DNA of 64,000 bases from Sulfurospirillum sp. (GTDB lineage Bacteria > Campylobacterota > Campylobacteria > Campylobacterales > Sulfurospirillaceae): assembly GCA_016744795.1 (NCBI GenBank), contig JADGDR010000005.1, positions 62,001 through 126,000 of the forward strand. The letters are read 5' to 3'. A program made the position numbers and the translations under genes. The first letter of the stretch is position 1. Each line of letters starts with the position of its first letter. Below, in pieces: positions 1-64,000 of this stretch. Under the pieces are notes generated by a model. That model had not been told where the DNA came from, did no database searches, and saw nothing but the letters and a program-made list of their open reading frames with translations.

Positions 1-41
1 TTAGTGAACTTGGGGCTAACATACTTGATGCGAATGCATAA
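1..41 (+). CDS. 3' end of an upstream gene (partial)
   Basis: The frame starting at base 3 reads 12 sense codons (SELGANILDANA) followed by TAA at 39-41, and the next gene begins 20 bases later with a ribosome-binding-like AAAAAGG. This looks like the C-terminus of a gene that starts outside the window. Too little is present to name the product. Confidence 0.45.
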   Translation, partial: SELGANILDANA

Positions 42-61
42 TTTTAGATAAAAAGGTATAA

Positions 62-457
62 ATGAAAAAGATATTATTAATATTGTTGTTGGGTGTTTTG
101 TTTGTTCAAGCTGATGAGACTTTACATGTAAATGAATTTGAAGTGAGCCTTTTTAGTAAACTTTCAAAAAAACCTGTTCAAGTTGAGACTTCTCTTGTTT
201 TTGAAGGACGTGACGTGGACGTTTATGATTTTAAAATTATAGATGCACTAAATGTTGTTATGGGGAGTTTTTATGCTGAAAATTTACTGACTTCAAAAGG
301 CAAAGAGGGTTTAAAAGACTCTATTATTAAGTATACTAGTGATAAATATGGCATAGATATAGATCATATTTATATACAAAAACTAAATATCAAGAAAGAA
401 GCATCTACTTATGAGCTCATTGAAGCCATGAAAAAAGAAGGCTGTTGTAGTAAATAG
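62..457 (+). CDS. Exported FliL-like protein
   Basis: 131-residue protein with an N-terminal hydrophobic segment (residues about 4-16) ending near QADE, which fits a signal peptide or anchor. The rest resembles the FliL periplasmic domain: a beta-strand stretch, then a run predicted to be helical with the pattern D-x-I-x-x-x-L at residues 85-112. FliL proteins sit at the flagellar motor-stator interface, but this copy lacks a long membrane helix and no flagellar gene is adjacent, so it may be a FliL-domain relative with another role. It ends with a CC pair (EGCCSK). The start is supported by AAAAAGG a short distance upstream. Confidence 0.5.
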   Translation: MKKILLILLLGVLFVQADETLHVNEFEVSLFSKLSKKPVQVETSLVFEGRDVDVYDFKIIDALNVVMGSFYAENLLTSKGKEGLKDSIIKYTSDKYGIDIDHIYIQKLNIKKEASTYELIEAMKKEGCCSK

Positions 458-470
458 AAGCAATATAGTC

Positions 471-986
471 CTATTGAGTGATGATATCAAAGTCATTTGG
501 AATTACTGCTTTAAACAAAGAATCATCTAAAAATGTATTTATTGTTTGATTAAAAAGCTCTATTGTTACTTTATTTTCTAATTTGTCATTATATGAGATG
601 CGTTGAATTTTTCCATTTTTTACATGTATAATATATTTTGTATCATCATAGGTGGTTTTATAAGTATTATTATCTACATTTTTTGCACTTTTTAAAATTT
701 CGGTTATATTTGGTGTGTTTTGTAGATTTGTGATTATAGCTTGTTCCAATTCTGGTTCAACTATAATTACTTGATTTTGAGAAAAATATATCTTTTTATG
801 TATAGGATTTTTATATACCCAAAGAGCTTTTGCTTTTGAAGTTGCATAAAAATTTCCTTTATAAATTATTTTTGAATTTTCTTCATTTGTTATAGTCTGT
901 TTAAACTCACTACTCATGGTGTTAAAATCAAATATTCCTGCCATTAAAATACTACATGTAAGTAAAAAAGTGCTAAAAAGTTTCAT
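471..986 (-). CDS. lolA: Outer-membrane lipoprotein carrier protein LolA
   Basis: Periplasmic chaperone that would take lipoproteins from the LolCDE exporter to the outer membrane. The protein begins MKLFSTFLLTCSILMAG, a clear signal peptide, and then has the LolA-type strand pattern with the early F-x-Q motif (EFKQTITNEE). Length of about 171 residues fits small epsilonproteobacterial LolA. The open frame extends 13 codons further upstream, but the ATG at 984-986 is preceded by GGATGG at good spacing and begins the signal peptide, so I chose it. It is divergent from secA, whose downstream partner is a LolC/E-type permease, which supports the assignment. Confidence 0.85.
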   Translation of the reverse strand: MKLFSTFLLTCSILMAGIFDFNTMSSEFKQTITNEENSKIIYKGNFYATSKAKALWVYKNPIHKKIYFSQNQVIIVEPELEQAIITNLQNTPNITEILKSAKNVDNNTYKTTYDDTKYIIHVKNGKIQRISYNDKLENKVTIELFNQTINTFLDDSLFKAVIPNDFDIITQ

Positions 987-1086
987 AATCCATCCTAAAA
1001 TATTTTTATACTGTAGTTTTATCAAAAAAATAGTAAAAGTATGGTAAAATTAATGTTTTCAAATAGAATGACAAAGGTAAATATAC

Positions 1087-3651
1087 ATGTTAGGCATAGT
1101 AAATAAGATTTTTGGAACACAAAACGACAGAATAGTTAAAAAATATAGGGGTCGTGTAAAGCAGATCAATGTCCTTGAATCAACTTATGAGAAAATGAGT
1201 GACGATGAGTTAAAGTCTACGTTTAATGACTTCAAAAAAGAGATTCAAAATAAGACAAAAACTTTAGAAATTATACAAAATGATGTATTTGCCATAATCA
1301 GAGAAGTTGGTAAAAGAACAACCGGCATGAGAATTTTTGATGTTCAAATGATAGGTGGTATGGTTTTACATCAAGGTGATATTGCTGAGATGAAAACCGG
1401 AGAGGGTAAAACCCTAGTTGCAACCCTACCTGTTATATTAAATGCTATGAGTGGGGATGGTGTACATGTAGTTACTGTTAATGACTACCTTGCTCGCCGT
1501 GATGCTACTGATATGTCTGCAATATATAATTTTTTAGGACTTAGTGTTGGAATTATAACTGCTGATACAGAAGAGGAAAGAAAAGCTCAATATGATTGTG
1601 ACATAACTTATGGAACAAATAATGAGTATGGTTTTGATTATCTTCGTGATAACATGCGTTACTCTTCAAGTGAAAAAATGCAAAGAAGTCATAATTTTGT
1701 TATTGTCGATGAAGTTGACTCGATTTTGATTGATGAATCAAGAACTCCTCTTATTATTTCAGGACCAACGGACAGAGAACTTGATGGTTATAAAATAGCT
1801 GATACGGTTGCACAAAAATTTAAAAAAGACGTAGATTTTAAACTTGATGAAAAAAACAGAACAGTATCTTTGACAGAAGAGGGAAATGTAAGAGCAGAAG
1901 AGCTTTTTGAAGTAGATAATTTATATAGCATGGAAAATGCAATTCTTTCACATCATCTTGATCAAGCCTTAAAAGCTAGATATCTTTTTGAAATTGATGT
2001 TGATTATGTTGTTAAAGAGGGTGAGATTGTAATTGTTGATGAATTTACAGGACGTCTTAGTGAAGGAAGAAGATTTAGCGAAGGTCTTCATCAAGCACTT
2101 GAAGCTAAAGAAAAAGTTGAGATTAAAGAAGAATCACAAACTCTAGCCGATATTACTTTCCAAAACTACTTTAGACAATATAAAAAACTAGCAGGTATGA
2201 CCGGAACAGCGCAAACTGAAGCAACAGAGTTTTCCCAAATTTATTCACTTGAAGTTATTTCAATTCCTACAAATCTTCCTATGGCAAGAGAGGATAAAAA
2301 TGACCTTATATATAAAACAGAAAAAGAGAAGTTTGAAGCTGTAATTATAGATATAAAACAGCGTCATAAAAAAGGGCAACCTGTTCTTGTTGGTACAGCT
2401 TCAATTGAAAAGAGTGAACTACTTCATAGTCTTTTGAAAACTGCAAAAGTTCCTCACACGGTTCTTAATGCAAAAAACCATGAAAAAGAGGCACAAATCG
2501 TGCTTAACGCTGGAACTAAAGGTGCAGTTACAATTGCTACAAATATGGCTGGTCGTGGTGTTGATATTAAATTAACAGATGAGATAAAGGACCTTGGTGG
2601 ACTTTATATAATTTCAACTGAAAGACATGAAAGTCGTCGTATAGATAATCAACTTCGTGGACGTTCAGGACGTCAAGGCGATCCTGGAGAGAGTAGATTT
2701 TTTCTAAGTCTTGAAGATAGTTTACTTCGTATTTTTGGTAGTGATAAAATCCGTTCTATTATGGAAAGACTCGGTATTGAAGAGGGTGAACATATTGAAT
2801 CACGTATGGTAACTCGTGCAGTAGAAAATGCTCAGAAAAAAGTTGAGCAAATGCACTATGAGTCTAGAAAACACCTTTTAGAGTATGATGATGTTGCAAA
2901 TAAACAGAGACTTACTATATATGACTTTAGAAATAATCTTTTGGACAAAGAGTATGATATAGATACAAAACTAAACGAAGGAAGAGCAGAATATGTTCAA
3001 AATGTTCTGTTTCGTGCAGAAATTTATGAAGGCGGTGTAAAGGATGAGTTTAATTTAGATAGCCTGATTTCTCTTTTAAATGCTGAGATGCAAGAAAAAT
3101 TTAGTCTTAAAGTATTAAAAGAGTTAGATTTTAATGAGTTGACCTTATATGTAGAAAAAACTTTGAAAGATGCATTTGACAAAAAAATGTCTGTTGTTGA
3201 TGATGAACAACGTCATGAAATTGGAAGAATTCTATATCTTCAAGTAATGGATAAAGCATGGAGAGATCATCTTTATCAAATGGATATACTAAAAACTGGT
3301 ATTGGACTTCGAGGATATAATCAAAAAGACCCATTAACAGAGTATAAAAAAGAGAGTTATGATCTTTTTATGGAACTTGTAGAACAGATTAAATTTGAGA
3401 GTATTAAAACTCTTCAATTAGTTCAACTAAGAGATGACAAAGAAGAACAAGAGCGTCAAGCGATGGCTGAAATGATAGCTCGTATGGAAGCTGAAAGTTC
3501 TGAGGGTATGAAAATGGAACATGCAAGTATATCTAGTACTCCAATTGTAGAGAAAAAAGTACCAAGAAATGAACCTTGTCCTTGTGGAAGTGGTAAAAAA
3601 TACAAGCAGTGTTGTGGTAAAAGTGGACCTAAAAAAGGTATTCTTGCCTAG
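1087..3651 (+). CDS. secA: Preprotein translocase ATPase SecA
   Basis: Cytoplasmic and membrane-associated motor that drives unfolded preproteins through SecYEG. The 854-residue length is typical. Visible features are Walker A GEGKTLV (about residue 105), the [15 protein letters not shown] motif of nucleotide-binding domain 1, the TGTA motif starting domain 2 ([10 protein letters not shown]), the helicase-like [10 protein letters not shown] and [10 protein letters not shown] motifs, and a C-terminal zinc-binding SEC-C tail ([13 protein letters not shown]) for SecB or lipid contact. Its stop codon shares one base with the GTG start of the downstream permease, so the two are probably co-translated. 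Confidence 0.98.
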
Positions 3652-4847
3652 TGCGTATAAGTAGTTATCTTGTAAAAAAATATCTGAGATTTGATAAATC
3701 TCAGCCTTTTATAACCATCAGTGCTTTTTTAGCTTTTTTTGGAGTTGCAATTGGACTGATGGTTCTTATAGTAGCGATGGCTATTATGAATGGTTTTGAT
3801 AAAGAGTTTGAGAGAAAACTTTTTACTATGAACTATCCTCTTACCATTCACCCTAATAGTTTTAAATTAGTAAGCAATGATGATGTTGAATTACTTTCAA
3901 AAAAATTTCCTGAATTAAAATTTAGTCCATATATATCTTCACAAGTTATAAACAAGCGTGGTCGCAAGCTTGAGGGAGGTATGCTTTTTGGCGTTGATTT
4001 TAAAAAAGAAAAAGCAATAAATAGTGTTTTAAAAGAAGGAATTGGTGAAGCACAAATAGGTAAGTTTGATATTGTTGTAGGAAAACAGATAAAAGATAAT
4101 TATTATCTTGACGATGGAGAAAAACTCACTATAATTTTTACTCAAAGTGACCCAGGTGGTCTATCTTTAATTCCAAAGATGAAAAGATTTACCTATAAGG
4201 CAGATTTTGAATCAGGTCTTATAGCTTATGACAAGCTTTACATGTACACAACTATAGAGGGACTTTCAAGGATACTTAGGTATAAAAAGGGAACATATGA
4301 TGGTATACATGTATATAGTGACACCCCTTTTAAAGATATTGAACGTATTAAAGAAATATTGCCTGATTATCTTAGTGTAGTAGGTTGGTGGCAGATGAAT
4401 GGTAATTTTTTCTCTGCTCTTGCACTTGAAAAACGTGCTCTTTTTATAGTTTTGATGCTTATCATACTTATAGCTTCTTTAAATATTATAAGCTCACTTT
4501 TGATGACTGTGATGAATAGAAGAAAAGAGATAGCACTTCTTTTGTCCTTAGGTGTTTATAAAGATGAAATCAAAAAAGCATTTTTTTACTTAGGCATAAT
4601 TATTGGTGGTGGAGGTATGGTTTTTGGAGTAATCCTAGGTTTTTTATCAATATACCTTTTAGGATCGTTTGATTTGATTGATTTACCTGCTGATGTTTAT
4701 GGTTCTTCAAAATTACCCTTAGAGTTATCTGCAACTGACTTTAGTATGATTGTTGTTGGTGCAGCAGTAATTGTAGCCCTATCTGCTTTTTATCCAGCAC
4801 ATAAAGCCACGCAGGTTGATGTTTTAGATACTCTTAGAAACGAGTAA
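3651..4847 (+). CDS. LolC/LolE-type ABC transporter permease
   Basis: 398-residue inner-membrane protein of the FtsX/LolC superfamily. It has one N-terminal transmembrane helix (about residues 22-47, with the typical GVAIGLMVLIVAMAIMNGF), a large periplasmic domain, and three C-terminal helices containing the conserved cytoplasmic RRKEIALLLSLG loop. In the Lol system a permease of this type works with the ATPase LolD to release lipoproteins to LolA. The single copy cannot be split into LolC or LolE from sequence alone; many epsilonproteobacteria use one hybrid permease. It starts with GTG overlapping the secA stop by one base, and no LolD is adjacent. Confidence 0.85.
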   Translation: MRISSYLVKKYLRFDKSQPFITISAFLAFFGVAIGLMVLIVAMAIMNGFDKEFERKLFTMNYPLTIHPNSFKLVSNDDVELLSKKFPELKFSPYISSQVINKRGRKLEGGMLFGVDFKKEKAINSVLKEGIGEAQIGKFDIVVGKQIKDNYYLDDGEKLTIIFTQSDPGGLSLIPKMKRFTYKADFESGLIAYDKLYMYTTIEGLSRILRYKKGTYDGIHVYSDTPFKDIERIKEILPDYLSVVGWWQMNGNFFSALALEKRALFIVLMLIILIASLNIISSLLMTVMNRRKEIALLLSLGVYKDEIKKAFFYLGIIIGGGGMVFGVILGFLSIYLLGSFDLIDLPADVYGSSKLPLELSATDFSMIVVGAAVIVALSAFYPAHKATQVDVLDTLRNE

Positions 4848-4860
4848 TTTAATTTATAGT

Positions 4861-5259
4861 TTAGACTAGTTTTACGATATCTTCGCAATTGTCTTTTATG
4901 AGATCTTGAAGTTTTCTAAGAAGAACTTTTGCATTTTTACCATCTTCTGGAAATGAAACTATATTGTCTTGTTCTTTTTGGTCTAAGAAGCCTTGAATTC
5001 CAGATAAAAGCTCAGTGGCACCATTCCAATCTGTTCCAGGAAGCATAACGATAAAACTGTTTTGTACTTGAAATAGAGCATCAGTTTGTCTTAGTATTTT
5101 TTCAAAAACCTCAATACTATCTACTTCTTCTTTATGTTCTAACGAAAAATATACGATAGAAAATGGAGCTTCATCTGTAATCCCAAATCTCTCTAGCAGT
5201 GCTATATGATGGTCTACTAATGAAATTAAATCTTTTTTTACAAAAGTTATACTTGACAT
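4861..5259 (-). CDS. Small GGDEF-like protein without catalytic motif
   Basis: 132-residue cytoplasmic protein. The central stretch (FSIVYFSLEH, then KILRQTDALFQVQNSFIVMLPGTDWNGA) follows the fold pattern of a GGDEF domain, namely the strand after the N-terminal helix, the R-x-x-D segment and the F-x-x-x-LPGT strand. The GG(D/E)EF loop is replaced by QVQNSF and no allosteric RxxD site is evident, so diguanylate cyclase activity is unlikely. It lies downstream of, and on the same strand as, the two-component genes (44-base gap), so it may belong to that transcript. The family resemblance is my inference from pattern, not a search. Confidence 0.5.
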   Translation of the reverse strand: MSSITFVKKDLISLVDHHIALLERFGITDEAPFSIVYFSLEHKEEVDSIEVFEKILRQTDALFQVQNSFIVMLPGTDWNGATELLSGIQGFLDQKEQDNIVSFPEDGKNAKVLLRKLQDLIKDNCEDIVKLV

Positions 5260-5302
5260 AATATTCCTTTTTATTTTGTTGAGAATTAATCTATCTGTTA
5301 TT

Positions 5303-6544
5303 CTACAATAAACTCTCTATTTTTTCAAAGCAAAAATAGTTTAACCCATTTTTATGTCGATATTTAAATTCTAAATTATGTGCTTTTACTATGTTGTCAA
5401 CAATATATAATCCAAGTCCAAAACTTTGATGAGAATTTTTCTCTTGCGTAAAAGGTTGGACATAATGTTCTAATACATGTTCTAATGGACTACCTTTACT
5501 TATAAAAGAGATTTTATCTTTAGTTGCAGTAATGATTACAAAATTATCTATAGAGTATTTTATAGCATTATCTATTAGGTTTTTGATAGCTGTTGTAAAG
5601 AGTCTAAAGTCGACATTTAATACTAAGGAGTCATCTATTTCAAGTTTAAATGAAGACGAAGGAATCATAGCTAAGTCAATAGATTCATCTATAATATCTA
5701 TTAGTCTAGCTGGTCTTATATTTTTTATGCCTGCACCAGAGGTTATTTGTTCGATGGAAGCAAATTCATTTATAAGAAGTTCAAGTTTTTCAAAAACATG
5801 TATAAGTCTATCTTTTTGTTTACCATTTTCTATCATTTCTGCACTTATTCTGCCTTTTGTTATAGGTGTTTTGAGCTCATGCATAATATTTCTCAAAAAT
5901 AGTTGTCTAGAATTATTTAGTTTTTGAATTTGTTCCACAGCATGTTGGAAAGAGTTAGAAACTTGAGATATTTCATCTTCTCCTTCTCTATTGCAGTTTA
6001 TATCTAAACTACCTTTTGCAAACTTATCCATCTGTCTCTTTAAACGTCTTAAAGGTTTTATTTTTCTAATAGTCATAACATATGATAAAAGAATAATAGA
6101 AAAAACAAGACCAAAGATAAGTTTTATTACATCGTATCTATGAGGTTGATAATCTTCATCTTTAAACAGTAAGATAGAATTTTCATGTTCAATAAGAAGA
6201 TAGTGGTATTTTTTGTATTTTAATATGGAGCTATTTCCTATTCTATTTTCTATTTTTTGTATGACTTCAGAGTTCTCTAGAATGTAGTCTTTTATTTTGT
6301 TATTCTCAATTTTACGCATACTGTAGTCTTTGACTTGTTGGTTTAATTCAGCATTGTCAATAAAGTTATTAAGATGAAAAAGCGTAGCACGTGCTATGAT
6401 GGAGTATTTTTTATTTAGTTTATCAGTGTATTCTTGTTTATCATATTCTAAAAGAAACATTGCTGCTAAAAGTATACTTATTAAAGATATGCAAAAGGTA
6501 AAAGTTATACTAACAAAGATTGATGACTTATTAATTTTAATCAT
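5303..6544 (-). CDS. Sensor histidine kinase (CprS-like)
   Basis: 413-residue membrane sensor kinase. Two hydrophobic helices (about residues 9-32 and 140-160) flank a roughly 110-residue periplasmic sensor. A HAMP linker (KPLRRLKRQMDKFAKGSLD), the HisKA box with the phospho-acceptor in MHELKTPITKGR, and an ATPase domain with N box (NLIDNAIKYS) and G box (GLGLYIV) follow. It overlaps the upstream response regulator gene by four bases (ATGA), so they are translationally coupled. The order kinase - regulator - htrA - cbpA - hspR - kefB matches what I recall of Campylobacter cprS-cprR-htrA, so an envelope-stress or biofilm-related role is a reasonable inference. Confidence 0.9.
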   Translation of the reverse strand: MIKINKSSIFVSITFTFCISLISILLAAMFLLEYDKQEYTDKLNKKYSIIARATLFHLNNFIDNAELNQQVKDYSMRKIENNKIKDYILENSEVIQKIENRIGNSSILKYKKYHYLLIEHENSILLFKDEDYQPHRYDVIKLIFGLVFSIILLSYVMTIRKIKPLRRLKRQMDKFAKGSLDINCNREGEDEISQVSNSFQHAVEQIQKLNNSRQLFLRNIMHELKTPITKGRISAEMIENGKQKDRLIHVFEKLELLINEFASIEQITSGAGIKNIRPARLIDIIDESIDLAMIPSSSFKLEIDDSLVLNVDFRLFTTAIKNLIDNAIKYSIDNFVIITATKDKISFISKGSPLEHVLEHYVQPFTQEKNSHQSFGLGLYIVDNIVKAHNLEFKYRHKNGLNYFCFEKIESLL

Positions 6545-7227
6545 TTTAAATATTTGTATCCAATACCGCGAACAGATTGTATATATTTTGGTTCTTTTGA
6601 GTTTTCATCAAGTTTTTGTCTAATTCTTCCAATGATTACATCTATACTTTTATTAGATGTATCTTCACTAATAGCATTAACATTATATATAAGTTCTTCC
6701 CTTGAAACTACACCACCATCTTTTTTAATAAGATAGCTTAGTATTCCATATTCTGCTCCAGTGAGACTAAGTTCATTACCTAAAAATTTTATACTCATGG
6801 AACTCTCAAAAACTATCAAATCTTGTTGTCTTTTATTTATTGTTTCACTATTTAAAGTATGGTTTTGTTGATTTCGCCTTAAAAGACTTTTTATTCTTGC
6901 TTGAAGCTCTATGGGATTGTATGGTTTTGGTAAGTAATCATCTGCTCCATTGTCTAGGGCAGTTACTTTATCAGTTATATCGTGACGAGCAGAAGAGATT
7001 ATGATAGGAGTAGTATGTTTTTTTCTGATCTCTTTACAAACCTCAAGTCCATCAATTCCTGGAAGAGTTAAATCTAGGATAATCAAGTCAAAATCTTGCA
7101 CACTAAGAGTAGAAAGTCCAATAAATGGGTCTTCTGCCGTAGTTACTTGAATTTCAAATTGCTCTAGATATTCAGTTAAAATTTCTGCTAGTTCTAAATC
7201 ATCCTCTATCATTAAGATATTTATCAT
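6541..7227 (-). CDS. OmpR-family response regulator (CprR-like)
   Basis: 228 residues: N-terminal receiver domain with the acidic pair (EDD near residue 9), the phospho-acceptor aspartate in LIILDLTLPG (about residue 52), the switch S/T in IIISSARH and the conserved lysine in YLPKPYNP. A C-terminal winged helix follows, ending with the typical SVRGIGYKYLK. It is the upstream partner of the kinase gene and lies 37 bases from htrA on the same strand, so control of htrA or of a shared envelope regulon is likely but not shown. Confidence 0.93.
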   Translation of the reverse strand: MINILMIEDDLELAEILTEYLEQFEIQVTTAEDPFIGLSTLSVQDFDLIILDLTLPGIDGLEVCKEIRKKHTTPIIISSARHDITDKVTALDNGADDYLPKPYNPIELQARIKSLLRRNQQNHTLNSETINKRQQDLIVFESSMSIKFLGNELSLTGAEYGILSYLIKKDGGVVSREELIYNVNAISEDTSNKSIDVIIGRIRQKLDENSKEPKYIQSVRGIGYKYLK

Positions 7228-7264
7228 CTGTTCTCACTTATTAAAAGATAGAGGATTATATCAT

Positions 7265-8665
7265 TTACTTTATAACGATTGGTTTATGATAACCATTTCT
7301 GTTTACAAATACTATCTTTTTCTTTTTACCTTTAAGAGCTTTTTCTACATCATCGAAGTTTTCTATACTCATTTGGTCAACTTGTACAATAATATCTCCT
7401 GGCATAAAACCAAGTTTATGTGCATGAGAACCAGTCTTGACTCCTGAAACAAAAACGCCTTTGATATGATTTGGAATTTGATATCTAGCTCTTACTTTGT
7501 CGGTAAGTTCTTCTAAGTTCAAACCTTTTATATATGCCATTTTTGTAGCTGGGTTCAAGCTTTGATCCATATTTGCTAATACTATAACTGAACTCTGTAT
7601 TTTACCATCTCTTTCAAATTTTATTTTGATAGTTTTACCTGGTGTTTTGTTCCCTACTATGGTTTTTAAATCATTTGCATTTTTGATTATTTTTCCATCA
7701 ATTTCAACTATAAGGTCACCAAGTTTGATACCAGCTTGAGAAGCAGGGGAGTTTTTTTCAACATTTAGTATAAATGCTCCGCCTTTACTCTTATATACTT
7801 CTTTAAGTTCACTCGTAAGGTCTGATATAGATACACCTATATAACCCCTATCAATTCGACCATCTTCTATAAGAGAAACGGCTATACTTGCTACCATTTT
7901 TGATGGAATTGCAAAACCTATACCATTGTTTCCTCCACTTCTTGAAAGAATAGCACTGTTTATTCCAATAAGAGCACCACGACTGTCTACCAAAGCACCT
8001 CCAGAGTTTCCCGGATTTATTGAAGCGTCTGTTTGAATGAAGTTTTCATACTGATTTAGTCCTATTCCACTTTTATTTAGAGCAGATATAATACCTTGCG
8101 TAACTGAGCCTCCAACTCCAAAAGGATTGCCTATGGCAAAAACCAAATCTCCCTCTTTTAGGTTTTCAGAGTCACCAAATTTGGCAGCTTTTAATTTGTT
8201 TGCCTCAATTTTTATAACAGCTAAATCAGTTTTAGGATCTAGTCCAATAATCTTTGCTTTGTACTCTTTGTCTTCACCAATAAGAGTAACCATGATTTCA
8301 TCTGACCCTTCTACTACATGGTTATTTGTAACAATATATCCATTTTGAGATATGATAACACCAGATCCAAGAGAGTGTGTTTTTCTTTTTTGTGGCCCAA
8401 CATTTGGCAATGATTGCCCAAAAAAGTCTTTAAAAAATGGATTGTTTAACATTTGATTGAGTTGATTGCTTTGATCTATAGTTTTAGTTGTGGAGATATT
8501 TACAACGCTTTTTTTTATTTCTTTTATAGAATTATTATAAGATAGAATGGTTTTATTGTTTGAAGGATAAACTCTTTTTATATTGTTTGGCATATTTTCT
8601 ATATTTATGTCACCAGCAACAAGGGCAACAGCTGTAATAGTTGAAAGTAAAATAATTTTATTCAT
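7265..8665 (-). CDS. htrA: Periplasmic serine protease HtrA/DegP
   Basis: 466-residue trypsin-like protease and chaperone of the periplasm. It has a signal peptide (residues about 1-18, ending ALVAG). The catalytic triad is visible as His in VTNNHVVEG, Asp in KTDLAVIKI and Ser in NPGNSGGALV. Two PDZ domains follow, the first around YIGVSISDL...KLGDLIVEIDGK and the second around GFMPGDIIVQVDQ. The family degrades or refolds misfolded envelope proteins. It lies directly upstream of the two-component genes in the same direction and is divergent from cbpA-hspR, which makes the whole block a protein-quality and envelope-stress region. Confidence 0.95.
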   Translation of the reverse strand: MNKIILLSTITAVALVAGDINIENMPNNIKRVYPSNNKTILSYNNSIKEIKKSVVNISTTKTIDQSNQLNQMLNNPFFKDFFGQSLPNVGPQKRKTHSLGSGVIISQNGYIVTNNHVVEGSDEIMVTLIGEDKEYKAKIIGLDPKTDLAVIKIEANKLKAAKFGDSENLKEGDLVFAIGNPFGVGGSVTQGIISALNKSGIGLNQYENFIQTDASINPGNSGGALVDSRGALIGINSAILSRSGGNNGIGFAIPSKMVASIAVSLIEDGRIDRGYIGVSISDLTSELKEVYKSKGGAFILNVEKNSPASQAGIKLGDLIVEIDGKIIKNANDLKTIVGNKTPGKTIKIKFERDGKIQSSVIVLANMDQSLNPATKMAYIKGLNLEELTDKVRARYQIPNHIKGVFVSGVKTGSHAHKLGFMPGDIIVQVDQMSIENFDDVEKALKGKKKKIVFVNRNGYHKPIVIK

Positions 8666-8756
8666 AATATTCCTTATTTTTAATTTGTAATTGTAAGTAT
8701 AATGCAGTGAAGTTAATATATGGTAAACATTATTTACATGTAAATAACAAAGTTGA

Positions 8757-8786
8757 TTGACTTAGACTAAACCTTTATGGTAAAAT
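8757..8786 (+). promoter_or_regulatory. Candidate promoter of cbpA-hspR
   Basis: TTGACT at 8757-8762 and TAAAAT at 8781-8786 are separated by 18 bases, about 30 bases upstream of the cbpA start. A copy of TACATGTA (8735-8742) lies just upstream in the divergent htrA-cbpA gap. I looked for the HspR operator (HAIR-type inverted repeat CTTGAGT-N7-ACTCAAG) and did not find a convincing match. Confidence 0.45.
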
Positions 8787-8818
8787 CTATATAAATACAA
8801 TTAAGAGGACAGTATAGG

Positions 8819-9679
8819 ATGAGTAAGAGTTTATACGATACTTTGGGCGTTTCCCAAGGTGCTAGTGCTGATGAGATAAAAAAGGCATATAGAAGACTAG
8901 CAAGAAAGTATCATCCAGATATCAATAAAGAAGCACAAGCGGAAGATAAGTTTAAAGAGATAAATGCAGCTTATGAAATACTAAGTGATAAATCTAAAAA
9001 ATCACAATATGATCAGTATGGTGATAGCATGTTTGGTGGTCAAAATTTTCATGATTTTGCAAACCAACAAGGTGGTGCTAATCTTGATGACATACTTAGA
9101 AGTATGTTTGGTGGTGGCGGTATGGGTGGTATGAACAGTGGTTTTGGAGGATTTAGTTCAGGTGGATTTGGTATGCCTGATCTTGATGTAAGTGCTAGGA
9201 TAACTATACCTTTTAATGTGGCTGTTCTTGGTGGTAAGCACTCTGTTAACTATAGTGGAGAGAGTTTTGATGTAAAAGTACCAGCTGGTATTAAAGATGG
9301 AGAAAAACTTCGTATAAGAAATAAAGGCAAGAGTTATCAAGGTCAACGTGGTGATATGATATTAAGTGTTGAAGTTAGTGAAAGTCCTGATTACGAAAGA
9401 GCAGGAAGTGATCTTGTAAAAGTCATAGATATTCCTTTAAAATCTGCTCTATTTGGTGGCAAAATAAAAGTAGAAACTCTTTATAAAGAGATAACTTTAA
9501 AAGTAAAAGCTGGCACTAAGAATAATCAAAAGTTTAGAGTAAAAGAGTACGGTGCTATGAATCGTAAAGCTGGAATAAAAGGTGATTTGTATCTTAAAGC
9601 AAATATTATTATTCCTAATGTTGAAGATTTAGATGAAGATTTATTAAAACTTCTCGAAGATAAACTACCAGAGAATTAA
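8819..9679 (+). CDS. cbpA: DnaJ-class co-chaperone CbpA
   Basis: 286-residue J-domain protein. The N-terminal J domain ([10 protein letters not shown] to the HPD motif in KYHPDINK) stimulates DnaK ATPase. A Gly/Phe-rich linker ([15 protein letters not shown] region) and the C-terminal substrate-binding beta domains follow. The CxxCxGxG zinc fingers of full DnaJ are absent, which marks it as CbpA-type. The hspR gene begins 11 bases downstream; cbpA-hspR operons autoregulated by HspR are known in Campylobacter and Helicobacter. Confidence 0.93.
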
Positions 9680-9690
9680 GGATAAATATT

Positions 9691-10059
9691 ATGCATAGTT
9701 ATGATGAGCCAGTTTACCTGATAAGTGTTGTAGCCAAAGTTTTAACGATTCATCCACAAACTCTTCGTCAGTATGAAAGAGAAGGTTTGGTAATGCCCTC
9801 ACGAACTGATGGAAAGATGCGTCTTTATTCTCAAAGAAATATAGATAGAATCAAAATGATACTAAGACTTACCAGAGATTTAGGTGTAAATTTGGCTGGT
9901 GTAGATGTAGTTATGCAACTAAAAGAGAAGCTTGATGAGTATGAAAGTATTATTGATGAGTTAAAAGAAGAAATAAATATACTTAAGGGTGGACAAAGAA
10001 CAAATAACTCTCTAGTTAAGAGACAAAATACTTACGAAATAATTCTTTTTGGAGAATAA
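9691..10059 (+). CDS. hspR: MerR-family heat-shock repressor HspR
   Basis: 122-residue regulator with an N-terminal MerR-type helix-turn-helix (YLISVVAKVLTIHPQTLRQYEREGL, then the wing R-x-Y-S-x-R-x-I-x-R) and a short C-terminal coiled coil (LKEKLDEYESIIDELKEEIN). This matches HspR, which represses chaperone genes together with DnaK as sensor. Its position directly after cbpA supports the name. No ligand-binding domain is present. Confidence 0.92.
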   Translation: MHSYDEPVYLISVVAKVLTIHPQTLRQYEREGLVMPSRTDGKMRLYSQRNIDRIKMILRLTRDLGVNLAGVDVVMQLKEKLDEYESIIDELKEEINILKGGQRTNNSLVKRQNTYEIILFGE

Positions 10060-10071
10060 TAAAGGTTTATC

Positions 10072-11661
10072 ATGAATAATTTACTTCTCATAATACTAAC
10101 AGCAACCATGATAGCTACGTTTTTAAATCTTGTCTTAAAACGTTTTCATGTACCAACTATCATAGGCTATATATTTACAGGAACACTTATTTCGTATATG
10201 TTTGCTTTACGTACTAATTCAGAGTTAGACAGTGTAGCCGAGTTTGGTATAGTATTTTTGATGTTTACTATTGGCTTAGAATTTTCTATAAACCATCTTA
10301 TGAGTATGAAAAAAGAGGTTTTTCTTAACGGCATGGTTCAAGTAATGTTAACAGGTGGATTTTTTTCTCTTGTAGCAGAATATGCTTTTGATATAGAACA
10401 AAAAAGTGCTATTATTATTGGTTTTGCTTTTGCCTTATCTTCTACAGCTATAGTTCTTAAAATTTTAAATGATAATGGTGATATACACACAATATATGGT
10501 AGAAAAGTACTAGGTATATTGCTATTTCAAGATATTGCAGTCATTCCACTTTTGCTTATGATAAATATATTTACAGCTTCAGGAAGTTCGATTTCTTTTT
10601 TGTTAACCGAAACAATTGTAAGTGCCATTGTTGTTCTTGGCTTACTGTTTTTGGTTGGTAAGTACTTACTTAACCCATTTTTTGCTAGAGTTGTTTCTAG
10701 CGATAGTGAAGAGATATTTATAGCCTCTATACTTCTTATTGTTATGGGTTCATCGTATTTGGCACATGTCTTTGGGTTTACATATTCACTTGGTGCTTTT
10801 ATCGCAGGTATGATGATATCGGAGACAAAATATAAACATCAAGTAGAAGCTGATTTGATTCCTTTTAGAGATATACTTTTAGGACTATTTTTTATAACCA
10901 TAGGTATGCAGATAGATATTAGTATTATACAAAATTATTTTTTAGAGATAATAGCTCTTTTAGTAGTTGTTATGGTTATAAAATCTATTATTATATATAT
11001 GCTTCTAGTTTTTCATGTTAACAAACGAGTTTCTCTAAAAGCAGCTTTGTCTATATCTCAAGTTGGTGAGTTCTCTTTAGCTGTTTTTGCCTTGGCAAGT
11101 TCTAGTTCATTACTTGACCCTGTAACTAATCAAATACTTATAGTTATGGTAGCACTCTCTATGATAATTACTCCATTTATACTTAAAAACATAAAGTCAA
11201 TAGCAGATTTACTTGTAAAAGAGAGCATGAATGAGCATATTATTTGTTCTTCTGATTTACGTGATCATATTATTGTATGTGGTTATGGAAAACTTGGACA
11301 AGAGATAGTTCATCGTCTTAAAAAGATGGACGTGAAATATTTAGTGATAGAACATGATATAAATTATGTAAAACTAGGACAAGAAAGAAATGAACCTGTA
11401 TTTTTTGGAAATGCTGCTATGAAGAGTATTTTGGTTCAAAGTGGAGTTAAGTCTTGTAAGTCTGTTATAGTAGCCATTAGCAATGAAAAGAAATTAAGAC
11501 GTATATGTGAATTATTAAATTCTTTTAAAAAACCTATAAATACTGTTGTGAAAGTTGTCGATTATGATGAGGAAAAGCTTTTAACTGATTTACATGTAAA
11601 CCATATAGTCAACCAAGGACGGGAGGTAGCAAAATCACTGATAAAAGAAGCACTTATCTAG
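10072..11661 (+). CDS. kefB: KefB-type monovalent cation:proton antiporter
   Basis: 529-residue inner-membrane protein: 11-13 hydrophobic helices form a Na+/H+ exchanger (CPA2) domain, with the characteristic LGAFIAGMMISET and SQVGEFSLAVFALA helices. A cytoplasmic TrkA-N (RCK) domain with a Rossmann motif HIIVCGYGKLGQEIVHRL follows at about residue 398. The family exports K+ in exchange for protons, often gated by nucleotide or glutathione adducts. It ends at TAG 11659-11661. Its last codons overlap the probable true start of the MFS gene. The position after hspR matches the Campylobacter arrangement I recall. Confidence 0.88.
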   Translation: MNNLLLIILTATMIATFLNLVLKRFHVPTIIGYIFTGTLISYMFALRTNSELDSVAEFGIVFLMFTIGLEFSINHLMSMKKEVFLNGMVQVMLTGGFFSLVAEYAFDIEQKSAIIIGFAFALSSTAIVLKILNDNGDIHTIYGRKVLGILLFQDIAVIPLLLMINIFTASGSSISFLLTETIVSAIVVLGLLFLVGKYLLNPFFARVVSSDSEEIFIASILLIVMGSSYLAHVFGFTYSLGAFIAGMMISETKYKHQVEADLIPFRDILLGLFFITIGMQIDISIIQNYFLEIIALLVVVMVIKSIIIYMLLVFHVNKRVSLKAALSISQVGEFSLAVFALASSSSLLDPVTNQILIVMVALSMIITPFILKNIKSIADLLVKESMNEHIICSSDLRDHIIVCGYGKLGQEIVHRLKKMDVKYLVIEHDINYVKLGQERNEPVFFGNAAMKSILVQSGVKSCKSVIVAISNEKKLRRICELLNSFKKPINTVVKVVDYDEEKLLTDLHVNHIVNQGREVAKSLIKEALI

Positions 11662-12869
11662 TAGATAATCCTAAAAATAATTATAAAAATGTAATTCACG
11701 CCTTTTTTATATCTTTAGCTATAACTATAGCAGAGCCTTCAACAATACTTCCACTTATGGTACATCATTTTAGTGACAGCGTTATCATAGTTGGATTATT
11801 CGCTTCTTTGCTTCGTGGTGGAGCCATAGTTGTACAACTTTACGCTGCTTTTCATGCACAAACCTATAAGAGAGTACTTCCCTCTTTAAAAAAAGTTTTT
11901 TTCTTTAGATTTACTAGTTGGTTTTTTATAGGTTTTAGTATCTATCTTATAGGTGATACAAATAAATCATTAACACTTTTTCTTATAGGCTTAGGTCTTT
12001 TTGCTTTCTCATTTTCTGCTGGTTTTGGTGCAATATATTTTAAAGAGCTTCAAGCAAAGCTTTTTAGTAGAAGGTACCGTGGTAAAACCATGGCAAATAG
12101 ATTGGTTGCAAGCTCTATAGCATCTATTATTAGTGGAGGTGTCGCTGGATATGTACTTTCAGAATTTCAAGCTCCTTTAAATTACGCATATCTTTTTATG
12201 ATTAGTAGTTTTTTTATGCTTATTGGATTTAGTGCTTTTATGTCTATGGATGAACCAGAAAAAAAGAATGTGGCTCTTAAAGAAGAAAATTTTAAACTAT
12301 TTATGAAAAATGCTATCATTATTTTAAAAAGAGATCGCAGATTAAAACAGCAAATTGTAGTTATTTTTTTAGGTTTTAGTTATTTTTTATCTATGCCTTT
12401 TGTAATTTTAAATGCAAATAAATCTTTTACGCTTACAGGTTGGATGCTTGGTGGTTTTATTGTAGTGCAGATGATAGGAAGTATACTTGGAAGTACGTTT
12501 TTTTGGCGTAAAATTCATGATTATGAGAAGATGCTTTCACTTAGTTTTGTTTTTTCTATTTTATCTTTTGTTGTTGCTTTATTTGCTTATGATATTTATA
12601 GTTATGCTCTTGTATTTTTACTTTTTGGTATATCAATAGATGGCTTTAACATAGCAGGTATGAATCTTGTTATAGAGATAGCTCCTGAGGATAAAAGACC
12701 GATTTATACAGCTCTTCAAACTACTCTCACGTCTTTTGGTCTATTTTTTCCTATTTTAGGTGGAGTTTTATTGAAATTTGTATCGAGTTACACTTTTATA
12801 TATGCAATAACTATAGTACTTTTAGTAATAGGGTATATTTTAAGTAGAAGGTTTGAGAAGAGATGTTGA
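11634..12869 (+). CDS. Major facilitator superfamily transporter, probable non-standard ATC start
   Basis: Polytopic membrane protein of about 411 residues if read from 11634. The first ATG in frame is 11757, but translation upstream of it gives an uninterrupted first transmembrane helix (HAFFISLAITIAEPSTILPL). Starting at 11757 would remove helix 1 and leave an unusually short 370-residue MFS protein. The frame is open back to 11589 and contains no ATG, GTG or TTG. ATC at 11634 lies seven bases after a strong GGGAGG (11621-11626), so I propose it as the start, overlapping the end of kefB. Substrate unknown. Confidence 0.6.
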   Translation: MTDKRSTYLVDNPKNNYKNVIHAFFISLAITIAEPSTILPLMVHHFSDSVIIVGLFASLLRGGAIVVQLYAAFHAQTYKRVLPSLKKVFFFRFTSWFFIGFSIYLIGDTNKSLTLFLIGLGLFAFSFSAGFGAIYFKELQAKLFSRRYRGKTMANRLVASSIASIISGGVAGYVLSEFQAPLNYAYLFMISSFFMLIGFSAFMSMDEPEKKNVALKEENFKLFMKNAIIILKRDRRLKQQIVVIFLGFSYFLSMPFVILNANKSFTLTGWMLGGFIVVQMIGSILGSTFFWRKIHDYEKMLSLSFVFSILSFVVALFAYDIYSYALVFLLFGISIDGFNIAGMNLVIEIAPEDKRPIYTALQTTLTSFGLFFPILGGVLLKFVSSYTFIYAITIVLLVIGYILSRRFEKRC

Positions 12870-12900
12870 AACTTAAGTAATGTTTGCTTAAGTTTTATTA
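12869..12900 (+). terminator. Intrinsic terminator after the MFS gene
   Basis: AAACTTAAG (12869-12877) and CTTAAGTTT (12887-12895) form a nine-base stem with a nine-base loop, followed by T-rich TTATTATAATT. It begins at the last base of the MFS stop codon. Confidence 0.7.
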
Positions 12901-12949
12901 TAATTAATTTTTGTTATAATTAAGTTTTAACAAATGAGAAGGATAGTTT

Positions 12950-13225
12950 ATGCAAACTTTATCAGTACAGATAAAAGACAGTTATGTGAAGCAGTTTTTG
13001 AGCTTTGTAAAAGACAATCATTCAAATATATCTATTTCAAAAGATGAAAATCTTGAATTAGAGTCTTCAGTTTATGAGAAGGAAAAAGAGTTGCATCAAA
13101 TAAAAGCTGATGTGAAGAGTAGTAAAAGGAAGATTCTATCAGAAAAACAATATCAAAAAAAGATAAAACAATTTTTTTCAGTATTTAAAAATAAATATGA
13201 AAGTTATAAACCGAAAAAAAGATAG
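12950..13225 (+). CDS. Small hypothetical protein, antitoxin-like N-terminus
   Basis: 91-residue protein, not recognised. The first 40 residues (TLSVQIKDSYVKQFLSFVKD) resemble small antitoxin or ribbon-type proteins that start with a short strand and an amphipathic helix. The rest is strongly charged and lysine-rich (a long K/E/S run ending in KPKKR). No toxin gene follows; the next gene is the convergent cysK. AGAAGGATAG upstream gives a good ribosome-binding site, and the gene sits alone between two terminators. A nucleic-acid-binding role would fit the charge, but that is speculation. Confidence 0.55.
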   Translation: MQTLSVQIKDSYVKQFLSFVKDNHSNISISKDENLELESSVYEKEKELHQIKADVKSSKRKILSEKQYQKKIKQFFSVFKNKYESYKPKKR

Positions 13226-13260
13226 AGATTAAAAAGTAAATATATAATAGCTCAAAGAAG

Positions 13261-13278
13261 AGAGGGGGTTAGCCCTCT
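13261..13278. terminator. Hairpin between the 91-residue gene and cysK
   Basis: AGAGGG (13261-13266) and CCCTCT (13273-13278) form a G+C-rich six-base stem with a six-base loop in an A+T-rich context. On the minus strand it overlaps the cysK stop codon and is followed by TCTTT. It probably terminates cysK and possibly both converging transcripts. Confidence 0.6.
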
Positions 13279-14197
13279 ATTCATATAGTCCTGAACTCAA
13301 ATATCTTTCGCCTGTATCACAAAGAATAGTTACAATGTTTTTACCTTTAAACTCAGGTTTTGAAGCTATAAGTTTTGCTGCATATACATTGGCTCCACTC
13401 GAAATTCCTACTAAAAGTCCCTCTTTATTTGCCAATGCTCTTGATGTTTCAACGGCATCTTCATAACTAATTTGAAGAACTTCATCAAATATATTGGTAT
13501 CAAGCACTTTTGGTATAAAACCAGCTCCAATACCTTGAATTTTATGAGGACCTGGTTTCCCACCACTTAGAACTGGTGAAAGATTTGGTTCAACTGCTAT
13601 TATTTTAATATTTGGATTTTTCTTTTTCAATTCGCTCCCAACTCCCATTAAAGTTCCACCAGTTCCAACTGCGGCTATGAAAATATCAACTTCACCATCA
13701 GTATCATTCCAAATCTCTTGGGCTGTTGTTTCTACATGAATGGCTGGGTTTTCTTCATTGTCAAACTGTTGAGGCACAAAAGAGTTTGGTGTTTCGAGTG
13801 ATAACTCTTTGGCTTTATCAACTGCACCCTTCATTCCAAATTGAGGTTCAGTAAGTACAAGCTTGGCTCCTAATGCTGAGAGAAGTTTGCGTCTTTCTAT
13901 GCTCATAGAACTTGGCATAGTAAGAATCAGTTTTAAACCATAGCTTGCACAAACCGCAGCAAGAGCAATTCCAGTATTTCCACTCGTTGGTTCAATAATG
14001 ATAGAATCTTTAGTGATTAGGTTGGCTTCAAATGCCTTTTTAATCATATTTAAGCCTATACGGTCTTTAACAGAGTGAGTAGGGTTTAAAAACTCACATT
14101 TTCCAAATATGGTAGAACCTGTTTCGTCTGATACAAGGTTAAGTTTTACTAAAGGGGTATTGCCTATAAGTTCAGTCACATTTTGTGCATATTTCAT
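13277..14197 (-). CDS. cysK: Cysteine synthase (O-acetylserine sulfhydrylase)
   Basis: 306-residue PLP enzyme that makes cysteine from O-acetylserine and sulfide. The PLP lysine is in NPTHSVKDRIG (about residue 43), the substrate loop is EPTSGNTGIALA, and the phosphate-binding glycine loop is GTGGTLMGVG. The C-terminal ILCDTGERYLSSGLY is typical of CysK/CysM. It is the third gene of a leftward metY - Rrf2 - cysK set with nine-base and four-base gaps, so the three are one operon. The neighbouring cysteine-free Rrf2 regulator suggests CymR-like control with CysK as a partner. Confidence 0.95.
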   Translation of the reverse strand: MKYAQNVTELIGNTPLVKLNLVSDETGSTIFGKCEFLNPTHSVKDRIGLNMIKKAFEANLITKDSIIIEPTSGNTGIALAAVCASYGLKLILTMPSSMSIERRKLLSALGAKLVLTEPQFGMKGAVDKAKELSLETPNSFVPQQFDNEENPAIHVETTAQEIWNDTDGEVDIFIAAVGTGGTLMGVGSELKKKNPNIKIIAVEPNLSPVLSGGKPGPHKIQGIGAGFIPKVLDTNIFDEVLQISYEDAVETSRALANKEGLLVGISSGANVYAAKLIASKPEFKGKNIVTILCDTGERYLSSGLYE

Positions 14198-14206
14198 TTT
14201 ATATCC

Positions 14207-14620
14207 TTAAATACTATAATTTATTTGGTTTGTTAATTTAATTTGATACTCTTGAAGTTCACTCAACGATATATCAAAAAGACCCTGTAATTTTTCGTTA
14301 CTCTCTTTGTAAAAAAGCTCTAATACTGGGTTATTAACCTCTTGTTGAGCTACATTTAAATTTCCTTCTAGTGCAATAAAAATATCTTTTATTAGTATGT
14401 CCTCGGCTTTTCTAGCTAAAAAATAGCCACCATGAGCTCCTCTAACGCTAGTTACAAGTTCTGCTCTTCTCAAAATTACTAATAACTGTTCAAGATAGTT
14501 TTGAGGAATTCCTGCTTTTGCAGAGATGTCTTTTATTTGTGTAGGTTTCTCACTTTTTATTAAGGAGAGTTCATACATGGCACTTAGTCCATATATCCCT
14601 TTAGTTGATATTAGTGACAT
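14207..14620 (-). CDS. Rrf2-family regulator, cysteine-free (CymR-like)
   Basis: 137-residue winged-helix repressor. The N-terminal helix-turn-helix reads GLSAMYELSLIKS...IKDISAKAGIPQNYLEQLLVILRRAELVTSVRGAHGGYFLA, the Rrf2 signature. The family includes Fe-S sensors (IscR, NsrR) that need three cysteines in the C-terminal half. This protein contains no cysteine at all, so it cannot hold a cysteine-ligated cluster. Lying between metY and cysK it most resembles CymR, which in Bacillus represses sulfur-assimilation genes in complex with CysK. Confidence 0.88.
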   Translation of the reverse strand: MSLISTKGIYGLSAMYELSLIKSEKPTQIKDISAKAGIPQNYLEQLLVILRRAELVTSVRGAHGGYFLARKAEDILIKDIFIALEGNLNVAQQEVNNPVLELFYKESNEKLQGLFDISLSELQEYQIKLTNQINYSI

Positions 14621-14624
14621 AATC

Positions 14625-15887
14625 TTAACCTATCGCTTGAGTTAAGTCTGCTATTAAATCAGCAGGATTTTCAAGACCAATACTAAGACGAATAAGTCCT
14701 TGTTTAATTCCAGCAGCTTCAAGTTCATCTGCAGGAACTTGCATATGAGTTGTACTAGCAGGGTGTGTTATGATTGACTTTGAATCACCAATGTTAACAA
14801 CAACTGAGAAGAGCTTTGCACCATTAAGTATGTTTTTTGCTGTATCAAAATCTTCGACTTCAAAACTAAGAAGACCAGAAGTTAATCCATCTTTGAAGTA
14901 TTTGTTCGCTCTTTCATTTTGAGCATCACCTTTAAGTCCGGGGTAAGATACTTTTTTTACTTTTGGATGAGCATTTAAATACTTTGCAACTTCAAGTGCA
15001 TTTTTTGAATGCTCTTTTATTCTTACATGTAGAGTCTCTAGCCCTTGAATTAGCAACCAAGAGTTAAATGGAGCTGGAGTTGCACCAATATCACGAAGTA
15101 AAGAGAGTCTAGCTCTTAAAGTAAAAATAGGAAGAGGGATATCAGCATAAACAAGTCCATGGTAACTCTCATCTGGTTCGTTAAACTGAGGGTATCTCTC
15201 ATTTCCTATCAGTTTTGCATTAAGCTCTTTTCTTGCTACTAAGATGCCACCGAGTGCTAAACCTTGCCCTGTTGTATATTTGCTTGTACTATGAACTACA
15301 ACATCAACGCCATGGCTTATAGGTTGAAATAATATAGGAGTTGCAACCGTGTTATCACAAACTGTGATTATATTATGTTTATTTGCAACTTCGACTATTT
15401 TGTCTATATTTGGTATAGCTATTTGTGGATTGGAAAGTGATTCAAAAAATATAGCTTTTGTTTTGTCATCTATAAGTGCTTCTAAATCATCAGCATTATC
15501 ACTATCAAAAGTTTTTGCAGTTATGCCAAACCTTTTTAAAGTATGAGTAAGTAGTGTTGTAGTTCCACCATATACTTTTTTTGCAATTATGATGTTATCG
15601 CCAGCTTCTGCCAAGTTTGCCGCTGCAAAAAACACAGCAGATTGTCCACTTGAAGTTGCAAGTGCGGCTTCTCCACCCTCAACTGCTGCAAATCTATTTT
15701 CAAAAATCTCAGTTGTAGGATTATTTAGACGAGTGTAAATTGGTCCTAATTCTTTTAAAGCAAAACGGTTTGCCGCAGTTTCTGCAGTTTCAAAATCATA
15801 GGCAGTAGTTTGATAAAGAGGTACAGCCATCGCACCTGTAGTATCTTTTTCATAACCATAGTGTAATGCTAAAGTTTCTTGTATCAT
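14625..15887 (-). CDS. metY: O-acetylhomoserine sulfhydrylase (MetY-type)
   Basis: 420-residue PLP enzyme of the Cys/Met metabolism family. The N-terminus LHYGYEKDTTGAMAVPLYQTTAYDFETAE, the long insertion and the PLP lysine in VVVHSTSKYTTGQGLALGG identify the O-acetylhomoserine sulfhydrylase branch rather than cystathionine gamma-synthase. It makes homocysteine directly from O-acetylhomoserine and sulfide, which suits a sulfur-oxidising lifestyle. It is the first gene of the metY - Rrf2 - cysK operon and has a strong promoter upstream. Confidence 0.93.
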   Translation of the reverse strand: MIQETLALHYGYEKDTTGAMAVPLYQTTAYDFETAETAANRFALKELGPIYTRLNNPTTEIFENRFAAVEGGEAALATSSGQSAVFFAAANLAEAGDNIIIAKKVYGGTTTLLTHTLKRFGITAKTFDSDNADDLEALIDDKTKAIFFESLSNPQIAIPNIDKIVEVANKHNIITVCDNTVATPILFQPISHGVDVVVHSTSKYTTGQGLALGGILVARKELNAKLIGNERYPQFNEPDESYHGLVYADIPLPIFTLRARLSLLRDIGATPAPFNSWLLIQGLETLHVRIKEHSKNALEVAKYLNAHPKVKKVSYPGLKGDAQNERANKYFKDGLTSGLLSFEVEDFDTAKNILNGAKLFSVVVNIGDSKSIITHPASTTHMQVPADELEAAGIKQGLIRLSIGLENPADLIADLTQAIG

Positions 15888-15915
15888 TTGTATGTCCTTT
15901 TCATTTGTTTTTTAA

Positions 15916-15944
15916 AGTATAGAGTTTTTTTTATTTAATGTCAA
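15916..15944 (-). promoter_or_regulatory. Near-consensus sigma-70 promoter of metY operon
   Basis: On the minus strand, TTGACA (plus-strand 15939-15944) is followed after exactly 17 bases by TATACT (plus-strand 15916-15921). The metY start is about 28 bases further on and has an AAAAGGA ribosome-binding site. This is a strong basal promoter, so repression by the adjacent Rrf2 protein is the likely mode of control. I could not define an operator. Confidence 0.75.
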
Positions 15945-16113
15945 GTAAATTGATTGGTAAAGTATAAATAAAAATTAATAGGCTACTAAATACAAGTTAT
16001 AATTACGAGTAAATTGATAGGATATAAAGAGTAATCTCTACATGTAAAGATATTTATTCCTTGTTAATGAAATTAAAGCTGTTAAAAAAGTTTGTAATCA
16101 TCATTTATTTAGA

Positions 16114-16119
16114 TATAAT
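16114..16119 (+). promoter_or_regulatory. -10 box of pbpC, placed for a leaderless transcript
   Basis: TATAAT at 16114-16119 (in TTAGATATAATTC) ends five bases before the A of the pbpC ATG at 16125. The usual start point six or seven bases after a -10 box would fall at or beside the initiation codon. No Shine-Dalgarno sequence lies upstream of that ATG. Confidence 0.5.
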
Positions 16120-16124
16120 TCATA

Positions 16125-18323
16125 ATGTTTATAAAAAAAATAATAATTATGTTTTTATCTTTTCTTATATGTACATTTACTTTTTTTATTACTTATAATG
16201 TACTTTTCCCTTTAGATAATAAACGTATCTTTAAAGCTCAATCAACGTTAATTTATGATAATAATCAAAAATTAATTAGCATAAAACTAAGTCCAGATGG
16301 ATATTATAGGTTTAAAACCAAAAAAAATGAGATTCCACTTTTATTAAAAAAGAGTGTTCTTAATTTTGAAGATCGTTATTTTTATCAACACTTTGGGGTT
16401 AACCCTGTTGCTTTAATTAAAGCTTTTTTTCATAATCTAAAATCACAAAGAAAAATCGGTGCTTCAACTATAACTATGCAAGTTGCAAGGATGATGCAGC
16501 ATAAAAAAAGAACTTTTAGAAATAAATTAATTGAAATGATGACTGCTTTTCAAATAGAGTGGTACTACACTAAAGATGAAATTCTAAGTATGTATTTTAA
16601 TCTTGCCCCATATGGAGGCAATATTGAAGGTATTAAAACTGCTTCTTGGTTTTATTATAAAAAATCTTTATCCAATTTAAGCATAGCTCAAATAGCAACA
16701 CTTACAACTATTCCAAAAAATCCAAATGCAAATAGACCAGATAAAGCAAAAAATCTTTATTTAAAAAGATTACGCGTATTAAGGATTTTGTTAAAAGAAA
16801 AATTAATTAATATTGACCAATTTAATAGAGCTTTTAAAGAACCGTTTTTAAAAAAACGTTTTTCTATACCTTTTACAGCTCCACATTTCACATCATATTT
16901 TAAAAAAGAGGGAGTTTTTGAATCAAGTTTAAATCAAGATATTCAAAAAAATCTTTTACAAACTTTACAAATTAATTCTAAAAAACTTCATCATTTTGAT
17001 TTACATAATGCTTCTGGAATTATTATAAACAATAAATCTATGAAAATAGTTGCTTATGTTGGAAGTGATAAATTTTTTGATAAAACTTCTTTTGGTCAAA
17101 ACAATGGTGTAACTATGATTAGAAGTCCAGGTTCTAGTCTAAAGCCTTTTATTTATGCAAAAGCCTTAGACAATGGTCTTATTACTCCTAAAAAAGAGTT
17201 ATTTGATTTACCATTACATATTAAAGGTTATAATCCTCAAAATTATTTTAAAAATTTTACAGGCGAAGTATCGGCTGAAATTGCTTTGCAAAATTCTCTT
17301 AATATTCCAGCAGTTGAACTAAACGATCAACTGCAAAATGATTCTCTTTATGAGTTATTATTAAAAGCAAATGTAAAAAGTATAAATCAAAATAAACTAT
17401 ATTATGGAGATAGCATAGCTTTGGGAGGTTTTGGTATCTCTTTGTTTGATTTAGCTCATATTTACACTTCATTTGCAAATGAAGGTAATCTAAAAACTAT
17501 AGGTTTTACAAAAGATCATAATAGCACAATCGAAACTAGACTATTTTCTAAAGAAGCTGCTTTTATTGTTAACGATATGTTAAGTGATGCTATAAGACCA
17601 GAATTTTCATCTTATTGGGAATCTTCAGTAGATATGATAAGAGTTGCTTTTAAAACAGGTACATCTGCAAATTCAAAAGATTTGTATAGTATTGGCGTTA
17701 CACCTGAGTATACTGTTGCAATTTGGATGGGAAATTTCTCAGGAAAACCAACTAAAAACTTAACTGGTTTAGATACTTCTAGTAAAGCTCTGTTTGAAGT
17801 TTTCTCTTTTTTATCACATTATAAAAAACCAAGTTGGTTTAAAAAACCTCATAATGTTCTAAAAAGAGAAATTTGCACAGATGCTATTAAATTTGGTAAA
17901 TGTAAAACATTAGAAGAAGATTATGTTATTAAAAATGTTACTCTTAAAAGACCATGTAAACTTTTAAGAGCAGAAGTACTTGCTTATCTATCAGAAAAAA
18001 AAGTTTTAATTCAAGAAGATATGATTAAACACAAGTGCCATAACATTTGGTTGTCTTATCCTCCTCTAATTAGTTCAATTTATAATAAGCAAGTTATTAT
18101 TAGAAACTTACAAAATAAATTAAATTTAACACAAATTATGTTAAAGTGCTATTCTTTTAAAGAAAATCAAACAATTACTTGGTTAATAGATAATGATATT
18201 CCGTTTAAAGGAAAATCACAAGAAGAAATTTTCTACAAATTAGATAATGGTAAACACCGCATAGCTTGCCTTGATGAAGCGTCATTAATGAGCGAGGTAA
18301 GCATAACAATAAAGGAAGAGTAG
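16125..18323 (+). CDS. pbpC: Penicillin-binding protein 1C
   Basis: 732-residue bifunctional class A penicillin-binding protein. An N-terminal membrane anchor (about residues 5-27) is followed by a GT51 glycosyltransferase domain (catalytic EDRYFYQHFG; GASTITMQVARMM). The transpeptidase domain has SxxK in SPGSSLKPF, a GDS/SLN-type motif and KTG in FKTGTSANS. A C-terminal BiPBP domain has a clustered-cysteine CTDAIKFGKC segment. PbpC in many bacteria is paired with alpha-2-macroglobulin, as here: its TAG overlaps the macroglobulin GTG by one base. Together they are thought to repair and defend the cell wall after attack. Confidence 0.93.
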   Translation: MFIKKIIIMFLSFLICTFTFFITYNVLFPLDNKRIFKAQSTLIYDNNQKLISIKLSPDGYYRFKTKKNEIPLLLKKSVLNFEDRYFYQHFGVNPVALIKAFFHNLKSQRKIGASTITMQVARMMQHKKRTFRNKLIEMMTAFQIEWYYTKDEILSMYFNLAPYGGNIEGIKTASWFYYKKSLSNLSIAQIATLTTIPKNPNANRPDKAKNLYLKRLRVLRILLKEKLINIDQFNRAFKEPFLKKRFSIPFTAPHFTSYFKKEGVFESSLNQDIQKNLLQTLQINSKKLHHFDLHNASGIIINNKSMKIVAYVGSDKFFDKTSFGQNNGVTMIRSPGSSLKPFIYAKALDNGLITPKKELFDLPLHIKGYNPQNYFKNFTGEVSAEIALQNSLNIPAVELNDQLQNDSLYELLLKANVKSINQNKLYYGDSIALGGFGISLFDLAHIYTSFANEGNLKTIGFTKDHNSTIETRLFSKEAAFIVNDMLSDAIRPEFSSYWESSVDMIRVAFKTGTSANSKDLYSIGVTPEYTVAIWMGNFSGKPTKNLTGLDTSSKALFEVFSFLSHYKKPSWFKKPHNVLKREICTDAIKFGKCKTLEEDYVIKNVTLKRPCKLLRAEVLAYLSEKKVLIQEDMIKHKCHNIWLSYPPLISSIYNKQVIIRNLQNKLNLTQIMLKCYSFKENQTITWLIDNDIPFKGKSQEEIFYKLDNGKHRIACLDEASLMSEVSITIKEE

Positions 18324-21300
18324 TGAAAATTATTTCAGTTATTTTAGGATTTGGATTATTATTGCAAGCATATGCTATTGAGATTTCAACAATTAATTTG
18401 GAACCAGAACCAAATGCAAAACAATTGGTTTTTAATTTAAATGAAAACATATTTGGTGAGTCGCTTGTTGGAAGTTATACTCATGAGAAACTGTTAAAGT
18501 GTTCCCCTAGTATTGGAGGGAGTTATGAATTTTCTGCAACAAATAGTTTAACTCTATATCCTAATGAGTCTTTAAAAGCGGGGACTTCATATAGTTGTAC
18601 TTTAAATAAAACTACTTATACACCTAATAGTGATGATAATGCAACTTTTTTATCAAAAAAACTTTCTGTAAATATTGAACGTTTTGAAAAAATGATTAGT
18701 TTGAGATTTAATACAAAAGTTGATCCAAAAGAACTTAAAAAATATCTTAAGATTTCAAGAAGTAAAAACTTGGCTCTAAGTAATTTAGCATATGAATTAA
18801 CTTCAGAAAAAGATCAACACAACTTTTTAGCTTTTGTTAAAGAAGATACAAAATTAGATGCTTTACAAATTAATATTGATAAATTACTCTCTAACTCATT
18901 ACTTCAAGATATAACACAAAAACTAGACACTAATAGTGATGCTGCTCCTTATTTAGATCCAAAGTTAAATGGTATGCTTCTATTAAATAAAGCACGTGCT
19001 ATTTCAAAAGATAATGGTAGCTTTGCTTTGCGTGTTTATTTGCCATATTATATTTACAATATATCTTCAATTACTCCTTTTGTATCCGTTAAAGGTATAC
19101 AAAATATTAGTATAAATTCTATTGAAAATGTTTATTCAAGAGAAAAAAGAGAAAATGGTCTTTCAAAAAGTGCTAAATACTATTTTGATATAAATGGTAA
19201 TTTTGAGCCGAATAAAACTTATGAAGTTACTATAAAAGCAGGCTTAAAAGCTAGATACTCTCACCAACTACGTAATTCAAAAACTTTTAACGTTAAAACA
19301 GCTGATCGAGAAGAATTTATATCTTTTAATTCTAATAAACCATATCTATCTAGTGCAGGAGCTATTGGAATTACCTCAGTAAATACAAGACAAGCAACAA
19401 TAGTAATAGAACATTTGCTTGATGAAAACTACCGTTATTTTACAACTTTTAAGAGAGCTAAAAGTGGTCTGTTATACCAAATGGTAACCGAAGTTGCCAG
19501 AAAAACTTTTAATATAAGCAGTGAAAAAAATAAATTTACTAATTTTAAAATAGATATCAAATCTTTTTTAAAAAACTTTAAACAGGGAGTTTATCGTTTA
19601 ACAATCCACTATAATGGTTCATCTTCAACATCTAAAGTTGTATTTTTTAGTGATATTGGGATTACGACAAAACTAGCTAATGATCAGATGTTTATCTGGA
19701 CAACAAAACTTTCAGATGGTTCAGTAATTAAAAATGCTTCAGTAAAAATTTATTCTAGAAAAAATGAACTCTTAAAACAGCTAAAAACAAATAACAATGG
19801 TATAGCAATTATTAACAACAAAGGGTTTGTTATGAAACAACCTACAACCATAGTTGTTTCATCCCAAAACGAGCAAAATTTTCTCTTTTTGGATACAGTT
19901 TTAAATAAAGTATCCCTGCCATATAGTGAAAGATTTAGTACTATGTATAAAACTTTTATTTATTTACAAAGTAAACTTATACGTCCTGGAAATGATGCAA
20001 ATATTTTGATGATCATTAAAAATAAAAACTATGTAGCAGGCTTAGATCTTCCTATACATGTAATTATTAAAGATCCAAAAAATCAAAAAGTTTATAATAA
20101 AACATTAAAAACTAATAAACATGGAGCTGTTAATATAAAGTTTTTTATTGACAATGGTTTTAAAACAGGTAAGTATCGTATTGATGTAAAATTAGGTGGT
20201 TATCGTATTGGATCATCTACATTTTCTGTTGAAAATTTTATACCTCAAAAAATAAAAAACAAAATTGAATTTAAAAAAGAGTATTTAAAAGCTGGTGAAC
20301 TTTTACACGTAACTGTAAGCTCAAAATATCTTCACGGAGCACCAGGTGCAAATCTTAAAGCTAAAGCAAAACTTACAGCGGTTTCAAAAGTTTATACAAA
20401 TAAAAAATATAAAAATTTTAATTTTAACAATGAATTATTAATAAAAAACAATACAACAAATTATTTACTTAAGAATAAATCTTTTACACTTAATAGTGAA
20501 GGTAAATCACAAATTATTTTTGATAGTAAAATATTTCAAAATCCTCCATCTATGCTTCAAGCCCAATTAGCTTTAACAGTTTTTGATGATGGTAGAGGAG
20601 TTTCTACATATAAAAACATTGATTTATACCCTTATACAAGTATGGTAGGTATAAAAATAAATACTCCTTCAATAGAAAAAAATCAAAAACTAAAAGCTAA
20701 AACTATTGTAATTGAACCACAAAGCGGAAAAAAACTTTCTCATAAACTTGAAGTTGTTATTAAAAAAAGTGATTGGAACTATTATTATGACTCAAGAGGT
20801 TACTATCATTGGCAAAAAAAATACTATGAGTATAGTCGATTTTATATTCAATCTGGTGACAAAATTGATTTGACTATGAAAGCATCTGGAAGTTATACCT
20901 TAGAAATAACTGATCACCTCTCAGGACATAGTTCTACTCAAGACTTTAGTGTAAGTGGTTGGGATTACACGCCAATTGACCCAACAGCAGATATGGCAAA
21001 AATTCAAGTAAAACTAAATAAAGACAAACAAAAAATCGGTTTTCTAAAAGGTGACACTCTACATGTAGATATAAAATCTCCTTTACTAAAAGGGACTATG
21101 TTATTAAGCATTGAAACAAATAAAGTTTTATGGTACAAAATTATTAAACTTAAAAAAGGAAATGCTTCTTTAAAAATACCTCTTAATTTTAATTTTCCAA
21201 ATGGTGCTTATTTTCGTACTCATATGGTTAGAGCAACTGATACTCCTTCTACACTTATTCCTTTTAGAGCTTCATCAGCTACTTTTATAAAACCTAACAA

Positions 21301-23716
21301 AACTGCACATCAACAAAAAATAAAAATCAATGCTCCTAAAATTACAAGATCAAATCATGAACAAGTTATAAGTGTAACAACAAAACCAAATAGTTCAGTG
21401 ATAATTTCTGTAGTAGATGAGGGAATTTTACAAATCATTAATCAAACTGCTCCTAAACCTTTTAAATTTTTTGAACGTAAAAGCAGAGAACAAATTGCTC
21501 TTTTTGACTTATATGATAAAGTAATGAATTATAAAACTAAAGGAAAACTACTCTCATTTGGTGCAGATGGTTCAAAAAAACTTAAACGCTCACGTAAACA
21601 TTTAGGAGCAAAAACAGGGGCAAAAAGAGTAAAACCTTTTGTTTATTGGTCTTCTATTATTACAGCTGATAAAAATGGAAAAGCTTCTATTAAATTACCA
21701 ATTCCAGAATATAATGGTCAAGCACAAATTGTAGCAATTTCTTTTGATAAAAATAGCATAGGGTCTAACTCACAAGCTATTATTGTTAGAGATGACATTA
21801 TTATCAAACCAACATTTTCACGTTTTGTGCATGTTGGTGATGAATTAAAAGTGCCTGTTAGAGTATTTAATACAACTAAAATAGTTCAAGATATCCAATT
21901 AAGTGCAAAAACTAGTGAAAATATTAGTTTTGATTTTAATACTTCAACTTTATCTATTGAACCAAAATCTTCAAAATTAATTTTTGCAACATTAAAGGGA
22001 AAAGCTTTTGGTAAAGGAGTTGTTAAAATAACAGTAATAAATCAAATGAAAGAAACTTTTGCTTCAAGTGTAGAGTTACCAGTTACTTCTGCATACGCAT
22101 TGCAAACTAAAGTGTATAAAGGTGAAACAACAAAAGCTATAGATATAAAAGTTGACAAAAAATATTTTACAGATAGTAAAACAAAATTTTTAGTTAATAT
22201 TTCTGATTCATATTTATCTCAAATCAAAGGAAGTGTTAACTCTCTTATTGGTTACCCACATGGTTGTGCTGAACAGACAAGTTCAAAAGTTTTAGGCATG
22301 CTTTACATAGATAAATTTATAAAAGGTGAATCAAAAGAGCAGACGGAACTGTTGTTAGAAGATAGAAAACATTTTATTGAAGAAGGAATTCATAAACTTT
22401 ATGGAATGCAAACTAATTTTGGAGAATTTTCATACTGGAGATCAGGAGGTTACGTTAATTCATTTGCTTCTATTTATGCAAGTGATATTGTATTAGAGCT
22501 TAAACGAAAAGGTTTTAATATCCCAGATGATATGCTAAACAAAATATTTTATGCTTTAAAAAATCAGTCAAATGGATATGGTTCATACAGGTATGGAGAA
22601 ACATCAAATTTTGCGCGTATGTATGCTGCATATTTGCTTTCTAAAGAGAAACAGCTTGATATTTCAACAGCAAATGTATTATATGATCAAAATATCTATA
22701 AAGGGAATTTTGTCTCACTGTATATGATGGCAGCAATTCTACAAGAGGCAAAATTAGATGATGCTTTAAATAAAGTCTTAGCAGAGATAGAAAATTTTGA
22801 TTTTGATAAATTTAGTAATGAACGTTCTTTAGGAAGAAATTTTTATTCAAAAAATCGTGACTTATCTTTTGCACTATATATACATGTAACGAACTTCGAG
22901 AAAAATGCCTTATCGTCACGTCTACTTGAAGCAATTTTTGAAGAGTCAAAAAATATATATTCCACTCAAGATAAAGCATTTATGATGAGAGCAATGTCAG
23001 AATATTATAAGAACCAAGTAGATAATACTTTTAGTGCTGATTTAAAGTATAATAACAAGGTATCTAATCTTACAAAAGTTTTTTATAAAGAGGATTTTTT
23101 AACTGATAACAAAATATCTCTCACCCCAAATAGCGGTATTGTAAACTATACATTTGAAGTATCTAACTATATTGAAAAAGATATTTATCACTCTTCGTTA
23201 GAAGACCAATACTCTACTGTTAAAATAAATAGAACTTTTGTAGATGAAAAAAACCATAAGATAAATCCAGATACTTTAAATGTAGGTGATCTATTTTATA
23301 GCAAATTATCACTCAGCAGTACAAAAAAACTAGATAATTTAGTTATTTCAAACCGTATTCCAGCTTGTTTTGAAATTGTTAATGAGAGATTACAAAAACA
23401 TCAACGTCCAAATGACTTAAGAGATATTTTAGGAATAAATGGAATTGATTACACAAATTATTTAGATGATAAAGTTCTAACTTTTCTTGGTTTAGATTCT
23501 CCTTCTAATCAAGACAAAGAAAAAAATAGAATAACAATCTTTCAGCCAATGAGAATTTTAGCAGAAGGAAAATGTGAATTCCCAGCAGTTGTAGTTGAAG
23601 CTATGTATGATGGTAGAATAACTGCTTATGATAAAGAGTATAAAGAGCTTATAATCAAAAATCATAAAAAGAAAGATAAAGAAAAAAAGAGTTCAAATTT
23701 ATCTGAAAAATGGTAA
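18323..23716 (+). CDS. Bacterial alpha-2-macroglobulin with thioester
   Basis: 1797-residue periplasmic protease trap. A signal peptide (residues 1-18, ending QAYA) is not followed by a lipobox cysteine, unlike E. coli YfhM. Repeated macroglobulin beta domains fill the first two thirds, with the bait region before the MG7-type DLYDKVMNYKTKG segment. The thioester motif GCAEQ is present (Cys about residue 1315) at the start of the helical thioester domain. The family covalently captures attacking proteases. It is translationally linked to pbpC and followed by a perfect dyad terminator. Start is GTG at 18323. Confidence 0.93.
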   Translation: MKIISVILGFGLLLQAYAIEISTINLEPEPNAKQLVFNLNENIFGESLVGSYTHEKLLKCSPSIGGSYEFSATNSLTLYPNESLKAGTSYSCTLNKTTYTPNSDDNATFLSKKLSVNIERFEKMISLRFNTKVDPKELKKYLKISRSKNLALSNLAYELTSEKDQHNFLAFVKEDTKLDALQINIDKLLSNSLLQDITQKLDTNSDAAPYLDPKLNGMLLLNKARAISKDNGSFALRVYLPYYIYNISSITPFVSVKGIQNISINSIENVYSREKRENGLSKSAKYYFDINGNFEPNKTYEVTIKAGLKARYSHQLRNSKTFNVKTADREEFISFNSNKPYLSSAGAIGITSVNTRQATIVIEHLLDENYRYFTTFKRAKSGLLYQMVTEVARKTFNISSEKNKFTNFKIDIKSFLKNFKQGVYRLTIHYNGSSSTSKVVFFSDIGITTKLANDQMFIWTTKLSDGSVIKNASVKIYSRKNELLKQLKTNNNGIAIINNKGFVMKQPTTIVVSSQNEQNFLFLDTVLNKVSLPYSERFSTMYKTFIYLQSKLIRPGNDANILMIIKNKNYVAGLDLPIHVIIKDPKNQKVYNKTLKTNKHGAVNIKFFIDNGFKTGKYRIDVKLGGYRIGSSTFSVENFIPQKIKNKIEFKKEYLKAGELLHVTVSSKYLHGAPGANLKAKAKLTAVSKVYTNKKYKNFNFNNELLIKNNTTNYLLKNKSFTLNSEGKSQIIFDSKIFQNPPSMLQAQLALTVFDDGRGVSTYKNIDLYPYTSMVGIKINTPSIEKNQKLKAKTIVIEPQSGKKLSHKLEVVIKKSDWNYYYDSRGYYHWQKKYYEYSRFYIQSGDKIDLTMKASGSYTLEITDHLSGHSSTQDFSVSGWDYTPIDPTADMAKIQVKLNKDKQKIGFLKGDTLHVDIKSPLLKGTMLLSIETNKVLWYKIIKLKKGNASLKIPLNFNFPNGAYFRTHMVRATDTPSTLIPFRASSATFIKPNKTAHQQKIKINAPKITRSNHEQVISVTTKPNSSVIISVVDEGILQIINQTAPKPFKFFERKSREQIALFDLYDKVMNYKTKGKLLSFGADGSKKLKRSRKHLGAKTGAKRVKPFVYWSSIITADKNGKASIKLPIPEYNGQAQIVAISFDKNSIGSNSQAIIVRDDIIIKPTFSRFVHVGDELKVPVRVFNTTKIVQDIQLSAKTSENISFDFNTSTLSIEPKSSKLIFATLKGKAFGKGVVKITVINQMKETFASSVELPVTSAYALQTKVYKGETTKAIDIKVDKKYFTDSKTKFLVNISDSYLSQIKGSVNSLIGYPHGCAEQTSSKVLGMLYIDKFIKGESKEQTELLLEDRKHFIEEGIHKLYGMQTNFGEFSYWRSGGYVNSFASIYASDIVLELKRKGFNIPDDMLNKIFYALKNQSNGYGSYRYGETSNFARMYAAYLLSKEKQLDISTANVLYDQNIYKGNFVSLYMMAAILQEAKLDDALNKVLAEIENFDFDKFSNERSLGRNFYSKNRDLSFALYIHVTNFEKNALSSRLLEAIFEESKNIYSTQDKAFMMRAMSEYYKNQVDNTFSADLKYNNKVSNLTKVFYKEDFLTDNKISLTPNSGIVNYTFEVSNYIEKDIYHSSLEDQYSTVKINRTFVDEKNHKINPDTLNVGDLFYSKLSLSSTKKLDNLVISNRIPACFEIVNERLQKHQRPNDLRDILGINGIDYTNYLDDKVLTFLGLDSPSNQDKEKNRITIFQPMRILAEGKCEFPAVVVEAMYDGRITAYDKEYKELIIKNHKKKDKEKKSSNLSEKW

Positions 23717-23723
23717 TTTGAAC

Positions 23724-23760
23724 TAAACTACATGTAAAGAATTTCTTTACATGTAGTTTA
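23724..23760. terminator. Perfect 37-base dyad made from two inverted TACATGTA units
   Basis: Bases 23724-23741 and 23743-23760 are exact reverse complements (18-base arms around T23742). Each arm contains one extended ACTACATGTAAAGA unit. It starts eight bases after the macroglobulin stop and is followed by TATTTTAAT. It can fold into a long hairpin and would act as a terminator or 3'-end stabiliser. Confidence 0.8.
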
Positions 23761-23847
23761 TATTTTAATCTAAACTATTAATTTTAGTACGTAATCTCAT
23801 AAATATTTTTTATTATATAGTTTCGTTTAATATAAAAGGATTCTAAA

Positions 23848-24348
23848 TTGATTATCGAAATAATTAAACATACACCAACATGGGTTTTCATCTTGTTTGG
23901 CTTATTACTCTCTCTAGGTTATTCTCAAACAAAAAATAGAAAAGTTACACTAAAAAAAGTTTGTATTTTACCCGTTGTTATGATTGTATTATCGCTATTT
24001 AGTATTTCATCAGCTTTTGGAATAATACCAATATCATTAATCGTATGGTTTATTGGAGGAAGTATATCTCTATTTTTAGGATTGAAATTGGCTTTTCCAA
24101 AAAATATTGAATATAATAATTTAGAAAAAGCTTTTTACATCCCTGGTAGTTGGGTACCAATGATTCTTATACTAACTATATTTTCTATTAAATATTTTGT
24201 TGGAGTAGTAGTTGCTGAACACTTAGCAATTGTACATCAAGTTGCATTTATTCTAACTATAAGTTTAATATATGGTTTTTTAAGTGGCATATTTGTGTCT
24301 CGTAGTATTGTAATGTTAAAATCAAAAAAAATAATACATAAATCATGA
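23848..24348 (+). CDS. Conserved membrane protein, function unknown
   Basis: 166-residue protein with about five hydrophobic helices (for example FILFGLLLSLGY, VVMIVLSLFSISSAFGII, VPMILILTIFSIKYFVGVVVA, VAFILTISLIYGFLSGIFV). It resembles small DUF6622-type inner-membrane proteins, though I am not certain of the family. It starts with TTG at 23848, ten bases after AAAAGGA, and overlaps the next gene by four bases (ATGA). That coupling pairs it with a GyrI-like ligand-binding protein. Confidence 0.6.
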   Translation: MIIEIIKHTPTWVFILFGLLLSLGYSQTKNRKVTLKKVCILPVVMIVLSLFSISSAFGIIPISLIVWFIGGSISLFLGLKLAFPKNIEYNNLEKAFYIPGSWVPMILILTIFSIKYFVGVVVAEHLAIVHQVAFILTISLIYGFLSGIFVSRSIVMLKSKKIIHKS

Positions 24349-24806
24349 GAGTAGAAGAAATTGAAGAAAAATTAATTTATGGTATTTCAACAAGAACAAA
24401 AAATTCAAATGAGATGAATCCAGAAACTTCAAAGATAGGTACTATATGGCAAAAATTTGATAACACGGTAGAAGTGAATTATAAAGATGGTGAAAGAGTT
24501 TATGGTGTTTATTATAACTATGCATCTGATTCAAATGGTGAATTTGATGTGCTAGCTGGATATGAAACCTCAAACAATAAATTAGATAAAGTCACAATTC
24601 AAAAAGGTAAATATTTAATTTTTAATAAAATATTTAATCAAACTGATGATAACACAAGAATACAAGCAGTAATAGAAACTTGGGGTAAAATTTGGGAGTA
24701 TTTCTTAGATGAAAATTCTCAATATAAAAGAATTTATACAACTGATTTTGAATATTATAAAAACCAAAATGAAATAGAAATTTATATTTCAATAAAAATG
24801 GCGTAA
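24345..24806 (+). CDS. GyrI-like / AraC effector-binding domain protein
   Basis: 153-residue stand-alone SOUL/GyrI-type domain. The pattern includes EEKLIYGISTRTKN at the N-terminus, IGTIWQKFDN, VYGVYYNYASDSNGEFDVLAGYE and the C-terminal WGKIWEYFLDENSQYKRIYTTDFEYY, which are landmarks of integron-associated effector-binding proteins and AraC C-terminal domains. Such proteins bind small hydrophobic or cationic molecules. It is coupled to the upstream membrane protein through an ATGA overlap, so a joint role in sensing or handling a small molecule is possible. Confidence 0.7.
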   Translation: MRVEEIEEKLIYGISTRTKNSNEMNPETSKIGTIWQKFDNTVEVNYKDGERVYGVYYNYASDSNGEFDVLAGYETSNNKLDKVTIQKGKYLIFNKIFNQTDDNTRIQAVIETWGKIWEYFLDENSQYKRIYTTDFEYYKNQNEIEIYISIKMA

Positions 24807-24910
24807 GTTAAACTGAGAAGTATGTTATATCTACATGTAAAGATACATAAGAATTTCCAGAATGTGTTTAAATTATGGTGCGTGAAATAATTTATGTAAA
24901 AGGAATATAT

Positions 24911-25210
24911 ATGGTATTAGAAGTTGCAATATTAGATGTGAAAATAGGAGAAGAAGAAAATTTTGAAAAAGCATTTAAGGTAGCACAAAAAATAATTTCA
25001 AATATGGACGGTTATGTGTCACATAGTCTTCAAAAATGTATTGAAAACAATAGTAGATATTTATTGACAGTTAATTGGGAAACGCTAGAAGACCATACAG
25101 TTGGGTTTAGAGAGTCAAAAGAATATTAAAAATGGAAAAAACTATTACATCATTTTTATGAACCATTTCCAATTGTAGAACACTATTCAAAAATATTTTA
25201 TAATAAATAA
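24911..25210 (+). pseudogene. ABM-family (YgiN-like) monooxygenase broken by an in-frame stop
   Basis: From ATG 24911 (preceded by AAAAGGA) the frame encodes an antibiotic-biosynthesis-monooxygenase domain (VLEVAILDVKIGEEENFEKA...VNWETLEDHTVGFRESKEY) and then hits TAA at 25127-25129. The same frame continues for 26 codons as KWKKLLHHFYEPFPIVEHYS and ends at TAA 25208-25210, which is the expected C-terminus of the family. A CAA-to-TAA change would explain it. The lost end completes the dimer and active site, so the gene is probably inactive unless read through. The frame is open upstream to 24875 but without a good start. Confidence 0.8.
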
Positions 25211-25231
25211 AATTTTTAAAAAGGATGATTT

Positions 25232-25591
25232 ATGAATATACATGAAAAAATAAACTATTTAGAATTGCCTGCTAAAGACCTTCAGGCTACAAAAGACTTT
25301 TTTGGCAAAGTTTTTAATTGGTCTTTTATTGATTATGGGGCTGAATATATTGCATTTTTTGATGAAGGAATTAATGGAGGATTTTATAAATCTGATTTAT
25401 CTGTATCAACATCAAATGGAAGTGCCTTAATTGTCTTTTATAGCATTGATTTAGAAAGTACTCAAACAAAAATAAAAATCGCTGGCGGTTCTATTGTAAA
25501 GCCAATATTCGAGTTTCCTGGTGGTCATAGGTTCCACTTTATTGATCCCAATGGTAATGAATTTGCAGTTTGGTCAGACAAGAGTATCTAG
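25232..25591 (+). CDS. VOC-family (glyoxalase-like) protein
   Basis: 119-residue vicinal-oxygen-chelate fold protein. The first beta-alpha-beta unit is INYLELPAKDLQATKDFFGKVFNWSF and the second ends GGHRFHFIDPNGNEFAVWS, typical of small DUF-type glyoxalase/bleomycin-resistance relatives. Glu in the last strand (NEFAVW) and His in RFHF sit at usual metal-ligand positions. The substrate is not predictable. AAAAAGGATG precedes the ATG. It converges on hutC with only eight bases between the two stop codons. Confidence 0.8.
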   Translation: MNIHEKINYLELPAKDLQATKDFFGKVFNWSFIDYGAEYIAFFDEGINGGFYKSDLSVSTSNGSALIVFYSIDLESTQTKIKIAGGSIVKPIFEFPGGHRFHFIDPNGNEFAVWSDKSI

Positions 25592-25599
25592 TTACATTC

Positions 25600-26298
25600 T
25601 CAAGAAAACGTAGAAGTAAGTTTATATCTACTACTAGGATAGTACAGTTCAGAAAAAGTTGCAATTTTTCCTTTTGATGTAACTATGCGTGATATTTTCA
25701 GGCAAGGCTCATTTCTTGAGATGTTTAAATACTCTGCTATTTCATCATTAACAAGCATTGCTTCAATAGTGTTTGCTACTTTTTCTACTGGGCAGTTTTG
25801 TTTTAAAAATTTGGCTGGTGTTGTGTCTTTAAAATCTTGTTTTATGTAGTCTGGTGCGCAAGAGGGTTTTACGTACCTTGTGTCAAACCTTACAGGAACA
25901 TCATTTGCATAGTGAATCATCTGCGATATATAAATTTCTTGGTCTTTTACTACATGTAAGATTTTAGATACTCTTTCATTTGCTTTTACAATGTTTAGAC
26001 ATACAAGTTTACTTGAGTATGTATTTCCTCTCTCGAGTATTTCATCTTCTATATTTTTTAATTCAAGAATAGAGCTTTGAGCAACTTTTTGTTTTACAAA
26101 AGTACCACTTCTTGGGAATCTTTCTATAATATCATCTAAAACTAAATCACGAAGAGCTTTGTTTACTGTTTGTCTACTTGTGTTAAATATCTTAGCAAGT
26201 TCCATTTCTGTGGGGATTTTATCTCCAACTTTGTAAACTCCATCTTCAATTTGTTTTTTAATAGATTCTTTTATATCTTCAAAAAGTGGTTTTTTCAT
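25600..26298 (-). CDS. hutC: Histidine-utilisation repressor HutC (GntR family)
   Basis: 232-residue regulator with an N-terminal GntR winged helix (VYKVGDKIPTEMELAKIFNTSRQTVNKALRDLV) and a C-terminal UTRA ligand domain (ISQMIHYANDVPVRFDTRYV...EPCLKISRIV). HutC proteins repress hut genes and release DNA on binding urocanate. It is the last gene of the leftward hutU-hutH-hutC operon. A 19-base palindrome in the hutU/hutI gap is the obvious operator candidate. Confidence 0.9.
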   Translation of the reverse strand: MKKPLFEDIKESIKKQIEDGVYKVGDKIPTEMELAKIFNTSRQTVNKALRDLVLDDIIERFPRSGTFVKQKVAQSSILELKNIEDEILERGNTYSSKLVCLNIVKANERVSKILHVVKDQEIYISQMIHYANDVPVRFDTRYVKPSCAPDYIKQDFKDTTPAKFLKQNCPVEKVANTIEAMLVNDEIAEYLNISRNEPCLKISRIVTSKGKIATFSELYYPSSRYKLTSTFS

Positions 26299-26306
26299 AC
26301 TTGTCC

Positions 26307-27839
26307 TTAAAAACTTGGTATGGTGTTTTTATCTAAAAACTTATTGTAAACACCTGAACTTACTATTTTTATTGCTTTTTCTATGTCATCTGTGAAGTAT
26401 CTATCTTCATCATAGAAACTTACCTCATCTCTAATTATTTTTTTTGCTTCTTCAATCTTACATGTAGACTTATTTGGTGCTCTAAAATCCATGCCTTGAG
26501 CCGCTGCAAGTAACTCTATGCCCAAAATTCCTGCTGTATTTTCAGCCATATTTTTTAGTCTACGTCCTGCATAAGTTGCCATAGACACATGGTCTTCTTG
26601 GTTTGCAGAAGTAGGAAGAGAGTCTACACTACTTGGGTATGCTAAAGCTTTATTTTCGCTAGCAAGTGCCGCTGAAGTAACTTGGGCTATCATGAAACCT
26701 GAGTTTATGCCACCATTATCTACTAAAAATGGTGGAAGTTGACTTAGGTGTTTATCTACAAGCAGAGCCATTCTTCTTTCACTTAACGCTCCAATTTCAC
26801 TTATGGCAAGGGCTAAGTTGTCACTAGCAAATGCTATAGGTTCAGCATGGAAATTTCCACCACTTATAACATCAGCTTCATCTACAAAAATAAGAGGATT
26901 GTCAGTGACCCCATTTGCTTCAGTTAAAAGAGTCAAAGCAGAATTTCTAATTTGATTTAAACAAGCACCCATCACTTGGGGCTGACAACGAATAGAATAG
27001 GGGTCTTGAACTCTGTCACAATTAACATGAGTCAAAGAAATTTCACTTTCATTCTCAAGCATATCACGATATAGTTTTGCAGTATCTATTTGTGTTTGAT
27101 GTCCGCGTATGTCATGAACCCTTTTATCAAAAGGTGCGCGACTTCCAAGGACCGCCTCTGTTGTCATTGAACCAGTTATGATTGCACTTGCAAATAAATC
27201 TTCAGCATAAAAAAGTCCTTCAAGTGAAAATGTAGTCGATAGTTGAGTCCCATTCAATAAGGCTAAACCTTCTTTTGCACCTAAAACCATAGGTTCTAAA
27301 CCAGCTATTTTTAATCCTTCTTTAGCTTCAAGTATCACACCATTATGCCTTACATATCCGTAACCAAGTAGAATGGCACTCATGTGAGCTAAGGGTGCTA
27401 AATCGCCACTAGCTCCAACTGAGCCTTTTTTAGGAACACAAGGGTAAACCTCTTTGTTTACAAGTGTGATTAGTGCTTGAATAACTTTAAGTCGTATACC
27501 TGAAAATCCTAAACTTAAAGAGTTGACTTTTAAAATCATCATAAGTCTTACAGTGTCATTAGACACATACTCACCAATACCAGCAGAGTGTGAAAGAACT
27601 ATGCGACGTTGCAAGTCTTCTAAGTCCTCTTTTTTAATCTTTTTGTTTGCCAATAGTCCAAAGCCTGTGTTTACACCATATACAGTTCTGTCTTCTTGCA
27701 CTATTTTGAGTATGGTTTCGTTTGCTCTGTCTATTTTTACTTTTGCACTTTTATCAAGTGTTATAACAGTATGTTCTTTGTTGATTCTTCTTAGGTCTTG
27801 GAGTGTTAATTCTCCTGGCATTAGGTTTAATTCAAACAT
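26307..27839 (-). CDS. hutH: Histidine ammonia-lyase HutH
   Basis: 510-residue enzyme that converts histidine to urocanate and ammonia. The Ala-Ser-Gly triad that cyclises to the MIO prosthetic group is in [14 protein letters not shown]. Other family blocks include [15 protein letters not shown] near the N-terminus and [14 protein letters not shown]. Length is standard. The start lies two bases after the hutU stop codon, so the genes are co-translated, and hutC follows at eight bases. Confidence 0.97.
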
Positions 27840-27841
27840 AA

Positions 27842-29482
27842 CTATCCTTTTATCATTGGCAGGTCTAGGTTCTGCTCTTTTGCTTTGTTAATTGCTATTT
27901 CATATCCTGCATCTGCGTGACGCATAACACCAGTTGCTGGGTCATTTGTAAGAACAATCTCCAATCTTTTACTTGCTTCATCTGTTCCATCTGCCACAAT
28001 GACTACACCAGCATGTTGAGAAAAGCCCATTCCAACTCCCCCACCATGATGCAGGCTTACCCATGTAGCTCCTCCTGCTGTGCTAAGAAGAGCATTTAAA
28101 AGTGCCCAATCAGATACAACATCACTTCCATCTTTCATTCCTTCTGTCTCTCTGTTTGGGCTTGCAACCGAACCAGCATCTAAATGGTCACGACCAATAA
28201 CAATAGGAGCTTTTAGTTCTCCATTTTTTACCATTTCGTTAAAAGCAAGTCCTGCCTTAGCTCTTTCACCTGCACCTATCCAGCATATTCTTGCAGGAAG
28301 TCCTTGAAATTGAATTTTTTCTCTTGCTTGGTCTAACCAACTATGAAGTGCTTTATTCTCAGGAAACAGTTCTTTCATTTTTGCATCTGTTTTATATATG
28401 TCTTCTTTGTCTCCGCTAAGAGCCACCCATCTAAATGGTCCAATTCCCTCACAAAATAGGTCTCTAATGTAAAGTGGAACAAAACCCTTAAAATCAAAAG
28501 CATTTGTTACTCCCTCTTCAAGAGCCATCTGTCTTATGTTGTTACCATAGTCAAAAGTAGGAATTCCTTTGTCATGGAAACCCAACATTGCCTTTACATG
28601 TAAAGCCATAGACTTTTTTGCTTCTTTTACTACAAGTTTAGGATTACTTACTCTAAGTTCTCTTACTTTATCCATACTCCAACCAATAGGTAAGTAGCCG
28701 TTAAGCGGATCATGTGCGCTAGTCTGGTCAGTAACAGCGTCAGGCATAAAATCACTTTTTAAAATTTCAGGGAAAATCTCAGCAGCATTTCCTAAAAGTC
28801 CAACAGATATAGCTTTTTTGCTTTTACTTATAAGTTCTTTTGCTTCATCAAAGCTATAAGCCTTATAATCACAATATCCAGTCTCTATTCTTTTATCTAT
28901 TCTTGTCTCATCACACTCAATAGCTATCATACTAGCTCCCGCCATGGTCGAAGCCAAAGTTTGAGCTCCACCCATGCCACCAAGTCCGCCTGTAAGAATC
29001 CACTTGCCATTCAGGTCTCCACCAAAGTGCTTTTTACCCATAGATATAAAAGTCTCATATGTTCCTTGAATTATGCCTTGCGAACCAATATATATCCAAG
29101 ACCCAGCCGTCATTTGCCCGTACATCATAAGACCTTTTTTATCGAGTTCATTAAATGTTTCCCAAGTTGCATAATGAGGCACTATGTTTGAGTTTGCTAT
29201 TAAAACACGAGGAGCATTTTCATGAGTTTTAAAAACTCCAACAGGTTTTCCTGATTGGACTAGTAAGGTTTCATCAGCTTCAAGTCTTTTAAGAGTTTCA
29301 ACAATTTTGTCATAACACTCCCAATTTCTTGCAGCCTTACCAATACCCCCATATACCACTAAATCTTCAGGACGCTCTGCAACTTCTGGGTCAAGATTGT
29401 TCATTAGCATTCTTAAAGGTGCTTCTGTTAACCAAGATTTTGCACTAAGGCACGTTCCTGTGTCAGCTTTTATAGTTCTCAT
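27842..29482 (-). CDS. hutU: Urocanate hydratase HutU
   Basis: 546-residue NAD+-dependent enzyme that hydrates urocanate to imidazolonepropionate. Visible blocks are the N-terminal [22 protein letters not shown], the NAD-binding [13 protein letters not shown] and the C-terminal [17 protein letters not shown]. It is the first gene of the leftward hut operon. A consensus promoter and a palindromic operator lie 32-60 bases upstream. Confidence 0.97.
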
Positions 29483-29513
29483 GCTTTTGCCTTTATATTT
29501 TATTTATGATAGA

Positions 29514-29542
29514 ATTATATAGACAATTAATTTAATTGTCAA
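29514..29542 (-). promoter_or_regulatory. Consensus sigma-70 promoter of hutU
   Basis: Read on the minus strand, TTGACA (plus-strand 29537-29542) and TATAAT (plus-strand 29514-29519) are separated by exactly 17 bases, a perfect match to the consensus. The predicted start point is about 25 bases before the hutU ATG. The palindrome at 29522-29540 covers part of the -35 box and the spacer, so a bound repressor would block polymerase. Confidence 0.85.
29522..29540. promoter_or_regulatory. 19-base palindrome, candidate HutC operator
   Basis: GACAATTAATTTAATTGTC is a perfect inverted repeat (nine-base arms around T29531) in the divergent hutU/hutI gap. It lies inside the hutU promoter and ends 19 bases before the hutI start, so one site could control both directions. 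GntR-family proteins bind palindromes of this size. Assignment to HutC is by context. Confidence 0.75.
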
Positions 29543-29559
29543 GACAAATAGGAGTTAGC

Positions 29560-30771
29560 ATGTACCGCTACGACAAAATATGGATAAACACAAGGTTGGG
29601 AAAACTTGATTTAAATGGCAAAATAGTAATACAAGACAATAAATTTATAGCCATTAAAGATGGAAAGATTGCCAAAATAGATGAAATGAAAAATTTTGGT
29701 AGCTTTACATGTAAAGATATTTTTGATACTAAAAATAGGTTAATAACAACTTCTCTTGTAGATTGTCATACTCATTTGATATATGGAGGAAATAGATCAA
29801 ATGAATTTGAGCGAAGACTCAATGGTGAGAGTTATGCTGACATCACTAAAAGTGGCGGAGGCATAATTTCGAGCATAAAAAGTACAAGACAAGAGAGTTT
29901 TAATGAGATTTATGAGAGTTCAGCAAAACGTTTGAAAGCTCTTATTAAAGAGGGTGTAACTACTATTGAGATAAAAACAGGATATGGTTTGGATTTGGAT
30001 AGTGAACTTAAAATGCTTGAAATTGCCCAGAAACTTGAACAGAACTTTCCAATTCATATTCAAAAAACATTTCTTGGTGCTCACGCAGTTCCCTCAGAGT
30101 ATAAAAATAGGGCAGATGACTATATAGACTATGTTTGTGAAACTTTAATGCCAAAAATAGCTCTACATGTAGACGCAGTAGATGCCTATACGGAGCACTT
30201 GGCTTTTAGTATTACTCAAACGCAAAAGGTATTTAAAAAAGCTAAGTCCTTAGGTCTACATGTAAAGATTCATGCAGAACAGTTTTCTATGATGGGTGCA
30301 ACAAAACTTGCATGTAAATACAAAGCACTTTCAAGTGACCATCTTGAACATATAGATGAAGATAGCGTAAAAGAGATGGCAAAGAGCGGAACAGTAGCCG
30401 TTTTACTTCCTGGGGCTTACTACTTTTTGCGTGAGACTAAGCTGCCTCCAATTGAACTTTTTAGAAAACATGGTGTTCTCATTGCTATTGCAACTGATTT
30501 AAACCCTGGTACTTCGGCACTTTGTTCGTTACAACTTATGATGAATATGTCTAGCGTTATATTTGGTCTTACTGTAGATGAAGCTTTTGAGGCAGTTACA
30601 AGAAATGCCGCAAAAGCTTTAGGATTAGAAAAATCAAAAGGGAGCCTAGAAGAGGGCAAGGACGCCGATTTTGTGATTTGGGACATAGAACACCCACGAG
30701 ACTTGATTTGCTCTTTTAGACCCACTAGCGTGTTTCTAAGCGTACAAAATGGAGAGCTTGTAGATGTATAG
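29560..30771 (+). CDS. hutI: Imidazolonepropionase HutI
   Basis: Amidohydrolase of about 403 residues that opens imidazolonepropionate to N-formiminoglutamate. The metal-binding DCHTHLIYGG (HxH) motif, the KTGYGLDLDSELKML block, HAEQFSMMG and the terminal ATDLNPGTSA aspartate are all present. The frame is open eight codons upstream, but ATG at 29560 follows AGGAG at correct spacing and begins the conserved protein. It is divergent from hutU across the shared operator. Confidence 0.95.
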   Translation: MYRYDKIWINTRLGKLDLNGKIVIQDNKFIAIKDGKIAKIDEMKNFGSFTCKDIFDTKNRLITTSLVDCHTHLIYGGNRSNEFERRLNGESYADITKSGGGIISSIKSTRQESFNEIYESSAKRLKALIKEGVTTIEIKTGYGLDLDSELKMLEIAQKLEQNFPIHIQKTFLGAHAVPSEYKNRADDYIDYVCETLMPKIALHVDAVDAYTEHLAFSITQTQKVFKKAKSLGLHVKIHAEQFSMMGATKLACKYKALSSDHLEHIDEDSVKEMAKSGTVAVLLPGAYYFLRETKLPPIELFRKHGVLIAIATDLNPGTSALCSLQLMMNMSSVIFGLTVDEAFEAVTRNAAKALGLEKSKGSLEEGKDADFVIWDIEHPRDLICSFRPTSVFLSVQNGELVDV

Positions 30772-30787
30772 CAAATCAAATATAGAC

Positions 30788-31993
30788 TTAGAATAGTTTT
30801 TTTATAAAAACAACTTTGAGATAGTTCCCTTCTCGAAACTTAGGATTTACTTTAAAATCTTTTGGCAGAGTATGGCTCTCTTTTACTTCAAATTTTCCAT
30901 TTAATTCTTTAAAAGCTTTTGTTATAAAGTCATTAAAGGTCCTCATAGAGAAGTTTGCGGAGTTTGTTGAGGCTATAATGATTCCATTTTTACTAGTTAT
31001 CTGTATTGCTTCTTTTAGTAATTTAACATAGTCTTTTGAGGCTGAAAATGTATGTTTTTTACTTCTTGCAAAGCTTGGTGGGTCTAGGACTACAAGCTCG
31101 AACATTAGCTTTTTACGTACTGCGTATTTAAAGTAGTTAAAAACATCTTCTACTATGATATCTTGAGTTTTTGGGTCAATTTCATTTATGCTAAATTGTT
31201 CACTTGTTTTAGGTCGACTTCTTTTTGCCAAATCAACACTTGTTGTCTTTGAGGCCCCGCCTAAGCTTGCAAATACTGAAAATGCTCCTGTATAGGAGAA
31301 AGTATTTAGCATAGTTTTACCTTTAGCATATTTCTCTTTTATAGCATATCTGACATCTCTTTGGTCTAAAAATACACCAACCATAGCACCATCATCTAAG
31401 TATATTGCAAAGTTTACACCATTTTCTTTTACAATGATTGGAGCATCAGCTTTCTCGCCACAAACAAAATCATCTTCATTGTCAAGGTACATTCCTTTTG
31501 TGTCAAACCTCTTTTTCTCATATATGCCTTTGTAATCAACGTGTTGTTTTAAAGCTTCTAAAATGTCATCTTTAAACTCATATATGCCTTTGCTGTACCA
31601 AGTAAGCAGGTAGTATCTATCAAAATAGTCTATGCTTAAGCCACCAATTCCATCACCTTCGCCATTAAAAACTCTAAAGGCTGTTGTATGGTTTGAGTTG
31701 AAAAATTCATCTCTACATGCAAGGGCTGTTTTTATTTTTTTGGCAAAATATTTTTTATCTATTTGTTCATTTTTCTCTGTTGATAATACCCAGCCAAAAC
31801 CCTTGTTTTGAATGCCGTGGTAGCCTTTAGCAATAAACTTATTTTTAGAATCAAAGAAGTTTAAAATGACTCCTTCTTCTTCTATTTTATTTAAATTAAT
31901 AATGGACTCTTTTGAAATCAATGGGTACCCATTTCTATACTCTTGTACAAACTCTGGTTTTATGGTTAAATCTATTTTTTTGTATATTTTCAT
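30788..31993 (-). CDS. SAM-dependent 23S rRNA cytosine methyltransferase (RlmI-like)
   Basis: 401-residue class I methyltransferase with an N-terminal PUA-like domain (residues about 1-80). The middle domain has DRYYLLTWYSKG, and the Rossmann methyltransferase domain has the SAM motif TMLNTFSYTGAFSVFASLGGA and the catalytic loop VVLDPPSFARSK. This matches RlmI/RlmK-type enzymes that form m5C in 23S rRNA. The ATG at 31991-31993 is chosen because the upstream extension is low-complexity hydrophobic sequence. It is inserted between hutI and hutG in the opposite direction. Confidence 0.85.
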   Translation of the reverse strand: MKIYKKIDLTIKPEFVQEYRNGYPLISKESIINLNKIEEEGVILNFFDSKNKFIAKGYHGIQNKGFGWVLSTEKNEQIDKKYFAKKIKTALACRDEFFNSNHTTAFRVFNGEGDGIGGLSIDYFDRYYLLTWYSKGIYEFKDDILEALKQHVDYKGIYEKKRFDTKGMYLDNEDDFVCGEKADAPIIVKENGVNFAIYLDDGAMVGVFLDQRDVRYAIKEKYAKGKTMLNTFSYTGAFSVFASLGGASKTTSVDLAKRSRPKTSEQFSINEIDPKTQDIIVEDVFNYFKYAVRKKLMFELVVLDPPSFARSKKHTFSASKDYVKLLKEAIQITSKNGIIIASTNSANFSMRTFNDFITKAFKELNGKFEVKESHTLPKDFKVNPKFREGNYLKVVFIKKLF

Positions 31994-32037
31994 AATGAAA
32001 TTATAGTATAATTTCAACAAAAATAGGGATGTTATTG

Positions 32038-32976
32038 ATGTATAAAAAACCAAATTCTGATTTATGGAACGGTAGAGTAGATGAGCAAGATGGAGAATTT
32101 GGAAAAAGATGGCATCAAAAGATTGAGTTTTTAGAGTATCCCTACAATCAAAAAAGTGGAATTGCTTTTTTAGGTTTTGAGTGTGATGAGGGTGTTAAGA
32201 GAAACAAAGGCAGAGTAGGGGCTGCAAAGGGCTCAGATGAGCTTAAAAAAGCTATGGGTGGTTTTGCTTATCATCAAAAAACTAAGCTTTATGACTGTGG
32301 CAAAATTGTTGCTAATGAAGATTTGGAAAATTCACAAGAGGAATTAGCCTTACATGTAAGCTCCCTATTGAAAAATAATCACTTTCCAATAGTCCTTGGT
32401 GGTGGGCATGAAGTGGCATATGGGAGTTTTTTAGGGCTTTATAACACTTTGGAGAAGAATGAAGAAATTGCGATTATAAACTTTGATGCTCATTTTGATT
32501 TAAGACAAAGTAAAATAGCAACTTCAGGGACACCATTCGCCCAAATTTCAAAACTTGATACATCGTTTAACTATTTATGTCTGGGAGTTTCAAAAGCAGT
32601 CAACACAAGGGTTTTGTTTAACCAAGCAAAGGCTTTACATGTAGAGTATATTTTAGATACTAAGATGACTTACTTGTTCATTGAAGAAATAAAAGACAAA
32701 TTAGATAAGTTTTTGGAATTTAAAGATTATATTTATATAAGCATAGACACTGATGTTTTCCCATCTTATCAAGTTCCAGCGGTTAGTGCCATGGCGAGTA
32801 GGGGAGTGGAATTAAATTTGGTTTATACTGTTTTAGAGTACTTACTTAAAGAATATAAAGACAAAATCAAGTTAGTTGACATAGCAGAATTTAATCCTAA
32901 GTACGACGTAAATGAAATAGGTAAAAGAGCAGTTTCAAGACTTATTTTTGATATAGTTGATTTTTTTAATATCTAA
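32038..32976 (+). CDS. hutG: Formimidoylglutamase HutG (arginase family)
   Basis: 312-residue ureohydrolase. The binuclear manganese site is complete: GGGHEVAYG, NFDAHFDLR and SIDTDVFPS. In context it should cleave N-formimidoylglutamate to glutamate and formamide, the last step of the hut pathway. I chose ATG 32038 because AGGGAT lies seven bases upstream; the ATG at 32029 sits on top of that site. It is separated from hutI by the rlmI-like gene and has its own promoter region. Confidence 0.9.
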   Translation: MYKKPNSDLWNGRVDEQDGEFGKRWHQKIEFLEYPYNQKSGIAFLGFECDEGVKRNKGRVGAAKGSDELKKAMGGFAYHQKTKLYDCGKIVANEDLENSQEELALHVSSLLKNNHFPIVLGGGHEVAYGSFLGLYNTLEKNEEIAIINFDAHFDLRQSKIATSGTPFAQISKLDTSFNYLCLGVSKAVNTRVLFNQAKALHVEYILDTKMTYLFIEEIKDKLDKFLEFKDYIYISIDTDVFPSYQVPAVSAMASRGVELNLVYTVLEYLLKEYKDKIKLVDIAEFNPKYDVNEIGKRAVSRLIFDIVDFFNI

Positions 32977-32997
32977 CGTTATTTGTAATATAGAATG

Positions 32998-33031
32998 TAA
33001 AATAATACAGATTAAAATACATATTATTTTA
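32998..33031. terminator. Bidirectional hairpin between hutG and yedF
   Basis: TAAAATAATA (32998-33007) and TATTATTTTA (33022-33031) are exact inverted repeats with a 14-base loop, in the gap between two converging genes. The stem is A+T only, so it is weak; the position is what favours a terminator. Confidence 0.45.
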
Positions 33032-33054
33032 TGTAAATACCTTGATTCAGGCTT

Positions 33055-33645
33055 TTAAATAGTGGAAGTATTTTGGTTTATCATTGTTTCAGCAAGTTCA
33101 AACATTGAAATTTTATCGCCAATTTGATGTTTTTTATGCAAATCTAATTCTTCTAGTGAAGTAAGGCTTGCTAATATATCTACACCTTTTTCTTCTATTT
33201 TTCTTAGAGTTTTTATAAATAAATCTTGAGGATGCCCGCAGGTTAATTTTACTCCTTTATTTATAAAAATTATTTGTGAGGGTAAAACTTTTTGAAAAAT
33301 TATAGAGTCTAAAAAATCTTGCATAAGTTTATTACCATGAACACCATATCCAATACAATCAGAAGTTATAATAAGTGCTCTAGTCTCAATTTGTTTATCA
33401 CTTTGATGATATTTTTCTATATCACAAGAAAAGTTTTTTGATATTGTTATAAATATCCCTGCTTTTTTTTGTACTCGTTTTATAAAGTAACCTTTATTTT
33501 GTGCATAGGTGAGTATATTGTTTTCTGACATATCACAATTTGTGATGATTGTTACAGCAGAATTTTTGGGCAACTCTTCAAGAGTGCTTTTTGTAAGGAC
33601 TACAGGCTTTGGAACAGGCATATCACGACAATCAATAGTTCTCAT
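33055..33645 (-). CDS. yedF: YedF-type selenium metabolism protein, TusA motif cysteine replaced
   Basis: 196-residue protein with two parts. Residues 1-75 form a TusA/SirA-like domain and residues about 85-190 a DsrE-like domain (ALIITSDCIGYGVHGNKLMQDF...IIFINKGVKLTCG). This is the layout of the YedF family, which co-occurs with selenium-use genes. In the TusA part the usual CPxP reads VPKP (DCRDMPVPKPV aligned to DxRGLxCPxPV), so the sulfur-carrying cysteine appears to be Val; a Cys two residues into the motif and Cys residues in the C-terminal domain remain. No selenium gene is adjacent. Confidence 0.75.
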   Translation of the reverse strand: MRTIDCRDMPVPKPVVLTKSTLEELPKNSAVTIITNCDMSENNILTYAQNKGYFIKRVQKKAGIFITISKNFSCDIEKYHQSDKQIETRALIITSDCIGYGVHGNKLMQDFLDSIIFQKVLPSQIIFINKGVKLTCGHPQDLFIKTLRKIEEKGVDILASLTSLEELDLHKKHQIGDKISMFELAETMINQNTSTI

Positions 33646-33787
33646 AAAACTTTCCTTAATTATAGAGTTAATATTACTATATTAAGTTAAATTTGATTAA
33701 AAATCAACATTTTATTCTTTACATGTAAAAATTTAAGTAGAATGTAGAAAAATTACCCATTATAAGCTTTTCTTTTAAACTATGTGA

Positions 33788-33793
33788 TATAAT
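33788..33793 (+). promoter_or_regulatory. -10 promoter box before the DUF2018-like gene
   Basis: TATAAT at 33788-33793 within TGTGATATAAT, an extended -10 form, lies 29 bases before the ATG, with AGAGGATAG as ribosome-binding site. No clear -35 box. A TACATGTA copy (33720) lies upstream in the same gap. Confidence 0.5.
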
Positions 33794-33822
33794 CTGCTAT
33801 TTTAATTAGAGGATAGATAATT

Positions 33823-34107
33823 ATGTTATATGAAGATGAAAATGATTTTTTTGTTGGAAGTCCAAGAAGTAAATTTTTTGATATTATTTTTAATGCAAAT
33901 AAAAACCTAGTAGAAGATTCTTTAGAAAAACACGTTGAAAGACATGTCGCTATGGAAATGATTTTACGTAAGTTTGCTGATGAAAATGACATAAATATCG
34001 AAGCAGAAATAAGTACAATACGAGCAGAAAAGCAAGATGAAATCCATCATGCAAAAATGGATTTTTTTATATCTATTACAGGAGATATATTAACTCAGAA
34101 TGAGTAA
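33823..34107 (+). CDS. DUF2018-like small helical protein (HP0242 type)
   Basis: 94-residue, mostly helical acidic protein. It resembles from memory the Helicobacter HP0242/DUF2018 family: an N-terminal (F/L)-x-G-(S/N)-P-x-x-K-x-x-D-I-I-F-x-A segment (VGSPRSKFFDIIFNA) and a C-terminal (I/M)-x-x-(D/N)-I-L-x-x-NE end (GDILTQNE). Proteins of that family form intertwined helical dimers; their cellular role is unknown. It overlaps the next gene by eight bases and probably heads the operon running through to hemC. Confidence 0.65.
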   Translation: MLYEDENDFFVGSPRSKFFDIIFNANKNLVEDSLEKHVERHVAMEMILRKFADENDINIEAEISTIRAEKQDEIHHAKMDFFISITGDILTQNE

Positions 34108-34519
34108 AGTTCTAATTTCAATATTTTTATTTTTGAGTATTTTAAATGGTGCAGGGAATTCTAAGTGGGCACATACGCATAAATATACTCTTAAAAAAGA
34201 TGAAATAGCGAATATAAGAGTTAGTACAACAGAATCAAAAGGTGCAAGTTCTAATACTCTTTTTTTCAAATGGACAACTATAGTTGGTGATAGAGTAACG
34301 GTTTTGTTAAACCATAAGGGTTATCCTCATCAATATATATTATATAAAAAGAGATCATTGGATATGGTAAAGTTGTATCTTCTCCCTGATGGAAGTAATC
34401 GAATGGAAGATAGAAGTTATCTTTTGTTGGTATTGTCTGATATACATCAAGGAAATAAAGAAGTAGATTTTGATATATTTATAAAAGATAATAAAAATAG
34501 GATATTGGTGGACTTTTAG
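34100..34519 (+). CDS. Exported protein of unknown function
   Basis: 139 residues. N-terminal hydrophobic signal (SKVLISIFLFLSILNGAG) followed by a compact predicted beta-rich domain (KYTLKKDEIANIRVSTTE, TLFFKWTTIVGDRVTVLLNHKGYPHQYILYKKR). No known motif recognised. It overlaps the DUF2018-like gene by eight bases and ends 19 bases before the polyprenyl synthase, so it is part of the same transcript. Periplasmic location is inferred from the signal. Confidence 0.7.
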   Translation: MSKVLISIFLFLSILNGAGNSKWAHTHKYTLKKDEIANIRVSTTESKGASSNTLFFKWTTIVGDRVTVLLNHKGYPHQYILYKKRSLDMVKLYLLPDGSNRMEDRSYLLLVLSDIHQGNKEVDFDIFIKDNKNRILVDF

Positions 34520-34538
34520 TGAACAAAGGTGGAGTAAA

Positions 34539-35435
34539 TTGTTAGAACAAGTAGAAGCATTAATGAGAAAGCATATAGAGTCTATTGGAGATTCTAAAAG
34601 TTTGGAACTTTATGAAAAAGTTCCTAAAGGCAAAAGGCTTAGAGCAAAATTGATTTTAAGAATAGCTGGTCAAACACAAGAAGCTATAGAGTTAGCTAGT
34701 GTAGTTGAACTTATTCATGCAGCAAGTCTACTTCATGATGATGTTATAGATGAAGCAGATACCAGAAGAGGTGTTACCTCTATCAATCATGCATTTGGGA
34801 ATATGACAGCTATCATGCTTGGAGATATTCTTTATTCAAAGGGTTTTACAAAATTAACATATTTGCCAACTGAAGTAGCCCGTAAAGTTGCTAATTCAGT
34901 TACTAAGCTCTCTGTTGGAGAGCTTTTGGATGTTGAACTTGCCAATGCTTTTAATCCAAACCAAGATATATATTTTGATATGATCTATAAAAAAACAGCT
35001 TCTCTTATAGAAGCATCTGCTTTTAGTGCTGCTTTTTTAGCTGGAAAAGATACGAAAAAATATGCACTTTATGGTAAAAACTTGGGATTAGCTTTTCAAG
35101 TAATAGACGATGTCCTTGATATTACAAGTTCAAGTGAAGTTCTAGGTAAACCAGCATTAAATGACTTTAGAGAAGGTAAAACAACTTTGCCATATCTTTA
35201 CATGTACGAAAAATTAGATGTAAAAGATAGGGAGAAATTACTATCATATTTTGGTAAAGATTTAAATAAAAACGATAGTAATTGGATAAAATCAAAGTTT
35301 AATGAAACAGGAGCAGTTAAAAAGTCTATTGAGTACGCTCAAAAGCTAGGACATGAAGCTCTTGATGCTATAAAAGATGAAAATGTACCTCAATTAGAAA
35401 AGATAATCAAAGAGATGATTGAGAGGGATTTTTAA
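34539..35435 (+). CDS. ispB: Polyprenyl diphosphate synthase (octaprenyl type)
   Basis: 298-residue trans-isoprenyl diphosphate synthase. First aspartate-rich motif LLHDDVIDEADTRRG and second motif QVIDDVLDIT are intact. The small residues before the first motif (HAASL) allow a long product, fitting the side chain of menaquinone; exact chain length is not readable. Start is TTG at 34539 after GGTGGAG; an ATG lies eight codons further in. The stop shares one base with the hemA ATG. Confidence 0.85.
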   Translation: MLEQVEALMRKHIESIGDSKSLELYEKVPKGKRLRAKLILRIAGQTQEAIELASVVELIHAASLLHDDVIDEADTRRGVTSINHAFGNMTAIMLGDILYSKGFTKLTYLPTEVARKVANSVTKLSVGELLDVELANAFNPNQDIYFDMIYKKTASLIEASAFSAAFLAGKDTKKYALYGKNLGLAFQVIDDVLDITSSSEVLGKPALNDFREGKTTLPYLYMYEKLDVKDREKLLSYFGKDLNKNDSNWIKSKFNETGAVKKSIEYAQKLGHEALDAIKDENVPQLEKIIKEMIERDF

Positions 35436-36751
35436 TGCATTATTTGATTATCAGTTTTACTCATAAAAATACAGATATCAAGTTAAGAGAAAAATTGTCA
35501 TTTTCAAATGAAGAGAAGAAAAGAGTTTTTTTAGAAAAATTAAAAGATTTTGAACATGTTAATGAATCTATAATACTATCTACATGTAACAGAGTTGAAA
35601 TGATAGCAAGTGTAAGAGACTGTGATAAAACAGCTGACTATATGTTAAGTGAACTTGCAAGTTTCGCAAATATTGACAAGAGTGAGTTGGAAAGTCGTGC
35701 AGATATATATGAAGATAATGGAGCAATACATCATCTTTTTTCTGTAGTAGCTTCTTTAGATAGTCTTGTTATTGGTGAGACACAGATAGTAGGACAGTTA
35801 AAAGATGCTTTTAAGTTTTCGACTGATGAGGGGTTTTGCTCTCTAAAGTTAAGTCGTGCAATGCACCATGCCTTTAGGTGTGCAGCAACTGTTAGAGCTA
35901 GTACAGATATATCTAAAAATCCTATTTCAGTTTCAAGTGTAGCAGTTAGTAAAGCTAAAGACATACTTGGTAGTGTTGAAGATCATATTGCAATTTTAGT
36001 TGGAGCTGGAGAGATGAGTGCTTTGGCAGGAAAACATCTTATCACTGCTGGTGCAAAAGTTATTGTAGTTAACAGAAGTTTGGAAAAAGCAAAAGAGTTG
36101 GTTGAAGAGTTAGGAGAAAGAGCAATAGCTGAACCTTTTAGTGAACTCAAAGAGCTTATTAACACACATACTTTACTTTTTTCAGCAACAGGAGCCCCTC
36201 ACTCTGTTATAACAGAAGATATGGTTGAGATAAGAGAGTTTGAAAGATACTGGTTTGATATAGCAGTACCACGTGATATAGATTGTGATATAGAAGATGT
36301 AAATGTATTTGCAGTTGATGACCTTGAAGAGATAGTGGCAAAAAATCTTTCACTTAGAGAAGAACAAGCAAAAGTAGCATTTTCTATTGTAGGACGTTCT
36401 ACAATGGAGTTTTTCAAATGGTTACAGACTCTTAGCATTGATCCCATCATAAAAGAACTCAGAGATAAAGCAAAAGAGTGTTCATTAAAAGAGATAAAGC
36501 GTTCAGTTAAAAAGGGTTATATTCCTGAAGAATACGTAGAAACAGTAGAAAAAATACTTCATTGTGCTTTTAATTCCTTTTTACATACGCCTACAAAAAA
36601 ATTAAAAGAGTTAGCAGAAAAGCCAGAATCAGATACAGTAGTCCAATCAATCCAAGAAATTTTTGAGATGGATGAAGATAGTATAAAAAAATTAAATATG
36701 TATAAGTGTGAATACCACACTAGTATGAAAAAAAATGGAGATAATAAATGA
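35435..36751 (+). CDS. hemA: Glutamyl-tRNA reductase HemA
   Basis: 438 residues; the first enzyme of C5-pathway tetrapyrrole synthesis, reducing glutamyl-tRNA to glutamate semialdehyde. The catalytic cysteine is in ILSTCNRVEM (residue about 51), the SVVASLDSLVIGETQI block and the NADPH Rossmann motif VGAGEMSALAGKHL are present, and the C-terminal dimerisation helix follows. It overlaps ispB by one base and proS by four (ATGA). hemC lies in the same run of genes 2.9 kb downstream. Confidence 0.95.
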   Translation: MHYLIISFTHKNTDIKLREKLSFSNEEKKRVFLEKLKDFEHVNESIILSTCNRVEMIASVRDCDKTADYMLSELASFANIDKSELESRADIYEDNGAIHHLFSVVASLDSLVIGETQIVGQLKDAFKFSTDEGFCSLKLSRAMHHAFRCAATVRASTDISKNPISVSSVAVSKAKDILGSVEDHIAILVGAGEMSALAGKHLITAGAKVIVVNRSLEKAKELVEELGERAIAEPFSELKELINTHTLLFSATGAPHSVITEDMVEIREFERYWFDIAVPRDIDCDIEDVNVFAVDDLEEIVAKNLSLREEQAKVAFSIVGRSTMEFFKWLQTLSIDPIIKELRDKAKECSLKEIKRSVKKGYIPEEYVETVEKILHCAFNSFLHTPTKKLKELAEKPESDTVVQSIQEIFEMDEDSIKKLNMYKCEYHTSMKKNGDNK

Positions 36752-38454
36752 GATTTAGTAAGTTATATGCCCCAACAACAAAAGAAGCACCAAAAGATGC
36801 AACGTTACCAAGCCATAAGTTTTTAGTTAGAGCTGGATTTGTATCACAATATGGAAGTGGACTTTATAACTTTTTACCAATGGGCAAAATTGTTTTTGAT
36901 AAGATAAAAAATATTGTAAAAGAAGAGATGGATAGAGCAGGAGCCTGTGAAATACAGATGGGTGTTGTTACACCAGCGGAACTTTGGAAACAAAGTGGTA
37001 GGTATAGTGTTTTTGGAAAAGAACTTTTAAGATTACATGATAGAAAAAATAATTCATTTGTATTGGGACCAACTCATGAAGAAGTTGCGGTTGATATAAT
37101 AAGAGGTAAAGTTACAAGTTATAAACAACTTCCTCTTCACCTTTATCAAATTACTACCAAATTTAGAGATGAGGGACGTCCTCGTTATGGTTTGTTAAGA
37201 TGTCGTGAGTTTACTATGAAAGATGGATATAGTTTTCATAAAGACAAAGAGTGTATGCAAGCTGAATTTGATAATATGGAAGCAACATATAGAAGAATTT
37301 TTACAAGATTAGGATTAGATTTTAGAGCTGTTGATGCTGATAGTGGAGCAATTGGTGGAAGTGGAAGTAAAGAGTTTATGGTTTTAGCTGACAATGGTGA
37401 AGATGACATTATAGTATGTAAAAATTGTGAATATGCAGCAAATATTGAAGCTGCAACTCGTGTTAAAAAAACAACTCAAGTTGAGGCACCAAAGGCTGAT
37501 ATGGCTAAGTTTTATACACCAGATTGTAATACTATCGTTAGTGTAGCTGAGTTTTTTAAAGTTGATGAGTTTTATACAGTTAAAGCAGTAATTAAAAAAG
37601 CTATTTATGAAGAATCAGAAGAAGTAGTTGTGTTTTTTCTAAGAGGTAATGATAATCTTCAAGAGACTAAAGCACAAAATGCTTGTGGAGCATTAGAACT
37701 AGTAGATGCAAACGAAGAAGAGATTAAAAATGCAGGTTTAGTAGCTGGGTCTTGCGGACCTTTTGGTTTGCCTGAAGATATAAACTTTTTTATTGATAAT
37801 GAATTAAAAGAAGAGAAAAATTTGATTTGTGGAGCAAATGAACATGAATACCATAACATAGGTATGGGCATGTTTAACTTTAATGAGAGTAGATACAAAG
37901 ACTTAGTTGAAGTTAATGCTGGTGATAAGTGTTCTTGTTGTGGTGGCGAACTTAGCGTAACAAAGGGTATTGAAGTTGGACATATCTTTCAGTTGGGTCA
38001 AAAGTATGCAGCAGCAATGGATGCAACTTTCTTAGATGAAAATGGAAAGGCAAAAGCATTTTACATGGGATGTTATGGTATTGGAGTTAGTAGACTTGTA
38101 GCTGTTATGATAGAAGCTAGTCATGATGAAAAAGGTTGTATTTGGAATAGACAAACTACACCATTTGATTTAGATATCATCATATCGAACATAAAAAATA
38201 GTGATGAACTTGAATTTGGTGAAAACATTTACAAATTATTGAAGAAAGATGGTTACAATGTTTTGCTAGATGATAGAAAAGATAGATTTGGTCCAAAAAT
38301 CAAAGACTTTGAGCTTATAGGTTTTCCTTATGCTCTCATAGTAGGCAAAGGTTTAAAAGACGGACAAGTAGAACTAGTAAATAGAAGAACATTAGAAAAA
38401 ACTTCTTTACATGTAGACGAAGTTGAATCTAAAATAAAGGAGCTATTAGCTTGA
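36748..38454 (+). CDS. proS: Prolyl-tRNA synthetase, bacterial type
   Basis: 568-residue class II aminoacyl-tRNA synthetase. Class motifs are visible: motif 2 region (FRDEGRPRYGLLRCREFTMKDGYSFH) and motif 3 (GCYGIGVSRLVAVMIE). The YbaK-like editing insertion lies between (about residues 220-400) and the anticodon-binding domain at the end. The conserved N-terminal LPMGKIVFDKI is present. ATGA overlap with hemA and TTGA overlap with fxsA indicate one coupled operon. Confidence 0.96.
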   Translation: MRFSKLYAPTTKEAPKDATLPSHKFLVRAGFVSQYGSGLYNFLPMGKIVFDKIKNIVKEEMDRAGACEIQMGVVTPAELWKQSGRYSVFGKELLRLHDRKNNSFVLGPTHEEVAVDIIRGKVTSYKQLPLHLYQITTKFRDEGRPRYGLLRCREFTMKDGYSFHKDKECMQAEFDNMEATYRRIFTRLGLDFRAVDADSGAIGGSGSKEFMVLADNGEDDIIVCKNCEYAANIEAATRVKKTTQVEAPKADMAKFYTPDCNTIVSVAEFFKVDEFYTVKAVIKKAIYEESEEVVVFFLRGNDNLQETKAQNACGALELVDANEEEIKNAGLVAGSCGPFGLPEDINFFIDNELKEEKNLICGANEHEYHNIGMGMFNFNESRYKDLVEVNAGDKCSCCGGELSVTKGIEVGHIFQLGQKYAAAMDATFLDENGKAKAFYMGCYGIGVSRLVAVMIEASHDEKGCIWNRQTTPFDLDIIISNIKNSDELEFGENIYKLLKKDGYNVLLDDRKDRFGPKIKDFELIGFPYALIVGKGLKDGQVELVNRRTLEKTSLHVDEVESKIKELLA

Positions 38455-38876
38455 ATTATTTTTTAGTATATCTGCTTTTAGAAGTACTTGTAAGTGTCAA
38501 TATCTCTTCACAGATAGGGGCATTTGCTACATTTCTTGAAATTATATTTTCTGCCATAGTAGGTTTTATGCTCTTAGGTAATTTTCGTAATACCTTAGCA
38601 GAGAGTATGAAAGCTATGCAAAACAGAACAATTTCAATTCAAGAGTTCCAAAAACTAAATGCTTTTACACTTTTAGGGGCTCTTTTGCTCATTGTCCCAG
38701 GTTTTTTTAGTGACATAGTTGGTCTGTTTTTACAGTTTAGTTTTTTTGCAACATTGTTTGCTAAAAAAATTCTACATGTAAGGGACAACATAGATATAGA
38801 TGATATACAAAACACAAAAAAGGAAGATAATGAAATCATTGACGTTGAAGTTATTGATGATCGTACTAAGCGTTAA
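38451..38876 (+). CDS. fxsA: FxsA-family membrane protein
   Basis: 141-residue protein with about three hydrophobic helices and a charged C-terminal tail. The pattern LEVLVSVNISSQIGAFATFLEIIFSAIVGFMLL followed by GALLLIVPGFFSDIVGLFLQF (the PGF-x-S/T-D-x-x-G block) is characteristic of FxsA, known for suppressing phage T7 exclusion by F plasmid in E. coli. It starts with TTG overlapping the proS stop, and its last 47 bases overlap the Dsb-like gene in another frame. Confidence 0.82.
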   Translation: MNYFLVYLLLEVLVSVNISSQIGAFATFLEIIFSAIVGFMLLGNFRNTLAESMKAMQNRTISIQEFQKLNAFTLLGALLLIVPGFFSDIVGLFLQFSFFATLFAKKILHVRDNIDIDDIQNTKKEDNEIIDVEVIDDRTKR

Positions 38877-39663
38877 CACTCTTTTTGCAAATAGTTTAGA
38901 TGATAAGGTTTTAAAATTTTTATCAAAATCTGTTGTTGCAACCAAAAGTTATAAAGTAACAGGCATAAGAGTAGAAAGTTCTAAAGATATTCCAAGTATG
39001 GCTGGCTGGAAAGTCTATTTTGTTAAAATTGATTTAGATTTGATTGGTAGAAATAAGTCTATTACTATTTCTGATAAAATATTTACAGATGGTAAGCTTG
39101 TTACTAAAGATTTAGTTGATATCAATACAGCTAAAAGCATCAAAAATAGTTTTATTCCAAATTTTAGAGCTGAGTTTTATAAAGATTCAAATATCATAGC
39201 AGGAAATAAAAATGCAACTAATAAAATAGCTGTTTTTAGTGATCCTTTATGTCCTTTTTGTATGAGCTATATGCCTAGGGTTATTAAATTTGTAAATAAA
39301 CATCCAAAACAGTTTGTACTTTATTATTATCATTTTCCACTTAGTATGCACCCAAATTCACCAACACTTATAAAAGCTGGACTTGTTGCAAAGAAAAAAG
39401 GTATCAAAAACGTTGATTTAAAAATGTATGAAGAAATCTTTGATTTTGAAAAAACTGATAAAAAGTTGGTATTAGATAGCGTAAATAAACTTTTTGGAAT
39501 CGATATAAAACTAGAAGAGTTAAATCAAAAAGATATACTAAAATATATGAAAGATGATATGAAAATAGTAAATGCTTTAGGGCTAAATGGAACACCAAGA
39601 GTATTTGTCAATGGTAAAATTGATCCAACTAAAGAATCATATTTAAATTTAATAAAGAAGTAA
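38830..39663 (+). CDS. Periplasmic DsbC/DsbG-like thiol:disulfide protein
   Basis: 277-residue exported thioredoxin-fold protein. A signal peptide (MKSLTLKLLMIVLSVNTLFANS) is followed by an N-terminal domain of about 110 residues, then the thioredoxin fold with CxxC in DPLCPFCMSYMP and the cis-proline loop GTPRVFVNGK. The layout is closest to DsbC-type isomerases. The open frame runs ten codons further upstream, but ATG 38830 follows AAAAAGGA and starts the signal peptide. That places the first 47 bases inside fxsA, an unusually long overlap. Confidence 0.85.
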   Translation: MKSLTLKLLMIVLSVNTLFANSLDDKVLKFLSKSVVATKSYKVTGIRVESSKDIPSMAGWKVYFVKIDLDLIGRNKSITISDKIFTDGKLVTKDLVDINTAKSIKNSFIPNFRAEFYKDSNIIAGNKNATNKIAVFSDPLCPFCMSYMPRVIKFVNKHPKQFVLYYYHFPLSMHPNSPTLIKAGLVAKKKGIKNVDLKMYEEIFDFEKTDKKLVLDSVNKLFGIDIKLEELNQKDILKYMKDDMKIVNALGLNGTPRVFVNGKIDPTKESYLNLIKK

Positions 39664-39664
39664 A

Positions 39665-40609
39665 ATGAAACAATTAATTATTGCAACAAGACAGAGTAAA
39701 CTAGCGATGTGGCAAGCACAATATATACAAGCACGGCTGCAAGAGGCACATCCAGACTTAGAAGTAATTATAAATTCAATGACCTCCAGAGGTGACCAAA
39801 TCCTTGATACACCGCTAGCAAAAATAGGTGGGAAAGGACTTTTTACAAAAGAGTTAGAGACTTCAATGCTTGCAGGTGAATCACATATTGCAGTTCATAG
39901 CCTTAAAGACGTCCCCATGGATTTTCCTGATGGTCTTAGACTTGCTATCATAACGAAACGCCATGACCCAAGAGATGCGCTTTTAAGTGAAAAATATGCA
40001 TCTATTGAAGAACTTCCGCAATATGCAGTTGTAGGAACAACAAGCTTAAGAAGAAGAATGCAAATACTTAAAATTAGACCAGATTTAACTATAAAAAATT
40101 TACGTGGTAATGTCAATACTCGTATTAGAAAACTAAAAGAGGGTCAGTATGATGCAATTATATTGGCTAGTTCAGGCATAAAAAGACTTGGACTTCAAGA
40201 TGAAATAAAATACTTCACACCCATAAGTGAAGAGCTTATGATACCAGCAATGGGTCAGGCCGCATTGGGAATTGAAATAGTTGATACTCCTGAAGTTGCC
40301 CAGATTGTAGAAGTTTTAAGAGATGAGAGTTCAACAATAGAAACAACAATAGAGCGTGAGTTTGTTCGTGTTCTAGAAGGTGGTTGCCAAGTTCCAATCG
40401 GAATCAATGCAAAACTTGATGGTGAAAATGTAAGTATACAAGCACTAGTAGGTCTTCCAGATGGTGAAGAAATCATCTACGAAAAGCTTACATGTAACAA
40501 AAATGAGTACAAAACAAAAGGTGAAGAGTTAGCAAAACTATTCATAAAACGTGGTGCAAAAGATTTACTAAAAAGAGCTGAACACATAGCTATGACTGAG
40601 GTATTTTAA
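39665..40609 (+). CDS. hemC: Hydroxymethylbilane synthase HemC
   Basis: 314-residue porphobilinogen deaminase that builds the linear tetrapyrrole for heme. N-terminal IIATRQSKLAMWQAQYI, the HSLKDVPMD block with the catalytic Asp region, TSLRRRMQI and the cofactor cysteine in LEGGCQVPIG are all present. It starts one base after the Dsb-like stop codon and closes the operon; a hairpin follows 29 bases after its stop. Confidence 0.96.
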   Translation: MKQLIIATRQSKLAMWQAQYIQARLQEAHPDLEVIINSMTSRGDQILDTPLAKIGGKGLFTKELETSMLAGESHIAVHSLKDVPMDFPDGLRLAIITKRHDPRDALLSEKYASIEELPQYAVVGTTSLRRRMQILKIRPDLTIKNLRGNVNTRIRKLKEGQYDAIILASSGIKRLGLQDEIKYFTPISEELMIPAMGQAALGIEIVDTPEVAQIVEVLRDESSTIETTIEREFVRVLEGGCQVPIGINAKLDGENVSIQALVGLPDGEEIIYEKLTCNKNEYKTKGEELAKLFIKRGAKDLLKRAEHIAMTEVF

Positions 40610-40637
40610 GTAGAATTTCAAAAAATCTTATAATAAG

Positions 40638-40666
40638 TCTACATGTAAATATATTTTACATGTAGA
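40638..40666. terminator. Hairpin from an inverted TACATGTA pair after hemC
   Basis: TCTACATGTAAA (40638-40649) and TTTACATGTAGA (40655-40666) form a 12-base stem with a TATAT loop, 29 bases past the hemC stop. This is the second such inverted pair in the window. T-richness downstream is modest. Confidence 0.75.
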
Positions 40667-40751
40667 TGACTCTTTAACTGTAAATAACTATTTAATTTTA
40701 TTAATCATATATAGACTTTTAGCGTTTAAATTTAACTCCTATATATTATAT

Positions 40752-40766
40752 TGATATTAATTCTCA
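40752..40766. promoter_or_regulatory. Candidate Fur box before the Ni-SOD operon
   Basis: TGATATTAATTCTCA matches the 7-1-7 Fur consensus TGATAAT-n-ATTATCA at 12 of 14 defined positions. It sits in a larger inverted repeat ATATTGA-N9-TCAATAT (40748-40770), about 45 bases upstream of the ankyrin gene. The overlap with A+T-rich -10-like sequence (TATATTATATTG) fits repression by iron-loaded Fur. By-eye match only. Confidence 0.45.
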
Positions 40767-40810
40767 ATATAGTTTAAGCTTCACATGTTAAAATTCTACA
40801 AAGGATTAAA

Positions 40811-41404
40811 ATGAGTAACAACAATTTAATTAATCATCATTTAGATTTGTCTAAATTACTTGTAGAAAACATACAAAATAGGTTAACATTTAATCAACTT
40901 ATATTAAATGGTGCAAATATTAACTTTCAAAATAATACAGGTTGGTGTGTTTTATTTGAAGTTATTGTGTTAAATTTGAACCATAAAATTAAAGAATATA
41001 TTGATTTAGGTGCAAAAATTAATATAAGAGATACAAAAGGAAGAAATGCACTTTTTTGGGCTGTTTATTCAAATAATAAAGAGGCTGTAAAAATTTTAAT
41101 TTCTTTAGATATAAATCCAATAGTAATAGATAAAACCAATTTACATGTAATGCATTATGCAGTGTATAAAAATAGTAGAATGTTGTTAAAAGTTCTTCTT
41201 AAAAGTGGTTTAAATATTAATCAAAAGGACAATTTACAATCTACACCATTAATTTATGCTGTTTTATATAATAAAATAGGTTTAATAGATTATCTTTTAG
41301 AAAATGGTGCTAATAAACATCACCAAGACTCTTCAGAAAATAGTGCTAAATCGTTAGCTAATGAACTAGGATTTGAAAAAATCGTAGATAAATTAAAAGG
41401 ATAA
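40811..41404 (+). CDS. Ankyrin-repeat protein
   Basis: 197-residue protein made of about four to five ankyrin repeats: ILNGANINFQNNTGWCVLFEVI, DLGAKINIRDTKGRNALFWAVYSN, SLDINPIVIDKTNLHVMHYAVYKN, KSGLNINQKDNLQSTPLIYAVLYN and ENGANKHHQDSSENSAKSLA. No signal peptide, so probably cytoplasmic. It lies three bases before sodN and is surely co-transcribed with it. Ankyrin proteins encoded next to catalase genes (AnkB in Pseudomonas, and in Campylobacter) support peroxide defence, so a helper role for Ni-SOD is an attractive inference. Confidence 0.85.
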   Translation: MSNNNLINHHLDLSKLLVENIQNRLTFNQLILNGANINFQNNTGWCVLFEVIVLNLNHKIKEYIDLGAKINIRDTKGRNALFWAVYSNNKEAVKILISLDINPIVIDKTNLHVMHYAVYKNSRMLLKVLLKSGLNINQKDNLQSTPLIYAVLYNKIGLIDYLLENGANKHHQDSSENSAKSLANELGFEKIVDKLKG

Positions 41405-41407
41405 AAT

Positions 41408-41863
41408 ATGTTTAGAATCGAATCTGCAAAAGCTCATTGTGATGTACCTTGTGGTATCTATGATCCTATAGTAGCTCAAATTGCGGCACTTAGTGTTATT
41501 AGAATGATTGATTTAATGATTGATTTAGAAAAAAGCGATAATTTAGAATATATCAACACTATTTCTAGGCATATTTCAGTTAAAGAGAGTGAAGCTGAAA
41601 AAGTAAAACATGAAATAAGAATTATTTGGGGAGATTTCATTAAACCTCCACATATTGAAAAATATCCACAAATTCATTCAATCGTACATAATATCATGAT
41701 GCTTGGATCTGCAAATAGACAAAGTATTTCAAAAGATAAAGCTTGCGAACTTTTAGAAGAAGTAAATAAATTTGCAGAAATTTTTTGGCAAATCAAAGGT
41801 GTTAGCACAAAAAAAGTAAATGCTAATTATTTGCCAAACAAAGAGATTGTTATACCTGTTTAA
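41408..41863 (+). CDS. sodN: Nickel superoxide dismutase SodN
   Basis: 151-residue precursor. After a nine-residue leader (MFRIESAKA) comes the nickel hook HCDVPCGIYDP, in which His1, Cys2 and Cys6 of the mature protein bind nickel and Tyr9 gates the site. The rest is the helical bundle with the expected IAALSVIRMIDLM and MMLGSANRQSIS segments. The enzyme dismutates superoxide in the cytoplasm and needs N-terminal cleavage by SodX, encoded next with a one-base overlap. AAAGGATAAA is the ribosome-binding site. This SOD class is well known in Streptomyces and cyanobacteria and unusual in this phylum. Confidence 0.93.
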   Translation: MFRIESAKAHCDVPCGIYDPIVAQIAALSVIRMIDLMIDLEKSDNLEYINTISRHISVKESEAEKVKHEIRIIWGDFIKPPHIEKYPQIHSIVHNIMMLGSANRQSISKDKACELLEEVNKFAEIFWQIKGVSTKKVNANYLPNKEIVIPV

Positions 41864-42141
41864 TGTTCAAACTTTTTAAGGTTGAAGGTTTTTCACTTTA
41901 TCCTCTTATTAAAGAGGGTGAAGTTTTGTTATGTATAAAACTTTTTTATTTTAATAAAATTAAAAAAAATGATTTTGTACTTTTTAGGCACAAGTTAAAA
42001 GGTCTAATGGTTAAAAAAGTAAGCTCTGTAAAAGAGAATAAATACTTTCTAAAAGGTGAGAATTCTTTTAGTTATGATAGTCGAGACTTTGGGGAATTAA
42101 AAAAAGAAGAACTTTTATATAAGGTAATTTATGTATTTTAG
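41863..42141 (+). CDS. sodX: Ni-SOD maturation protease SodX
   Basis: 92-residue S24/S26 signal-peptidase-like protein. The catalytic serine is in VEGFSLYPLIKEGE (GxSMxP-type motif, here GFSLYP) and the lysine base in KLKGLMVKKVSSV. The late GENSFSYDSRDFG block matches the LexA/signal-peptidase fold. No membrane helix, as expected for a cytoplasmic protease that removes the SodN leader. The ATG shares one base with the sodN stop codon. Confidence 0.88.
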   Translation: MFKLFKVEGFSLYPLIKEGEVLLCIKLFYFNKIKKNDFVLFRHKLKGLMVKKVSSVKENKYFLKGENSFSYDSRDFGELKKEELLYKVIYVF

Positions 42142-42302
42142 ATAGGATTTCATGAATAGAGTATTTTTTGTAAGATTCTCCAAAATATACTAGATTTCTT
42201 TCAAAAGTAAGAATAAAGATTGCACTAGTTATTTGAAGTTATAAATAAAAGTCAACTATTATAAATAAAAAATGCTCGGGTGTTAATCTTAAATTTAAAA
42301 TA

Positions 42303-42331
42303 TTGACAAACTAAACTACATGTAGTATAAT
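42303..42331 (+). promoter_or_regulatory. Perfect sigma-70 promoter of the toxin-antitoxin operon
   Basis: TTGACA (42303-42308), 17-base spacer, TATAAT (42326-42331), 31 bases before the antitoxin ATG. The spacer ends with ACTACATGTAGT (42315-42326), a 12-base perfect palindrome that contains one copy of the iterated octamer. It would be well placed as the autoregulatory operator of the ribbon-helix-helix antitoxin. Confidence 0.85.
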
Positions 42332-42361
42332 GTATCTACAAATATAGACAAGGGGGTACTT

Positions 42362-42589
42362 ATGAAAAAAGCGATAAATATAAGATTAGAAGAGTCTTTG
42401 TTAGCTGATTTAGATAGTTATGCAGGTGAGCTTGATAGGACTAGAACTTATATCATTGAAAAAGCTGTTAGTACTTATTTTGATACATTGGATGAGCTGA
42501 TTTCAGATAAGAGAATAGATGAAGTAAAAAAAGGAAATGTTGAAGTTTTTTCACTTGAGCAAGTAGCACAAAAACTTGGTTTAAACTAA
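42362..42589 (+). CDS. Ribbon-helix-helix antitoxin (CopG-type)
   Basis: 75 residues. The N-terminal KAINIRLEESLLADLDSYAGELDRTRTYIIEKAVSTYF is a ribbon-helix-helix DNA-binding domain, and the C-terminal IDEVKKGNVEVFSLEQVAQKLGLN is the toxin-binding tail. A GGGGG-rich ribosome-binding site precedes the ATG. The stop codon shares one base with the start of the toxin. Such antitoxins neutralise the partner and repress their own promoter, which here carries a palindrome in the spacer. Confidence 0.88.
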   Translation: MKKAINIRLEESLLADLDSYAGELDRTRTYIIEKAVSTYFDTLDELISDKRIDEVKKGNVEVFSLEQVAQKLGLN

Positions 42590-42840
42590 TGTTCAAAGTT
42601 ATTGTTTCAAAGTATGCTTTCAAAGAGTTATTGAAAATAGATAAAGAGAAGCAACAACTAATTTTTAATAAAATCAAAGTTTTAGAAAATGGAATATTTA
42701 CCAATGATAAGTCATTAAAAGGTAAACATAAGGGTAAGTTTAGAAAAAGAGCTGGAAATTATAGAATTATATATTTGAGAGAAAATGATGTTTTGTTAAT
42801 CACTGTAGTTAGGGTTGCACATAGAAAAGAAGTATATTAA
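42589..42840 (+). CDS. RelE/ParE-family toxin
   Basis: 83 residues with the RelE fold pattern: strand-helix FKVIVSKYAFKELLKIDKE, then the basic core SLKGKHKGKFRKRAGNYRIIYLRENDVLLITVVRVAHRKEVY. The GxYRIIY and VAHRKEVY motifs mark RelE-type mRNA interferases that cut mRNA in the ribosome. It is coupled to the upstream antitoxin gene. ParE-type gyrase poisoning cannot be fully excluded by eye, but the terminal HRxxxY favours RelE. Confidence 0.9.
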   Translation: MFKVIVSKYAFKELLKIDKEKQQLIFNKIKVLENGIFTNDKSLKGKHKGKFRKRAGNYRIIYLRENDVLLITVVRVAHRKEVY

Positions 42841-42896
42841 TTTATACCTAAACCAAATTAGATACAATACTACAATACAATACTAATGAGGAAAAT

Positions 42897-44705
42897 ATGG
42901 AAGAGATAATAAAAGAGTTAAAAGAGAATAATCTTTTACGCATCATAGATGAAGAATTAGACATTGACCTTGAAATTCCTCATATAGCCTATGTAGAAAT
43001 AAAAAAAGAGGATTCTAAAGCTCTTTTGTTCACAAGTCCAGTTTCAAAAAGACTTAACAAAAAATTTGATATGCCAGTTCTTATGAATGTTTTTGGTTCA
43101 TATGAAGCAACTGAGCTTATTTTTGAGAAACACCCAGATTGTATAGCTGACGAGATTGAGAATCTGTTACATATGAAACCACCTTCTGGTTTTATGGATA
43201 AAATAAGCATGCTTGGAAAACTTTTCTCTTTGAAAAATGTATTTCCTAAAAGACTCTCTTCCAAAGGGAGTTGTCAGGCAAAAGTTCAAGAAAATATAGA
43301 CCTAAATGAGTTTCCAATTTTGACAACTTGGAGTGAGGATGGTGGTCCATTCATTACTATGGGTCATGTTTATACTCAAAGCCTTGATGGAACTAAACAA
43401 AATGTAGGAATGTATAGACTGCAAGTTTATGATAACAAGCGTCTTGGTATGCATTGGCAAATACATAAAGATGGTGCGCATTTTTTTCATGAGTACAAAG
43501 AAGCAGGTAAAAAAATGCCAGTTTCTGTTGCCATTGGTGGTGATCCACTGTATATTTGGTGTGGACAAGCTCCTATGCCAAATGGAATGTTTGAACTACT
43601 TCTTTACGGGCTTATTCGTGAAGAGAATGCAAGGCTTGTTAAATCTCTTACAAATGAGATTTATATTCCTGAAGATGTTGATATTGTAGTAGAGGGTTTT
43701 GTAGATCCAAGCAAGATGGAGATTGAAGGTCCTTTTGGTGATCATACGGGTTATTATACTCTTAAAGAAGAGTACCCAGTAATGGATGTAACTTGTATTA
43801 CTACAAAAGAAAAGCCAATTTATCAAGCGACGGTTGTTGGAAAACCTCCTTTAGAAGACAAGTATATGGCTTGGGCGACTGAAAGAATCTTTTTGCCACT
43901 TCTTAAAACAACAGCACCTGATTTAATAGATTATAATATGCCAGAAAATGGTGTTTTTCATAATTTGATTTTAGCAAAAATGAAAACTATGTACCCAGGA
44001 CATGCAAAGCAATTTATGCATGCTTTTTGGGGAGTAGGGCAGATGAGCTTTGTAAAACATGCTTTTTTTGTTGGGCAAAATGCACCTGAACTTAAAAATT
44101 ATGATGAATTAAGCGATTATATACTCAATAGATTTAGTGTTGAAAATATACTTATAAGTGAAGGCGTGTGCGATGCACTCGACCATGCTAGCCCAAATGC
44201 TTGTTATGGTGGCAAGCTTGGAGTTGATTGTACTGGTGAAGAAATTGAGTCTATTCACAAAAATATATTGAGTGATGAGAAACTTTATGCTAAAATAACA
44301 ACATTAGTTCAAGAGGTTAAGTCAATAAAACAGTTTAAGACTCATACTAAGACACCTATCACTGTTATTGGTGTTGATAAGTCAAGACCAACTAAAGAGC
44401 TTTATGAAGCATTAAAACTACTTAAAGAGCATATGAAATTACTAGTTTTTGTTGATGCTGATTCAAATCAACTAGATAACGTATATATGCTTGTATGGAG
44501 AGTCGTGAACAATATAGATGCTTTACGTGATATATTTTTAGAAAAAGAGTATATAGGTATAGATGCAACTAATAAATCAGTTTTAGATGGTTACACAAGA
44601 GAGTGGCCAAATGATACTGATTGCGAGCAAAAAGTAATAGGTGACCTTCAAGTTAAAGGTCTAATAACAAAAAATAAGGAGTTTTTAAATAAATACCATG
44701 TCTGA
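42897..44705 (+). CDS. UbiD-family decarboxylase, probably menaquinone pathway
   Basis: 602-residue UbiD-type decarboxylase that depends on prenylated FMN. Recognisable blocks are ITMGHVYTQSLDGTKQNVGMYRLQVYDNKRLGMHWQIHKDGAHF, SVAIGGDPLYIW and EGPFGDHTGYYTLKEEYPVMDV, with the catalytic E-x-x-x-R-E region around them. The length and C-terminal extension fit the SCO4490-like clade proposed for the futalosine menaquinone route used by epsilonproteobacteria. The start is after GAGGAAAAT. Three genes follow closely, the first starting inside its last codons. Confidence 0.88.
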   Translation: MEEIIKELKENNLLRIIDEELDIDLEIPHIAYVEIKKEDSKALLFTSPVSKRLNKKFDMPVLMNVFGSYEATELIFEKHPDCIADEIENLLHMKPPSGFMDKISMLGKLFSLKNVFPKRLSSKGSCQAKVQENIDLNEFPILTTWSEDGGPFITMGHVYTQSLDGTKQNVGMYRLQVYDNKRLGMHWQIHKDGAHFFHEYKEAGKKMPVSVAIGGDPLYIWCGQAPMPNGMFELLLYGLIREENARLVKSLTNEIYIPEDVDIVVEGFVDPSKMEIEGPFGDHTGYYTLKEEYPVMDVTCITTKEKPIYQATVVGKPPLEDKYMAWATERIFLPLLKTTAPDLIDYNMPENGVFHNLILAKMKTMYPGHAKQFMHAFWGVGQMSFVKHAFFVGQNAPELKNYDELSDYILNRFSVENILISEGVCDALDHASPNACYGGKLGVDCTGEEIESIHKNILSDEKLYAKITTLVQEVKSIKQFKTHTKTPITVIGVDKSRPTKELYEALKLLKEHMKLLVFVDADSNQLDNVYMLVWRVVNNIDALRDIFLEKEYIGIDATNKSVLDGYTREWPNDTDCEQKVIGDLQVKGLITKNKEFLNKYHV

Positions 44706-44796
44706 TTCTTCGTCGAAACAGCGGTATTCTTTGGAAGAGTTCAAAGAGCTGCCGCGTAACAATAAAAAAAACAAAAAGATAGGTCAAACTATATGA
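44698..44796 (+). CDS. 32-residue basic protein, coupled on both sides
   Basis: ATG at 44698 inside the last codons of the UbiD gene opens a frame of 32 codons (MSDSSSKQRYSLEEFKELPR then an Asn/Lys-rich end) that stops at TGA 44794-44796. The stop overlaps the ATG of the CNNM gene at 44793 (ATGA). The double overlap, the helix-forming YSLEEFKELPR and the basic tail argue for a real small gene that a length cutoff would miss. A ribosome-binding AGGAG lies 16 bases upstream, farther than ideal, so it may depend on coupling. Function unknown. Confidence 0.55.
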   Translation: MSDSSSKQRYSLEEFKELPRNNKKNKKIGQTI

Positions 44797-45827
44797 CACT
44801 ACTTTTTATATACTTAGCTATCGCTATTGGTGTATCATTTCTTTGCTCTATTGTAGAGTCTGTACTACTTTCTTTAAATATGTCACATATTAATGTGATA
44901 AAAAAAGAGAATGAAAAGGTAGGTAATCTACTTGAAAAGTTAAAAACAAACATAAATGAATCTATTGCTTCAATTCTCATCTTAAACACAATTGCACATA
45001 CCTTAGGTGCTGCAGGAATTGGTGCAGAGGCTTCGAGACTATTTGGTATTGAATATATGTTTTATATATCAGCAGTATTGACACTTTTGATTCTATTTTT
45101 CTCTGAGATAATTCCTAAAACGATAGGTGCACAGTACTACAAAGAGCTCGCAGGTGCAAGTGCATACATAATTAAGATTTTTATCTTTATTACTTATCCT
45201 CTTATTAAAATATCTCTTTTAATCACAAAAATGATATCAAAAGATAGTGCTAAACACTATATTACTAGAGAAGAGTTACTAGAAACCACTCTTTTAGTTG
45301 AAAATGGTGGGCATATAGATGAAAAAGAGTCTGATGTTATAGAGAATGTTTTAAGTCTTAGTAAAAGTAAGGTAAAAGATATTTTGACTCCAAGAAGTGT
45401 TGTTTTTGCTTTAGAAAAAGATACAAAAATCTCAGATATATTAAAAACTGAAGGCATTATGAAGTTTTCAAGAATTCCAGTTTATAATGACACTATAGAT
45501 AACATAATAGGCATTGTTTTTAGCAAACAGATTTTTAAACTAGCTCTTGAAGATAAAGATGCAAATATAGAAGATTTAATGTTACCTATTTTCTCAATTA
45601 ATGAGAACATACCAGTTTCATATACTTTAGATATGTTTATAAAAAGAAAAGAGCATATGTTTTTAGTAACTGATAGTTATGGTCAGACTGAAGGGATTGT
45701 AACTCTTGAAGACTGCATTGAAACTCTTCTTGGACTGGAAATTATGGATGAACTTGATACCACTGAAGATATGAGAAAACTTGCAAAAGATAAGATGAAA
45801 ATGAAACAAAAAGAGCAACAAACATAA
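44793..45827 (+). CDS. CNNM/DUF21-CBS transporter-like membrane protein
   Basis: 344-residue protein with an N-terminal DUF21/CNNM membrane domain of three to four helices (LFIYLAIAIGVSFLCSIVESVLLSL; SIASILILNTIAHTLGAAGIGA; FYISAVLTLLILFFSEIIPKTIGAQ). A cytoplasmic CBS pair follows (DILTPRSVVFALEKD and YGQTEGIVTLEDCIETLLG). The SEIIPKTIGA motif is typical of CorC/HlyC and CNNM proteins linked to Mg2+ or Co2+ efflux. The C-terminal CorC_HlyC domain is missing; the protein ends in a charged tail after the CBS pair. Confidence 0.85.
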   Translation: MTLLFIYLAIAIGVSFLCSIVESVLLSLNMSHINVIKKENEKVGNLLEKLKTNINESIASILILNTIAHTLGAAGIGAEASRLFGIEYMFYISAVLTLLILFFSEIIPKTIGAQYYKELAGASAYIIKIFIFITYPLIKISLLITKMISKDSAKHYITREELLETTLLVENGGHIDEKESDVIENVLSLSKSKVKDILTPRSVVFALEKDTKISDILKTEGIMKFSRIPVYNDTIDNIIGIVFSKQIFKLALEDKDANIEDLMLPIFSINENIPVSYTLDMFIKRKEHMFLVTDSYGQTEGIVTLEDCIETLLGLEIMDELDTTEDMRKLAKDKMKMKQKEQQT

Positions 45828-45899
45828 CTAATAATTCATAAGGTATGTAGCTAATTACTTTATGCTATAATGTTCTTTAAATTTACTTTGGAGAACATT

Positions 45900-46520
45900 A
45901 TGAGATTCTCGTATAAAAGGCTGGTAGACAGATTTTTAATTCCAAGACCAACACTAATAGAGTGGCAAAAAAGAGTCAAAATAGATAAATGTAATTGGAG
46001 AGTTAACCATCTTAATTTTTTGAGAGAACACTTAGATATTGAAGAGCTTACACTTGAAGAATTAAAGTTAAAACCAATTTTAATAGAAGATATATTTCTT
46101 ATCTCAGTTTTTCTATTTTTTAATGCAAAGTATGATTATATGGATAGAGATAACTTCAAGAAAGAGTTAAGAGTATTTGCTTACTCAAATAGAAAAAGTG
46201 TAGAGTATAGACATGATTTTGCTAAAAAAATATGGTCAATAGAACTCAATGATGATAGTGGAAGAAGAGTTGCAAATTATTCTAATCTAATAGATCTTTT
46301 AGATATTTTTACTGCTGCACAATATGCTCTTTTTATTAGAATTATAAAACAGTTTTTAGAAATTGTTGAAACAAAGTTGGAGCCATCTCATACAGATTTA
46401 TTAGATGGCATTAGTTGGCAAGAACTTCATATGTATGATAAAGCCTTTAGTGATAAATCTATTAAAAAACAGTTTGAAAGTTTAGCTATTGGCAATCATC
46501 AAAAGAGCTTGTTCTCTTAG
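45900..46520 (+). CDS. Hypothetical cytoplasmic protein
   Basis: 206-residue soluble protein, not recognised, mostly helical with many aromatic and charged residues. It starts MRFSYKRLVDRFLIPRPTLIEWQK, in which RPTLIEWQKR looks like a helix-turn-helix style segment (spontaneous pattern only). The ATG at 45900 follows TTGGAGAAC and is preferred to an ATG ten codons upstream. Its last 39 bases overlap the convergent TerB-like gene, an arrangement that allows antisense interference. Confidence 0.6.
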   Translation: MRFSYKRLVDRFLIPRPTLIEWQKRVKIDKCNWRVNHLNFLREHLDIEELTLEELKLKPILIEDIFLISVFLFFNAKYDYMDRDNFKKELRVFAYSNRKSVEYRHDFAKKIWSIELNDDSGRRVANYSNLIDLLDIFTAAQYALFIRIIKQFLEIVETKLEPSHTDLLDGISWQELHMYDKAFSDKSIKKQFESLAIGNHQKSLFS

Positions 46521-46883
46521 TGCTGACGTTGCTTTTCCCCAAGTAGAAGCATGTTTTACTTGGGTCTCTCCTATGGTAAACTTTTTAGATATTATCTTTA
46601 TTAAGTCTTGTTCGCATTGATTATATATATCATCTACATGAACAAGTAGCATAAGTTCTAGTAGCAAAATTCTTTGACTTTTTTGTGTCTTAAATTTATT
46701 TAAATTTTCATCAAGTTTATAGTTGTCTTCATCAAAAATAATATCATCAATACCCATTTCTATACAATAATCATTTATTTTCATTTTTTCTCTGTTACCC
46801 ATATCTCCATCTGCTTGAGCTAAATGATGAGCAATATGCAAAAAAGCGAATTTTTCAGTGGTTTTGAGTTGCATTAGTAGCAT
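46482..46883 (-). CDS. TerB-like protein
   Basis: 133-residue helical protein. EKFAFLHIAHHLAQADGDMGNREKMKINDYCIEMGI has the TerB pattern, a helix followed by an acidic A-D-G-D turn that binds metal in TerB of Klebsiella, and LLLELMLLVHVDDIYNQCEQDLIKII gives the second helix pair. The family is associated with tellurite resistance and phage inhibition, or acts as a stand-alone metal-sensing domain near membranes. No other ter genes are present. AGGAT seven bases before ATG 46883 supports the start. Confidence 0.65.
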   Translation of the reverse strand: MLLMQLKTTEKFAFLHIAHHLAQADGDMGNREKMKINDYCIEMGIDDIIFDEDNYKLDENLNKFKTQKSQRILLLELMLLVHVDDIYNQCEQDLIKIISKKFTIGETQVKHASTWGKATSALREQALLMIANS

Positions 46884-47017
46884 TTAAATTATCCTAGTAT
46901 TTTTTAAAACTAATCTATTATAAGAATTTTTAGTTAATATATGGTTAATATAAAAATATTTATATAAGTATGATAAAATGTACATTTTCAAATAAAAAAT
47001 TAACTTAGGAAGTTATT

Positions 47018-47611
47018 ATGAATAAAAAGTCAAAAAAAACAGAACTTATTTTAGAAACTTCATTATTACTCTTTTCACAAAAAGGATTTTACTCTACAAC
47101 TATGCCAGATATTGCAAAACAAATGAAAATGAGTGTTGGAAATTTTTATAATTATTTTTCCTCAAAAGAGGCATTAGCTCAAGAGTTAATTCGATATTCA
47201 TCAGATAAAGTTGCTACTATGATTCGTAGTGTAAATGATTTAGATTGTAGTTCTAAAGAGAAGATAAAAAAAATAGTAAATCTCTATTTTACCTTAGCTA
47301 CAGAAAAACCTCAATATTTGGATTATTTCTTAAGAGTATATCTATCAAATAAAGAGATATTTAAAGATGGTTGTCAAGGCATGATATGTGTCTCATCTTT
47401 TGTAACTGAGATGATGATTTTTTTTGAAGTGGGAGTTAAAAAAGGGGAACTTAGAAATCAGAGTTTTTTCTCTGCTTTTGGTCTTTTTATGGGCTATCTT
47501 GGTGGTTTTGTATTCCTTAATGGAGAAAATATACTTGAAGATGAACTCTCATCTTTTGTAGATGATGTTTCATATAATATATATCATGCTTTAAAAGTTC
47601 ATGAAGACTGA
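47018..47611 (+). CDS. TetR-family transcriptional regulator
   Basis: 197 residues. The N-terminal helix-turn-helix LFSQKGFYSTTMPDIAKQMKMSVGNFYNYFSSKEALAQELI is a clear TetR domain, and the C-terminal ligand domain is helical with an aromatic-rich core (FFSAFGLFMGYLGGFVF). It lies 298 bases upstream of the hydrogenase operon in the same direction, so it might control that operon, but TetR proteins often act on other targets. Inducer unknown. Confidence 0.88.
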   Translation: MNKKSKKTELILETSLLLFSQKGFYSTTMPDIAKQMKMSVGNFYNYFSSKEALAQELIRYSSDKVATMIRSVNDLDCSSKEKIKKIVNLYFTLATEKPQYLDYFLRVYLSNKEIFKDGCQGMICVSSFVTEMMIFFEVGVKKGELRNQSFFSAFGLFMGYLGGFVFLNGENILEDELSSFVDDVSYNIYHALKVHED

Positions 47612-47633
47612 AATTGTTTTTTAAAATTTTTGA

Positions 47634-47654
47634 TGTGTGTAGTTTGCACACACA
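47634..47654. promoter_or_regulatory. Inverted repeat TGTGTGT-N7-ACACACA
   Basis: Seven-base arms (47634-47640 and 47648-47654) lie 23 bases after the TetR stop. It could be a weak hairpin or, at 21 bases, a TetR-type operator. No T-run follows, which argues against a terminator. The rest of the 298-base gap (47612-47909) holds a -10 box and a half-site array described separately. Confidence 0.4.
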
Positions 47655-47817
47655 AAGGATTAACTTTTGGAACACTATAATTCTATAACTTAAAAGTAAA
47701 TTTAGTATCACATAGTTTAATGTTATTTTAAAAAAATACTCTTTTTATCCTATTTAAACGTTACTAATATTCCCAAAAAAGCATTTTCTTCGTAAATTTA
47801 CTCTAAATTATAACTAT

Positions 47818-47823
47818 TATAAT
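47818..47823 (+). promoter_or_regulatory. -10 box upstream of the hydrogenase operon
   Basis: TATAAT at 47818-47823 lies about 87 bases before the small-subunit ATG. I see no good -35 hexamer 17 bases upstream, which is usual for epsilonproteobacterial promoters. Transcription from here would place the half-site array at 47847-47869 in the 5' leader, where a bound repressor would act as a roadblock. Confidence 0.4.
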
Positions 47824-47846
47824 ATGTTTAATGAGAAAATCTTAGA

Positions 47847-47869
47847 TGAATAATCATTCATAAATGAAT
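47847..47869. promoter_or_regulatory. Triple half-site array before hydA
   Basis: TGAAT (47847), ATTCA (47856) and TGAAT (47865) alternate in orientation at a constant nine-base step, giving two overlapping inverted repeats TGAAT-N4-ATTCA and CATTCA-N4-TGAATG. The array is 40 bases upstream of the hydA ATG. Cooperative binding of a dimeric regulator is a plausible reading; the regulator is unknown (NikR, the TetR protein and Fur-type proteins are candidates). Confidence 0.45.
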
Positions 47870-47909
47870 GTAGTTCTTGATAAGAGAAATTACCACATAG
47901 GAGTAACTG

Positions 47910-49070
47910 ATGGAACAAACAAAACTGTACCAAAAGATTTCCACTAGACTTGGTGAACTTGAAAAGTTTGCACCAATGAAAGAGGATATGTCAATAGCAC
48001 AGTTGATGGATGAAAAGGGTATCAGTCGTCGTGACTTTATGAAATGGGCTGCTGGAATGACAGCAATGCTTTCTTTGCCTTCTTCATTTACGCCACTTAT
48101 GGCAAAAGCTGCTGAATTAACTGATCGCTTACCAGTAGTATGGTTACATATGGCAGAGTGTACAGGCTGTAGTGAGAGTCTTTTAAGAACTGATGCTCCA
48201 GGCATTGATAGTCTTATTTTTGATTATATTTCACTAGAGTATCATGAAACTCTTATGGCGGCAGCTGGTTGGCAAGCAGAACATAACTTAAGTAATGCTA
48301 TAAAGAAGTATAAAGGTAAATATATACTTATGGTTGAGGGTGGAATTCCAACTAAAAATGATGGAATGTACCTTAAAATTGGACCACAAGCTCAAACAGG
48401 TCTTCATATCGCTAAAGAAGCTGCTGCTGATGCTGCTGCCATTTTTGCAATTGGAACATGTTCAAGTTTTGGAGGTGTGCAAGCTGCATATCCTAATCCA
48501 ACTGGAGCAAAAGGTCTGAGCAAAGTAACTGATAAACCAGTTATTAATGTACCTGGCTGTCCTCCAAGTGAAAAGAACATAGTAGGTAACGTACTTCACT
48601 ACATACTTTTTGGAACACTTCCTGCATTAGATGCTTATAGTCGTCCAAAGTGGGCTTATGGTATTAGAATCCATGATCTTTGTGAAAGACGTGGACGTTT
48701 TGACGCTGGTGAGTTTGTACAAGAGTTTGGTGATGAGGGTGCTAAAAAAGGTTACTGTCTTTACAAAGTTGGATGTAAGGGACCATATACATTTAATAAC
48801 TGTAGTAGAGAGAGATTTAATCAACATACTTCTTGGCCAGTTCAAGCAGGTCATGGTTGTATTGGTTGTAGTGAACCAGATTTTTGGGATGCTATGGGAC
48901 CATTTGAAGAACCTCTTGGCAATAAATTATATCATACTCTTTATGGAGAAGGTGCAGATAAAACAGCCGATAAAGTTGGTATAGCACTTTTAAGTGCAAC
49001 TGCAGTTGGTATTGCAGCACATGCAGCTATCGCAGCCGTAAAAGGTGCTCCAAAAAATGATGAAAGCTAA
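47910..49070 (+). CDS. hydA: [NiFe] hydrogenase small subunit
   Basis: 386-residue precursor of the iron-sulfur subunit of a membrane-bound uptake hydrogenase. A long N-terminal region carries the twin-arginine signal GISRRDFMKWAAGMTAMLSLP (about residues 34-54) for Tat export together with the large subunit. The proximal cluster motif is ECTGCSES, and later cysteines in HDLCERRGRFDAGEF, CLYKVGCKGP, NNCSRERFN and GHGCIGCSEPDFWD hold the other clusters. A C-terminal helix (IALLSATAVGIAAHAAIAA) anchors it to the membrane. It heads hydABCD. Confidence 0.96.
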   Translation: MEQTKLYQKISTRLGELEKFAPMKEDMSIAQLMDEKGISRRDFMKWAAGMTAMLSLPSSFTPLMAKAAELTDRLPVVWLHMAECTGCSESLLRTDAPGIDSLIFDYISLEYHETLMAAAGWQAEHNLSNAIKKYKGKYILMVEGGIPTKNDGMYLKIGPQAQTGLHIAKEAAADAAAIFAIGTCSSFGGVQAAYPNPTGAKGLSKVTDKPVINVPGCPPSEKNIVGNVLHYILFGTLPALDAYSRPKWAYGIRIHDLCERRGRFDAGEFVQEFGDEGAKKGYCLYKVGCKGPYTFNNCSRERFNQHTSWPVQAGHGCIGCSEPDFWDAMGPFEEPLGNKLYHTLYGEGADKTADKVGIALLSATAVGIAAHAAIAAVKGAPKNDES

Positions 49071-49083
49071 GAAGGATTATTAA

Positions 49084-50823
49084 ATGAGTAAAAGAATAGT
49101 AGTTGATCCTATAACTAGAATTGAAGGACATTTAAGAGTTGAAGTTATTGTTGATGATAACAATGTTGTTACAGAAGCATACTCTTCTGCGACATTATGG
49201 AGAGGATTAGAGAATATCCTTAAAGGTAGAGATCCTAGAGATGCTGGTTTCTTTACACAAAGAATTTGTGGTGTTTGTACATACTCTCACTACAGAGCAG
49301 GTATTGTAGCTGTTGAAGATGCATTAGGCATTGAAGTTCCACTAAATGCGAAGTTAGTTAGAACATTAATGAATGCTGCATTATTTATTCATGATCATAC
49401 AGTACACTTCTATCATTTGCATGGACTTGATTGGGTTGATGTAGTTTCTGCTCTAAGTGCAGATCCTGCGAAAGCTAGTAAAGATGCATTTAAGTATACT
49501 GATACTCCAATGTACACTGGTGAAGATCACCTTAAAATGGTACAAAAAAGAGTAGCTGAGTTTGTTAAAAAAGGTCATCTTGGACCATTTGCAAATGCAT
49601 ATTGGGGACATCCTACCTATAAGCTAACTCCAGAGCAAAACTTGATAGCTGTTTCACACTATCTTAAAGCTCTAGAAGTGCAACGAACTGCAGCTCAAAT
49701 GATGGCGATTTTTGGTGCTAAGCAACCACATCCTCAAAGTTTGACAGTTGGTGGTGTTACGTGTATTATGGACTTACAAAATCCTGCACGTTTAGGAGAA
49801 TTTTTAGTTAAGTTTCAAGAAGTTACAACATTTGTCAACAACTGTTATTATCCTGATGTTGTTATGGCTGGTCGCATGTATGCTTCAGAACCTAGTGTTA
49901 ATGCTGGTCTTGGTACAGCAAATTTATTTACACATAAAGAATTTCAAATAAATGCTACAGAGTATCTATTTGAGAGTGGTGTTATGATGGCAGAAGACGT
50001 TGTTGCTCTTGTTAGTGGTAAGCCATTTGAAATTCAAGATTTAGATGAGCAAAAAATAACAGAAGAAGCAACTCATTCTTGGTACAAAAATGATGCTGCA
50101 CTTCATCCATATGATGGCGAAACTGACCCTAATTATACTGGTCTTAAAAAAGCACAAACTGTTAATGATAAGGGTGAAGAAGTAGAAACTAACGTAGTTC
50201 AAGAGAGTGGAAAATATAGTTGGATTAAATCACCTCGTTATGATGGTAAACCACTTCAGGTTGGTCCTTTAGCAAATATAGTTATTAACTATGCTCAGGG
50301 AAATGAGCGCGTTGTTAAAGTAGTTAATCAGTTCTTAAAAGATGCTGGTCTTCCTATCACAGCTGTTGCATCAACTCTGGGACGTACTGCGTGCCGTATG
50401 CTTGAAGCAAAAGTTGTTGTGGACAATACTTTAGAAGCATTTAATGCATTAATTGAAAATTTAAAAGTAGATGATACAACTTGTGCTTCTTATAAGATTG
50501 ATAAAACTAAAGAGTACAAAGGTCGTTACATTGGAAATGTACCTCGTGGAGTTCTAAGTCATTGGGTAAGAATCAAAAATGGTGTAATTGAAAATTATCA
50601 AGCTGTTGTTCCCTCAACTTGGAATGCTAGCCCAAAAGATGCAAATGGAGTTAGAGGACCATATGAAGAGTCTCTAATTGGATTGCCTATAGCTGATTTG
50701 TCACAACCCCTAGAGATTATTAGAGTAATTCACTCTTTTGATCCTTGCATTGCTTGTGCCGTTCACGTTATGGATACAAAAGGTAATGAGATGGGCTCTT
50801 ATAAAATAGACCCCAGTGCATAA
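49084..50823 (+). CDS. hydB: [NiFe] hydrogenase large subunit
   Basis: 579-residue catalytic subunit. Nickel is bound by the cysteines of RICGVC (about residues 61-66) and of DPCIACAVH near the end, with TRIEGHLRVEV at the N-terminus. The tail after the last His (VMDTKGNEMGSYKIDPSA) is the peptide removed by the endopeptidase HydD once the Ni-Fe(CN)2CO centre is loaded. Together with the Tat-exported small subunit this is a group 1 respiratory uptake enzyme that feeds electrons from H2 through HydC to quinone. Confidence 0.97.
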   Translation: MSKRIVVDPITRIEGHLRVEVIVDDNNVVTEAYSSATLWRGLENILKGRDPRDAGFFTQRICGVCTYSHYRAGIVAVEDALGIEVPLNAKLVRTLMNAALFIHDHTVHFYHLHGLDWVDVVSALSADPAKASKDAFKYTDTPMYTGEDHLKMVQKRVAEFVKKGHLGPFANAYWGHPTYKLTPEQNLIAVSHYLKALEVQRTAAQMMAIFGAKQPHPQSLTVGGVTCIMDLQNPARLGEFLVKFQEVTTFVNNCYYPDVVMAGRMYASEPSVNAGLGTANLFTHKEFQINATEYLFESGVMMAEDVVALVSGKPFEIQDLDEQKITEEATHSWYKNDAALHPYDGETDPNYTGLKKAQTVNDKGEEVETNVVQESGKYSWIKSPRYDGKPLQVGPLANIVINYAQGNERVVKVVNQFLKDAGLPITAVASTLGRTACRMLEAKVVVDNTLEAFNALIENLKVDDTTCASYKIDKTKEYKGRYIGNVPRGVLSHWVRIKNGVIENYQAVVPSTWNASPKDANGVRGPYEESLIGLPIADLSQPLEIIRVIHSFDPCIACAVHVMDTKGNEMGSYKIDPSA

Positions 50824-50840
50824 GACAAAAGGAGAATTAA

Positions 50841-51512
50841 ATGATAAAAAGAAAGATTAAATTTGAATTTTCTGCTGGTTTACGCTGGACTCATTGGCTT
50901 AGAGCATTATCTGTATTTGTTCTAACAGTGACTGGTTTTTATCTTGCTTATGTTTTTGTTGCACCAGCAACGTCAGATGAACCAGTATTGTTTTTAAATG
51001 CAAAGTTTAGATTATGGCATGAAATTGCAGGATTTTTGTTAGTATCAGTTACTTTGTTTAAAACTTATCTCTTTTTAGTTGATAGTGTGAGTATAAAAGA
51101 GAGAATAGCTTTTATGGACTTTGTTAATCCTAAAATTTGGTTTCAACAGATAAGATATTATCTATTTTTAGGTGAACACCCAAAATTGCGTGGAGTTTAT
51201 AATCCAATACAATTTATAGCATATGTGGGTTTATATGTAATGATGTTCGTTATATGTATTACAGGACTTGTTCTTTATGTACATAACTTTCATGATGGTT
51301 TAGGTGGTTTACTTTATGATTATATGCGTTCATTAGAAGTTCTAATGGGTGGATTAGCAATGGTTCGTGAAATTCATCATATTTCTATGTGGGGTATATT
51401 AATTTTTGTTCCTCTTCATATTTATATGACAATTTTTAACTCAATCATGGGAAGAGAAGGATCAATTGATTCTATCATTAGTGGTTACAAGTTTGAAAAA
51501 CCAGAACATTAA
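50841..51512 (+). CDS. hydC: Hydrogenase cytochrome b subunit
   Basis: 223-residue di-heme membrane protein of the Ni/Fe-hydrogenase b-type cytochrome family. It has four hydrophobic segments with candidate heme histidines in GLRWTHWLRALS, FRLWHEIAGFLLV, LALVREIHHISMW-type (AMVREIHHISM) and VPLHIYMTIFN. It transfers electrons from the small subunit to menaquinone and anchors the complex. AAAGGAG precedes the ATG, and hydD follows nine bases after its stop. Confidence 0.93.
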   Translation: MIKRKIKFEFSAGLRWTHWLRALSVFVLTVTGFYLAYVFVAPATSDEPVLFLNAKFRLWHEIAGFLLVSVTLFKTYLFLVDSVSIKERIAFMDFVNPKIWFQQIRYYLFLGEHPKLRGVYNPIQFIAYVGLYVMMFVICITGLVLYVHNFHDGLGGLLYDYMRSLEVLMGGLAMVREIHHISMWGILIFVPLHIYMTIFNSIMGREGSIDSIISGYKFEKPEH

Positions 51513-51521
51513 GTAGCCAAG

Positions 51522-52064
51522 GTGAATATTTTAGCCTTAGGCATAGGCAATGTAGTGTGCGCTGACGAGGGAGTTGGTGTGCACCTGTGCCGTACTATTG
51601 AGAAAAACTATAAGTTTACTTCAGCTGAACATACCCTTACTTTTGTTGATGGTGGAACATTAGCCCAACGTCTTATCCCTATTATTGTTGAGTATGATTA
51701 TATGATTATGTTTGATTGTGTTAGTACCGATGATGGTAAGATAGGTGATGTTTATTTTTTTGATTTTGATAATGTACCAGATGCTATTAATTGGAAAGGA
51801 AGTGCTCATGAAGTTGAAATGCTTCAGACACTTATGATGATGGATATGGTTGGAGATCGTCCAACAACTAAAATTATCGGTATAATACCAGAAGTTATTT
51901 CTGATACAACGTTATATATGAGTGAACCAGTTATCAAAGGAAGTACTTTAATGGAAAAAACTTTTCTAAAACACTTAGATGAACTTGGTATAAATTATGA
52001 AAAAATTGCAGATTTTGATATACAATATGTAGCTCAAAGTGCTTGCGAAAGAGATGAAATATAA
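51522..52064 (+). CDS. hydD: Hydrogenase maturation endopeptidase
   Basis: 180-residue protease of the HyaD/HupD family that cleaves the C-terminal peptide of the large subunit. The N-terminal NILALGIGNVVCADEGVGVHLC contains the nickel-sensing Glu/Asp (DEGVG), and VDGGTLAQRLIPII plus the second Asp (YMIMFDCVST) and the SAHEVEM histidine complete the site. It starts with GTG at 51522 after AAGG. Two hairpins separate it from the next gene. Confidence 0.93.
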   Translation: MNILALGIGNVVCADEGVGVHLCRTIEKNYKFTSAEHTLTFVDGGTLAQRLIPIIVEYDYMIMFDCVSTDDGKIGDVYFFDFDNVPDAINWKGSAHEVEMLQTLMMMDMVGDRPTTKIIGIIPEVISDTTLYMSEPVIKGSTLMEKTFLKHLDELGINYEKIADFDIQYVAQSACERDEI

Positions 52065-52072
52065 CAAATAAC

Positions 52073-52124
52073 AAACCATCATAACAGATGATGGTTTTAT
52101 AGGCTATTAAACAAATAGCTTATA
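52073..52124. other. Two tandem stem-loops between hydD and hydE
   Basis: AAACCATCAT (52073-52082) with ATGATGGTTT (52088-52097) forms a ten-base stem and five-base loop. TATAGGCTATT (52098-52108) with AATAGCTTATA (52114-52124) forms an 11-base stem with one G-U pair and a five-base loop directly after it. They could terminate or attenuate transcription, or mark an mRNA-processing site, so that hydABCD is expressed at a higher level than hydE-hypF. Confidence 0.7.
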
Positions 52125-52148
52125 AAACTATTGAAGGATTATAGGATA

Positions 52149-53825
52149 ATGATATTAGCTTTTGAGTTTAATTATATTTCACAAAATGCACTTTTAGAAA
52201 ACATACTTGAGTCTACATGTAAAGATTTTGGTATCTCTTACAAGATAGGAAAGATTAACAATATTGTTAACTTATATGTTGAAGGTGATGAAGATTCACT
52301 TAGAAATTTTTCGGATTTTATAGGAAAAAGATTACCTCTTTCTATATTTTTTAAATCAACAGCGGTTAATGTTATTGAAGATATGAAAAATGATTTGAGT
52401 AAAATAAATGAATGTACACTTTGTTTACCTTTTACTCCAAAAACTTTGTTTACATGTAAAGATGAAAGTAGTACCTTTTTTCTAAATCCGTTGATTAACA
52501 ATGAAGTGGGTGTTAGTACCTTTGATGCTAAGGGTGTTTTGTTAAAACAAGACGGAAATATAATCGTAAATGCTGATGAAACTGAGAGTTTTAAGACATT
52601 ATATAATGAAATAGCAAAGATTATAAAAAGTGATAAAGAGGTTTTTATAAACTCATCAAGTGGTTCTTATCTTATAGGTAAAATAGATTTACTCAAAGAA
52701 AAAGATTTTATTGTTATACCCACTGACCTTTCAGTTGTTGAAAAAATGGTTGTAATAAAAGAAAATGAGATAAAAGCCTTAGCTAGTTTAGAAAAGCCTA
52801 TTATTAGATTACGTGTCAATACCTTGTATAGCAGTAAAAATATTTTGCCAACTCAAAGGGTGAAATTAAAATTGGCTGATGAACTGTTATTGTTAAATAT
52901 ATGTGGAAAACTTAATGAAGAGGGCATAGATTTTATATATAAAACTGACATAAAAAGTTCTACATGTAAATATGAAGTGCAAATAGATGGTAGTTTTAAA
53001 AGATTAGCTCAAATAGAAGTATGTGTACTTGAAAATGGTGAAATTCTTATAGTTAATGGAGATGGATATAGCTCTTCAATGCTAAAAGAAAATCTAAAGA
53101 AATTTGACACAGCGTCACATGCTCAGTTTTCTTCTATATTGCAAGAACACAATCTGTTCGATGAGAGTGTGAGTTGTTTTTATCTTAGTTGCACTCATGA
53201 CGATAGGTTAATGTATGTTTCAGAGAAAACAGGAATGCTTGATTTAGTCAAATTTCCTATTATTCGTAATATTGAAAAAATATTTGAATCTATTGAATCA
53301 TGCAATATAGGAGGAAAACTTCTTAAAAACTATAAAGAAAAATTTCCTGAGATATATGAAAATGCTTTAAGTTGTAAAATCTCAGATGCGACACCTAATA
53401 GTATCTATTCCATATGGGGTATAGCTGCCGTTATACTTGGAATTAGTGATAATATAGCTAATGGAAGTATAAAAATAATTGAAAATGCAGAAGACTTTGG
53501 TGGAAAAAAAGGACCTAGAGTAGATTATTTGTTAGTCGATAAAGAGTCTATAAAATCTGATTTTGATATGATAAGACTTATTAGAAGTGCTATGAGTTTT
53601 AAACTTGCAGGTACAGATGACATTACACTTAGCTTTGGTATGATGGAAGCTTTAGCCTATTTTTTATCTGATACTACAGATTCATGTAATGAGAATCTTT
53701 CAAGTGAAAAAACACTACTTTGTGGTTCAATGTTTGGCATAAGAAGATTTGCTGAAATTGCTTGTAAAAATATTACCGCAAGTTCACATATTTGTTTAAA
53801 TAGGGAATTACCAATTGATAATTAA
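52149..53825 (+). CDS. hydE: HydE, hydrogenase accessory protein, degenerate HypF/Kae1-like paralogue
   Basis: 558-residue cytoplasmic protein in the hydE position (hydE is reported as required for hydrogenase activity in Helicobacter). It lines up with the neighbouring HypF at both ends. HydE VNLYVEGDEDSLRNFSDFI (residue about 40) matches HypF VKISIEGKIEDIENFEKYL in the acylphosphatase domain. The HydE end LLCGSMFGIRRFAEIA...NRELPIDN matches HypF LLSGGVFQNRTLLENI...NKLPINDG. The acylphosphatase GFR motif, both zinc fingers and the HHxxH metal site of HypF are missing. Start ATG 52149 follows AGGATA. A scaffold or carbamoyl-transfer partner role is inferred. Confidence 0.8.
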   Translation: MILAFEFNYISQNALLENILESTCKDFGISYKIGKINNIVNLYVEGDEDSLRNFSDFIGKRLPLSIFFKSTAVNVIEDMKNDLSKINECTLCLPFTPKTLFTCKDESSTFFLNPLINNEVGVSTFDAKGVLLKQDGNIIVNADETESFKTLYNEIAKIIKSDKEVFINSSSGSYLIGKIDLLKEKDFIVIPTDLSVVEKMVVIKENEIKALASLEKPIIRLRVNTLYSSKNILPTQRVKLKLADELLLLNICGKLNEEGIDFIYKTDIKSSTCKYEVQIDGSFKRLAQIEVCVLENGEILIVNGDGYSSSMLKENLKKFDTASHAQFSSILQEHNLFDESVSCFYLSCTHDDRLMYVSEKTGMLDLVKFPIIRNIEKIFESIESCNIGGKLLKNYKEKFPEIYENALSCKISDATPNSIYSIWGIAAVILGISDNIANGSIKIIENAEDFGGKKGPRVDYLLVDKESIKSDFDMIRLIRSAMSFKLAGTDDITLSFGMMEALAYFLSDTTDSCNENLSSEKTLLCGSMFGIRRFAEIACKNITASSHICLNRELPIDN

Positions 53826-56028
53826 ACATTTTAAATATAGTATTGAAGGTATAGTTCAAGGGGTGGGTTTTAGACCTTTTGTTTATACTATGGCATTAAA
53901 ATACTCTCTTAAAGGGTTTGTTTTAAATGACTCTACAGGAGTTAAAATTTCAATAGAGGGTAAAATTGAAGATATAGAGAATTTTGAAAAATATTTGAAT
54001 GCTAATTTACCTCCATTGGCAAGAATTGACAAACTTAAAAAAGTATTATCTCCTCTTGAAAATTTCAATAGTTTTTCTATAATTAAGAGTATACGCAGTA
54101 GCTCAAAATACTCTTTAGTATCTCCTGATTTTGCTATGTGTAATGATTGTCTTAGTGAAATGAGAGATAAAACCAATAGAAGATATAACTATTTTTTTAC
54201 TAATTGTACAAACTGTGGACCAAGATATTCTATAATCAAAACTGTTCCTTATGATAGACCAAATACTTCAATGCAAGCTTTTATCATGTGTGAAGAGTGC
54301 CAAAAAGAGTATGATAATCCATGTGACAGAAGATACCATGCTCAGCCAATTAGTTGCGAAAAATGTGGACCAACTTTGAGCCTTAAAGATATGGCTGGAA
54401 ATCTTATTGCAACAAATATTGACGCTATCAAAGGCTTAGCAAATTTTATTAAAGATGGTTATATTGTTGCAATGAAAGGTATGGGAGGATTCCATCTTAT
54501 TTGTGATGCTAGCAATAGTGAAACCATAAAAAATCTGAGAGACAAAAAGAACAGACCCTCAAAACCATTCGCAGTTATGATGAAGTCTATACAGGATATA
54601 GAGTCTACATGTAAACTTAGCCCAAGTGAAAAAAGCAGGGTAATTTCAAACGAAAGACCCATAGTTCTTCTTAAAACAAAAAAGAACAATCTAAGCCCAT
54701 TAATAGCACCTTTTATAGATAGATTAGGAGTATTTCTTGCTTATACCCCTTTACATGTAAAGCTTTTTGATTTTTTAGAAAACCATATAATTGCTACAAG
54801 TGCAAATAGAGCTGGTGAGCCTATAGTGACAAATGAAGATGATTTAAGGTTGAAATTAAATGGTATTATAGACTACTATCTTGATTATAACAGAGAGATT
54901 GTAAACAGTAGTGATGATAGTGTTTTACAAGTTATAGGCACAAAAGATTTACTAATGAGATCTTCAAGAGGAATAACTCCAACTAACATAAGAGTTAAGT
55001 CAAATGAGAAAAGAAAAATTCTTGCAGTAGGTGCTCATCAAAAAAATGCAATTGCAATTTATATGAATAATCAAGTGATTTTAAGTCCATATATTGGTGA
55101 CTTAGATAATATAGCAACTGTTGAAGCATTTCATAAAACATTGAAAACTTTTAAAGAATTTTATGATTTTGAACCTGATTTGATAGTTTGTGATAAACAT
55201 CCTCTTTATGAGAGTACCAAATGGGCAAAATCACAAAATATACCAATAGTACAAGTTCAGCATCATTACGCACATATACTTAGTTGTATGTTTGAGCATG
55301 AAATAGACGAAAAAGTATTAGGCATAGCTTGGGATGGAACTGGTTATGGAGATGATGGTAGTATTTGGGGTGGAGAGTTTTTTGTTTGCGATAGGAGTGA
55401 GTATGAAAGAGTTGCTTACTTTGAACCTTTTTTACTTTTAGGAGGAGATGCAAGCATAAAAGATATCAGACGAATTGCTCTTTCCATGATATTAGATTGT
55501 GAAGAAGATAAGATTTATAATGATTTTTTAGCTGAGTTTAAAACAAGTGAATTGAATTTACTAAAGCAAATGCATAAAAAAGAGTTAAACTCTCCAAAGT
55601 GTTCTGCCGTAGGAAGATTGTTTGATATGGTTGCTGTTATTGCAAGAGTTTGTGACAAAGTAAGTTATGATGGAGAGAGTGGTTTAATACTGGAATCTTT
55701 ATATGATGAGGGCATAGAAGACTCTTACGACATCTATCTTGATGGACATATTGTAAGGTATAAGCATGTCATAAAAGAGATGATAAAGGATAAGGAAGCG
55801 CGTATAATTGCATCAAAGTTTATTAATTCATTAGTAAATATAGTGTGCAATATATCAGAAAAATATTCTTTAAAAACATTATTAAGTGGTGGAGTGTTTC
55901 AAAATAGGACACTTTTAGAGAATATTCTAAAAAGAAAAGATAATATTATTTTTCAAAATAAATTGCCTATCAACGATGGCTCTATTGCGATAGGTCAACT
56001 AACTAACATACTTTCGCATACAAATTAA
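53815..56028 (+). CDS. hypF: Carbamoyltransferase HypF
   Basis: 737-residue enzyme that makes the cyanide ligands of the Ni-Fe site from carbamoyl phosphate, passing carbamoyl to HypE. Domains in order: acylphosphatase (GIVQGVGFRPFVY, residues 12-24), two zinc fingers (CNDCLSEM...CTNCGPRY and CEECQKEY...CEKCGPTL), YrdC-like domain (GYIVAMKGMGGFHLICDAS) and Kae1-like domain (HHYAHILSCMFEHEID, then GIAWDGTGYGDDGSIWGGEF), ending LSGGVFQNRTL and PINDGSIAIGQ. It starts with TTG inside the end of hydE (11-base overlap) after AGGGAA. Confidence 0.96.
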   Translation: MIIKHFKYSIEGIVQGVGFRPFVYTMALKYSLKGFVLNDSTGVKISIEGKIEDIENFEKYLNANLPPLARIDKLKKVLSPLENFNSFSIIKSIRSSSKYSLVSPDFAMCNDCLSEMRDKTNRRYNYFFTNCTNCGPRYSIIKTVPYDRPNTSMQAFIMCEECQKEYDNPCDRRYHAQPISCEKCGPTLSLKDMAGNLIATNIDAIKGLANFIKDGYIVAMKGMGGFHLICDASNSETIKNLRDKKNRPSKPFAVMMKSIQDIESTCKLSPSEKSRVISNERPIVLLKTKKNNLSPLIAPFIDRLGVFLAYTPLHVKLFDFLENHIIATSANRAGEPIVTNEDDLRLKLNGIIDYYLDYNREIVNSSDDSVLQVIGTKDLLMRSSRGITPTNIRVKSNEKRKILAVGAHQKNAIAIYMNNQVILSPYIGDLDNIATVEAFHKTLKTFKEFYDFEPDLIVCDKHPLYESTKWAKSQNIPIVQVQHHYAHILSCMFEHEIDEKVLGIAWDGTGYGDDGSIWGGEFFVCDRSEYERVAYFEPFLLLGGDASIKDIRRIALSMILDCEEDKIYNDFLAEFKTSELNLLKQMHKKELNSPKCSAVGRLFDMVAVIARVCDKVSYDGESGLILESLYDEGIEDSYDIYLDGHIVRYKHVIKEMIKDKEARIIASKFINSLVNIVCNISEKYSLKTLLSGGVFQNRTLLENILKRKDNIIFQNKLPINDGSIAIGQLTNILSHTN

Positions 56029-56060
56029 TATTTCATCTTATTTGTCTTTAAGCTAAATAG

Positions 56061-56083
56061 TATTAGAATTACGGAGTGTAATA
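56061..56083. promoter_or_regulatory. Nested inverted repeats before nikR
   Basis: TATTA (56061-56065) and TAATA (56079-56083) flank a shorter repeat ATTAC-N5-GTAAT (56068-56082). The site is about 20-40 bases before the nikR ATG, as expected for autoregulation. It does not match the Helicobacter NikR consensus TATTATT-N11-AATAATA closely, so the assignment is weak. Confidence 0.25.
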
Positions 56084-56101
56084 TATAACAAAGGATATGC
56101 G

Positions 56102-56518
56102 ATGGATAATAACGTTATAAGGTTTAGTGTTTCACTACCTGAAAAATTATTAGTAGAGTTAGATAAAAAGGTTAATGAGCAAGGATATGCTTCTAGAAGT
56201 GAGTATACTCGTGATTTAATTCGTGAAAGAATTGTAAAAGATAGTTGGAAAGAAGATGATACAGTTGTTATTGGTGTTCTTACAATGATATATACGCATC
56301 ACCAAAATGACTTAGTTGATAGAATTTTGACTATTCAACACGATGCAAAAATAAAAATTATGTGTAATACTCATGTTCATGTTGATCATGATAATTGTTT
56401 AGAAACTATTATGATTGAAGGTCTTGTAAGTGAAATCAAAGATTTCGCTCAAAAAATCGGTGGACTTAAGGGTGTAAAATTCTCTAAACTTGTTGAGGCT
56501 GCTATACCAGCATCTTAA
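56102..56518 (+). CDS. nikR: Nickel-responsive regulator NikR
   Basis: 138 residues. A ribbon-helix-helix DNA-binding domain ([20 protein letters not shown]...[14 protein letters not shown]) precedes a C-terminal ACT-like nickel domain. The four nickel ligands are conserved with exact spacing: His80, His91, His93 and Cys99 ([17 protein letters not shown]), equivalent to E. coli His76, His87, His89 and Cys95. It should couple nickel supply to expression of the hydrogenase, nickel uptake and perhaps Ni-SOD genes. It stands between hypF and hypB, followed by a strong bidirectional terminator. Confidence 0.95.
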
Positions 56519-56523
56519 TTCTT

Positions 56524-56554
56524 AAATGAGCCATCATATGTATGGCTCATTTTT
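56524..56554. terminator. Strong bidirectional terminator after nikR
   Basis: AAATGAGCCAT (56524-56534) and ATGGCTCATTT (56542-56552) form an 11-base stem with a seven-base loop, followed by T-rich sequence on the plus strand and preceded by A-rich sequence for the minus-strand gene. It serves both converging genes and includes the last bases of the minus-strand gene. Confidence 0.85.
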
Positions 56555-57221
56555 CTATCCATAGTTTCCATAAAATTTCTTTTTGTTCTTTTTTATTAAA
56601 ATTAAATTTAAACTCATACTCCTTTAGATAATAAATAAAATTATCTCTAGAAAGACCTTTGAAGTGAAGAAGTTTTTTTTCTAAAAAAATCCAAAATCTT
56701 ATTAATTGACTATCGAATTTTTCAAAATGCATTATTCTATATCTATTTAAATGTTTAGCATACTCTTTCATATAAGTTATTTTTACGTCATTTAAAGCAT
56801 TTTTTATTTGTGAAAATTGGTCTGGAAGTAAAAGTGTATAAATTGAAGAGTTATAAACCATACCAAGTATACCTATTGCTTCAAACAGATACCGAATTTT
56901 ACCTCGTTTATTTTGTGGTAAAAAATAGTATTCTTCATATTCAGTAAATTCTGCACGATTTTGGACATATACTTTTTCTACATGTAAGAGTACAAGTTTT
57001 CTAAAATCCATATATCTGTCTTTAACACTTTTATAGCTTATATCTAAATCAATTGAACACTTGTTAGCACTTATGTCATTACAAAAATAGTCCATTATCT
57101 TGTTGTCTTTTTCCAGTTTTTTTAAACTATATTTTCGTTTACATGTAGAGCACTTTAATGATGTTTGTGTAACTTTGTATAGTCTTTTACTTCCACAAAA
57201 TGGACATATATCTTTTTTCAT
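56547..57221 (-). CDS. Zinc-ribbon protein related to IS1595-type transposases
   Basis: 224 residues. N-terminal zinc ribbon CPFCGSKRLY...CSTCKRKY, a helix-turn-helix-like stretch (SIDLDISYKSVKDRYMDFRKL), then segments that follow the IS1595 transposase order: EYEEYYF (residues 94-100) where the family has D-E-x-Y-F, LFEAIGILGMVYNSSIYTLLLPD like the strand pair after it, and a C-terminal NFIYYLKEYEFKFN like the family's terminal YLxEFxFRxN. The first catalytic Asp is Glu here and I see no terminal inverted repeats. It may be a domesticated or decayed transposase inside the hydrogenase cluster. Confidence 0.6.
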   Translation of the reverse strand: MKKDICPFCGSKRLYKVTQTSLKCSTCKRKYSLKKLEKDNKIMDYFCNDISANKCSIDLDISYKSVKDRYMDFRKLVLLHVEKVYVQNRAEFTEYEEYYFLPQNKRGKIRYLFEAIGILGMVYNSSIYTLLLPDQFSQIKNALNDVKITYMKEYAKHLNRYRIMHFEKFDSQLIRFWIFLEKKLLHFKGLSRDNFIYYLKEYEFKFNFNKKEQKEILWKLWIEK

Positions 57222-57245
57222 GCCATATTTTTCCCAAAAGTAACT

Positions 57246-57261
57246 AAGAAAGACCTTTCTT
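57246..57261. promoter_or_regulatory. Inverted repeat AAGAAAG-AC-CTTTCTT
   Basis: Seven-base arms with a two-base centre, in the divergent gap between the zinc-ribbon gene and hypB, 25 bases from the start of the minus-strand gene. Compatible with an operator; regulator unknown. Confidence 0.35.
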
Positions 57262-57277
57262 TACGATAATTTTACAT

Positions 57278-57293
57278 TAATTATATATAATTA
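57278..57293. promoter_or_regulatory. 16-base palindrome containing the hypB -10 box
   Basis: TAATTATATATAATTA is a perfect palindrome and includes TATAAT (57286-57291), 30 bases before the hypB ATG, which has TGGAGAAA as ribosome-binding site. Repressor binding here would cover the -10 box of the hypBCDEXA operon. A+T-only palindromes arise easily in such DNA, so caution is needed. Confidence 0.4.
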
Positions 57294-57321
57294 GCTAAAA
57301 TTAATTTATGGAGAAATAAAT

Positions 57322-58098
57322 ATGTGTAAAGATTGCGGATGTACAATAGCACCTCATGCTCACAGCCATGACCACCATGACCACAGTCATGACCATAACC
57401 ATGGTCATAGTCACTCTCACGAGCAACACCCAAACCCTCAACTAAATGACCCAAAAACCATAGAGGTTATTACAAAGATACTTGATGTTAATGATACCCA
57501 AGCACAACATAACAGAGAGCATTTTGAAGATCATGGAGTATTAGCAGTAAATCTTATGAGCAGCCCAGGTTCTGGAAAAACAACTCTTCTTGAAGCTACT
57601 ATTGATCATGGTGGAATTAAACTTGGAGTTATCGAGGGTGATCTTGAAACAAATCAAGATGCAGATAGAATCCTAGCAAAAGGCGCACCAGCTCATCAGA
57701 TATCTACAGGACAAGCATGTCATTTAGATGCTCATATGGTTCATGAAGGACTTCATCACATGCCAATAGATGGTCTTGATATTGTTTTTGTAGAAAATGT
57801 TGGAAACCTAGTATGCCCAGCAAGTTATGATGTTGGAACTCATTTTAATGTTGTTCTTTTATCAGTTCCAGAAGGAGATGATAAACCAGCAAAATATCCT
57901 GTTATGTTTAGAACTGCCGATGTTCTTCTTATCACTAAGTGTGACTTGTTACCTCATTTTGACTTTAGTATTGAAAAAGCAGTAAGAGAAGCTAGAAGAC
58001 TTAATCCAAAAGTTGATGTTATTGAAGTCGATAGCAAAAGTGGCAAGGGTATTGATAAGTGGGTTAATTACCTTAAAATGAAAAAAGATTTAAGATAA
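57322..58098 (+). CDS. hypB: Nickel-inserting GTPase HypB with His-rich tail
   Basis: 258-residue maturation GTPase that delivers nickel to the hydrogenase large subunit with HypA. The N-terminus MCKDCGC carries the high-affinity nickel CxxCGC-type motif. Residues 12-36 hold 13 histidines, a nickel-storage segment found in some HypB proteins. The GTPase domain has the P-loop SSPGSGKTTL, the metal-site CHLDAHM and the NKxD-type TKCDLL. It heads the hypBCDE-hypX-hypA operon with tight spacing throughout. Confidence 0.96.
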   Translation: MCKDCGCTIAPHAHSHDHHDHSHDHNHGHSHSHEQHPNPQLNDPKTIEVITKILDVNDTQAQHNREHFEDHGVLAVNLMSSPGSGKTTLLEATIDHGGIKLGVIEGDLETNQDADRILAKGAPAHQISTGQACHLDAHMVHEGLHHMPIDGLDIVFVENVGNLVCPASYDVGTHFNVVLLSVPEGDDKPAKYPVMFRTADVLLITKCDLLPHFDFSIEKAVREARRLNPKVDVIEVDSKSGKGIDKWVNYLKMKKDLR

Positions 58099-58107
58099 GG
58101 AGAACAT

Positions 58108-58386
58108 ATGTGCCTTTCAATTCCTTCAAAAGTAGTGGCAATAGATGAAAATAATATGGCAACAGTTGATACTATGGGAGTTAAGCGTCAAGTGACTCTG
58201 GATCTTATAGGAGAAAAAGTTGAAATAGGAGAGTATATTCTTATACATGTTGGTTTTGCTATGAATAAAATAGATACAGAAGAAGCATTAGAGAGTTTAC
58301 GGATATATGAAGAGATAGTAGCTCAGATGAATAGTAATGAAATCGATCCTCTGGCTGGAGATATGAATTATGCAAAAACAACCTGA
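58108..58386 (+). CDS. hypC: Hydrogenase maturation chaperone HypC
   Basis: 92-residue OB-fold chaperone starting MCLSIPSKV; after Met removal the essential Cys2 binds the Fe(CN)2CO precursor in complex with HypD. The conserved GVKRQVTLDLIGE and GEYILIHVGFAMNKID segments are present. It overlaps hypD by 17 bases. AAGGAGAA precedes the ATG. Confidence 0.95.
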   Translation: MCLSIPSKVVAIDENNMATVDTMGVKRQVTLDLIGEKVEIGEYILIHVGFAMNKIDTEEALESLRIYEEIVAQMNSNEIDPLAGDMNYAKTT

Positions 58387-59503
58387 TCTATTTAAGGTTT
58401 TTCGCAATCCTGAACACATAAAAGCCTTAGCAAAACTTATTAAAAAAGAGTCAAAAACAAAAATTAGAGTAATGGAAGTTTGTGGAGGACATACTCATAC
58501 TATTATGAAATATGGTATACCTCAAATACTTCCAGATAATATTGAGTTTGTTCATGGTCCTGGTTGTCCAGTTTGTATTATGCCAAAAGAGAGAATAGAT
58601 CATGCGTATATTCTTTCACAGCAACCAGATGTCATAATGGTAACCTTGGGTGATATGATAAAAGTACCAGGAAGTCATGGTAGTTTATCTGAAGCAAGAA
58701 GTAGAGGCGCTGATGTTCGTTTTGTATATTCTCCTCTTGATGTTATTACAATTGCTAAAGAAAATCCTGAAAAAAAAGTGATATTTTTTGCGATAGGATT
58801 TGAAACTACGACTCCTATGACAGCAGCACTAATAGACAAAGTGGTAAAATTGGGTCTTAAAAATGTTCTTTTTCATATAAATCATGTAACAGTTCCAGAA
58901 GTTATGGAAGAGTTGCTTAATAGCAGAGACGAACATGTAGATAGCTACAATAATAGAATAGATGCTTTCATTGGACCAAGTCATGTTAGCGTTATAACTG
59001 GCTCAAAAGTCTTTGATAAGTTTCCAAAAGAGTATAAAAAACCAGTTGTGGTTACTGGCTTTGAACCTGTTGATGTGATGGAAGGTATGCTTATGATAAT
59101 TCGTCAAATCAATGATGGTCGAGCTGATTTGGAAAATCAATATAAAAGAAGTGTATCTTATGAAGGTAATATTGTAGCACAAAATTTAATTAATAAATAT
59201 TTTGACCAAAAAGACCTTTTTAAGTGGAGAGGACTTGGTAATATTCCTAAAAGTGGATTAAAATTAAAAGATGAATATGCTCAGTTGGATGCAGAAAAAA
59301 TTTATGACAATGTTTTGCCTAAAGAAGAGATTGAAGATCACAAGCTTTGTATTTGTGGCGATATTCTAAGGGGTATGGCAAAACCAACAGATTGTCAAGT
59401 TTTTGGAACAGCATGTAAACCAAGTAAGCCAATAGGTAGCTGTATGGTTTCAAGTGAAGGTGCATGTGCAGCGTATTATAAGTATGGTGGAGTATTAAGA
59501 TGA
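58370..59503 (+). CDS. hypD: Hydrogenase maturation protein HypD
   Basis: 377-residue iron-sulfur scaffold for assembly of the Fe(CN)2CO unit with HypC and HypE. Conserved motifs CGGHTH (residue about 39), GPGCPVC, GFETTTP and the C-terminal cysteine cluster (CICGDILRG, CQVFGTACKPSKPIGSCMVSSEGAC) for the [4Fe-4S] centre are intact. It overlaps hypC by 17 bases and hypE by four. Confidence 0.96.
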   Translation: MQKQPDLFKVFRNPEHIKALAKLIKKESKTKIRVMEVCGGHTHTIMKYGIPQILPDNIEFVHGPGCPVCIMPKERIDHAYILSQQPDVIMVTLGDMIKVPGSHGSLSEARSRGADVRFVYSPLDVITIAKENPEKKVIFFAIGFETTTPMTAALIDKVVKLGLKNVLFHINHVTVPEVMEELLNSRDEHVDSYNNRIDAFIGPSHVSVITGSKVFDKFPKEYKKPVVVTGFEPVDVMEGMLMIIRQINDGRADLENQYKRSVSYEGNIVAQNLINKYFDQKDLFKWRGLGNIPKSGLKLKDEYAQLDAEKIYDNVLPKEEIEDHKLCICGDILRGMAKPTDCQVFGTACKPSKPIGSCMVSSEGACAAYYKYGGVLR

Positions 59504-60498
59504 CTAAGAATATAACTTTGGCTCATGGGAATGGTGGCGAAGAGAATAATGAATTAATTGAGGGTGTTTTTTATAAACATCTTAAAAATGATTATCTAAA
59601 AAAGAGTGAAGATGCTTCTCTTATAGAGGGTGGAAGACTTGCTTTTACGACAGATAGTTTTACTATAAGTCCTCTATTTTTTAGTGGTGGAGATATTGGA
59701 AAGCTTTGTATCTGTGGAACTTGTAATGACCTTGCTATGATGGGTGCGGCACCAAAGTATGTAACACTTGCCATGATGATAGAAGAGGGTTTTGAGATGA
59801 AAACTCTTGATAAAATTGTAAGAAGCATTAAAAAAGAGCTTGAGGTTTGTGGAGCAGTTGTAGTTGCTGGAGATACTAAAGTAGTACCACGAGGAAGCGT
59901 AGATAAACTTTTTATAAATACAAGTGGTGTTGGTATAGTTGAGCTTGAAGGTATTAGTGCTAGTAACCTTAGTGTTGGTGATGCTATAGTAGTTTCTCGT
60001 GATGTAGGTTGTCATGGAGCTGCAATATATGCAAATCGTGAGGGCATAGACATACAAAGTACACTAAAGAGTGATTGTGCCTCTTTATGGCCTATGGTTA
60101 AAGCTCTTAAAGATGCTGGGATTAAACCAAAAGAGATGAGAGATGCAACTCGTGGTGGACTTGCTGCAGTTTTAAATGAATGGGCAAAAGCTAGTGATGT
60201 TTGTATTGAAGTTGATGAAAAATCGATTCCTATTTGTGATGAAGTAAATGGAATTTGTGAGCTTTTAGGATTTGAGCCTACAGCTTTGGCAAATGAGGGT
60301 ACTTTTGTTTTAGCACTTGAGCAAAAAGATGTAAAAAAAGCTATAGAAGTTTTGAAAACTTTTGAACAAAATAAACAATGTGCAATGATTGGTACTGTTA
60401 CTGATGAGTACAAAAAAAAAGTGACATTAAAAAGTGAATGGGATACAAAAAGATTTTTAGATATGCCAACAGGCGAATTACTTCCTAGGATTTGCTAG
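59500..60498 (+). CDS. hypE: Hydrogenase maturation protein HypE
   Basis: 332-residue AIR-synthase-fold enzyme that dehydrates the thiocarboxamide on its own C-terminal cysteine to thiocyanate. The terminal PRIC is present (ELLPRIC), as are LAHGNGGEENNELI, GGDIGKLCICGTCNDLAMMGA and the ATRGGLAAVLNE block. It is coupled to hypD by overlap, and its stop is immediately followed by the TTG start of hypX. Confidence 0.96.
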   Translation: MTKNITLAHGNGGEENNELIEGVFYKHLKNDYLKKSEDASLIEGGRLAFTTDSFTISPLFFSGGDIGKLCICGTCNDLAMMGAAPKYVTLAMMIEEGFEMKTLDKIVRSIKKELEVCGAVVVAGDTKVVPRGSVDKLFINTSGVGIVELEGISASNLSVGDAIVVSRDVGCHGAAIYANREGIDIQSTLKSDCASLWPMVKALKDAGIKPKEMRDATRGGLAAVLNEWAKASDVCIEVDEKSIPICDEVNGICELLGFEPTALANEGTFVLALEQKDVKKAIEVLKTFEQNKQCAMIGTVTDEYKKKVTLKSEWDTKRFLDMPTGELLPRIC

Positions 60499-62154
60499 TT
60501 GAGAATACTACTTTTAGTTTCGGCTTTTAACTCTTTAACTCAACGTGTTTATTGTGCATTAAAAGAAAATGGACATATGCTTAGTGTACAATTTTCCATA
60601 GATGATAAGTCTATGCAAAAGGCTGTTGAAGAGTTTAAGCCAGAAATTATTTTTAGTCCATATCTTATAAAAAAAGTTCCAATTAGTATTTGGAAAAAAA
60701 TACCAGTCATCATTATTCATCCAGGACCTTTAGGAGATAGGGGAGCTAGTTCTCTTGATTGGGCTGTTTTTAAAAATGAAAAAAGTTGGGGAGTGACTGC
60801 TCTTCAAGCAAATGATGCAATGGATGCTGGAGATATTTGGGCAACTAAAAATTTTGATATGAGAAAATCAAGTAAAGCTTCACATTATAGAATAGAGGTT
60901 AGTGACATAGCAATATCTCTTGTTAAAGAAGTTTTGAAGAAGTTTGAAGATAAAGATTTTTTACCAATTCCTCAAAATAAATTGCAAAATATACACGCGT
61001 CTTTAACTCAACAAAGTAGGCATATTGACTGGAATAAAGATAAAGTTGTGGATATCATTAGAAAAATTAATGCTTCAGATTCTCATCCAGGGCTTAGAGA
61101 TTATATTTTAGGTGTTGAATGTTATCTTTATGGTGTTCATAATGAAGCAGAGTTAAGAGGCAAACCTAAAGAAATATTAGCAAAAAGAGATGGTGCTATT
61201 TGTTTAGGGTGCATAGATGGTGCTGTTTGGATAAGTCATCTTAAAGAAGCAAATAAATTTAAACTTCCTGCTACTTTTGTTTTAAAAGATAAACTAAGAG
61301 GTGTTAAAGAGTTAAGAATTCCACTTTATGTAAAGCCAGATTTGGGGACTTTTAAAGAGATAACATTTGAAAAAAACGGAAGAGTTGGTTACCTTGGGTT
61401 TAATTTTTATAATGGTGCTATGAATTCCCAGCAGTGTATTAGATTAAAATATGCTATAGAAACACTAAGCGAAGAAGTTGAAATTTTGGTATTAAAAGGT
61501 GGAAAAAATTTCTTTTCAAACGGTATACATTTAAACATTTTAGAAGATAGTAAAAAACAAGGTGAAGATGGTTGGAGCAATATAAATGCCATGAACGACC
61601 TTGTAAAAAGTATTTTGTTTTGTGATAAAGTTACAGTGGCTTCATTTGGTACAAATGCAGGAGCAGGTGGAGTATTTTTAGGTTTGGCTTGTGATTTTGT
61701 AGTTGCTCGTGAGAGTATAGTTTTGAATCCTCATTACAAAACAATGGGTCTTAGTGGAAGTGAATATCATAGTTATAGTTTGCCTAAAAGAGTAGGGCTT
61801 AACTTAGCTAATAAGATTTTAGATGATGCCTTACCAATAGGAACAAAACAAGCTAAAGATATAAACCTAATTGATAAGATTTTATTAAGTGATAAATATG
61901 AAAAACATTTAAAAGAGTTTTGTGAAGAGCTTTTGAGTAATGAAGATGAATATTATGATTTTTTAGATGAAAAAAGTGATAGGTTAGAAAAAGATGAAAA
62001 GCTTATTTATGATTCTAAAAACTCAGAGCTTAAAAAAATGCACCCAGAGTTTTGGGATGAGACAAGCGAGTTTCATAAACTAAGAGCAGATTTTGTGTAT
62101 AAAGTCTGTCCAATAAAAACACCAGAAAGGTTAATATGCACGAGTTTTCAATAG
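60499..62154 (+). CDS. hypX: HypX, CO-ligand synthesis protein
   Basis: 551-residue two-domain protein. The N-terminal formyltransferase-like domain has IHPGPLGDRGASSLDWAVF, the folate-site signature, and the C-terminal enoyl-CoA hydratase/isomerase-like domain has VLKGGKNFFSNGIHLN and SFGTNAGAGGVFLGLACDFVVAR. HypX/HoxX proteins convert a formyl group from formyl-tetrahydrofolate into the CO ligand of the Ni-Fe centre under oxic conditions. Start is TTG directly after the hypE stop. It lies between hypE and hypA and overlaps hypA by 19 bases. Confidence 0.92.
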   Translation: MRILLLVSAFNSLTQRVYCALKENGHMLSVQFSIDDKSMQKAVEEFKPEIIFSPYLIKKVPISIWKKIPVIIIHPGPLGDRGASSLDWAVFKNEKSWGVTALQANDAMDAGDIWATKNFDMRKSSKASHYRIEVSDIAISLVKEVLKKFEDKDFLPIPQNKLQNIHASLTQQSRHIDWNKDKVVDIIRKINASDSHPGLRDYILGVECYLYGVHNEAELRGKPKEILAKRDGAICLGCIDGAVWISHLKEANKFKLPATFVLKDKLRGVKELRIPLYVKPDLGTFKEITFEKNGRVGYLGFNFYNGAMNSQQCIRLKYAIETLSEEVEILVLKGGKNFFSNGIHLNILEDSKKQGEDGWSNINAMNDLVKSILFCDKVTVASFGTNAGAGGVFLGLACDFVVARESIVLNPHYKTMGLSGSEYHSYSLPKRVGLNLANKILDDALPIGTKQAKDINLIDKILLSDKYEKHLKEFCEELLSNEDEYYDFLDEKSDRLEKDEKLIYDSKNSELKKMHPEFWDETSEFHKLRADFVYKVCPIKTPERLICTSFQ

Positions 62155-62474
62155 TAAGTTCACTTTTAGACTTATGTGAGAAAAATGCCAAAGAGAATGA
62201 TGCAACAAAAATTACAAAAGTAGAAGTCAAGATAGGAAAACTTAGTGGTGTTGAGCCACATTTATTGCAGACTGCTTTTGATACGTTTAAAGAAAAAACT
62301 ATCTGTGATGGTGCAGAGTTTTGTATACATGTACAAGAGTTAGTTGTGGGATGTAAAAAATGTGATGAACAGAGTGTTTTAAAAAACAACATCTTCGTAT
62401 GTCCTAAATGCGGAGGAGACGTAGAAGTCTTAGATGGTGAAGATATGTATTTGATGAGGCTGGAAATGGAATAA
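62136..62474 (+). CDS. hypA: Nickel chaperone HypA
   Basis: 112 residues. The N-terminal MHEFSIVSSLLDLCEKNA includes His2, the nickel ligand. The zinc site is formed by two CxxC pairs, CKKCDEQ and CPKCGG. It passes nickel to HypB and the hydrogenase large subunit; in ureolytic relatives it also serves urease. Its start lies inside the end of hypX and it closes the operon. Confidence 0.95.
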   Translation: MHEFSIVSSLLDLCEKNAKENDATKITKVEVKIGKLSGVEPHLLQTAFDTFKEKTICDGAEFCIHVQELVVGCKKCDEQSVLKNNIFVCPKCGGDVEVLDGEDMYLMRLEME

Positions 62475-62584
62475 TATTAAAGCACTAAAACTATAAAAAG
62501 TAGTATATTTTAAGATATTAAGTTTTATGATGATATAATTTTATACCTATTATAAAGGTTTTAAAAGAAAAACTTATATCTTAA

Positions 62585-62978
62585 AAAAATAATTTTTCAC
62601 TTACCTCACAAGAGAAGAAACTTTTTAGTAGTGAAGTAGAGAGTATCACTTTAAATTATTTTCTGAATAAAGAAAGCATAAATATATCTCTTTTTGTTGA
62701 TGAAGATAGAGATTACAGTGAAATAGCATTTATAGCTGTTGAGCTATCAAGTCCAAGAAAAATGAAACAATTCCAATCATAATCCAGCATATACCTTATA
62801 CTCTTTGTATAAAAGAAATACAAAAGAGATGCTAAAAGAGATAGGACTTATAGAAATTCAAATTGTAGAGTTAAAGAACAAGATAAAGAAAGAGATAAAT
62901 TTCAGTGAAAAAGTAAGCTTGAATATTGAGTTAAAAAAATTTAAAGATAAACTAAACAACTTAAAGAGTCAAATGTGA
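62585..62978 (+). pseudogene. Remnant of a DUF4391-like gene
   Basis: The 500-base stretch between hypA and the Abi gene has coding-like content in three frames. Frame A (62585-62782, no start codon) reads FSLTSQEKKLFSSEVESITL...DYSEIAFIAVELSS. Frame B around 62770 gives IPIIIQHIPY. Frame C ends with KEMLKEIGLIEIQIVELKNK...LNNLKSQM at TGA 62976-62978. In that order they match from memory the start, the IPYP middle and the coiled C-terminus of DUF4391 proteins, which are about 220 residues long. So there are at least two frame changes plus an internal deletion. Such genes accompany restriction or helicase defence operons. Confidence 0.6.
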
Positions 62979-63934
62979 TATATGAATATAAAAGATTAAC
63001 GATTGATGAGTATATAAACTTTCTTTATAAAGACGGCTTACAGCACTCAGAAGCATTGAGTGAAGAAGAGATACAAAAGATGGTAGAAACTATTGGTATA
63101 TTTAGGCTCAAAGGCTATGTAAAAGCCTTTAAAAATGATTTATGCTTTTACTCTTTGGATGATTTACTTGAACTTTATAATGCCGATAAAAACATATCTT
63201 CACAAATGCTTTCTCTCTCTTCACAAATAGAGGTTAAATTAAAAGCTTATCTGATAGAAACAGTATATGAACTAACTGATAACCCATTTTTCTATCTTTT
63301 AAAAGATAGCTACATTGAGAATTTTTCTATTAACAATGAGTCTATTTATGATTGGGGAGTAAAACCAAAACATGCGAATCAAAATAGTGAAGTTTATTTG
63401 CATTATAGAGATTACTACCTAAAAAATTATGATTTTGAAGCAAATAAAGAAGTCTATCTTAAAAATAAAGAGATGATTAGATTAAATGAAGAGTTAGAAA
63501 CAAACTACCCACCATTTCACTATTTTGTAGAAAATATGACATTAGGTGCATTAATAAAACTTCTTTCAAAGTTGACTATTGATAACCAAAGTATTTTGAA
63601 GTTAATAGCAAACAAATTTAGTGTGTTGAATAAAAAAGTATTTTTAAACTACCTTTTAAGACTAAAAGAACTTCGCAATAGATGCGCTCATAATGGTAGA
63701 ATATTTAATAGAAACTATCGTAGTGTAAAAGCAATAGCTACATACAAAAAGGTTAGAAAAGAGATATATCACCATAGACTTTTGGATGTTTACTATACTT
63801 TGTATTTTTTGCTAAATGGAGCAAAAGGCATAGACAATAGTAAGAAATTGGAACAAAAATTTACAGATGAAATCTTAAAAGATAGCAAAGAAAAAATAAG
63901 AGATTTTATAATAAATAGAATGAGGAAAAGGTAA
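62975..63934 (+). CDS. Abi-family (Abi_2/AbiD-F type) HEPN protein
   Basis: 319-residue protein matching the Abi_2 family: N-terminal RLTIDEYINFLYKDGLQHSEALSEEEIQ, the IFRLKGYVKAF segment, DLLELYNADKNISSQMLSLSSQIEVKLKAYLIE and the late HEPN RNase motif RNRCAHNGRIFN (R-x4-H). Members abort phage infection or act as RNA-cutting toxins. It starts with GTG overlapping the stop of the DUF4391 remnant (GTGA), which shows the two were one operon. It may now be an orphan. Next frame begins immediately after its stop. Confidence 0.8.
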   Translation: MIYEYKRLTIDEYINFLYKDGLQHSEALSEEEIQKMVETIGIFRLKGYVKAFKNDLCFYSLDDLLELYNADKNISSQMLSLSSQIEVKLKAYLIETVYELTDNPFFYLLKDSYIENFSINNESIYDWGVKPKHANQNSEVYLHYRDYYLKNYDFEANKEVYLKNKEMIRLNEELETNYPPFHYFVENMTLGALIKLLSKLTIDNQSILKLIANKFSVLNKKVFLNYLLRLKELRNRCAHNGRIFNRNYRSVKAIATYKKVRKEIYHHRLLDVYYTLYFLLNGAKGIDNSKKLEQKFTDEILKDSKEKIRDFIINRMRKR

Positions 63935-64000
63935 GTGTGCATGCAGGGACTTACCGTAAGTGCTGAAAGTATAACATATAGAACATTAAGAAAACTTAAG
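63935..64000 (+). CDS. Possible 5' part of a further gene (cut by window edge)
   Basis: A frame with GTG 63935 or ATG 63941 begins just after the Abi stop and stays open to the end (MQGLTVSAESITYRTLRKLK). There is AAAGG just before it. It also contains a 13-base inverted repeat ACTTACCGTAAGT (63949-63961). Too short to identify. Confidence 0.3.
   Translation, partial: MCMQGLTVSAESITYRTLRKLK

Follow-up and report, generated by a model that had tools for sequence, protein, structure and literature searches.

Superoxide dismutase (SOD) genes of the nickel type and small ankyrin genes have each been described beside partner genes in bacteria. In Streptomyces, sodF and sodN are under inverse control by the Fur-family regulator Nur (PMC3919588), and sodN of Prochlorococcus gave an active nickel SOD (Ni-SOD) in vivo that depended on its cognate peptidase, as the title of Eitinger (2004), cited in PMC3919588, states. 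Ni-SOD has likewise been published for Sulfurospirillum arcachonense, while other Sulfurospirillum have an iron SOD (Fe-SOD) (PMC4794192). Ankyrin-repeat proteins encoded beside catalase genes interact with catalase and promote it, and Cj1386 carries hemin to catalase according to a title cited in the same source (PMC10294975). Ni-SOD itself is thus not new in Sulfurospirillum; what is new here is the ankyrin gene as a real, recurrent, mobile and optional partner of both Ni-SOD and Fe-SOD. To our knowledge, the SodX peptidase is the sole bacterial factor generally assigned to Ni-SOD maturation. The literature searched, beyond whose reach many subscription papers lay, held nothing relevant on ankyrin and Ni-SOD together.

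The window, the whole 64-kb stretch of DNA that was analysed, from the marine sulfur bacterium Sulfurospirillum sp., contains an ankyrin gene (ank), sodN and a sodX-like gene (Table 1). Judged from their spacing, the three genes form a tight operon: three bases separate ank from sodN, and the final base of the sodN stop is also the first base of the sodX-like gene. All three open reading frames of the original prediction, their spacing and the coupling of sodX to sodN were found as described; the start that it gave for the operon, 40752, precedes the ank ATG and falls on a Fur-like palindrome.

Table 1. Features of the ank-sodN-sodX locus and of the block that contains it, in window positions
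Feature	Position	Strand	Basis and remarks
Whole inserted block between hemC and ubiD	40610..42896	.	hemC-ubiD contiguous in relatives; low GC
Fur-family-like palindrome, core TGATATTAATTCTCA	40749..40769	.	~59 bases before ank start; 12/14 match to TGATAATNATTATCA
ank, 197-aa ankyrin-repeat protein without extra domain	40811..41404	+	Pfam Ank_2/Ank_4; AlphaFold2 model; family kept beside SOD genes
sodN, nickel superoxide dismutase precursor, 151 aa	41408..41863	+	PF09055, TIGR02753; aligns to solved Ni-SODs from His1
SodN leader MFRIESAKA, predicted cut before His10	41408..41434	+	Sequence; same length in most marine Campylobacterota sodN
SodX-like S26 peptidase, 92 aa, translationally coupled to sodN	41863..42141	+	PF10502 above cut-off; TIGR02754 below curated cut-off; invariant Ser11/Lys51
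RHH/RelB-like antitoxin, same block, outside the SOD system	42362..42589	+	PF01402; NF048017 below cut-off
RelE/ParE-like toxin of the toxin-antitoxin pair, same block	42589..42840	+	PF05016, 32.6 bits

SodN matched Sod_Ni of Pfam (PF09055) with 158 bits (cut-off 25) and TIGR02753 of NCBIfam with 163 bits (cut-off 90). The nickel-hook motif HCDxPCGxY, including Cys2 and Cys6, is present as HCDVPCGIY at residues 10–18, intact behind a nine-residue leader as originally read, and aligns to residue 1 onward of solved Ni-SODs. Because an in-frame stop codon sits directly 5' of the sodN ATG, the leader is capped at nine residues and nothing longer is possible. Most marine Campylobacterota sodN genes share this leader length, and the leaders are longer in the rest; nine-residue leaders also occur at sodN loci without ank, which ruled out the idea that ank causes the short leader. 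The coupled peptidase scored 35 bits against Peptidase_S26 of Pfam (PF10502), above the cut-off, and its S26 Ser/Lys pair, Ser11 (in GxSLxP) and Lys51, is invariant in 44 of 44 homologs. Since its score of 41.6 bits against TIGR02754 lies under the NCBIfam cut-off of 63.25, we name it SodX-like despite its coupling to sodN.

The palindrome pattern has its sole exact copy in the 64-kb window upstream of ank. All seven ank-sodN promoters from the window and six Arcobacteraceae matched TGATAATNATTATCA at 12–13 of 14 positions, whereas sodN promoters without ank matched at 10 of 14 or fewer. Sulfurovum ank-sodN promoters yielded no Fur-type box, which is therefore not universal. Where it stands before ank, it probably places the operon under the control of metal or oxidative status.

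The genome, which is 100% complete, carries one sodN, and a PF02777 profile search found no Fe/Mn-SOD in it; the absence of sodB, which the original prediction had raised, was thereby confirmed. SodN occurs in four of the 44 genomes of the same family, all four without Fe-SOD, and Fe-SOD in 23 others. Among 35 distinct SodN-positive genomes searched, some of them incomplete MAGs, 32 lack Fe-SOD. Across 399 genomes of Campylobacterales, SodN exceeded the family cut-off in 10, one of which (G045) has a divergent, probably secreted form. Ni-SOD in Campylobacterales is known but uncommon; the surprise first expressed at finding it in Campylobacterota is smaller given the S. arcachonense enzyme (PMC4794192). 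As a separate observation, locus L005 (1495–1905) encodes a divergent SodN-like protein that seems to have a true signal peptide (LYSHCQIPCGIY). The open reading frames listed there include no sodX; the genome also carries Fe-SOD, and the protein is possibly a secreted Ni-SOD variant.

In each of the 10 relatives checked, hemC adjoins ubiD without intervening genes; in the window a 2.3-kb block lies between them. Its GC content is approximately 23–27%, against 33–36% in hemC and most of ubiD. The window SodN is 74–79% identical to Arcobacteraceae proteins and 64% identical to S. arcachonense SodN; the corresponding value for HemC and its S. arcachonense counterpart is 87%. The SodN tree places the window protein inside an Arcobacteraceae clade (100/97). 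Given that SodN is nearest to Arcobacteraceae and that the block separates otherwise adjoining genes, we conclude that the ank-sodN-sodX cassette was gained horizontally with ank on board. The block also contains a 12/12 sigma-70-like promoter (42303–42331) ahead of the toxin-antitoxin pair (42362–42840). A congener (G002, locus L214) has a similar RHH/RelE pair near hemC, and the vicinity of hemC may therefore be a spot that attracts insertions.

The recurrence of ank beside sodN was examined with profile A2, an alignment of sodN-linked ankyrins including that of the window, which was searched over the 399 Campylobacterales genomes. The four top matches (283–240 bits) are all neighbours of sodN: three stand just upstream of it, and that of G143 is on the other strand at a distance of about 0.8 kb. 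The window ankyrin, whose own sequence is in the profile, gave a full-length match of 283 bits, the top score of the 399 genomes. The distance from ank to the sodN gene behind it runs from an overlap to 122 bases in Arcobacteraceae and Sulfurovum; the gaps within ank-sodN-sodX in Arcobacteraceae and the window are −23 to 17 bases. The settings of the pair vary: beside a divergent nicO, in a TolQ/TolR-like region, in the slot behind gene X of genus g74 (Arcobacteraceae), beside YggS or nicO in Sulfurovum, and between hemC and ubiD in the window. Three sodN loci without the ankyrin (G005, G008 and G013), checked at the family level, had hinted at a chance association, a reading that the wider scan and the profile search overturned. 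The pairing is conserved in other bacteria, the opposite of the outcome that the original prediction had named as contrary to it.

A NicO-like nickel permease gene adjoins many ank-sodN loci, divergent in Arcobacteraceae and first in the row in Sulfurovum, with one copy above the Pfam cut-off and the others just below; no NicO gene was found within the 64-kb window. The product beside ank-sodN is a membrane protein of about 213 aa with HAxxPDHLxA (L200 4002–4643, L204 3920–4561, L061 3809–4450), and it possibly belongs to a family of nickel permeases, so far unannotated, that goes with Ni-SOD.

Sister loci in Sulfurovum align on both sides of a clean ank gap, and their sodN-sodX genes are near-identical or closely related. 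At L061, about 490 bases, containing ank, stand in the place of 18 bases at L059, whose mature SodN is identical; the corresponding stretches measure about 757 bases at L062 and 17 at L063; and L045 has nicO-ank where L048 has nothing. An ankyrin profile search of the L059 genome (G425) gave no ankyrin match. The clean presence and absence in these loci, together with at least eight changes in ank presence on the SodN tree, indicate that ank is optional, yet it stands repeatedly in the same place before sodN. Since Prochlorococcus Ni-SOD is active with its cognate peptidase and ank is missing from many sodN loci, the ankyrin is not generally required.

The same ankyrin family also accompanies Fe-SOD. 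In genus g74, gene X is followed by ank-sodB in seven genomes, by ank-sodN-sodX in one (G275) and by sodB without ank in three; the flanks of this slot are conserved, and the SodB identity was confirmed by Pfam. G275, which has sodN, also shares the next gene, for an ADP-ribosylglycohydrolase, with G462 (ank-sodB) and with G251, which has sodB but lacks ank. The ankyrin tree joins the ank beside sodN in G275 and the one beside sodB in G462 as sisters (96/89), and this pair falls within the group of sodB-linked sequences. Read most simply, one SOD gene was replaced by another next to an ankyrin gene that was already in place, and the alternation of sodB and sodN in one slot, with the G275 ank nested in the sodB-linked group, argues against a nickel-only role. 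Gene X itself (L190–L197; e.g., L192 5702–6295) encodes a conserved 197-aa protein before ank or SOD in this genus; the protein has a single hydrophobic stretch, at its N-terminus, and matched nothing in Pfam or NCBIfam.

The window ankyrin scored 73.6 bits against Pfam Ank_2, and its AlphaFold2 model is an ankyrin solenoid (pLDDT 93). A PDB fold search retrieved ankyrins, designed ones among them, and so identifies the fold as ankyrin and no more; NCBIfam names of Legionella Dot/Icm effectors were rejected, as they scored far below cut-off and share only ankyrin repeats. Residues N38, Q40, G44, W45, F49, D74, W83, Y116 and D140 are common to all or nearly all sodN- and sodB-linked ankyrins. 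The alignment of SOD-linked ankyrins contains neither a conserved Cys nor a conserved His cluster; the sequence therefore suggests no metal-carrier role, and reading a metal chaperone from the sequence was rejected on this ground. In the g74 sodB-linked proteins E50 and R78 drift, which we did not accept as specific to SOD type because it may just follow one subclade.

Catalase-ankyrin pairs also occur in Campylobacterales, and their ankyrins are related but distant: in a tree of Campylobacterales members only, three katA-linked ankyrins form a branch separate from the SOD-linked ones (100/100, length 2.5). The window gene, with hemC and sodN as neighbours, does not adjoin a catalase. The analogy with catalase ankyrins drawn at the outset was a sensible one, as such pairs exist in the order and their role is documented (PMC10294975); given the distant branch, the likeness is one of working alike, not of membership. 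Some members of the ankyrin family sit away from any SOD, and members also lie near glutathione peroxidase, a Fur-family regulator and a HugZ-like gene. At L124–L127, L185 and L186, the same family is found two genes from glutathione peroxidase. A cluster of catalase, ankyrin, DoxX and convergent sodB occurs in Arcobacteraceae (L203 2757–5826; also L201 and L202).

These observations bear unequally on what the ankyrin does. The original prediction saw in it a possible new Ni-SOD accessory factor, of which the recurrence beside sodN has held and the nickel specificity has not: seven Arcobacteraceae genomes have a member of the family immediately before Fe-SOD, and the gene is missing from sister loci with similar or near-identical sodN-sodX and from the S. 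arcachonense sodN locus. We regard this version, tied to nickel, as the less likely. A protein devoted to Ni-SOD maturation, acting as a nickel chaperone or by holding the SodN leader out to SodX, would agree with the close coupling of the three genes in Arcobacteraceae and the window, with the passage of ank into the window genome together with sodN, with the NicO-like permease near many such loci and with the unusually short SodN leaders of the group. Nevertheless, we consider it unlikely, because the family precedes Fe-SOD in the same slot with its sodN-linked member nested among sodB-linked ones, no conserved Cys/His cluster is available for metal, short-leader SodN exists without ank, and sister loci lack the gene.

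Somewhat doubtful, too, is a general oxidative-stress factor that is co-regulated with SOD and acts elsewhere, on the H2O2 produced, on catalase or in heme handling, with SOD as a mere neighbour. The members near glutathione peroxidase, the Fur-family regulator and the HugZ-like gene, the distant cousins directly after catalase and the hemin delivery by Cj1386 (title cited in PMC10294975) all point that way, but full-length top-scoring members repeatedly abut a SOD gene in unrelated settings, a tighter linkage than co-regulation requires, and the catalase-linked ankyrins are a separate, distant branch. The patchy distribution of ank, with its many changes on the SodN tree and its clean presence or absence between sister loci, would suit a neutral or selfish passenger riding by chance with sodN. 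Such a passenger is very improbable given its independent linkage to sodN and sodB in several settings, its repeated placement directly before sodN, and the strong conservation of the family-specific residues W45, D74, W83 and Y116. As a tentative possibility, the family may be a dedicated, metal-independent SOD assembly or stabilising factor that is kept when the adjoining SOD swaps between Fe and Ni type; if so, it would represent a hitherto undescribed sort of accessory protein for bacterial SODs.

The explanation that we favour is an acquired Ni-SOD cassette with an optional, metal-neutral ankyrin partner of SOD; for this account as a whole, our confidence and our doubt are about equal. 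The cassette would give its host the only recognised superoxide dismutase, replacing Fe-SOD. SodN would be made as a precursor with the nine-residue leader, the coupled SodX-like S26 protease would cut it off, and the new N-terminus, HCDVPCGIY, would bind nickel. The presumably co-transcribed ankyrin most likely binds fresh SOD or an assembly intermediate via its repeat groove, and by analogy with the catalase-adjoining ankyrins that raise catalase activity, it probably aids assembly or stability of the SOD oligomer; the Fur-type box before ank probably sets the operon by metal or oxidative status. Because relatives of the ankyrin also sit away from SOD, its partner may be other than SOD.

One chromosomal slot in which ank accompanies either sodN or an unrelated Fe-SOD amounts to a natural experiment, with the SOD swapped and the ankyrin resident, and makes directly testable whether one small scaffold protein assists SODs of two non-homologous kinds in the way that related ankyrins assist catalase. 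The loci also document that mobile cassettes have replaced Fe-SOD by Ni-SOD in marine Campylobacterota, which bears on sulfur bacteria facing oxygen under scarce iron.

Compared with known systems, the window shares with the sodN-sodX pairs of Streptomyces and Prochlorococcus the HCDxPCGxY hook, a precursor leader, an adjoining S26-like peptidase and a significant match to solved Ni-SODs, and differs in the nine-residue leader, the ankyrin gene in front and the Campylobacterota host with insertion at hemC-ubiD; the Nur box of Streptomyces sodN also differs from the window palindrome. S. arcachonense (PMC4794192) has in common with it the host genus, the enzyme family and the absence of Fe-SOD, whereas its sodN, diverged to the extent given above, lies at another chromosomal site, encodes a longer leader and lacks an ankyrin gene. 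The g74 sodB loci carry an orthologous ankyrin family, with flanks shared among themselves and with the G275 sodN locus, but a non-homologous iron SOD replaces the nickel enzyme and sodX is absent. As with AnkB of Pseudomonas aeruginosa, Cj1386 of Campylobacter jejuni and AnkB of Xanthomonas, as cited in PMC10294975, a small ankyrin stands beside an antioxidant enzyme, and those proteins are likewise proposed there to stabilise the adjoining enzyme or help it mature; the partner in the window is SOD instead of catalase, and the catalase-linked ankyrins of Campylobacterales belong to a distant, separate branch.
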